IMG/VR virus record: IMGVR_UViG_3300009161_000195
Span: 1 to 26,355 of that record
Length of the DNA stretch: 26,355 nt
Direction: 5' to 3' (one strand)
DNA from: a virus
Positions 1 to 26,355 of this stretch are shown here, piece after piece. Both the position numbers and the translations under genes were made by a program. A model generated the notes under the pieces. The model did no database searches and was not told where the DNA came from. It worked only from the letters and a program-made list of their open reading frames with translations. Position 1 is the stretch's first letter. Each line of letters opens with the position of its first letter.

Positions 1-1
1 C

Positions 2-37
2 TCAACAGCCAGCAAGAAACGAAAGGTAAAGCGATGA
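2..37 (+). CDS. C-terminal end of an upstream gene (partial)
   Basis: An open frame enters from the left edge and ends at a TGA that overlaps the ATG of the next gene as ATGA, the junction type used throughout this phage. The visible tail is short and very basic (ending KKRKVKR). Nothing can be said about function. Another frame closes at position 29, so which of the two is the real upstream gene is uncertain. Confidence 0.3.
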   Translation, partial: STASKKRKVKR

Positions 38-936
38 GCTATAACGGCAGCGGAACATTCAACATAAACAGTGCTGGTCAGCCGGTCGTCGTCGGCACGG
101 TCATCACGGATACCGCGTTTAATTTGCTAACTGCGGATTTGGCTACAGGGCTATCAACGGCGCTCACGAAAGATGGGCAGACCACGCCCACGGCTAATAT
201 CCCGATGGGAACATTCAAGCTAACCAATCTCGGCGCAGGTACGGCGGTAGCCGATGCGGTTAGGTTAAGCCAGTTGCAGAATTTCGGCACGACGACTTTA
301 GTAACGATTTCAGGTACAAATACCATTACGGGAACCGTGTCGCCAAGTCTTACGGCGTATGTGGCGGGGCAAGTATTCTCCTTCATCGTTTCCGTTACCA
401 ATACAGGTCCAGCAACTTTAAGCATTGACGGGTTGGGTGCAAAAGCGATCACGAAAACGGGAACAATCGCGCTAGAGGCTGGAGATATGGTTTCTGGGCA
501 GGTAATCCTCGTCCAGTACGATGGCACGCAGTTTCAAATAATTGGCGGCGCTAAAGTCGCGCCTTCCCCAATCACAAACTCGCTTGGCGCTGATGTTGCT
601 CTCAACAACACCGCCAATTATTTTGATGGCCCAAGCATTGCTCAAGGTACTAGCGGAACATGGTTTGTGAGCGGTTCAGTGACTGTTTATGACACAGTCG
701 TTCCGGTAGGTATAAACGCAAAATTATGGGATGGCACGACAGTCATTGCAAGCGCCAATATGTCTGCGCTAACGGCGGGCAATCCTATTGTCATAGCCCT
801 GTCTGGATATATAGCGTCACCCGCAGGAAATTTGCGTATTTCTGTGAAAGATTTAACTGCCATCACCGGAAAAATTCTATTTAACCAGTCCGGCAATTCC
901 AAAGACTCCACCATCACCGCCATAAGGATTGCATAG
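34..936 (+). CDS. Tail-fibre-like structural protein
   Basis: 300 residues. The N-terminus (MSYNGSGTFNINSAGQP, then a stretch rich in T, A, N and L with TKDGQTTPTANIPMG) is the typical opening of many tail-fibre and tail-collar-associated proteins of phages of Gram-negative bacteria. The middle (about residues 90-170) is a glycine/threonine-rich beta region. The C-terminal part (about 180-300, from NSLGADVALNNTANYF) looks like a beta-sandwich found at the end of many environmental phage structural proteins. No catalytic motif is visible. AAAGG about 8 bases upstream supports the ATG start. Its place just before the lysis cassette fits a late tail gene. The receptor-binding role is inferred; that it is structural is fairly sure. 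Confidence 0.75.
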   Translation: MSYNGSGTFNINSAGQPVVVGTVITDTAFNLLTADLATGLSTALTKDGQTTPTANIPMGTFKLTNLGAGTAVADAVRLSQLQNFGTTTLVTISGTNTITGTVSPSLTAYVAGQVFSFIVSVTNTGPATLSIDGLGAKAITKTGTIALEAGDMVSGQVILVQYDGTQFQIIGGAKVAPSPITNSLGADVALNNTANYFDGPSIAQGTSGTWFVSGSVTVYDTVVPVGINAKLWDGTTVIASANMSALTAGNPIVIALSGYIASPAGNLRISVKDLTAITGKILFNQSGNSKDSTITAIRIA

Positions 937-938
937 TA

Positions 939-1505
939 ATGTGGCTCCGCCTCCTAGCCAAGTCAATCGCCTACGGCATAGCCTCTGTGCCGCTGTCGTA
1001 CATCCTGCCGCGATATGCGGAAGACAGGCTTGGCCCCTGCGACAACAACAATGACAACCGTGTCGAGCCTCGCTTGCCCGAGAAATGGGCGAACTTTATG
1101 ACCACGGACAACTCGCTGTGGGGCGATGCTGGCTGGCGTGAAAAGACTCCCGACTATAAAAGTCTATATTCGATGGGTGCTTGGCTGCGGCGTAATCCCG
1201 CGCAAGGTCTGGATGCAGGTGCGCTGGCTGCCCATATCAAGCCCAGTGACCTGATTGAAGTCGAGGGCAACCCCAAGGTGTCTGACGCTCCGCATGGTCT
1301 GGAAGGCCGGTGCTATGTGCAGATAGGCCAATACTGGAATCTCGTCAAGGTGACTTGCTTCTGGTGGCCCTTTGACGACCACTGCCTGAAAACCAATCTT
1401 GGGTGGGAACTCAAGACCTACGCGGAAGATGAAACCCGCCTTGTAACCCAACCCATTGCCCGTTTTGCTGCATCAATTCGACCAACCAAGTTCGTAACTC
1501 AATAA
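939..1505 (+). CDS. DUF7338-like phage protein
   Basis: 188 residues. There is a hydrophobic N-terminus (roughly residues 3-24) that could be a membrane anchor or signal segment. A region around DNSLWGDAGWRE followed by WLRRNP is the pattern I associate with DUF7338-type proteins next to phage lysis genes. The C-terminal half has several tryptophans and aromatics (FWWPFDDH) and may form a beta-rich domain. The gene starts 2 bases after the tail-fibre stop and precedes the lysis genes. No function is known to me. The family assignment is from memory of the pattern and should be treated as moderate. Confidence 0.6.
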   Translation: MWLRLLAKSIAYGIASVPLSYILPRYAEDRLGPCDNNNDNRVEPRLPEKWANFMTTDNSLWGDAGWREKTPDYKSLYSMGAWLRRNPAQGLDAGALAAHIKPSDLIEVEGNPKVSDAPHGLEGRCYVQIGQYWNLVKVTCFWWPFDDHCLKTNLGWELKTYAEDETRLVTQPIARFAASIRPTKFVTQ

Positions 1506-1514
1506 AAGGCAATC

Positions 1515-1928
1515 ATGGCTGAAGAACAAAAATCAGAAGGTGGCGAACTCGACCTAGAAGTTGCAGGTCAGAAGATTCGCACACGCGGCTATCGTCTTGT
1601 TGATCTGGCATGGCTACCCCTGCTGCTACTTGTGGCCTATATAGCTTCAATGCTGTATCAGCATGAGGCGCACTCACAGGCTGATGTGAAGGCTTCTGTT
1701 GATGCCAGTACCAATGTGGTAAATGCCATGAAGGAAAGCAACAAGGCACTCGTCGAGGCGCTAAAAGAGTCAAACCAGAACACGCTCGGCGCGATCAAGG
1801 AACTCGCAGCGGAACAGCGTAAATCAACTGCTGCCATGAGGGAAACTGCCTGCTTGCTCGACCCCGCCATAAAAGACCGCAGAGATGGGCGGGAGTTCTG
1901 CAAGCGCATGGTATCGGGTGAGAGATGA
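1515..1928 (+). CDS. One-helix membrane protein, holin candidate
   Basis: 137 residues. A charged N-terminus is followed by one clear membrane helix at about residues 28-48 (WLPLLLLVAYIASML), then a long polar helical region likely to form a coiled coil (about 50-115, many N, K, E, A and S) and a basic C-terminus containing two cysteines. AAGG five bases before the ATG supports the start. It ends with an ATGA overlap into the DUF5675 gene. Its place directly before the endolysin candidate makes it the best holin or holin-accessory candidate. It does not look like a classical holin with two or three helices, so the role is inference from position and topology. Confidence 0.6.
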   Translation: MAEEQKSEGGELDLEVAGQKIRTRGYRLVDLAWLPLLLLVAYIASMLYQHEAHSQADVKASVDASTNVVNAMKESNKALVEALKESNQNTLGAIKELAAEQRKSTAAMRETACLLDPAIKDRRDGREFCKRMVSGER

Positions 1929-2329
1929 AACTACAACTGGTGCGCGACGACACACCCGACGCTGACCATAACTTCGGCAAGTTTTATTTTGACGGAGAGT
2001 ACCTTGGAGAAACGCTGGAGGACAAAGATAGAGAAGGCGAGGCAAAGGTTGACGGTGACACAGCCATTCCGAGAGGTGTGTACAAGGTCATCGTGTCCCG
2101 TTCGGTTAGGTTTAATCGGAGAATGCCTGAAGTGCTTGGCGTCCCCGGATTCAGCGGAGTCCGCATCCACGGGGGGAACACTGAAGAAGACACGCACGGA
2201 TGCCCGCTGCTCGGACTGAGCCGTACCCCCACCGGAATCCGCAACTGCGCCCCGCCAAACGCAAGACTGTTGGAGATGCTGGAAGCCGAAGGCACTGCTG
2301 GCCGTGAAGTCTGGCTTGAGGTGCTGTAG
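1925..2329 (+). CDS. DUF5675 family protein, candidate endolysin
   Basis: 134 residues matching DUF5675: an N-terminal strand pair (KLQLVRDD, then GETLED), a central AIPRGVYKV segment, and the signature GVRIHGGN...DTHGCPLLG at about residues 77-97. The His followed by THGC about 14 residues later resembles the active-site arrangement of YkuD-type L,D-transpeptidases, where a cysteine is the nucleophile; that likeness is my inference. No lysozyme, amidase, transglycosylase or CHAP motif occurs elsewhere in the lysis cassette, so this protein occupies the endolysin position. It has no signal peptide, so release would need a holin. The GTG start of Rz overlaps its TAG stop by one base. Confidence 0.7.
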   Translation: MKLQLVRDDTPDADHNFGKFYFDGEYLGETLEDKDREGEAKVDGDTAIPRGVYKVIVSRSVRFNRRMPEVLGVPGFSGVRIHGGNTEEDTHGCPLLGLSRTPTGIRNCAPPNARLLEMLEAEGTAGREVWLEVL

Positions 2330-2787
2330 TGTTCCCCCTCTCCCCCACGCTCTGGATCTACATAGGCGTCGCCGTCGTAATAGCCGCGCTGGGTACTGCC
2401 GTCAAAGTACAGACAAGCCGACTGGACGCAGTGAAGACCGAATACGCCACTTTCAAGGCCGAGGTCAAAGCGACCGGGGAAGCTGCTCAAAAGCTGGCCG
2501 ATGCCCAGGCCGCCGCCGACAAGGCAAAAAAGGAGAACATCGATGCCAAGCATAAAAAGACTGTGGCTGATCTTGCCGATACTATTAAGCGCCTGCGCGA
2601 CAGCCGTCCCAGTGGCGATCTCGTGCCCGCCGCCCCCGCCAATTCCCGAAGTCCTGAAGTCGCCGCCTTCGACCGGGCCGAACTTAGCCGAGCGGTACGA
2701 ACTTTCGATACAGAAGTTCAGGGACTCATTGACGAAGGCGCAAAGGCAACCGTAGACCTGAACGCGGCGAAGGAGTGGGCCAAGTGA
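2329..2787 (+). CDS. Rz-like i-spanin
   Basis: 152 residues with a GTG start sharing one base with the upstream TAG. An N-terminal membrane anchor (about residues 6-26, TLWIYIGVAVVIAALGTAV) is followed by a long charged alpha-helical periplasmic region (KTEYATFKAEVKATGEAAQK, then an A/D/K-rich stretch). This is the standard architecture of an i-spanin, which bridges to the outer-membrane partner to disrupt the outer membrane at the end of lysis. The identification is strongly supported by the second lipoprotein gene nested in the +1 frame at 2543-2755. It overlaps the next small gene by GTGA. Confidence 0.8.
   Translation: MFPLSPTLWIYIGVAVVIAALGTAVKVQTSRLDAVKTEYATFKAEVKATGEAAQKLADAQAAADKAKKENIDAKHKKTVADLADTIKRLRDSRPSGDLVPAAPANSRSPEVAAFDRAELSRAVRTFDTEVQGLIDEGAKATVDLNAAKEWAK
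2543..2755 (+). CDS. Rz1-like o-spanin lipoprotein, nested in Rz
   Basis: 70 residues, entirely inside the Rz gene in another frame. The signal sequence RLWLILPILLSACATA has a clear lipobox (LSAC), so the mature protein would begin at a lipidated cysteine at about residue 18. It is followed by a proline-rich stretch (CPPPPPIPE), another hallmark of Rz1 proteins. The chosen ATG has AGGAG 7 bases upstream. A longer frame starting at 2501 exists but would put 14 extra polar residues before the signal sequence. Together with Rz it forms the spanin complex of Gram-negative phages. Confidence 0.85.
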   Translation: MPSIKRLWLILPILLSACATAVPVAISCPPPPPIPEVLKSPPSTGPNLAERYELSIQKFRDSLTKAQRQP

Positions 2788-2885
2788 TAATCGACCCTGA
2801 CGACCTGCCCGACAGCCTGACCTGCTTTGCCTGGGCTTTGACCCTGGCCTTTGCTGCCGGCGCGGTAATCTGGTTTAGCCGGTAG
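2784..2885 (+). CDS. 33-residue membrane microprotein at the end of the lysis cassette
   Basis: A short frame with a GTG start overlapping the Rz stop (GTGA) and an AAGGAG 8 bases upstream. It encodes a polar acidic N-terminus (MIIDPDDLPDS) and a single hydrophobic helix (about residues 13-31, CFAWALTLAFAAGAVIWF) ending SR. Size and topology resemble tiny lysis-associated membrane peptides, but I do not recognise a family. Its stop overlaps the end of the oppositely oriented gene at 2875-3183 by 11 bases. The SD and coupling make translation likely; a lysis role is only suggested by position. Confidence 0.6.
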   Translation: MIIDPDDLPDSLTCFAWALTLAFAAGAVIWFSR

Positions 2886-3183
2886 ACTCCCGCAGCTTGG
2901 CGAGGGCGGCACGGAGTAAGTCACCGTTTTTGTTTAACTCGTCAGCACCACAAGTGCAGCCTTCTTGCCTTTCGTCAGAGCATCCGTCTGACGACAAAGG
3001 ACAGGAGTACCAAGCGTCTTCGCAATCATAATGTCCGCGCTTCTTTTCTCCCGCCATCTTCTCCGCAGCCTCAATCATCGGAATGGCGGCTAGGGCGAAA
3101 TAAGCCAGCGTGTTCTGTTCCTCCAGCCCGATTGGGCCTTTCATCTTGCGCTCTGCCGCCGCTTTGACTTGGGATAGGTTCAT
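2875..3183 (-). CDS. Cysteine-containing hypothetical protein, last gene of the leftward operon
   Basis: 102 residues. The N-terminal half is helical (MNLSQVKAAAERKMKGPIGL; alanine-rich to about residue 48). The middle holds a cluster of cysteines and histidine (HYDCEDAWYSC, then DGCSDERQEGCTCGADEL), which may bind a metal. A short helix ends the protein. The ATG at 3183 is preferred to the GTG 18 bases upstream because GGAG lies 9 bases before it and it overlaps the stop of the small membrane gene as ATGA. I do not recognise the family and infer no function. Confidence 0.65.
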   Translation of the reverse strand: MNLSQVKAAAERKMKGPIGLEEQNTLAYFALAAIPMIEAAEKMAGEKKRGHYDCEDAWYSCPLSSDGCSDERQEGCTCGADELNKNGDLLRAALAKLRESTG

Positions 3184-3308
3184 TTGCCGTATCTCCGCCA
3201 CTCGTTAAACAGCATCCCAAATCCAAAGCAAGGAACCGCGACGATACAGAACCACACTAGAATGAGCATCGTTTTTTCAAACACTTGCCAGTATTGTTCG
3301 CAACTCAT
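3180..3308 (-). CDS. 42-residue membrane microprotein
   Basis: This small gene has a near-perfect ribosome binding site (AAAAGGAGGTGA, 4 bases before the ATG). Its ATG shares one base with the stop of the upstream gene, and its TGA overlaps the ATG of the downstream gene. The product has a short polar start (MSCEQYWQVFEK), one hydrophobic helix (about residues 14-34, LILVWFCIVAVPCFGFG) and a basic end (NEWRRYGK), suggesting a single-pass inner-membrane protein with cytoplasmic C-terminus. There is no recognised family. Small membrane proteins in early phage operons often target host functions, but here that is speculation. Confidence 0.65.
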   Translation of the reverse strand: MSCEQYWQVFEKTMLILVWFCIVAVPCFGFGMLFNEWRRYGK

Positions 3309-3508
3309 CACTTCACCTCCTTTTCCAACGCCTTACATGCCCGACAAAGCGCCTTGGCCTCTTTCTCGCTGCAAAGCGGATACCAGTGATTCGTGCGCGG
3401 CTCAATAATCATTGAGTGCGGCCTTAGACTGACCCAATGCTTATATAGGCGCATGGCTGACTTGATTACCCGTTCCTTCGGCGGTAGCGTTCCATCAATC
3501 TTGCTCAT
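3308..3508 (-). CDS. Small hypothetical phage protein (66 aa)
   Basis: 66 residues, basic, with a helical beginning (PPKERVIKSAMRLYKHW), a polar middle with H and W residues, and a C-terminal helix carrying two cysteines (ALCRACKALEKEVK). Its ATG overlaps the stop of the 258-residue gene as ATGA, and its stop shares a base with the ATG of the 42-residue membrane protein. It is therefore embedded in the coupled operon. No family is recognised. Confidence 0.6.
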   Translation of the reverse strand: MSKIDGTLPPKERVIKSAMRLYKHWVSLRPHSMIIEPRTNHWYPLCSEKEAKALCRACKALEKEVK

Positions 3509-4281
3509 ATCTTTCTCCCGTCGATTTCGGTGAGGATGGCGGCGGTTTCTTTCGGATTGTCAATGAATGGCCGACACTTTGTCACCAAGTCACGCATCCG
3601 CGTGACTTCGGCTTCGGCTTGCTCGGCGCGTTGCTCTGCTAAGTTAGATATTTCGTTGATGGCATTGCGCCACTTAACCAATTCGGCAAGTTCGCGCTCA
3701 AGGGTACGGGCGAAGTCAACTAGGTCAAGAATGGCCTCGTAACTCCACTTGGTCGGCAATGCCCATTTCGGATCACTGCCATCGTCGTGAGATTCGCGGT
3801 CGCTCACCTCGTCGTAAAACTTGTCAGTCCTCGGCGTTTCCCCCTCGCCGGTAACCTCGACAGGCTGGCCGCTGCTTGGGGCTGCATTAGGGGTTCCGTA
3901 TGGCCCGCATAGCGCATAGACAGCGTTCTGCACCAGTGCATCAGGGTCGTAGTCGTCCAACTTTCCACAGTTAGTAGCACCACGGATAGCCCATTGAACG
4001 GCAACCTTAACGGCATTGCGCTGCTCGTTGGATAAGGCGGGTGGCGGCACATCATCATCCCTGCCGACCTCGTACACTCTCGGCGCTGTGAGCCAGTGAT
4101 TCTTGGGCAACGGATAGGATGCGACAGCAAAGGCGCTGCCATCAGGCAATACCGTCACCTTGCCATCCTCTCCCTGCTCCCTCTCTGCCAGCAGGTCGGC
4201 AAAGGCGCGGAGTTCTTCCCTGTGCTGACAGCCTTCAAGGTTTGCTGTTGCTAGTATTTGTGCCGCCGTGAACCTGCTCAT
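3505..4281 (-). CDS. Hypothetical phage early protein with C-terminal coiled coil
   Basis: 258 residues. The N-terminus (about 1-45) is helical. A segment near residues 60-75 (YPLPKNHWLTAP) is of a kind seen in many phage accessory proteins of Proteobacteria. The middle contains a TPRTDKFYDEVS motif at about 149-160, and the C-terminal third is a long charged helix (about 185-235: DFARTLERELAELVKW, later AEQRAEQAEAEVTRM). This modular pattern is common in variable early phage genes usually annotated as hypothetical. It overlaps both neighbours by ATGA. No enzymatic motif is visible. Confidence 0.6.
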   Translation of the reverse strand: MSRFTAAQILATANLEGCQHREELRAFADLLAEREQGEDGKVTVLPDGSAFAVASYPLPKNHWLTAPRVYEVGRDDDVPPPALSNEQRNAVKVAVQWAIRGATNCGKLDDYDPDALVQNAVYALCGPYGTPNAAPSSGQPVEVTGEGETPRTDKFYDEVSDRESHDDGSDPKWALPTKWSYEAILDLVDFARTLERELAELVKWRNAINEISNLAEQRAEQAEAEVTRMRDLVTKCRPFIDNPKETAAILTEIDGRKI

Positions 4282-4475
4282 GACTTCTCCTTCAGGATTT
4301 CGGGGATGGAGACGTAATGCAAAATCGCCATCGCGCTATCTTCATAGCCCATTTCTTCTAGTCTACTTACTGCCGCCGCCATCGCCTTCCGCGCACCTTC
4401 CTCCCGCGCTGCGGCGAGGGCGTCATCGAAATACTGGCGAGTCACGGTGTATTCCACTGCCTTCGGGCTGGTCAT
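4278..4475 (-). CDS. Small hypothetical protein (65 aa)
   Basis: 65 residues, mostly helical: TVTRQYFDDALAAAREEGAR, then a second helix AMAAAVSRLEEMGYEDSAM. It begins one base after the stop of the zinc-finger-like gene upstream and overlaps the 258-residue gene by ATGA. AAGGAGG lies 6 bases before the ATG (minus-strand reading), which supports the start. No family is recognised, and the composition suggests a soluble cytoplasmic helical protein. Confidence 0.55.
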   Translation of the reverse strand: MTSPKAVEYTVTRQYFDDALAAAREEGARKAMAAAVSRLEEMGYEDSAMAILHYVSIPEILKEKS

Positions 4476-4476
4476 G

Positions 4477-4764
4477 TCAAAATCCTCCTTCTATGCAGCG
4501 ATGCGGCGATACGCGAATCCCGCACTTGCAGATGTATTCACCCTGCTCCTTGCCAAGCCGGTCAATTTCGTCGGCGGCTTCAAATATCATGTCGCGGTCA
4601 TCAGGATGCGTTTCACGATATACCGCAATCCGGCGCAGGTTCGCCGCGTGGTCTACCTTGGTGTCCATTGCTTCCTCCATTGTGTGAGCGCATCCGGGGT
4701 CGTACCCAAGCCAACTCTTGTCAATCCAAGCAGCGCCGCACTTGGCGCAAGAAAAGTTACTCAT
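4477..4764 (-). CDS. Small protein with two CxxC-like metal-binding knuckles
   Basis: 95 residues. The N-terminus carries NFSCAKCGAAW and then DPGCAH, and the C-terminus carries YICKCGIRVSPHRC. These two groups of Cys/His could bind zinc. The middle is helical and acidic (ETHPDDRDMIFEAADEIDRL), a pattern frequent in phage hypothetical proteins. I chose the ATG at 4764 over the one 18 bases upstream because AGGA is 8 bases before it and it forms ATGA with the preceding stop. Function is unknown; a nucleic-acid or protein-binding role is only suggested by the zinc-knuckle look. Confidence 0.6.
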   Translation of the reverse strand: MSNFSCAKCGAAWIDKSWLGYDPGCAHTMEEAMDTKVDHAANLRRIAVYRETHPDDRDMIFEAADEIDRLGKEQGEYICKCGIRVSPHRCIEGGF

Positions 4765-4928
4765 TTCAATATTCCTCTCCATGACGGTGGCGGTGTGCCT
4801 TTGTCGAGGATGTACTTACCCCGACTACGCAGGTAGGCGATAGCTTGTTCACGCTTCTCGGTGAGTCGTGCTTCGACGGTGGACACGGGCTGGTGTGCGT
4901 TGAGCAGGGGGTTGTAGGGGTTACTCAA
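4761..4928 (-). CDS. Small basic protein with a TTG start (55 aa)
   Basis: The frame is open upstream to a GTG inside the glycosyltransferase gene, but a strong AGGAGG lies 6 bases before a TTG codon at 4928, one base after the upstream stop. I therefore call the TTG start. The product (SNPYNPLLNAHQPVSTVEAR..., ending PPPSWRGILK) is basic, with a central helix around REQAIAYLRSRGKYIL. Its TGA overlaps the next ATG. No family is recognised. Confidence 0.5.
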   Translation of the reverse strand: MSNPYNPLLNAHQPVSTVEARLTEKREQAIAYLRSRGKYILDKGTPPPSWRGILK

Positions 4929-4929
4929 A

Positions 4930-5814
4930 TTATGCCTCCTTTTTAGTTTGAACACTAATACTCATTTCATTATCATAAGTATCTAGGTCAATCTCGGTAT
5001 ATTGCATACCAAAATTATCGACCCGATCAGAAAAGTCTGCATTTGGTTTGCGGATCAGCTTGTTCCGCTTGAACGGCTCATAATTGACGTTATGTTGCCA
5101 ACGGTTCCACTTCCACGTGATAGTCGCCACGTCAGGGTGCTGATCCACAAGAGATTGTGCCATTTTTAATCGGCCATTTTCGATCTCGTAAAGGCTTTCC
5201 GTATTCCCGCCTTTCATTGTCATTGTCGCCGTTTTGTCGCATATAAAGGCGTAGAAAAGAACCGTACACCAACCGTCCTTTAGAGCGCGAAGCGAAAGGT
5301 CAGTGTCCTCGTTGTAGCGACCTCTCCAGCGATACGGTAGATCATTCTGGATCAGGATACAGGAGTAAATTCTTGTATTTAGCGCAAACGGCGCAAGTTT
5401 GACCTTACGAGGCGCAAACATCCAGTACTGGAACCCGGCGATGGCCACGTTTTCATAGCGGTCCACAAATACCTCCGCCGCTCTAAACATCGCGCCGCTC
5501 TTGACCTTCAACTTCATGTTATTGTGAAGTCTAGCGAATAGCTTGATGTTGTCGTCAAGGATCCAATGCCGTTTTGCGCCTATCGAGATAGAGTGCTCCC
5601 ATACCCAATTGCGCGCAGGGATCCCGCCTTGGCCTAGGTTACTAAACGGCAGGACGAGAATCTTTTTCGGGTCGATCACGGCGGCATATTGTTCGTATTC
5701 TTGCGGCTCGACCACGATATGGTATGGGATATTTGCCCACTCCAACGCCTTTGATGTAAGGCGCGAATCCCATCTACCTTTCGATATGATATAGATTGGA
5801 TAATGCGCATTCAT
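4930..5814 (-). CDS. TET/JBP-associated-type glycosyltransferase (TAGT-like), candidate DNA base glycosyltransferase
   Basis: 294 residues with a GT-A-like layout. The N-terminus [12 protein letters not shown] (about 6-17) followed by [13 protein letters not shown] (31-43) and GIPARNW (64-70) is the signature I know from the TET-associated glycosyltransferase group in phages. A metal-binding DxD-like element ILDDN is at 85-89 and an acidic [11 protein letters not shown] motif at 166-176 is placed like the catalytic/acceptor ED motif of GT-A enzymes. Known family members are predicted or shown to glycosylate hydroxymethylated bases in phage DNA. Its ATG overlaps the stop of a UDP-glucuronate decarboxylase, so donor supply and transfer are probably coupled. 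No TET/JBP or hydroxymethylase gene is in the window. A polysaccharide-directed role is the main alternative. Confidence 0.7.
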
Positions 5815-6758
5815 AGCGTATCGAAATAGGCGATTGTTTTAGCCAAACCTGTTTCCAGATTTATAGTCGGAGACCAGCCGAGAAGCGAACGGGCACAGCT
5901 AATATCTGGCAAACGCTGCTTCGGATCGTCTTGCGGCATAGGTAGGTAGATCAGTTCGGACTTGGAGTTTGTTTTTTCCATAATCCGCAAGGCGATCTCC
6001 ATGATTTTGTATTCCACTGGATTACCGATGTTGATCGGACCAGGAAATTCAGCGGACATGTTCATCATCTTTACCAGTCCGTCAATCGTGTCGCTCACAT
6101 AGCAAAAAGAGCGCGTTTGCTTTCCCTCGCCATAAATCGTGATCGGCTTATCGTTCAAAGCCTGAATGATAAAGTTGGAGATTACCCGGCCATCGTTTGG
6201 ATGCATCCCCGGTCCGTAGCTGTTAAAGATGCGCGCCACCTTGATTTCCGTCTTGTATTGGCGGTAATAGTCAAAAAATAGGGTTTCTGCGCATCGCTTG
6301 CCTTCGTCATAGCAGGACCTGATACCGATCGGATTCACGTTCCCCCAGTAGTCCTCCCGCTGTGGGTGAACTGAAGGATCGCCATAGACCTCGCTAGTCG
6401 AGGCCTGAAGGATTCTCGCCCCACAGCGTTTGGCGAGTCCAAGCATATTGATTGCGCCGTGAACGCTGGTTTTTGTCGTCTGGACTGGATCATGCTGGTA
6501 ATGGATAGGCGATGCCGGGCACGCCAGGTTGTAGATTTCGTCCACTTCGGCGTAAAACGGGAAAGTCACGTCATGACGGATGAACTCGAAACGCGGGTTT
6601 GGGAGTAGCTTGGCGATGTTGTCCTTCGTTCCCGTGAACAGGTTATCCATGCAGATCACGTCGGCGCCGTCCTCGAGAAGCCTAGTGCAGAGATGGCTAC
6701 CTAGAAAACCTGCTCCACCCGTTACAAGGATGCGCTTTCTTTGGCTATAGTTCCTCAT
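5811..6758 (-). CDS. uxs: NAD-dependent UDP-glucuronate decarboxylase (UDP-xylose synthase)
   Basis: 315 residues, an extended short-chain dehydrogenase/reductase. The Rossmann glycine motif [11 protein letters not shown] is at about 13-23, the acidic residue binding the NAD ribose follows in ICMDNLF, the catalytic STSEVYGD is at 120-127, and Tyr150/Lys154 sit in RSCYDEGKR, a sequence typical of the UXS subfamily. UXS enzymes convert UDP-glucuronate to UDP-xylose and CO2 via a 4-keto intermediate. Length fits the family catalytic domain. The ATG at 6758 has GGAG 6 bases upstream; an earlier ATG (6770) has none. It overlaps the previous gene by 14 bases and the glycosyltransferase by ATGA. UDP-xylose (or a derived pentose) is the likely donor for the neighbouring enzyme. 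A related epimerase specificity is possible. Confidence 0.85.
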
Positions 6759-7077
6759 TTTTTTCTCCATCTTGGATGTAGATTTTATTGCGTGCCACGA
6801 GGTAGTCGGCTTCGGGGTACCAAAGTGAACGTGTATTCATTGTAATGGTTTGGCCGATCACTTGGGCAAACTTCTCGACGTTTTCGCGGTTCTCAAAATG
6901 AACGATCAAGGTCTTGAACGGCTGGAGATCGTTTTGGACGAACTCCGGCATTCCTTTCCATTCGTCCTTCCACGGCTCCTCGAATCCAAAAAGCGAGATT
7001 TGCGATTGCTCAAATTTCTCGCGCTTTTCCTTCTCCTCTTCGGTTTCGGTAACTTGCTCTGTCGGTATGTTTTCCAT
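6745..7077 (-). CDS. Small conserved phage protein upstream of the sugar genes
   Basis: 110 residues. The N-terminal 30 are highly charged ([15 protein letters not shown]). They are followed by [19 protein letters not shown] and an alpha/beta segment [20 protein letters not shown]...[12 protein letters not shown] recall the latter as a small domain recurring in phage and plasmid proteins near DNA-modification genes, without a known function. The ATG at 7077 is 2 bases after the SSB stop and lacks a strong SD, so it is probably translated by coupling. A TTG at 7083 is an alternative start. Confidence 0.6.
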
Positions 7078-7079
7078 GG

Positions 7080-7487
7080 TCAAAAGGGAATATCGTTGTC
7101 CATGTCTTCAATGGACTTGGCGGCTGGTTTTGCCTCCGCTTTGGCAGGACGGTCGCCCTTGCTGCCAAGCAGCTGCATCGACTCGGCGATGATCTCGGTC
7201 GAGTAGTGATCTACGCCGTCTTTTTGATATTTGCGCGTTTTGAGTCTGCCCTCTACATAGACCGGCGAACCTTTGGCGAGATATTCGGCGGCGATTTCGT
7301 GAAGGCGACCAAAGAATGAAATTCGGTGCCATTCGGTTTCTTCTTTTTTGTCGCCGCTTGTCTTGTCTTTCCACGTGTGTGTGGTCGCCACGGTAATGTT
7401 GGTCACCCCGTTGCCGTCTGGAAAATAGCGGGTTTCTGGATCTTTACCGAGATTGCCAAGGATGATAACTTTATTGACGGATGCCAT
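7080..7487 (-). CDS. ssb: Single-stranded DNA-binding protein
   Basis: 135 residues with all marks of a bacterial-type SSB: N-terminal [25 protein letters not shown], the OB-fold body to about residue 105 ([34 protein letters not shown]), a short disordered linker, and the acidic C-terminal tip DNDIPF used to recruit partner proteins. AAGGG 9 bases before the ATG supports the start. It coats single-stranded DNA during phage replication and recombination, and sits directly downstream of exonuclease and annealase genes as in many phage recombination modules. Confidence 0.95.
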
Positions 7488-7488
7488 G

Positions 7489-8127
7489 TTATTTGCCCTT
7501 CATTTCGTTAAGTTTTTGGACAAGCGTGTCCACTTCGGTTAAAAACTCCATCACTATCTTTTCGTGTTCCTCGATAGCCAAGTCCTTTGCTTTTATCTCG
7601 ACGTGGAATAGTTCCAGACCTACTATGCGAGGATCAAACGAGATGAAGTGCGCAAACTCGGCTCCCGTTACCCAGCAATTATGCGTGATTTGGGGTATGT
7701 ACGCCGGCGGCACGCGCTTTTCCATCATGTAGCGGATATGCGTCTTGGTCTTTGGCGACTTGCTTTCAATCAATCCGAGCGTATCGCCTCGGATAAACCC
7801 ATCGACCGAGCAACCGACCATTATGTCTGGCGAGTAGGCAAACCCGGATTCAACGACCGATATACCGGTTTCCGACTCAAACGCCATTCTGGCAAACGGC
7901 TCTTGCGCCGTACCCCACGCCATTTCCGGCGAGATATAGCCTTGTTCCTCTGGCATACCGGAAAGACGCTCGATTGCCAGTGAAGTACGGTAATCTGCAC
8001 GAGCTGCCGCCTCGCCTGTTTTGATCTTGGCATATAGAGCACTTGCCATAGAGCCGGTAACGCGCCCCGCACGATCCTGCAGCCATTCCGGCGTGCCTTG
8101 ATCGTGCGGGGAGAGGATGTAGTTCAT
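7489..8127 (-). CDS. YqaJ/lambda-Exo type recombination exonuclease
   Basis: 212 residues of the YqaJ viral recombinase family (PD-(D/E)XK fold). The N-terminal [17 protein letters not shown] (10-26) is characteristic. The active site is visible as Glu76 in GTAQEPFAR, Asp109 in CSVDGF, and Glu121/Lys123 in [18 protein letters not shown] (145-154) follows. Family members degrade one strand of double-stranded DNA ends and hand the overhang to an annealing protein. The upstream ERF gene overlaps it by ATGA, so the two probably act as an exonuclease-annealase pair. Length is normal. Confidence 0.9.
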
Positions 8128-8711
8128 ACGTTGCTCTCGTCTGCGTGTTCGGCCGCTTTTTTGTTGTTGGTATGTGCCTCGACTCCGAGGTTAGTGCGCT
8201 GCTCTTTTGTCAGCTTACCGAACCAAGCGGCATAGGACTTCAGACCTTTTAAGGCTTCCTCGCGGCTCTGCTTGAGCAGTTCGGGGTCTGGATCCGCAAC
8301 TACTTTGGCGGGTACGGCGCGAACCGCGGCATTGACATCATCGTCCTCTGGTGCTACTCCGACGGCGGCGCTTAGGCTATACCGACGCGCGTATGTAAGA
8401 GCCGACCCGTAACCTTGTGCATCTGCTTTGCTGACCGGCAACGCCAACACGCCGCAACTAATCCACTCGCCGGAGCTATGTAGGATTGTGGTTTCGACGC
8501 GCACCTCGTCTTTGTCGGAAGGCTCCACAGACTGGACGTAACTAAGACCGTTGGCGGCAAAGGCGCTGCGGATAGCCTCGACCACCGAGGCCAGATCAGC
8601 GTACTTGCTTTTGAAAAACGGATTGGCAGAGTCTTTGACCGCGCCCTTAATTGCACCTTGTGCTTTTGCCAGAGCTGTTGCAAACTCTTTGATGCTGTCG
8701 CTTTTGTTCAT
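8124..8711 (-). CDS. erf: ERF family single-strand annealing protein
   Basis: 195 residues from the ATG at 8711, which follows a GGGGGA and overlaps the stop of the tiny upstream gene. An ATG in the same frame 27 bases further up has no SD. The ERF core is clear: FFKSKYADLASVVEAIRSAF (about 33-52), NGLSYVQSV, and YGSALTYARRYSLSAAVGVA (about 107-126). ERF proteins anneal complementary strands in phage recombination and genome circularisation. The C-terminal third is polar and probably disordered, ending in a small helical part. The coupled exonuclease and SSB genes support the role. Confidence 0.92.
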   Translation of the reverse strand: MNKSDSIKEFATALAKAQGAIKGAVKDSANPFFKSKYADLASVVEAIRSAFAANGLSYVQSVEPSDKDEVRVETTILHSSGEWISCGVLALPVSKADAQGYGSALTYARRYSLSAAVGVAPEDDDVNAAVRAVPAKVVADPDPELLKQSREEALKGLKSYAAWFGKLTKEQRTNLGVEAHTNNKKAAEHADESNV

Positions 8712-8785
8712 TTGTTCCCCCAGATTAAGATTGACCAACAGATAACTGCACCAATGGCGCAGGCATAACTAAGGATGTCACTCAT
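8708..8785 (-). CDS. 25-residue membrane microprotein between two coupled genes
   Basis: The frame begins at an ATG overlapping the upstream stop by 8 bases (ATGAGTGA) and ends in a TGA overlapping the ERF ATG, so it exactly fills the gap. The product MSDILSYACAIGAVICWSIL plus IWGNK is one hydrophobic helix with short polar ends. There is no strong SD, so translation would rely on coupling. It could be only a leader that keeps ribosomes running into ERF, or a real membrane peptide. Its similarity in style to the other tiny membrane genes here favours reality. Confidence 0.45.
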   Translation of the reverse strand: MSDILSYACAIGAVICWSILIWGNK

Positions 8786-9065
8786 TGCTTGCAATCTCGT
8801 AGGCTTTGTCATCAACGATTGCAAGCAGTACCAGTTTTAACTGGTAAGCGGCGCGAGTCAAAGAACGCAAAGCACTAGGATCGCCGTTACAGGCTTTGTC
8901 GATACAGATGCAAATGTCGGAAAGAGAAGATGCAAGCTCTGTATCGTTAAGCTGCGCACCTAAAAGTATAGGATCACAGATGATTTCTATAGCGGCTTCG
9001 CGTACCGCGTCATCGGAAACGTCCATCCAGTCCTCGTCCCCATGCGCTTCGTTTTGGCTGCTCAT
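8778..9065 (-). CDS. Small acidic hypothetical protein (95 aa)
   Basis: 95 residues from the ATG that overlaps the upstream stop as ATGA. The sequence is acidic and helical: DDAVREAAIEIICD, then DICICIDKACNGD with several cysteines, then LTRAAYQLKLVLLAIVDDKA. No signal peptide or membrane helix is evident, and I recognise no family. It belongs to the group of small genes preceding ERF in the leftward operon. Confidence 0.6.
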   Translation of the reverse strand: MSSQNEAHGDEDWMDVSDDAVREAAIEIICDPILLGAQLNDTELASSLSDICICIDKACNGDPSALRSLTRAAYQLKLVLLAIVDDKAYEIASNE

Positions 9066-9238
9066 GCTGCCGCCCAAGCCAAAACCCGAGCGGTCAATTC
9101 TTTGCGGTCATTGCCAAACCACGCGCCGGACGTTTCACGCGATCCATCGGGGCGGGTAATTTGCAGGCGGGCAATGAGGGTCGCTTTCGGCGCAGCCGGC
9201 GCCGGGCGGGACAGTTTGCGAATCAGAACCTTGCTCAT
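9062..9238 (-). CDS. Small basic protein (58 aa), second gene of the leftward operon
   Basis: 58 residues reading MSKVLIRKLSRPAPAAPKAT, then LIARLQITRPDGSRETSGAW and FGNDRKELTARVLAWAAA. Both ends form ATGA overlaps with the neighbours, which fixes the frame. The N-terminus is basic, the middle could form a beta hairpin (LIARLQITRPDGS) and the end a helix. This resembles very small phage domains that pack as a beta-beta-alpha unit. No family is recognised. Confidence 0.6.
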   Translation of the reverse strand: MSKVLIRKLSRPAPAAPKATLIARLQITRPDGSRETSGAWFGNDRKELTARVLAWAAA

Positions 9239-9375
9239 TTTGCCGCCGCCGCGAAATCGTTAAGCGTTTGCGCACAATCTTCCGCAGCATCGCGGCTAAA
9301 AAAACCACCTTCAACAAGTTTGCTGCCAAAGTACACGCCCCACTGACGGCCTTGTTTTTTTACTGAGTAGTTCAT
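9235..9375 (-). CDS. Small protein (46 aa), first gene of the leftward operon
   Basis: 46 residues beginning MNYSVKKQGRQWGVYFG. A strand-strand-helix pattern (QWGVYFGSKLVEGGFFS, then RDAAEDCAQTLNDF) is the layout of small double-stranded-RNA-binding-like or DUF-type phage domains, but no assignment is safe. AAGGA 6 bases before the ATG gives it a proper ribosome binding site, as expected for the first gene after the promoter at 9420-9449. It ends with ATGA into the next small gene. Confidence 0.65.
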   Translation of the reverse strand: MNYSVKKQGRQWGVYFGSKLVEGGFFSRDAAEDCAQTLNDFAAAAK

Positions 9376-9419
9376 TTTTATTCCTTAAGAAAAGCGACAA
9401 GTTACATCGCAGAGATTGC

Positions 9420-9449
9420 ATTGTATCAGATACTTTTACCGCATGTAAA
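9420..9449 (-). promoter_or_regulatory. Leftward sigma70-type promoter of the early operon
   Basis: On the minus strand, TTTACA (-35) is followed after 18 bases by TACAAT (-10), which is preceded by TG one base upstream (extended -10). Transcription would start about 10 bases before position 9405 and read into the gene starting at 9375. Consensus fit is good; activity is inferred. Confidence 0.7.
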
Positions 9450-9470
9450 GCACTTTTTAAATTACTTTAC
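9435..9470. promoter_or_regulatory. Inverted repeats between the divergent promoters, operator candidate
   Basis: TTTAC-N5-GTAAA (9435-9449) covers the leftward -35 region. GTAAAG (9445-9450) is mirrored by CTTTAC (9465-9470), which overlaps the rightward -35. Shared half-sites touching both promoters are what a repressor switching the two directions would need. A regulator such as the small HTH proteins encoded just downstream could bind here; this is inference. Confidence 0.5.
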
Positions 9471-9494
9471 ATTTATAGGTTTAATGACTAAAAT
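9466..9494 (+). promoter_or_regulatory. Rightward sigma70-type promoter
   Basis: TTTACA (-35, 9466-9471) and TAAAAT (-10, 9489-9494) are separated by 17 bases. The start would fall near 9500-9502, about 20 bases before the first gene of the rightward early operon (ATG at 9522). Confidence 0.7.
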
Positions 9495-9521
9495 TCGTTT
9501 TTTAAACAAAGGTAAAACGAA

Positions 9522-9680
9522 ATGAAACCCGATTGGAACTCCCAAATGGTAGCGTGGAAAGCGAATCGAATGACTATTATGGCTATGGAAAAGGCTGGAC
9601 AGACTCGTGCGCAGATCGCCAAGAAAATGAAGATCACTACCCAGAGGGTCGGCCAGATCGTAAAAAAGGAGAGCGCATAA
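9522..9680 (+). CDS. Small helix-turn-helix protein (52 aa)
   Basis: 52 residues. AQIAKKMKITTQRVGQIVKK at about 30-49 is a clear helix-turn-helix of the type seen in sigma-factor region 4 and small phage regulators (helix, turn around K37-T40, recognition helix QRVGQIV). It is the first gene after the rightward promoter and ends TAATG, overlapping the next gene. A different frame open from 9533 would mask it, but that frame lacks an SD until 9680. It is probably a DNA-binding regulator of the divergent promoters. Confidence 0.65.
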   Translation: MKPDWNSQMVAWKANRMTIMAMEKAGQTRAQIAKKMKITTQRVGQIVKKESA

Positions 9681-9925
9681 TGTTCGTGATCGACCAACTT
9701 ATAATTGGTCCTCCGGTAGTCGAAACGCGATATGCCAGAGAGGAACCGATGCGCGTTACTATCGTGGACATGTTGCGCGAGTCGAAAAAAACGCTTTCCC
9801 TATCCGAGATCGCCGAAACGATTGGCAAATCAAAATCGAACGTGACCGAAGTCGTGCGCTATCTTGCGCGAACACATCGCATTATTAAGGTAGGCGATAG
9901 AAAGCCATACAGGTATCGCGCATGA
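9680..9925 (+). CDS. Winged helix-turn-helix DNA-binding protein (81 aa)
   Basis: 81 residues. The helical domain DMLRESKKTLSLSEIAETIG (about 30-49) followed by SKSNVTEVVRYLARTHRIIK is a standard winged helix-turn-helix in the style of MarR/ArsR or IclR N-terminal domains; the wing would be KVGDRKPYRY. The ATG at 9680 has AAGGAG 8 bases upstream and shares a base with the previous stop. The longer frame from 9533 is not used because it runs through the HTH gene. It is likely a second small regulator. Confidence 0.7.
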   Translation: MFVIDQLIIGPPVVETRYAREEPMRVTIVDMLRESKKTLSLSEIAETIGKSKSNVTEVVRYLARTHRIIKVGDRKPYRYRA

Positions 9926-10257
9926 CTTGCTCTATATGCGAGGAACGTCGGTCGCTAGGCGCAAATCGAGCACAATGGCCTATTCTTCACGCGTGGTCGG
10001 AGCAAAAACAATGGCCGGTCAATGGCGTAATGGTTTATCTTTCCGCGGAAGAGTGGAAGGATATTCTTACGGCGGCTTTTGAAGGCGAAACGCGGCCAAG
10101 AATTTCGCCTAGTCTGGACGGCACCGGTATGGTCATGCTAGGTCGTCGCACAAGCACTTACGGCAAGAAACGATTCAGCGAATGGCTAGACTGGTTAAAC
10201 GCCGCAAGCGTTCATGCCGAGATCAGAATACCTGCGCACGAAAGTATGACACCGTGA
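9922..10257 (+). CDS. ninB: NinB-like recombination protein
   Basis: 111 residues. The core matches the NinB family (lambda Orf): QWPVNGVMVYLSAEEWKDIL (about 30-50), then GMVMLGRRTSTYGKKRFSEW (about 69-88), where the GRSTS-like element and the WPV...LS.EEWK pattern are characteristic. NinB/Orf acts as a recombination mediator that binds SSB and helps load annealing or strand-exchange proteins. The N-terminus here has a CSICEER start in place of the usual leader. It overlaps both neighbours (ATGA, GTGA). A Ref-like nuclease follows, as in other phage nin-type regions. Confidence 0.8.
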   Translation: MTCSICEERRSLGANRAQWPILHAWSEQKQWPVNGVMVYLSAEEWKDILTAAFEGETRPRISPSLDGTGMVMLGRRTSTYGKKRFSEWLDWLNAASVHAEIRIPAHESMTP

Positions 10258-10547
10258 CGATTGCCGAAAAAGCGTGGATGGATGATTTACGGGAACTAGG
10301 TTGCATCGTTTGCCACCAGCAAGGTCATCCAGGCACCCCGCCAGAGGTTCATCATGTTTTATTTGCGGGGAGAAGGCAGTCTGACATCGAGACAATAGGT
10401 CTATGTCCTGGCCATCACCGAACGAACGACGAGCCGGAAAAAATAAGCAGACATCCGTGGCGCAAACGATTTGAGGCTGAATATGGCACGGAAGCCGAAC
10501 TGCTACAAGCTACCCGCACGCTTATTTCCAAGAGGAGGAAAGCATGA
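10254..10547 (+). CDS. Ref-like HNH nuclease
   Basis: 97 residues from a GTG overlapping the NinB stop as GTGA. The zinc/HNH core is Cys17-Cys20 (GCIVCHQQG), His33-His34 in EVHHVLFAGR, and Cys51, His54, His55 in LCPGHHRT, followed by His67 and Trp69. This arrangement matches the phage P1 Ref / RecA-dependent nuclease group, which cuts DNA at RecA-bound displacement loops. Next to NinB it would take part in recombination or processing. An earlier start at 10182 is in frame but would overlap NinB by 76 bases and has no clear SD. Confidence 0.8.
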   Translation: MTIAEKAWMDDLRELGCIVCHQQGHPGTPPEVHHVLFAGRRQSDIETIGLCPGHHRTNDEPEKISRHPWRKRFEAEYGTEAELLQATRTLISKRRKA

Positions 10548-10699
10548 ACGACACGATTGTGGACGTTTCGGCCTGTATTGATCGCCATCGCAAGGACGCT
10601 GGTCGAATAGGTTTTAGGCAAGGGATGGCTTGCGGTATCGTTTTAGCGGCGTTGACCTCGCTTGGCGTTGCCGCTTTAGTCCAGTGGTGGGCGAGATAA
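10544..10699 (+). CDS. 51-residue membrane protein
   Basis: An AGAGGAGGAAAG ribosome binding site directly precedes the ATG, which overlaps the upstream stop as ATGA. The product has a polar N-terminus (MNDTIVDVSACIDRHRKDAG) and one hydrophobic helix at about residues 29-47 (ACGIVLAALTSLGVAALV) ending QWWAR. It is a single-pass membrane protein of unknown role. The SD is among the best in the window, so translation is likely. Confidence 0.65.
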   Translation: MNDTIVDVSACIDRHRKDAGRIGFRQGMACGIVLAALTSLGVAALVQWWAR

Positions 10700-11145
10700 G
10701 CCGCAAAAACTCTACCCGAACAGACGCCTGGGCAGAAAAGGTCGCGCAAATAGCCGCCAAGCTGCCGAAAACAGCCAAGGCGACGAAAGCCGCGGCAGCC
10801 AAGCGACTTACCTCTGGCCGTAAGGTTTCGCCGCCTAGCAGTCTGGAAGCGGCTGCGCTGCTCCATATCAAATTGGCTGGTTTGCCGGAGCCTGAACGGG
10901 AGGTCGAACTCGTGGAAGGTCGCAAGTATCGGTATGACCTCGTTTGGCGTGCCGAGCGTATCGCGGTAGAGGTAAATGGCCAGATTTGGAAAATAGGCGG
11001 TCATTCTAGTGGTTCTGGCCTCGAGCGAGATTATGAGAAGATCGCTCTCGCACAGATCGCAGGATATAGGATTTTCTGCGTTTCCGGTCGCATGATAGAC
11101 GATGGCACGCTAGTGGCGTGGCTAAAACTAGCATTTTACGGGTAA
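10687..11145 (+). CDS. PD-(D/E)XK-like endonuclease, possible junction resolvase
   Basis: About 152 residues. An alanine/lysine-rich N-terminal stretch is followed by a C-terminal nuclease-like domain: YRYDLVW (conserved Asp), RIAVEVNGQIW (Glu at the strand end), HSSGSGLERDYEKIALAQIAGYRIFCV. This matches a common phage endonuclease family related to DUF559/Vsr folds, in which the EVxGG...GRHxRGxGFxxDxEK pattern is usual. Here several positions are changed (EVNGQ; GGHSSGSG). The start is unsure: GTG at 10684/10687 lacks a clear SD, and a TTG at 10630 with AGGGA upstream would overlap the membrane protein by 70 bases. Position among recombination genes suggests Holliday junction or branch processing. 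Confidence 0.6.
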   Translation: MGEISRKNSTRTDAWAEKVAQIAAKLPKTAKATKAAAAKRLTSGRKVSPPSSLEAAALLHIKLAGLPEPEREVELVEGRKYRYDLVWRAERIAVEVNGQIWKIGGHSSGSGLERDYEKIALAQIAGYRIFCVSGRMIDDGTLVAWLKLAFYG

Positions 11146-11151
11146 TGAAAA

Positions 11152-11325
11152 ATGAAAAATAACCAAAGAATGCTTAATGCTCTCAAAGAGTTGCTGCGCG
11201 CCTCTAAGGAGCGTGATGGATTTTATGCCGCTCAAATCGAGGCGATCAAAGTGATAAAGATCGCCGAGGATAAATGCTCCGAAATACCAAAATCGACGGA
11301 AATAAATAGATTTATACCGCAATAA
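11152..11325 (+). CDS. Small helical hypothetical protein (57 aa)
   Basis: 57 residues starting 6 bases after the endonuclease stop. It is almost entirely helical and charged (LNALKELLRASKERDGFYAA, then IEAIKVIKIAED) with a polar tail. The ribosome site is weak (GGGTAATGAA), so it may depend on coupling. The stop lies just before the putative promoter and structured leader of the replication gene. No family is recognised. Confidence 0.5.
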   Translation: MKNNQRMLNALKELLRASKERDGFYAAQIEAIKVIKIAEDKCSEIPKSTEINRFIPQ

Positions 11326-11340
11326 AAAATGGTATATACT
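11311..11340 (+). promoter_or_regulatory. Possible promoter of the replication operon
   Basis: TATACT (11335-11340) is a good -10. An 18-base spacer upstream sits TTTATA (11311-11316), a 4/6 match to the -35 consensus. A TG directly precedes the overlapping TATATA (11333-11338). It lies between the upstream gene end and the structured RNA segment. The -35 is weak, so confidence is limited. Confidence 0.4.
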
Positions 11341-11432
11341 GCGCTTGTCGGCATCTGATGCCGAACTGTCTCAGCGAACGGGCTTGACTACCCTTCCGAT
11401 GCCACTACATCGGATAGCTGACCAGACAACGC
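11341..11432 (+). ncRNA. Structured RNA or leader upstream of the replication gene
   Basis: The 122-base gap before the DUF1376 gene folds into nested hairpins. There is a perfect 7-bp stem TCGGCAT/ATGCCGA with a 3-base loop (11348-11364), and a 7-bp stem TCCGATG/CATCGGA with a 6-base loop (11395-11414). An enclosing TCAGC/GCTGA (11371-11375 with 11417-11421) and an outer GCG(C)TTGT/ACAACGC (11341-11348 with 11426-11432) complete it. GGCATC in the first hairpin can also pair with GATGCC in the second, giving alternative folds. No run of T follows, so it is not a simple terminator. It could be a regulatory leader, an antisense-type phage RNA, or part of an origin. Confidence 0.5.
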
Positions 11433-11447
11433 TTTAGTGGAGGCAAA

Positions 11448-12125
11448 ATGAATTATTACCAGTTTCACATCGGCGATTATGCGGCCCATACCCGCAATCT
11501 CTCCATATTGGAGGACATCGCATATCGTCGTCTGCTCGATGCTTATTACCTTGCCGAACGTCCGTTAAGCGGATGTTCAACGGACGTTGCACGGCATATT
11601 GGAATGAGCGATCATTTATTGTCTGTTGAGTGGATTCTTTCGGTATTTTTTGAGGTTTGCGACGACGGTTGGCTCAATAAAAGAGCAGATGCAGAGATCG
11701 CCAAGTTCAAAGAAAAACGTGCCAAGGCGTCTATAGCCGGTAGGGCATCTGCTGAAAGTAAAATCAACGGACGTTCAACGGACGTTCAACGGACGTTCAA
11801 CCAACCAAGAACCAAGAACCAAGAACCAATAAAAGACTTGTGCGGTAAACCGCACGCAATAGCGGTTTTGGACTTCCTGAACGTAACGGCAGGAAAGAAC
11901 TTCAAGCCGGTAGGCGCGAATATCAACCTTATCCTTGCGAGAATGAAGGAAGGTTTTACGGATTCAGACTTACGGGAGGTTGTCGAGCGAAAGTGCCGAC
12001 AGTGGAAGGGCGACGAAAAGATGGACGGCTACCTACGGCCGAAAACGCTTTTCAACTCGACCAACTTTGCGCAGTACCAAGGCGAGGCAGACCAAACTAA
12101 AAAATCGAACCGGGAGATCATATGA
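11448..12125 (+). CDS. DUF1376 replication protein with Phg_2220-type C-terminal domain
   Basis: 225 residues. The N-terminal domain (about 1-90: YYQFHIGDYAAHTRNLSILE, AYRRLLDAYYLAERPL) is DUF1376. After a basic linker encoded by short tandem DNA repeats (about residues 100-128), the C-terminal domain (about 138-215: AVLDFLNVTAGKNFKPVGAN, then KMDGYLRPKTLFNSTNFAQY) matches the conserved phage C-terminal domain of replication initiators related to DnaD-like proteins. GGAGG just before the ATG is strong. The primase zinc finger and helicase follow with overlapping starts, so this is probably the initiator that binds the origin and loads the helicase. The iterons in its gene are described separately. 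Confidence 0.8.
   Translation: MNYYQFHIGDYAAHTRNLSILEDIAYRRLLDAYYLAERPLSGCSTDVARHIGMSDHLLSVEWILSVFFEVCDDGWLNKRADAEIAKFKEKRAKASIAGRASAESKINGRSTDVQRTFNQPRTKNQEPIKDLCGKPHAIAVLDFLNVTAGKNFKPVGANINLILARMKEGFTDSDLREVVERKCRQWKGDEKMDGYLRPKTLFNSTNFAQYQGEADQTKKSNREII
11557..11797 (+). repeat. Iterons AACGGACGTT: candidate replication origin
   Basis: Five copies of AACGGACGTT lie inside the DUF1376 gene. One is inverted (AACGTCCGTT, 11557-11566), one direct (within CAACGGACGTT, 11578-11588), and three are exact tandem 11-bp units CAACGGACGTT at 11765-11775, 11776-11786 and 11787-11797. Each copy contains AACG-N2-CGTT, so it is itself nearly palindromic. Iterons inside an initiator gene are the arrangement of lambda O. 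Five copies of a 10-mer in 240 bases is far above chance. Confidence 0.7.
11804..11824 (+). repeat. Three tandem 7-bp repeats ACCAAGA
   Basis: ACCAAGA occurs at 11804-11810, 11811-11817 and 11818-11824, followed by a partial ACCAA. It directly follows the iterons, is A-rich, and encodes the basic, Q/N/P-rich linker of the DUF1376 protein. It may be the unwinding side of the origin or slipped-strand variation. Confidence 0.7.
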
Positions 12126-12541
12126 ACGCCGAGAATTTTCTTTCACGTCTGGACAAGGTCAAGCGCATTGCCCGCGGATGGATTGCTTGCTGTCCTGCTC
12201 ATGACGATACGTCCCCATCCCTTACGGTATCGGAGAGCGCAAACGGCGGCTTGTTGGTCCATTGCTTCGGTGGTTGCGAAGTCGAATCCGTGGTTGGTTC
12301 GTTAGGCTTACGGATGTTCGATCTCATGCCGGATAGCGAAAGAGGCGTGGACCAATCCAGACCATCGAGAATGCCAGCGTCGGACGCTCTGGAGGCGCTA
12401 TCGTTTAACGCCACTATCGTCGTGATCGCCGCTCTGGATATGGCGAAAGGTAAGACGCTATCAGACGCCGATAAGGACGCGCTATTCCGAGCGGCTACAT
12501 CGATCAACGATGGCGTGAACCTGACGAGGCGAAAACAGTGA
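12122..12541 (+). CDS. CHC2-type primase zinc-finger protein without a polymerase domain
   Basis: 139 residues. The N-terminal zinc module of DnaG/T7-type primases is clear: ARGWIACCPAHDDTSPSL (Cys24, His27 of CPAH) and LLVHCFGGCE (Cys48, Cys52), about residues 17-53. The rest is helical with no TOPRIM or polymerase motif. In full primases this module reads the template start site. Here it stands alone and is coupled to a helicase gene (GTGA overlap). It could pair with a host primase or with a catalytic subunit outside the window. The ATG overlaps the DUF1376 stop. Confidence 0.75.
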   Translation: MNAENFLSRLDKVKRIARGWIACCPAHDDTSPSLTVSESANGGLLVHCFGGCEVESVVGSLGLRMFDLMPDSERGVDQSRPSRMPASDALEALSFNATIVVIAALDMAKGKTLSDADKDALFRAATSINDGVNLTRRKQ

Positions 12542-13446
12542 GCCTCCTCGACCGAGCAAGCAGGACGATAAATCGAATCTCGTCAGAGGACATTGACTTT
12601 TCCAAATACCTTACCGAGGACGAAAAGGCGCGGGTCATCTCCTCGGACGACATAGCCGCGATAGGTAAAAAGCAGCTATTGCTTGGCGTAGATCACGAGG
12701 AAGGTCTTGTCCTGCCTTGGGAGAAGTCGCACGATAAGGTCATCATCAGGAGAGGCAAGCTGGCTATCTGGACTGGCTGGTCATTTCACGGTAAGTCGCA
12801 GATGTTAAAGCACGTGATGACGCACGCGCTATCGCTTTCCGAGAAGGTCTGTATTGCCTCTATGGAGGAGGAAATCATTGATGTTTGGAAGGATATGGCG
12901 GTAGCCGCTTGTGGCAAGTCTATGCCGACGGCTATGGCGATTGACGCTTGGACGGCTATGGCAAGCCAAAGGCTTTGGTTTTACGACCAACAGGGCTCGG
13001 TAAAGTCGAACCAGATCAGGGCGGTTATTCGGTATGCCTCGAAGGAATTAGGCGCAACGCAGTTTGTGATCGATTCGCTAATGATGCTTGCCGTTAGCCG
13101 AGATGACTATGACGCGCAGAGCGTGTTTGTTGGCGAACTCAAGACTTTGGCCAAAGATACCGGAGTGACGATTCATCTGGTTGCCCACATGCGCAAGGGA
13201 GAGGGAAAGAAAGGCGAGGCATTTCCGGGTACGATGCACGATATATCCGGAGGACATGAGATCGCATCGAAGGCGGATTATGTCTTCAACGTCTGGCGGG
13301 ATAAGGAAAAGGCAACGCAGCACGCGGCGATCTTGGGAATTGATAAGCAGCGAGGGCGTTTGAATTGGATTGGCGACATAGGGCTTGGATTTGATCCGGA
13401 TTCTAGGCAATACCTTGACGGCTCGGTTACGGTTTATTGCGACTAA
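12538..13446 (+). CDS. DnaB/Twinkle-like replicative helicase ATPase
   Basis: 302 residues with a GTG start overlapping the upstream stop. A RecA-fold ATPase: Walker A GWSFHGKS (80-87), Walker B QFVIDSL (175-181), and IHLVAHMRKGEG (about 212-222) corresponding to the switch/H4-type region of DnaB-family helicases; EEEII near 110 may coordinate magnesium. There is no N-terminal DnaB collar or primase domain, so it is a bare helicase core with a roughly 70-residue leader. It probably unwinds the phage replication fork together with the zinc-finger and DUF1376 proteins. Confidence 0.8.
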   Translation: MSLLDRASRTINRISSEDIDFSKYLTEDEKARVISSDDIAAIGKKQLLLGVDHEEGLVLPWEKSHDKVIIRRGKLAIWTGWSFHGKSQMLKHVMTHALSLSEKVCIASMEEEIIDVWKDMAVAACGKSMPTAMAIDAWTAMASQRLWFYDQQGSVKSNQIRAVIRYASKELGATQFVIDSLMMLAVSRDDYDAQSVFVGELKTLAKDTGVTIHLVAHMRKGEGKKGEAFPGTMHDISGGHEIASKADYVFNVWRDKEKATQHAAILGIDKQRGRLNWIGDIGLGFDPDSRQYLDGSVTVYCD

Positions 13447-13634
13447 TGGATCCAGGAGAAAAAGCCAGCGAATGGACGCGCACGTTAAAAAACCTCGATG
13501 CACCAGCAGGACGGGCAATGACGCTGGTTTTTATCCGTAAAAACAACCCAAAACTTATCCCAACTATATTGAAAAACATGGACATAAAATCGCCTACCGA
13601 TGTTATCCAATACCTTGCCGAAGGTTCAAAATGA
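13446..13634 (+). CDS. Small hypothetical protein (62 aa)
   Basis: 62 residues from the ATG sharing a base with the helicase stop (TAATG). The protein is helical: KASEWTRTLKNLDAPAGRAM, then NNPKLIPTILKNMDI and PTDVIQYLAEG. It ends with ATGA into the next gene. No family is recognised. The gene begins a more A+T-rich stretch. Confidence 0.6.
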   Translation: MDPGEKASEWTRTLKNLDAPAGRAMTLVFIRKNNPKLIPTILKNMDIKSPTDVIQYLAEGSK

Positions 13635-14185
13635 CACGCGAAAGAATTGACGGCATAGATTCACCGTTTTCTGGTTGGCTTAGAAAAGAAAAGTCATTAG
13701 ATTCGGTTAAGCAAAACCTTTCTATAACGGATGCGGATTACTGGATCCATCAATACCGTGAAACAACCGATAGCTGCGGCACGCGAGGTATTGAGTCAAT
13801 CATGATGGTTGAGCTAAAAACAAACTCGGCAAGTTTGCCATTTGCACAACGTGATACATTAAAATTGATAAACGCTGGATTTCATAATGCTTTTTATGAT
13901 CAAGCCGGTAGAGTAGTAACTAAGAAAGTTCAAATAGACAACAAAACAAGGTTTGTTAGATTTTACGGGGCTTTTTTACTGCAAATTGATACCGATAGGC
14001 CAGATACCAGCAAAACTATAAAATGGCATGGTAAGCTAATAAGCTACCAAGTCTTATTGGATGTATTGGCTTTTAAACGCGATCCTAGAACATTAAACGA
14101 GCGTGATGATAAACGGCACCACGCGGCAAGTAATGCTCAAAAGCATGGTGATTTGTTCAAAACATGGGCAAAAAGTTACATATAA
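13631..14185 (+). CDS. Putative PD-(D/E)XK-like nuclease-fold protein
   Basis: 184 residues. The pattern DSPFSGWLRKE, SITDADYWIHQY and IMMVELKTNSASLPFAQRDT (about 56-74) resembles a family of phage proteins in which an Asp followed by Glu-x-Lys (here VELK) forms a nuclease-like active site. RFVRFYGAFLLQ and the C-terminal WHGKLISYQVLLDVLAF match the family outline as I recall it. Enzymatic activity is inferred. The gene is clearly richer in A+T than its neighbours, and it ends the replication operon before a 159-base gap. Confidence 0.5.
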   Translation: MTRERIDGIDSPFSGWLRKEKSLDSVKQNLSITDADYWIHQYRETTDSCGTRGIESIMMVELKTNSASLPFAQRDTLKLINAGFHNAFYDQAGRVVTKKVQIDNKTRFVRFYGAFLLQIDTDRPDTSKTIKWHGKLISYQVLLDVLAFKRDPRTLNERDDKRHHAASNAQKHGDLFKTWAKSYI

Positions 14186-14344
14186 ACAAAAAAACTATAC
14201 TTTTTAGAACTTTTGGATTATTCTGGTATCCAATGATAACTCACCGTCCTCCCCCTTCGGTGAATGAACTGGCCGTGTCGCATAGCGCACGTTCCCGCCG
14301 GGGGCTGGTGTCAGCCAGTGCGCCTATAGCCCTCGGAGCTTTTT
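14186..14344. other. Intergenic segment with GC-rich foldable core
   Basis: The first 50 bases are A+T-rich and contain an inverted repeat TTGGAT-N9-ATCCAA (14213-14233). They are followed by a GC-rich part with TCACCG/CGGTGA (14241-14263), ACTGGC/GCCAGT (14268-14273 with 14314-14319) enclosing the hairpin GTG(T)CGC-ATA-GCGCAC (14275-14290), and a competing GGCTG-GTGT-CAGCC hairpin (14303-14316). GGAG at 14334-14337 is the ribosome site of the next gene. It may hold the boundary between replication and late transcription units. I see no clear promoter consensus or T-tailed terminator. Confidence 0.5.
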
Positions 14345-14707
14345 ATGGATAGCAAAAATGCAGCAACCTTTGTAAGCGTGATGTTCCATTCAGGAACTAA
14401 TGCTCACTTTATGCACCTGCAAACCAAGAGCTATTCCGAACACGTTGCGCTCGGTACTTACTACGATGCCATCATTGACCTTGTGGATAAGTGGGCAGAA
14501 GCCTATCAAGGCCGGTATGAAGTAATCGCTAACTATCCTTCTGATTACCACATAGCTAAAAAGCCGATTGAGTACATCGAGCAGCTTAAAGACTTTGTGG
14601 ATAAGATTCGTAAGGTGTTGCCAGAGGATACGCAGCTCCAAAACATTATTGATGAAATAGCAGAATTGCTTGATTCAACTTGCTACAAGTTAAAAAATCT
14701 CAAATGA
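14345..14707 (+). CDS. DUF5856-like protein, possibly ferritin/Dps-like
   Basis: 120 residues, all helical. VMFHSGTNAHFMHLQTKSYSEH (about 12-33), ALGTYYDAIIDLVDKWAEAYQGRY (about 35-58), a YPSDYH turn, then IEYIEQLKDFVDKI and LQNIIDEIAELLDSTCYKL match the small four-helix family I know as DUF5856. This is found beside packaging genes in several phages. The H, E and D spacing recalls Dps/ferritin-like bundles, but metal binding is not shown. GGAG 8 bases upstream supports the start. Confidence 0.65.
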   Translation: MDSKNAATFVSVMFHSGTNAHFMHLQTKSYSEHVALGTYYDAIIDLVDKWAEAYQGRYEVIANYPSDYHIAKKPIEYIEQLKDFVDKIRKVLPEDTQLQNIIDEIAELLDSTCYKLKNLK

Positions 14708-14743
14708 TTGTCAAGTTTTAATGGCAAAGAGCGACTAAGAGCG

Positions 14744-15013
14744 ATGGCTAAAGGTACGAAGACTGGCGGCGGGTCAAGGCAGGGCAAGCCGAACAAAACT
14801 ACGGTAGACGTGAGGGAAGCGATTGCCTTGATTGCTCAAAGGAACGTAGAGAAGTTTGAGGGCTGGCTTGACCAAGTAGCTTCGGAAGATCCCGGCAAGG
14901 CTGCTGATCTGTTCCTAAAGGCTATCGAGTACCACATCCCTAAACTAGCGCGTTCAGAAACTACGGGCAAAGACGGCGGGCCTGTAGATCATACCTTCCG
15001 GTGGCTTGAGTGA
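14744..15013 (+). CDS. Putative terminase small subunit
   Basis: 89 residues from the ATG. The N-terminus KGTKTGGGSRQGKPNKTTVD is a basic, disordered DNA-binding-type leader typical of small phage terminase-associated proteins, followed by helices (REAIALIAQRNVEKFEGWLD; DPGKAADLFLKAIEYHIPKL) and a short ETTGKDGG tail. It directly precedes the large subunit with a GTGA overlap, the standard position for the DNA-recognition subunit. A TTG-started longer form from 14708 is possible but weak. Confidence 0.65.
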   Translation: MAKGTKTGGGSRQGKPNKTTVDVREAIALIAQRNVEKFEGWLDQVASEDPGKAADLFLKAIEYHIPKLARSETTGKDGGPVDHTFRWLE

Positions 15014-16344
15014 CTCTCCACGTTATACCCTACAAGCCCAGACCGGCCTTTGCGCCGTTCCACAGCCGTAACAAGCGGTGGTCTTGTCTAGTAGCTCACC
15101 GGAGGGCCGGAAAGACTGTGGCAGCGATTAACGACTTGATCCGAGCGGCGGTAACCAGTAAAAGTCCCATGCCCCAATTTGCCTACATAGCCCCCTTTCG
15201 CTCACAGGCTAAAAGCGTGGCATGGGACTACCTTAAACATTTTTCAAGGCCGGCGGCAATAAATACCAACGAATCCGAGCTAATCGTGGATATGATAAAC
15301 GGGTCAAAGGTTAGGCTATTTGGCGCCGATAACGCCGATGCCATGCGCGGGTTAGGCTTTGATGGCATCTTTATGGATGAATACGGCGATTTTAAGCCTA
15401 GCGTATGGGGTAACGTGATTCGGCCTGCGCTTTCAGACCGTCAGGGGTGGGCGGTATTCGGCGGCACTCCAAAAGGTAAGAATCAGTTTTGGGACATAAA
15501 GCAGACTGCCGCTAAGTTGCGGGATGAGTGGTTTTTGCTTGAGCTACCGGCCAGCAAATCCAAGCTATTGCCTGATGGCGAATTGGCGGCAGCTAGGGCG
15601 CAGCTTTCTAAAGACCAGTACGACCAAGAGTATGAATGTAGCTTTGAGGCCAGTATCCTCGGCGCGTTTTACGGCATTGAGATGCGTGAAATGGCGGAAC
15701 AGGGCCGGATATGCCGCGTGGACTGGCAACCTGAAGTTAAGGTAAATACGGCGTTTGACCTCGGTTACCGTGATGATACGGCTATATGGTTCTACCAAGT
15801 CATTCGCGGCGAAATTCACGTTATTGATTACCACTCGGTTTCTGGCGCTAACATAGCCGAGATATGCGCCACGGTTACAAGCAAGCCTTACCAGTACGGC
15901 AAGCATTACCTACCGCATGACGCCCGCGCTAAGACCCTAGCGGCTCAAGGTAAGTCAATCATCGAGCAGATGGCTGAACACCTTGGTATCAACAACCTCG
16001 CCATCGTCCCCGATCTATCGGTTCAGGACGGCATACAGGCCGTTAGGCAGATGCTCCCAATGACTTGGTTTGACGCTGAACGCTGCGACGAAGGTATGGA
16101 AGCATTGCGCCAGTATCAGCGGGAATATGATGAGGATAAGAAAGCATTTCGGCAGACTCCGCGCCATGACTGGTGCAGCCACCCAGCCGATGCCATGCGA
16201 ATGTTGGCAATTGTTTGGCGGCAAGAGCCAACGGTTAAGCCACCGGATAGGATAAAACCCCTTATTGTCGGCCCCGGCAACGAGGTTACTTTAGACGATA
16301 TGTGGGCAACACATGAGCAGTCCAACAAAAGGAAAAGACTATGA
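15010..16344 (+). CDS. terL: Terminase large subunit
   Basis: 444 residues with a GTG start. The packaging ATPase has Walker A AHRRAGKT (29-36), Walker B GIFMDE (119-124) with the catalytic Glu, and the coupling region GGTPKGKNQFWD. The C-terminal RNase H-like nuclease shows its first Asp in TAFDLGYRDDTAIWF (about 242-256), HDARAKTLAAQGKS in the middle, and the last acidic residue in HPADAMRMLA. This motor pumps DNA through the portal and cuts the concatemer. Length is normal. It overlaps the next gene by ATGA. Confidence 0.95.
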   Translation: MTLHVIPYKPRPAFAPFHSRNKRWSCLVAHRRAGKTVAAINDLIRAAVTSKSPMPQFAYIAPFRSQAKSVAWDYLKHFSRPAAINTNESELIVDMINGSKVRLFGADNADAMRGLGFDGIFMDEYGDFKPSVWGNVIRPALSDRQGWAVFGGTPKGKNQFWDIKQTAAKLRDEWFLLELPASKSKLLPDGELAAARAQLSKDQYDQEYECSFEASILGAFYGIEMREMAEQGRICRVDWQPEVKVNTAFDLGYRDDTAIWFYQVIRGEIHVIDYHSVSGANIAEICATVTSKPYQYGKHYLPHDARAKTLAAQGKSIIEQMAEHLGINNLAIVPDLSVQDGIQAVRQMLPMTWFDAERCDEGMEALRQYQREYDEDKKAFRQTPRHDWCSHPADAMRMLAIVWRQEPTVKPPDRIKPLIVGPGNEVTLDDMWATHEQSNKRKRL

Positions 16345-16664
16345 GCGGCGTTAGTTACCCATATAGGTATTCTTATGAGCACGTTTCCGCAGGCCAAACC
16401 GCACAGGTTTTGGGTACAACGGGTGCAAAAGGCGATTATTTGCACCGCATCGTTTGTACTGTCAGCACCTCTGCTACTGGCAACGTGGTTATTGTAGACG
16501 GGTCGGGAACGGGCATTCTGACGCATACCATCCTCCCTGCGCTTGCAGGGACGGGCGTGAACGTCTTCAACGTTGAACTGAACGCTGTCTCCGCCGACGG
16601 TGCGTGGAAGATTACGACCGGCGCAGGCGTCGAAGTAATGGCAATTGGCATATTTAGCGCGTGA
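16341..16664 (+). CDS. Small beta-rich phage protein, possible decoration protein
   Basis: 107 residues, beta-rich with many G, T, S and V (ISYR-like start, then HVSAGQTAQVLGTTGAKGDY, VSTSATGNVVIVDGSGTG, and EVMAIGIFSA at the end). The sequence recalls small phage proteins that form a single beta-sandwich on the capsid or on fibres. It lies between terminase and the glycan genes. The surface role is inferred from composition; no catalytic motif exists. Confidence 0.55.
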   Translation: MSGVSYPYRYSYEHVSAGQTAQVLGTTGAKGDYLHRIVCTVSTSATGNVVIVDGSGTGILTHTILPALAGTGVNVFNVELNAVSADGAWKITTGAGVEVMAIGIFSA

Positions 16665-17257
16665 TTGCTTGCGTTTTAAAGTCGGGCGGTGACTTTGAAC
16701 CAAAGCACGTTTATGCGTTGCAGGAGATGTGCGCTAAATATTTGCCGAACGAGGTGTTTGTTTGCCTGACCGATTTAACGCTTGATTGTGAAACGCTACC
16801 ACTTTTGCATAATTGGGAAGGTTGGTGGTCAAAGCTGGAAATGTTTAGGCTTTCAAGCGCGTTGTACATGGATTTAGACACGGTTCTAGTGGGAGATTGC
16901 GGCGAGATGCTAGAAGCAGCAAGGCCGCATGACTTTGTGATTATGCGCGACATATACAGGGGTAAGCGTAACCCGTTGGCAATGCAATCCAGCCTTATGT
17001 GGTGGTCAAAACCGTATAAATTTCTTTACGATGACTTCAAAACTGGCGACCGTTATTGCGAAGGAGGTGACCAAATCTACCTTGAGTATGCGTTGCGTAA
17101 TGATCCGGTTATTTATTGGCAAGACATTACAGACGGGGTGTGCAGCTTCAAGGCTGATGTGCTGGAACATGGCGTTAGGGAGAAGGATAAGGTAATCGTG
17201 TTTCACGGGAAACCAAGACCGTGGGAGCAGACAAGGGTTGAATATGCGCTCGGTTAG
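16661..17257 (+). CDS. Glycosyltransferase with DxD motif
   Basis: 198 residues with a GTG start overlapping the upstream stop. A GT-A fold glycosyltransferase of the GT8-like type common in phages: N-terminal strand MIACVLKSGGDFEPKHVYAL, VFVCLTDL, WWSKLEMFRL (54-64) and the metal/sugar-nucleotide motif ALYMDLDTVLVGD (about 67-79). It ends with VIVFHGKPRPWE, conserved in these proteins. The donor is unknown; UDP-xylose made by the decarboxylase at 5811-6758 is one option. The coupled FkbM methyltransferase downstream suggests the transferred sugar is methylated. It is located between packaging and portal genes, so the virion itself may be the acceptor. Confidence 0.75.
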   Translation: MIACVLKSGGDFEPKHVYALQEMCAKYLPNEVFVCLTDLTLDCETLPLLHNWEGWWSKLEMFRLSSALYMDLDTVLVGDCGEMLEAARPHDFVIMRDIYRGKRNPLAMQSSLMWWSKPYKFLYDDFKTGDRYCEGGDQIYLEYALRNDPVIYWQDITDGVCSFKADVLEHGVREKDKVIVFHGKPRPWEQTRVEYALG

Positions 17258-17861
17258 TGGTTACTTTGTGCCTGAAATTGACGAGCATTGCTTATCTGCG
17301 GTGCTTAATGAGGTTGGGGATTTGGGCGTTAGTTTGGACTTATGCCTTGACTTCCGCACGGTTATACAAGCAGGGGGAAATGTCGGCGTGTACCCTTTGG
17401 CGCTTTCGCAACGGTTTAAAGTTATACATACCGTCGAGCCGGATGTGGATAACTACGAGGCGTTGCTGGCTAATTGTGCTAATGCAAGGAACATTGTAAG
17501 CAGACGCGCAGCATTTGGTAAGGCTATTGGCACGGCGGCAATTGACCGCGTGTACCCCGATAACATTGGCGCTCACCAGATAAAGCAAGGCAACGAGTTC
17601 CCTGTTATCACGATTGATAGCTTGGGCGTCACCGATTGCGACTTCCTACAGCTTGATGTGGAGGGTTCGGAGCATGACGCGCTGCTAGGGGCTATTGCTA
17701 CGATTGAGGCAAGCTGGCCGGTGATAACGCTTGAGCTTAAAGGTTTGGGTTTGCGGTACGGGTACAGCGATGAGGACACGATTGCTTGGCTAAAGGATAT
17801 GGGCTATGAGATAGCCGACCGAGTGAACAGGGACGTTATATTCAAGTATCGGAAAGCGTAA
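17244..17861 (+). CDS. FkbM family methyltransferase
   Basis: 205 residues from the ATG at 17244 (AAGG 9 bases before it). The SAM-binding loop appears as TVIQAGGNVGVYPLAL (about 39-54), the acidic residue after strand 2 in HTVEPDVDNY, and the signature CDFLQLDVEGSEHDALLGA (about 130-148). FkbM enzymes O-methylate hydroxyls on sugars and other small groups. Start codon context overlaps the end of the glycosyltransferase by 14 bases, so the pair is coupled. It probably methylates the glycan added by that enzyme. It abuts the portal gene without a gap. Confidence 0.85.
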   Translation: MRSVSGYFVPEIDEHCLSAVLNEVGDLGVSLDLCLDFRTVIQAGGNVGVYPLALSQRFKVIHTVEPDVDNYEALLANCANARNIVSRRAAFGKAIGTAAIDRVYPDNIGAHQIKQGNEFPVITIDSLGVTDCDFLQLDVEGSEHDALLGAIATIEASWPVITLELKGLGLRYGYSDEDTIAWLKDMGYEIADRVNRDVIFKYRKA

Positions 17862-20150
17862 ATGGAACCGAACAGCACAAGCGTACAAAAATGGCTAAAT
17901 GTCATTTCCGCGTATGACAACGAGTTTAAGAAGTGGGAGGCGCGAACAACTAAGATTGTCAAGCGTTACCGCGATGATAACCGCAGCCAGCACACGAACG
18001 AAACCGCCAAGTTCAACATTCTCTGGTCTAACGTCCAAACGCTAATCCCTGCCGTTTATGCCAAGCTCCCTAAAGCGGTGGCTGAACGGCGGTTTGGCGA
18101 TAATGACCAAGTTGGACGGGTAGCGGCGCAGCTTATTGAACGCGCCCTAGACTTTGAGATTGAGCATTACCCAGACTTCCGCGCAACGATGAAGCACGCG
18201 GTTGAGGATAGGTTCCTGGGCGGGCGCGGGATAGCTTGGGTACGGTACGAGCCACACGTCAGGCAGCAAGACGTACCAGAGGACGGGTTGCAGGTTACGG
18301 AGGACGTTGAAAACGAACAAGCCGAAGCCTCTGAAAATGAGGATTACACCGCTGGCGAAACCGAACCGCAGGAGGAAATTGAATACGAGTGCGCCCCCAC
18401 GGATTACGTTCATTGGAAGGATTTTGGTCATTCTGTTGCGCGTACTTGGGAGGAGGTAACTTGCGTCTGGCGCTGGGTGTACATGAGCCGCGAAGCTCTT
18501 ATTGAGCGATTTGGCGAAAAAGAGGGTAAAAAGATCGCTTTGGACTCCGGCCCCGAAACGCTTACAAACTACGGGCAAAGCACTAAAGAGCGTACCCGCG
18601 CCAAAATATGCGAACTTTGGGACAAAGAAAGCGGAAAGGTCTATTGGCTGTCAAAGAACAATCCGACCATTATCGATGAGCGCGACGATCCGCTAGAGTT
18701 GGAGGGGTTCTTTCCTTGTCCTGGGCCGCTGTTTTCTACCACCACCTCAGACACTCTGGTTCCGGTTCCTGACTTCATCCTGTACCAAGACCAAGCAAAC
18801 GAGCTTGACATCCTTTCAGACCGCATTGACGGGCTGGTTAAAGCGTTGCGAGTTCGTGGTGTATATGACGCTAGTCAACCTAGCCTGCAAAGGCTTTTGA
18901 CGGAGGGCGAAAACAACGCTCTTATTCCCGTTGATAAGTGGATGGCATTTAGCGAAAAGGGCGGGTTGAAGGGCAGTATTGATTTGCTTCCTCTTGATGT
19001 TCTGTCAAATGCCTTGCTGCAATGCTACAAAGCGCGGGAGGATATAAAGGCGCAAATCTACGAGATTACCGGCATATCGGACATTATCCGGGGCCAGACA
19101 GCCGCTTCCGAAACCGCTACCGCGCAGCAAATCAAAGGCCAGTATGCCGGTCTGCGGCTTCGCAGTATGCAGGAGGAAGTTGCTCTATTTGCCTCGGAGC
19201 TTATCAGGCTAAAAGCGCAAGTAATTTGCTCTAAATTCCAGCCTAAAACCATCCTCGAATACTCCGCTGCGGAGCAGATGAGCGAGGCCGACCAAGCGTT
19301 AGTGCCGCAAGCGTTGATGATGCTGCAAGATAGTCCTTTGCGTAACTTCCGCATTCAAGTTGATGCCGATAGCCTTGTGCAACTTGACGAACAGCAAAAC
19401 AAAAAAGACCGGGTAGAGTTTCTTTCGGCTTTTGGCGGGTTTTTAAAGGAGGCGCTCCCCGTGGGTCAGCAGTCGCCAGACCTCGTGCCGATGCTCGTGC
19501 AGCTTATGAAATTCGGCGTAGGCGGCTTTAAACAAGCCAAACCGATAGAGGGAACGCTAGACGTGGCGCTGGAGCAATTGAAGCAAAAAGCCGTAGCAAG
19601 CCAACAAAACCCGCAACAGCGACCTGACCCGGAAATGATGAAGATTCAGGCGCAACAGCAGCTAGAGCAAGCCAAGATGCAAGCCTCGGCGCAAGGCGAA
19701 CAAATGCGGGTACAGGCCGATGCTCAAGCCGCGCAAATGAAGGCTCAACTGGATAGCCAGATACACCAATCTAAACTACAAGCCGATATGCAATTGGCGC
19801 AAATGCAAGCGCAGATTGAAGACCAGAAAATGCAGCACGAAATGGCTATGAAGTCGCAAGAACTGGCAAGCAAGGAGCAGTTTGAGCGGTGGAAAGCGGA
19901 ACTGGATGCGGCGACTAAGATAATGGTGGCGCAAATAGGCGCAAAAGCAAGCCTAGACCAAGCTGCTCAATCAGCGGAGCAGGCGGCGGCAAGTGAAATG
20001 CAAGCAACAGGGACGCAGGATGCGGCGGCGGCACAAATGGTAGATATGCACGGGCAAACCTTGGCGGCGCTGCGTGGCGTGATGGAGACGCTGGCAAAAC
20101 CGAAAACAATCATCCGTGGCCTTGACGGTCGCGTTGCGGGGGTACAATGA
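17862..20150 (+). CDS. Portal protein with long coiled-coil extension
   Basis: 762 residues. The N-terminal 540 or so residues are a portal core of the large podovirus kind: ETAKFNILWSNVQTLIPAVY (46-65), a LGGRGIAWVRYEP segment, DYVHWKDFGHSVARTWEEV, and EITGISDIIRGQTAASETAT near residue 400, typical of P22-like or related portals. The last about 150 residues are a Q/A/M/K-rich helical barrel or coiled coil (QAQQQLEQAKMQASAQ and similar) that would form a long tube inside the head. The portal is the dodecameric DNA entry ring. TAA of the FkbM gene directly precedes the ATG. Confidence 0.9.
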   Translation: MEPNSTSVQKWLNVISAYDNEFKKWEARTTKIVKRYRDDNRSQHTNETAKFNILWSNVQTLIPAVYAKLPKAVAERRFGDNDQVGRVAAQLIERALDFEIEHYPDFRATMKHAVEDRFLGGRGIAWVRYEPHVRQQDVPEDGLQVTEDVENEQAEASENEDYTAGETEPQEEIEYECAPTDYVHWKDFGHSVARTWEEVTCVWRWVYMSREALIERFGEKEGKKIALDSGPETLTNYGQSTKERTRAKICELWDKESGKVYWLSKNNPTIIDERDDPLELEGFFPCPGPLFSTTTSDTLVPVPDFILYQDQANELDILSDRIDGLVKALRVRGVYDASQPSLQRLLTEGENNALIPVDKWMAFSEKGGLKGSIDLLPLDVLSNALLQCYKAREDIKAQIYEITGISDIIRGQTAASETATAQQIKGQYAGLRLRSMQEEVALFASELIRLKAQVICSKFQPKTILEYSAAEQMSEADQALVPQALMMLQDSPLRNFRIQVDADSLVQLDEQQNKKDRVEFLSAFGGFLKEALPVGQQSPDLVPMLVQLMKFGVGGFKQAKPIEGTLDVALEQLKQKAVASQQNPQQRPDPEMMKIQAQQQLEQAKMQASAQGEQMRVQADAQAAQMKAQLDSQIHQSKLQADMQLAQMQAQIEDQKMQHEMAMKSQELASKEQFERWKAELDAATKIMVAQIGAKASLDQAAQSAEQAAASEMQATGTQDAAAAQMVDMHGQTLAALRGVMETLAKPKTIIRGLDGRVAGVQ

Positions 20151-20326
20151 GCAGCCTTATGGGTTCGGGTGGCGAATTAAGGGCGGTGGTAACGGTTACG
20201 CGCAAAAACGGCACGACCGAAAACATCGTATTGACGGGGAAAACGACCCCAGAACAGCACGAGCAGATAATGGAGGCGGCAAATGGCGGTAACACACTCG
20301 ACGGCAGCAAAAGACGCGGCGACTAA
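20147..20326 (+). CDS. Small protein (59 aa) overlapping the portal end
   Basis: 59 residues from an ATG overlapping the portal stop. The product GELRAVVTVTRKNGTTENIV followed by LTGKTTPEQHEQIMEAA has a beta hairpin plus helix, a frequent small phage head-gene neighbour. It overlaps the next gene by 44 bases, and its middle supplies that gene's GGAGG. No known function. Confidence 0.5.
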   Translation: MSSLMGSGGELRAVVTVTRKNGTTENIVLTGKTTPEQHEQIMEAANGGNTLDGSKRRGD

Positions 20327-20675
20327 CGCGGTCACCACATTGCTTGGCGCAGCCGGCAGCCTGGTGTTCAGGATCTCGCCCAGTTCGGTTGGATCTCCAG
20401 GAACGGCGGTTGCAACGCTCGGTTTGAACGCCACGCCGTTTGGTGCGTCTTCGGGCGGCACGGCAACGGCAGGCGCAATCACCAGCGATACGAACGCCAC
20501 AGGCAACGCCTCGCCGGTTGCGTTTGCAACGCTTCAGGCATCGGGCGCGGTAATCGTGATCCATTGCGCGGTCGCAGCCTCGGCATCTGACATCAACATG
20601 ACCAACGGCCTGACTGTCGCGCCGGGGGATACCGTGTCCTGCTCATCCCTGACATACGCCGCGTTGTCGGCTTAA
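20283..20675 (+). CDS. Beta-rich structural protein (130 aa)
   Basis: 130 residues, very rich in A, T, S, G and V, with no charge clusters. AAGSLVFRISPSSVGSPGTA and a run of TATAGAITSDTNATGN-like repeats suggest a beta-sandwich. GGAGG 6 bases before the ATG is strong. The composition matches short virion surface proteins often found between portal and scaffold. It is the first of the beta-rich run 20283-23456. Confidence 0.6.
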   Translation: MAVTHSTAAKDAATNAVTTLLGAAGSLVFRISPSSVGSPGTAVATLGLNATPFGASSGGTATAGAITSDTNATGNASPVAFATLQASGAVIVIHCAVAASASDINMTNGLTVAPGDTVSCSSLTYAALSA

Positions 20676-20687
20676 GGAGAAAGAAAA

Positions 20688-21272
20688 ATGCCCGGCGTAT
20701 CTTGGCTACAAACCCTTAACAACTCACCGATTGACGGAACTGCGCTTGCAACCAGCACGGTTGCGACTTCGCTGCTCCCCGCGATTGCAAAACCAACCCT
20801 GCCCGCGAACTACTTTACCTCGGCGGGGAAACTGTTCAAGCTGCGCGCTTCAGGCCGGATCAGCACGGTGGTTACTACGCCGGGAACGCTGACGCTGGAT
20901 ATGCGGTTTGGTTCGGTGGTTGTGTTCAACGGCGGCGCAATGACGCTAAACATTGTCGCCAAAACAAACGTTGGGTGGGTGCTGGATGTGGACATTACCG
21001 TTCGCGCCGTTGGCGCAACCACTACGGCAAACGTGATCGGGCAGGGGCTGTGGACTTCTGAAGCGGTAATCGGCGCTCCGTTGCCTACTGCGGGCGGCGC
21101 GACAAGCCATGTGCTGCCCTACAACACGGCCCCGGTGGTCGGGACAGGTTTTGATAGTACGGCGGCGTTCGTCGTTGACCTGTTTGGCACTTGGTCGGTT
21201 TCAAACGCGGCAAACTCGATTACCTGCCACCAGTTCGCATTGATTGATATGAACATGGGGGCCGCAGCATGA
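20688..21272 (+). CDS. Beta-rich virion protein (194 aa)
   Basis: 194 residues. LRASGRISTVVTTPGTLTLD, FGSVVVFNGGAMTLNIVAKT and DLFGTWSVSNAANSITCHQF resemble a family of environmental phage structural proteins with a jelly-roll-like fold. AAGGAG just upstream supports the start. It ends with ATGA into the next gene. Likely a capsid or head-fibre component; no enzyme motif. Confidence 0.65.
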   Translation: MPGVSWLQTLNNSPIDGTALATSTVATSLLPAIAKPTLPANYFTSAGKLFKLRASGRISTVVTTPGTLTLDMRFGSVVVFNGGAMTLNIVAKTNVGWVLDVDITVRAVGATTTANVIGQGLWTSEAVIGAPLPTAGGATSHVLPYNTAPVVGTGFDSTAAFVVDLFGTWSVSNAANSITCHQFALIDMNMGAAA

Positions 21273-21880
21273 CGAGTCGGGTTATCCCGTGGCACGTTCC
21301 GTTGGATGAACAATGGGACGAATCAAAGAAACGTGCGCGGCGGTGGATTAACACCGCAATGGCAGCGTGGGGCGGGACAACCGCTACCAGCTACACCTCG
21401 CTTTCCGCAAACGCGGCGGATTTGCCTTCCGTGTCAATTCCCACAGACCCGTTTTTGCGTATCTATGTGCGCGTTGCGGGGTATACGGTTTCGGGTTTCG
21501 CTCGACTGCAATTTAACGGTGATACGGGTACAACCGCTTATTCCTACACGGTCAGCACGTTGGCACCGGCTGGGACGTTTACGACCAAGACCGCCGTTGC
21601 TACGTCCGCTGCGGGGATTGTCGTGTCTGCGGTTGCCATTGCTGGCCCCCGGTCGCTGATGGTGTTTGATGTCCGCAACCTCAACGGTCAGGCTCATGGT
21701 GTCAGTTATCAATCTGCGGACGTAAGCGAAACCGCCGCTACTGCGCCTAGCATCACTACCGGCGCGGGGATTTGGACAACGACTTCGCAAATCAACCGGG
21801 TCAACTTGAACGTAGGCGAAAACGGTGGGCTGTTAATTTCTGGCACGGATATGCTTATCGTAGGGTTTAGCAGCCAGTAA
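21269..21880 (+). CDS. Beta-rich virion protein (203 aa)
   Basis: 203 residues. A short basic N-terminal helix (DEQWDESKKRARRWINTAMA) is followed by beta-rich G/T/S/V sequence (YVRVAGYTVSGFARLQFNGD; VRNLNGQAHGVSYQSADVSE; VGENGGLLISGTDMLIVGF). The layout is close to that of the preceding gene, suggesting related folds, though I see no strong sequence identity. The start overlaps the upstream stop as ATGA. Probable surface protein. Confidence 0.6.
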   Translation: MTSRVIPWHVPLDEQWDESKKRARRWINTAMAAWGGTTATSYTSLSANAADLPSVSIPTDPFLRIYVRVAGYTVSGFARLQFNGDTGTTAYSYTVSTLAPAGTFTTKTAVATSAAGIVVSAVAIAGPRSLMVFDVRNLNGQAHGVSYQSADVSETAATAPSITTGAGIWTTTSQINRVNLNVGENGGLLISGTDMLIVGFSSQ

Positions 21881-22287
21881 TGGGCGCGCAGTTCGTCAGA
21901 GGACGAAACCCAGGGGTTATGATGGCCGGCCACGGGGCTGTGCGGACTCTTTACCGTCATCCGAAAAGTTTGGGTAGAACTCCCGGCGATTGGCTCAAAA
22001 AAGTACCGGAATTTATCCGGCCTCAATATAAAGGCAATTTTACAATCAACACCGTGGCCCCGGTGGGGGTCACAAAGGACAGTTCCGGCGTTGCGTTGCC
22101 AAATTGCCGAGTGGATTTGTTTAAGGCAGATGCCACACAAACGTACATTGCAACCACTTACAGCGATGCCAGCGGGAACTATTCGTTTACCGTTGGCAGC
22201 AACGCGGGGTATTTTTTCTGTAGGGCGTACCTGCCGGGTTCCCCGGACGTAGCCGGAACAACGACTGATACCGTAGTCGCGGTGTAG
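21880..22287 (+). CDS. Protein with carboxypeptidase-regulatory-like beta domain
   Basis: 135 residues from an ATG that overlaps the previous stop (TAATG). After a basic, glycine-containing N-terminal 50 residues, the C-terminal part GVALPNCRVDLFKADATQTY...YSDASGNYSFTVGSNAGYFF is the pattern of small Ig-like 'regulatory' domains (CarboxypepD_reg-like), where P, G and YSF mark the fold. Such domains often decorate phage heads and fibres. A surface role is inferred. Confidence 0.6.
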   Translation: MGAQFVRGRNPGVMMAGHGAVRTLYRHPKSLGRTPGDWLKKVPEFIRPQYKGNFTINTVAPVGVTKDSSGVALPNCRVDLFKADATQTYIATTYSDASGNYSFTVGSNAGYFFCRAYLPGSPDVAGTTTDTVVAV

Positions 22288-22289
22288 TC

Positions 22290-23456
22290 ATGCCGGATAT
22301 TTTCCTCTACACAGGGGAAACAAACCCGAATGATATTGTACTGTCCGATCCGACAGTACCAAGGGGCGGGGGCGGAGTAACCCACGCAACTACCGGGGCG
22401 CTAATTGGCTCCGGTTCGGCCATCGTTGGGGCGGCAAACAGGTTTGTAGCCCACATCACGACGGGCGCTCTGACCGGCCCCGGTTCGGTAGTTGTAGGGG
22501 CTTCAACTAGGTTCCGAACTCACGCCACCACGGGCGCTCTGGTCGGCTCCGGTTCGACAATTGCAGGGTCAGCTAACCATTCCCCCGCCGCCGTCCCTCA
22601 TACAACCACCGGGGCGCTTACGGGGCCTGGATCGGTCGTTGTTGGCGTTTCCAGAAGGTTCCGCGCACACCCGACTACCGGCACTCTGACGGGGGCGGGG
22701 TCGGTCATTGTCGGGTCGGCTAACCGCTCACCCGTTGCTGTTCCGCACACGACCACCGGAGCGTTGACCGGCCAAGGGTCTGCGGTTTCTGGAACCTCAA
22801 GCCGATTCCGCGCCCATGCAACCACCGGAACCCTGACAGGCGCGGGCGCGGCCCTGTCTGGAGTTGCTCGCCACAACACGCCACACCCGACCACGGGGAC
22901 GCTGACCGGGGCTGGATCCACGATTGCTGGCGCGGCAAAACGCTTTGTTCCCCACGACACTACCGGAAGCCTGGTCGGGGCAGGGTCGGTGGTCATTGGT
23001 GCGGCATTCCGCTCGGCGGGGCCGGTTCCGCACGATACAAGCGGAACACTGATTGGATCAGGTTCTACCGTAGATGGGACTGCGGCGCGGTTCCGAGTTT
23101 ATGACACGACAGGGAATTTAACGGGCGCTGGCTCTGTTATTACCGGAGAAAGTCTTAAAACAAGCATTTTCATTACCGACTTTCACGATGGGGATTACCG
23201 CAAAAAGAAGATAAAGGGAGAGCGAAATGCGGAAATTCGTCGTAGAAAGCAAATTGAGGAGGCTTATGAAATACTGGTCGAAGGTCGGCCAACAGTCGCA
23301 GCGGCAATCGTTGAACCGTATATTAGCAACACAATCCAAAAAACGGCCAATCCTCCTATAGATTTTGGCGCTTTTATGGCCGATTTGGAAAGGGTAGAAT
23401 GGCTATTGAACGAGTATATTGAGCTTGATGATGAGGAGGTTTTGACTTTGCTATGA
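22290..23456 (+). CDS. Protein with 11 tandem HxTTGxLxGxGS repeats
   Basis: 388 residues. After about 30 leader residues with a GGGG stretch, 11 repeats of 23 residues (four of them lengthened to 26 by an added VP-type linker in repeats 3, 5 and 9, and a similar variation) run from about residue 32 to 288. Consensus: H-x-T-T-G-x-L-x-G-x-G-S-x-x-x-G-x-A-x-R-F-x-x. Alternating small residues and periodic glycine suggest a repeated beta hairpin or solenoid. The last 100 residues (KKKIKGERNAEIRRRKQIEE, then EPYI and an acidic end EDDE-like) form a helical domain. It may be a head fibre or trimerised spacer. I know similar repeats only from hypothetical phage proteins. Confidence 0.65.
   Translation: MPDIFLYTGETNPNDIVLSDPTVPRGGGGVTHATTGALIGSGSAIVGAANRFVAHITTGALTGPGSVVVGASTRFRTHATTGALVGSGSTIAGSANHSPAAVPHTTTGALTGPGSVVVGVSRRFRAHPTTGTLTGAGSVIVGSANRSPVAVPHTTTGALTGQGSAVSGTSSRFRAHATTGTLTGAGAALSGVARHNTPHPTTGTLTGAGSTIAGAAKRFVPHDTTGSLVGAGSVVIGAAFRSAGPVPHDTSGTLIGSGSTVDGTAARFRVYDTTGNLTGAGSVITGESLKTSIFITDFHDGDYRKKKIKGERNAEIRRRKQIEEAYEILVEGRPTVAAAIVEPYISNTIQKTANPPIDFGAFMADLERVEWLLNEYIELDDEEVLTLL
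22383..23153 (+). repeat. Eleven tandem ~69/78-bp coding repeats
   Basis: The DNA repeats the 69-base unit (78 where the linker is longer) that encodes HxTTGxLxGxGSxxxG. Units 3 to 6 alternate 78 and 69 bases, so a 147-base higher-order unit was probably duplicated. Copies differ at many third positions, which indicates old divergence followed by protein-level conservation. Read as a CDS the frame is uninterrupted. Confidence 0.75.
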
Positions 23457-23776
23457 GAAAAACATGGATTTACATCGATGGCGTAGCGGTAGAAAAAGGC
23501 AATTATGAACCAGATCACCACTACATCATGCCGGACATCCAGCCGTATCAGTCTATGGTCGATGGCAGCATGATCACCAGCCGCAGCAAACACAGGGAAC
23601 ACTTGCGGGAACATAACTGTTTTGAGGTAGGGAATGAGCGTATGGAGAGCAAACCCGCACCCGTTCAGGACACCCGCAAAGAGGTATTAAAAGCGCAATT
23701 GTCAAATATGACGCACTCGCAAGCGAACAAAATACTTAACAAGCTGCGTGATGATATTCGTTTTACCCGTAGTTAA
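23453..23776 (+). CDS. Conserved phage head-region protein (107 aa)
   Basis: 107 residues. TWIYIDGVAVEKGNYEPDHH, then MPDIQPYQSMVDGSMITSRS and SKHREHLREHNCFEVGNERM are a conserved pattern directly upstream of many phage scaffold genes. The His/Cys-containing HREHLREHNC could bind a metal. The C-terminal part is helical. The ATG overlaps the previous stop. Function unknown; assembly role inferred from position. Confidence 0.65.
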   Translation: MRKTWIYIDGVAVEKGNYEPDHHYIMPDIQPYQSMVDGSMITSRSKHREHLREHNCFEVGNERMESKPAPVQDTRKEVLKAQLSNMTHSQANKILNKLRDDIRFTRS

Positions 23777-23797
23777 ACCCCCACAGGGAGTAAAGAA

Positions 23798-24781
23798 ATG
23801 GCAGACCTAAATGAAATTGTTCCGGTAGAGAATGCAGATGCAAGGCGTGATTTGCTTGCACAGCAGTTTGATGAGGTAGAAGCGGCTCCGGCGGTTGAAC
23901 CCGCACGTGCACGCGACGATACGGGCAAGTATGCGAAAGCCGCGCCTGAAGCGGCTCCAGCAGCCCCGGAGGTAGTCGATGAACCCGTCTGGAAACGCCC
24001 GCCCGCAAGCTGGAAAAAGGATTACCACGAGGTCTGGCAAGGCGCTGATGATAAGCTAAAGGAATACGCTTACCAGCGGGAAGAACAGATGAAAGCGGGT
24101 ACTGAGCCGCTGAAGTTAAAAGCGCAATACGCCGATGAGATGCAATCGATAATTGCGCCGTATATGCAGACGATTACGGGGTTGGGAATCGATGCGCCAA
24201 AAGCGGTTAAGGCGCTCATGGAGGCCGACCATATCCTGCGAACTAGCCAACCCCATGAAAAGCAGCAATATTTCGCTAGACTTGCACAGAGTTATGGCGT
24301 AAATTTGTCCGATATGGGTGGTTTGCCACAACAAACCCCTGTTGATCCGCAGTTTTATGCACTTCAAAACGAACTAAATTCTGTTCGTGGCGAGGTACAG
24401 AACTGGAAGCAGCAGCAGGAGCAGCAGCAGAACCAAGTTTTATTGGGGGAGATAAATCAATTCTCCCAAAAAGCAGAGCATTTTGAAGAAGCACGGCCTG
24501 TAATGATCCAACTCCTACAGAGTGGCGTTGCGACCGATTTGCAAGATGCTTACGAAAAAGCGGTACGCCTTGATCCAGGTCTTTTTGAAACCGTTCACGC
24601 GGGCCAACAAGCTCAAGCGGAAGCGGCGAAAAGGGCTGGTGCTGATAAGGCCGCGAAAGCGGCAAGGGCGGCGGCGGTTAGTGTGCGAGGCTCCACACCC
24701 GGAGCAGCTACGCAATCCAAAGCGCAAGATCGTCGGACGTTACTTGCCGAGCAGTTTGAGGGCTTAAGCGACCGACTTTAA
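23798..24781 (+). CDS. Scaffolding protein
   Basis: 327 residues, acidic and helical. After a disordered A/E/P-rich start (to about residue 70), WKRPPASWKKDYHEVW and a long helical body follow, with a Q-rich coiled coil (WKQQQEQQQNQ, about 203-213) and a basic A/K-rich end around residue 280-300 that would bind the coat protein. ARRDLLAQQFDEVE near the N-terminus is echoed by DRRTLLAEQFEGLS at the C-terminus. Scaffolds of this type fill the procapsid and leave before packaging. The capsid gene follows 23 bases later. Confidence 0.8.
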   Translation: MADLNEIVPVENADARRDLLAQQFDEVEAAPAVEPARARDDTGKYAKAAPEAAPAAPEVVDEPVWKRPPASWKKDYHEVWQGADDKLKEYAYQREEQMKAGTEPLKLKAQYADEMQSIIAPYMQTITGLGIDAPKAVKALMEADHILRTSQPHEKQQYFARLAQSYGVNLSDMGGLPQQTPVDPQFYALQNELNSVRGEVQNWKQQQEQQQNQVLLGEINQFSQKAEHFEEARPVMIQLLQSGVATDLQDAYEKAVRLDPGLFETVHAGQQAQAEAAKRAGADKAAKAARAAAVSVRGSTPGAATQSKAQDRRTLLAEQFEGLSDRL

Positions 24782-24804
24782 TTCACTTTCTAAGGAGCTA
24801 AAAA

Positions 24805-25806
24805 ATGGCTTTTGCCAATAGTTCTGTTAGTGACATCATTGCGACCAACATTCAAAGTCGCTCGGGTGAGCTGGCAGACAACGTAACAAACAACAACGCA
24901 CTCTTGCGCCGCCTGAAAGAACGCGGGAATGTCAAAACATTCTCCGGCGGTAACGTAATCCTGCAAGAGATTATGTACAACGATTCGACAACGAACAACA
25001 CCAATAGCTATAGTGGCTATGAAGTGCTGAACGTGTCGCAAAACAGCCCCATCTCGGCGGCGCAGTTTGGTATCACCCAGTATGCGTCGGCGGTTTCGAT
25101 TAGCGGTCTGGAAATGATCCAAAACAGCGGCAAAGAGGCGATCATCGACCTGCTCGACGGTCGCATGAATGTGGCCGAAGCGCAACTGGCTAACCGTATC
25201 GGTGGGGATATTTATCTGGACGGAACCGGCAACAGCGGAAAGAACATCACGGGCCTCGGCGCTGCCGTTCCTGATGCTCCTTCGTCGGGAACCTACGGCG
25301 GTATCAACCGTGCAACTTACTCGTTTTGGCAGTCCGTGGCCTATTCGGGCGTAACGAACGGCGGTGCTGCGGTTACGGCTTCCAACATTCAGCAGTACAT
25401 GGATTCTCTGGCCGTGCAACTGATTCGCGGAACCGATAAGCCTGACCTGATCGTTGCAGATAATATTTTTTACCGTCTGTATCTCCAGTCCTTGCAGTCG
25501 ATTCAGCGCATCTCGGATAGCGGTAATTCGTCTGCCGGTGCTGGTTTCGCCTCGCTGAAATACTATGGCGCTGGTATGGCTTCCGATGTGGTGCTGGACG
25601 GCGGTATCGGTTCGGCTGCTACTGCAAGCCACATGTGGTTTTTGAACACGAAATATATGATGTTCAGGCCGCACGCAGACCGTAACTTCGTTCCGATTGG
25701 CGGCGAACGGCAGGCGGTCAATCAGGACGCCATCGTTAAGCTGATCGGGTGGGCGGGCAATTTGACGAGCAGCGGGCCGCAGTTTTGCGGCGTGTTGATC
25801 GCCTAA
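24805..25806 (+). CDS. Major capsid protein
   Basis: 333 residues. The N-terminus (MAFANSSVSDIIATNIQSRS) and helix ADNVTNNNALLRRLKERGNV, then the strand-rich body (GYEVLNVSQNSPISAAQFG) and a C-terminal KYMMFRPHADRNFVPIGGER region match an HK97-fold coat protein of the kind annotated in many podovirus-like phages. AAGGAG 7 bases before ATG is strong. It follows the scaffold in the usual order. A strong capsid gene is also suggested by its even codon use. Confidence 0.88.
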   Translation: MAFANSSVSDIIATNIQSRSGELADNVTNNNALLRRLKERGNVKTFSGGNVILQEIMYNDSTTNNTNSYSGYEVLNVSQNSPISAAQFGITQYASAVSISGLEMIQNSGKEAIIDLLDGRMNVAEAQLANRIGGDIYLDGTGNSGKNITGLGAAVPDAPSSGTYGGINRATYSFWQSVAYSGVTNGGAAVTASNIQQYMDSLAVQLIRGTDKPDLIVADNIFYRLYLQSLQSIQRISDSGNSSAGAGFASLKYYGAGMASDVVLDGGIGSAATASHMWFLNTKYMMFRPHADRNFVPIGGERQAVNQDAIVKLIGWAGNLTSSGPQFCGVLIA

Positions 25807-25818
25807 AGGAGAAAACAC

Positions 25819-26355
25819 ATGGCCTACACTTTTGCAGAAAATCAAGCCGGTCTGCTTCAGATCGCAAACATCGACACGGGTGTTACTTCGCCTAGTGGCG
25901 TTTCGACGGGTGTTACTACCGTTATCCCCACCCCGCCTAACGTCCTTGGTAAGATCGTGCGTGCTGACGATCCGACCTATGGCGAGGGCGAGTTTATCCT
26001 GCTGGTTGGGGTAGCTTCAACGGTGGTCGGTTCGTTGGTTAGCTACAACGCGACGACTTATCAAACCGCGCTATCCGTCAATACTGCTGTTCAGGCTTGC
26101 CCCGTAGCGGTTGCTATGTCGGCAAATCTGGCTGGCACGTTCGGCTGGTATCAAATCGCTGGTAATGCGGTCATCAAGAAAACGGCAGTCGCGGTTACTC
26201 CGCAAGTGACGCTTTTCCTGTCTGCTACTGCCGGTCGTATTAAGGTTCTTGCCTCTGCGGGTCTGCAAGTTGTCGCAGCTCGTTCGGCAAACCTGGCTAC
26301 GATTGCCGCAACCGTTTCGACGGTCACGGTGACGATTAACCGTCCGCACCTGCAA
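25819..26355 (+). CDS. Head decoration-like protein (cut at window end)
   Basis: 179 residues visible, open to the last base. AAAGGAG 8 bases before the ATG and position after the capsid gene support it. The sequence is beta-rich (VLGKIVRADDPTYGEGEFIL, LVGVASTVVGSLVSYNATTY, and an LFLSATAGRIKVLAS segment), like head-stabilising or decoration proteins that bind coat capsomers. The C-terminus is missing, so length and domain end are unknown. Confidence 0.7.
   Translation, partial: MAYTFAENQAGLLQIANIDTGVTSPSGVSTGVTTVIPTPPNVLGKIVRADDPTYGEGEFILLVGVASTVVGSLVSYNATTYQTALSVNTAVQACPVAVAMSANLAGTFGWYQIAGNAVIKKTAVAVTPQVTLFLSATAGRIKVLASAGLQVVAARSANLATIAATVSTVTVTINRPHLQ

Follow-up and report, generated by a model that had tools for sequence, protein, structure and literature searches.

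The gene at positions 11448-12125 of the virus record IMGVR_UViG_3300009161_000195, which was analysed over its whole length of 26,355 bases (hereafter the window), very probably encodes a replication initiator that carries the phage origin in its own coding DNA. In this joint reading, the iterons of the gene are combined with a heptamer array that would act in DNA opening or helicase loading. The first-pass annotation had read the repeats of this gene as a likely intragenic origin, and the analysis reported here supports it. The candidate origin is best explained as belonging to the same functional class as that of lambda O, in an unrelated initiator family.

The initiator-like gene and its repeats

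The initiator-like gene 11448-12125 (plus strand) codes for a protein of 225 residues made of a DUF1376 N-domain (residues 2-85; PF07120, E 5e-21, 75.3 bits for a gathering score of 30.1), a linker and a Phg_2220_C C-domain (residues 140-210; PF09524, E 2.5e-23, 82.3 bits for a gathering score of 27). The product matched PHROGs families described as 'primosomal protein' and 'replication initiation protein'. Phages and prophages of Gram-negative bacteria often encode DUF1376 (YdaU-type) proteins, which are annotated as unknown or 'primosomal'. Directly downstream, the replication module continues on the plus strand with a CHC2 zinc-finger (DnaG-type) primase-like protein (12122-12541; PF01807, E 1.6e-6) and a DnaB-C/RecA-like helicase-type ATPase (12538-13446; PF03796, E 2e-10; phrog_239, E 2.5e-43). 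A recombination module coding for SSB, a YqaJ exonuclease and an ERF annealing protein is located on the minus strand (7080-8738), divergent from the replication module. The GC skew turns near 9-10 kb of the 26-kb fragment and was rejected as origin evidence because this turn coincides with the switch in gene orientation.

The AlphaFold2 model of the N-domain (pLDDT 89) displayed the order H-H-H-H-E-E-H, corresponding to four helices followed by a wing of two strands and then a long helix. No hit of a Foldseek search with this model reached significance (best E 0.29), winged-helix DNA-binding domains being among the top hits, and a PDB sequence search returned nothing informative for the DUF1376 protein.

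The sequence AACGGACGTT is present in five exact copies in the record, one inverted and four direct, all of them within the DUF1376 gene; these copies, three of which follow each other in 11-bp tandem, had been noticed in the first-pass annotation and were located as follows. Iteron 1 (11557-11566, minus strand) and iteron 2 (11579-11588, plus strand) surround a degenerate iteron, AGCGGATGTT, with two mismatches (11568-11577, plus strand), which is exactly 11 bp from both neighbours. Iterons 3, 4 and 5 (11766-11775, 11777-11786 and 11788-11797, plus strand) constitute the linker array. With the degenerate copy included, the gene contains two three-unit arrays of 11-bp spacing (11557/11568/11579 and 11766/11777/11788), which are 187 bp apart and in register. 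The repeats had all been assigned to the linker-coding part of the gene. This holds for the second array (11766-11797) and for the heptamers; the first array (11557-11588) is situated inside the DUF1376-domain coding part. The iteron sites are near-palindromic and confined to the initiator gene.

On the 3' side of the iterons, four tandem 7-bp CCANNAA units were found at 11805-11832 (plus strand), CCAAGAA being repeated three times and followed by CCAATAA. The three tandem ACCAAGA units reported earlier were recovered at 11804-11824, followed by ACCAATA; what had been missed is that the 7-bp array constitutes a second and more widely shared element. In the window, at least one other stretch of the gene is lower in GC than the heptamers. 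When the gene was submitted to 20,000 synonymous-codon shuffles, AACGGACGTT never reached five copies (maximum 4), and the lag-7 and lag-11 periodicities were each equalled by one of 4,000 synonymous shuffles.

Distribution and anatomy of the repeats in the family

In 14 related virus records, 39 of the 40 copies of AACGGACGTT were grouped in one cluster per genome, which, together with the five clustered copies out of five in the window, rules out a random scatter of this sequence over the genome, the outcome that would have spoken against the first-pass annotation. The largest iteron array was observed at locus L031 (record G001:C1:2642-2739), where eight AACGGACGTT copies are contained in less than 100 bp. 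When 24 kb of the window were compared by megablast with 50,697 phage records, only two of these, both from phiLM21, were matched, and the near-identity was limited to positions 11764-11828, i.e. the repeat block, inside a phiLM21 'primosomal protein' that is also a DUF1376 protein. A blind search with the 19-mer AACGGACGTTCAACGGACG through 2.9 million viral contigs yielded 67 stretches; 57 of them belong to DUF1376 ORFs, just past the domain and always on the coding strand. Among the remaining matches, three at contig edges are readable as DUF1376-type linkers and others fall in the linkers of Lin1244_N or divergent DUF1376-like initiators. At loci L049, L063 and L079, the AACGGACGTTC iterons recur in the linker of initiator-like proteins with a Lin1244_N domain (PF14297), so that two N-domain families share a single iteron type.

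The iterons of the family fall into several sequence classes: AACGGACGTTC and the AAACCCAG, GCAATGCG, CTGAAATCAG, AGCCCCCCTA and ACCTGCAACG types. The heptamer, on the other hand, is common to most iteron classes, with the consensus CCANNAA across the family, in which the phase was set by positions 1-3 and positions 6-7 were not used for phasing. The array accompanies iteron classes A to E, class C having a related form. In each of the 27 genes where both elements are clearly formed, the heptamers are 3' of the iterons, at an offset of about 38 nt. The mean GC content in the family is 0.34 over the heptamer array, with a peak of 0.56 just upstream, for 0.49 over the gene. A scan with a heptamer 17-mer gave, among the matches listed, 122 places, 101 of them within DUF1376 genes; several of the others, again among the matches listed, are low-complexity DNA. 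The layout of iterons and heptamers was also found in named phages, e.g. P19250A, BA3, phiAC-1, CV-1-33 and phiLM21, the heptamer of the latter being the GC-rich AAGCCAG. In Moraxella phage Mcat25, the stop codon of the DUF1376 ORF (L380:1501-1935) is inside the first heptamer (TTCAACCAACCAATAA), which makes the N-domain a separate short protein. In Lactobacillus phage KC5a, orf12 (L383:1210-2118) codes for a Phg_2220_C protein with an HTH_36 N-domain; its linker contains AACACTGATG three times and no heptamers, and it is a possible Gram-positive counterpart.

Autoregulation or control is often a second function of the iterons of plasmid initiators, and the repeats could likewise be an operator or copy-control site through which the protein regulates its own expression or the timing of the phage, the origin being elsewhere. 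The second cluster in the domain-coding part could serve such a control, since in 46 of the 57 class-A homologues the domain DNA as well as the linker DNA contains iterons. We nevertheless consider this unlikely, since the sites are about 110-340 bp inside the gene, away from the promoter, and the adjoining conserved 7-bp array, always 3' and low in GC on family average, is left unexplained. Slightly less likely again is an action of the heptamer array in RNA, as an unstructured A/C-rich segment of Rho- or antitermination type, the iterons remaining a DNA element. The transcript is indeed C-rich and G-poor, with CC every 7 nt, but in all 27 genes with both elements the array adjoins the iterons on a fixed side, and variants such as ACAAGAA, in which the CC pair is lost, still keep the 7-bp period.

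The relation between protein domains and iterons was analysed on the N-domain tree. Iteron class required 23 changes on this tree vs 66.5 with shuffled labels, and C-domain family 26 changes vs 48.3 with shuffled labels. For pairs having 70-79% identical N-domains and different C-domains, the iteron class was shared in 141 of 143 cases. The iteron class tracks the N-terminal and not the C-terminal domain, which fits a recognition of the iterons by the N-domain, although the physical linkage of iteron and N-domain alone could yield part of the co-segregation. Class-specific residues showed no concentration in the predicted recognition helix of the N-domain. The difference of C-terminal domain families within one iteron class shows that exchange has occurred downstream of the iterons, and the tandem repeats might accordingly be viewed as recombination joints for C-terminal domain exchange, with no role as an origin. 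Such a proposal is very improbable: it does not account for sequence-specific 11-bp classes that follow the N-domain, the presence of iterons within N-domain DNA, the fixed order of the elements and the CCANNAA consensus.

Conservation of the repeats as DNA

The periodicity of the repeats was assayed in 160 loci chosen by their N-domain peptide only, and not by repeats, which gave 152 non-redundant DUF1376 genes. The score was the self-match of the DNA at each lag, over a 240-nt segment spanning the end of the domain and the DNA beyond it, compared with shuffles preserving both the protein and the codon usage. Values at least 3 s.d. above the shuffles were obtained in 73 genes at lag 7, 81 at lag 14, 26 at lag 21, 25 at lag 28, 51 at lag 11 and 25 at lag 22, every other lag giving 0-13 of the 152 genes at this threshold. 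No control ORF of the same loci reached it at lags 7 and 11 (0/160). Within the DNA of the DUF1376 domain itself, only lags 11 and 22 were detected (25 and 22 of 152 genes, respectively), because iterons are located there too. In a dereplicated set with N-domains less than 60% identical, 14 of 34 genes exceeded all 100 shuffles at lag 7 and 9 of 34 at lag 11.

The same synonymous-shuffle test was applied to lambda O and to the rep genes of Tuc2009 and TP901-1 as positive controls. In lambda O, the test peaked at codons 112-123, which are the annotated iterons, with lags of 20, 24 and 23, and the rep gene of Tuc2009, whose record is annotated 'contains origin of replication', was detected. The reported intragenic origin of TP901-1 was missed, indicating that the test is less than fully sensitive.

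Codon choice was examined in genes selected on the presence of the peptide N[QH][EKQ]Pxx. At these sites, Asn is encoded by AAC in 83 of 83 cases, Pro by CCA in 82/83, Ile by ATA in 47/47, Leu by TTA in 17/17 and Thr by ACC in 72/75, vs 53%, 32%, 23%, 17% and 32%, respectively, elsewhere in the same genes. The iteron is translated in all three frames. The repeats are thus conserved as DNA, independently of the protein. The first-pass annotation had suggested that homologous DUF1376 genes carry repeats of different sequence under selection at the DNA level, and the several iteron classes, the shuffle test and the codon test bear this out. Selection for a low-complexity linker at the protein level, the DNA having no function, would agree with the presence of repeats in the linker and with the recurrence of the peptides NGRSTDV and NQEPIT, but it is ruled out with near certainty by the synonymous shuffles and the codon test, periodicity exceeding the protein-preserving shuffles in many genes, codons being nearly invariant and the same DNA period being found under different peptides.

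The linker of the DUF1376 gene ydaU of E. coli K-12 Rac (L375:12120-12977) contains degenerate AACAGATGTTC/AACAGGTGTTC units; no heptamer array and, in the periodicity test, no significant 11-bp signal were found in it. Rac has a reported, experimentally known origin, oriJ. Neither the exact position of oriJ nor its mapping to ydaU was found in the literature searched. A link between oriJ and YdaU was therefore dropped as evidence, given the lack of heptamers, of significant periodicity and of a mapping paper.

Comparison with known origins and proposed mechanism

The lambda origin is inside gene O, and the O protein binds four iterons and opens a 40-bp A+T-rich region (PMC5043065). The resemblance to lambda O advanced in the first-pass annotation was recovered in the order of domain, iterons and low-GC stretch, the iterons being at codons 107-117 in the window gene and at about 117-144 in O. 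Both genes carry their own iterons in the segment behind the N-domain, and both are detected by the same shuffle test; the low-GC stretch next to the iterons is seen in DUF1376 genes as a dip of the family mean. They differ in that the lambda iterons are 18-bp inverted repeats spaced by 20-24 bp, whereas those of the window gene are 10-mers spaced by 11 bp, and lambda has plain A+T-rich DNA where the DUF1376 family has the 7-bp CCANNAA array. No Pfam link between lambda O and DUF1376 was found, the only Pfam matches of the window protein being DUF1376 and Phg_2220_C.

The lactococcal replisome organisers ORF13 of TP901-1 and Rep2009 of Tuc2009 bind repeats within their own genes, which are the ori (PMC8965321). 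As proposed for DUF1376, direct repeats inside an initiator gene are the phage origin there; their N- and C-terminal domain families (PF07261/HTH_36, PF06926) and their repeats are different, and no 7-bp array was seen. According to the abstract of a study on phage P1, oriL is inside repL and synonymous changes in the A+T-rich region disrupt it (PMC9948254). That origin is also inside an initiator gene; the protein is different and the abstract reports no iteron array. In iteron plasmids, e.g. RK2, Rep binds the iterons and one strand of the 13-mer repeats of the DUE at once (PMC4081077). Such an origin, like the DUF1376 layout, associates double-stranded iterons with a repeated element in the opening region and offers a model for the heptamers, but it belongs to a plasmid, is non-coding, and has longer iterons and 13-mers instead of 7-mers.

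We infer initiator binding, DNA opening, strand capture and origin activity as follows. The DUF1376 N-domain, predicted to be winged-helix-like, would bind the iterons of both arrays (11557-11588 and 11766-11797), near-palindromic sites with 11-bp spacing that should be exposed roughly along one face of the helix. The initiator-iteron complex would then strain and open the adjoining DNA at the CCANNAA array 11805-11832, one strand of which may be held by the initiator or by the helicase-loading machinery. Loading of the products of the next two genes, the DnaB-like helicase and the primase-like protein, would follow.

The heptamer array is best read as a second origin element, apparently undescribed and more novel than the iterons; in the literature reached, no description of DUF1376 repeats or of a 7-bp array was found. 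A more specific proposal, to which we tentatively give slightly less than an even chance, is that the CCANNAA array is a distinct and widely shared element of DUF1376 phages, acting as a sequence-specific site of single-strand capture or helicase loading on which different initiators have mounted interchangeable, fast-evolving sets of 11-bp iterons. Its role would in that case be analogous to that of DnaA-trios and plasmid 13-mers.

The two-part layout recurs in a large phage gene family, so that hundreds of unannotated genes become testable candidate origins. The common heptamer provides a concrete and mutable candidate for phage origin opening and helicase loading. If the proposal is true, a single protein family with no fewer than six iteron classes would constitute a natural experiment in initiator-iteron specificity, and the name of the gene, its mechanism and the exact position of the origin would be readable from the sequence for hundreds of genomes.
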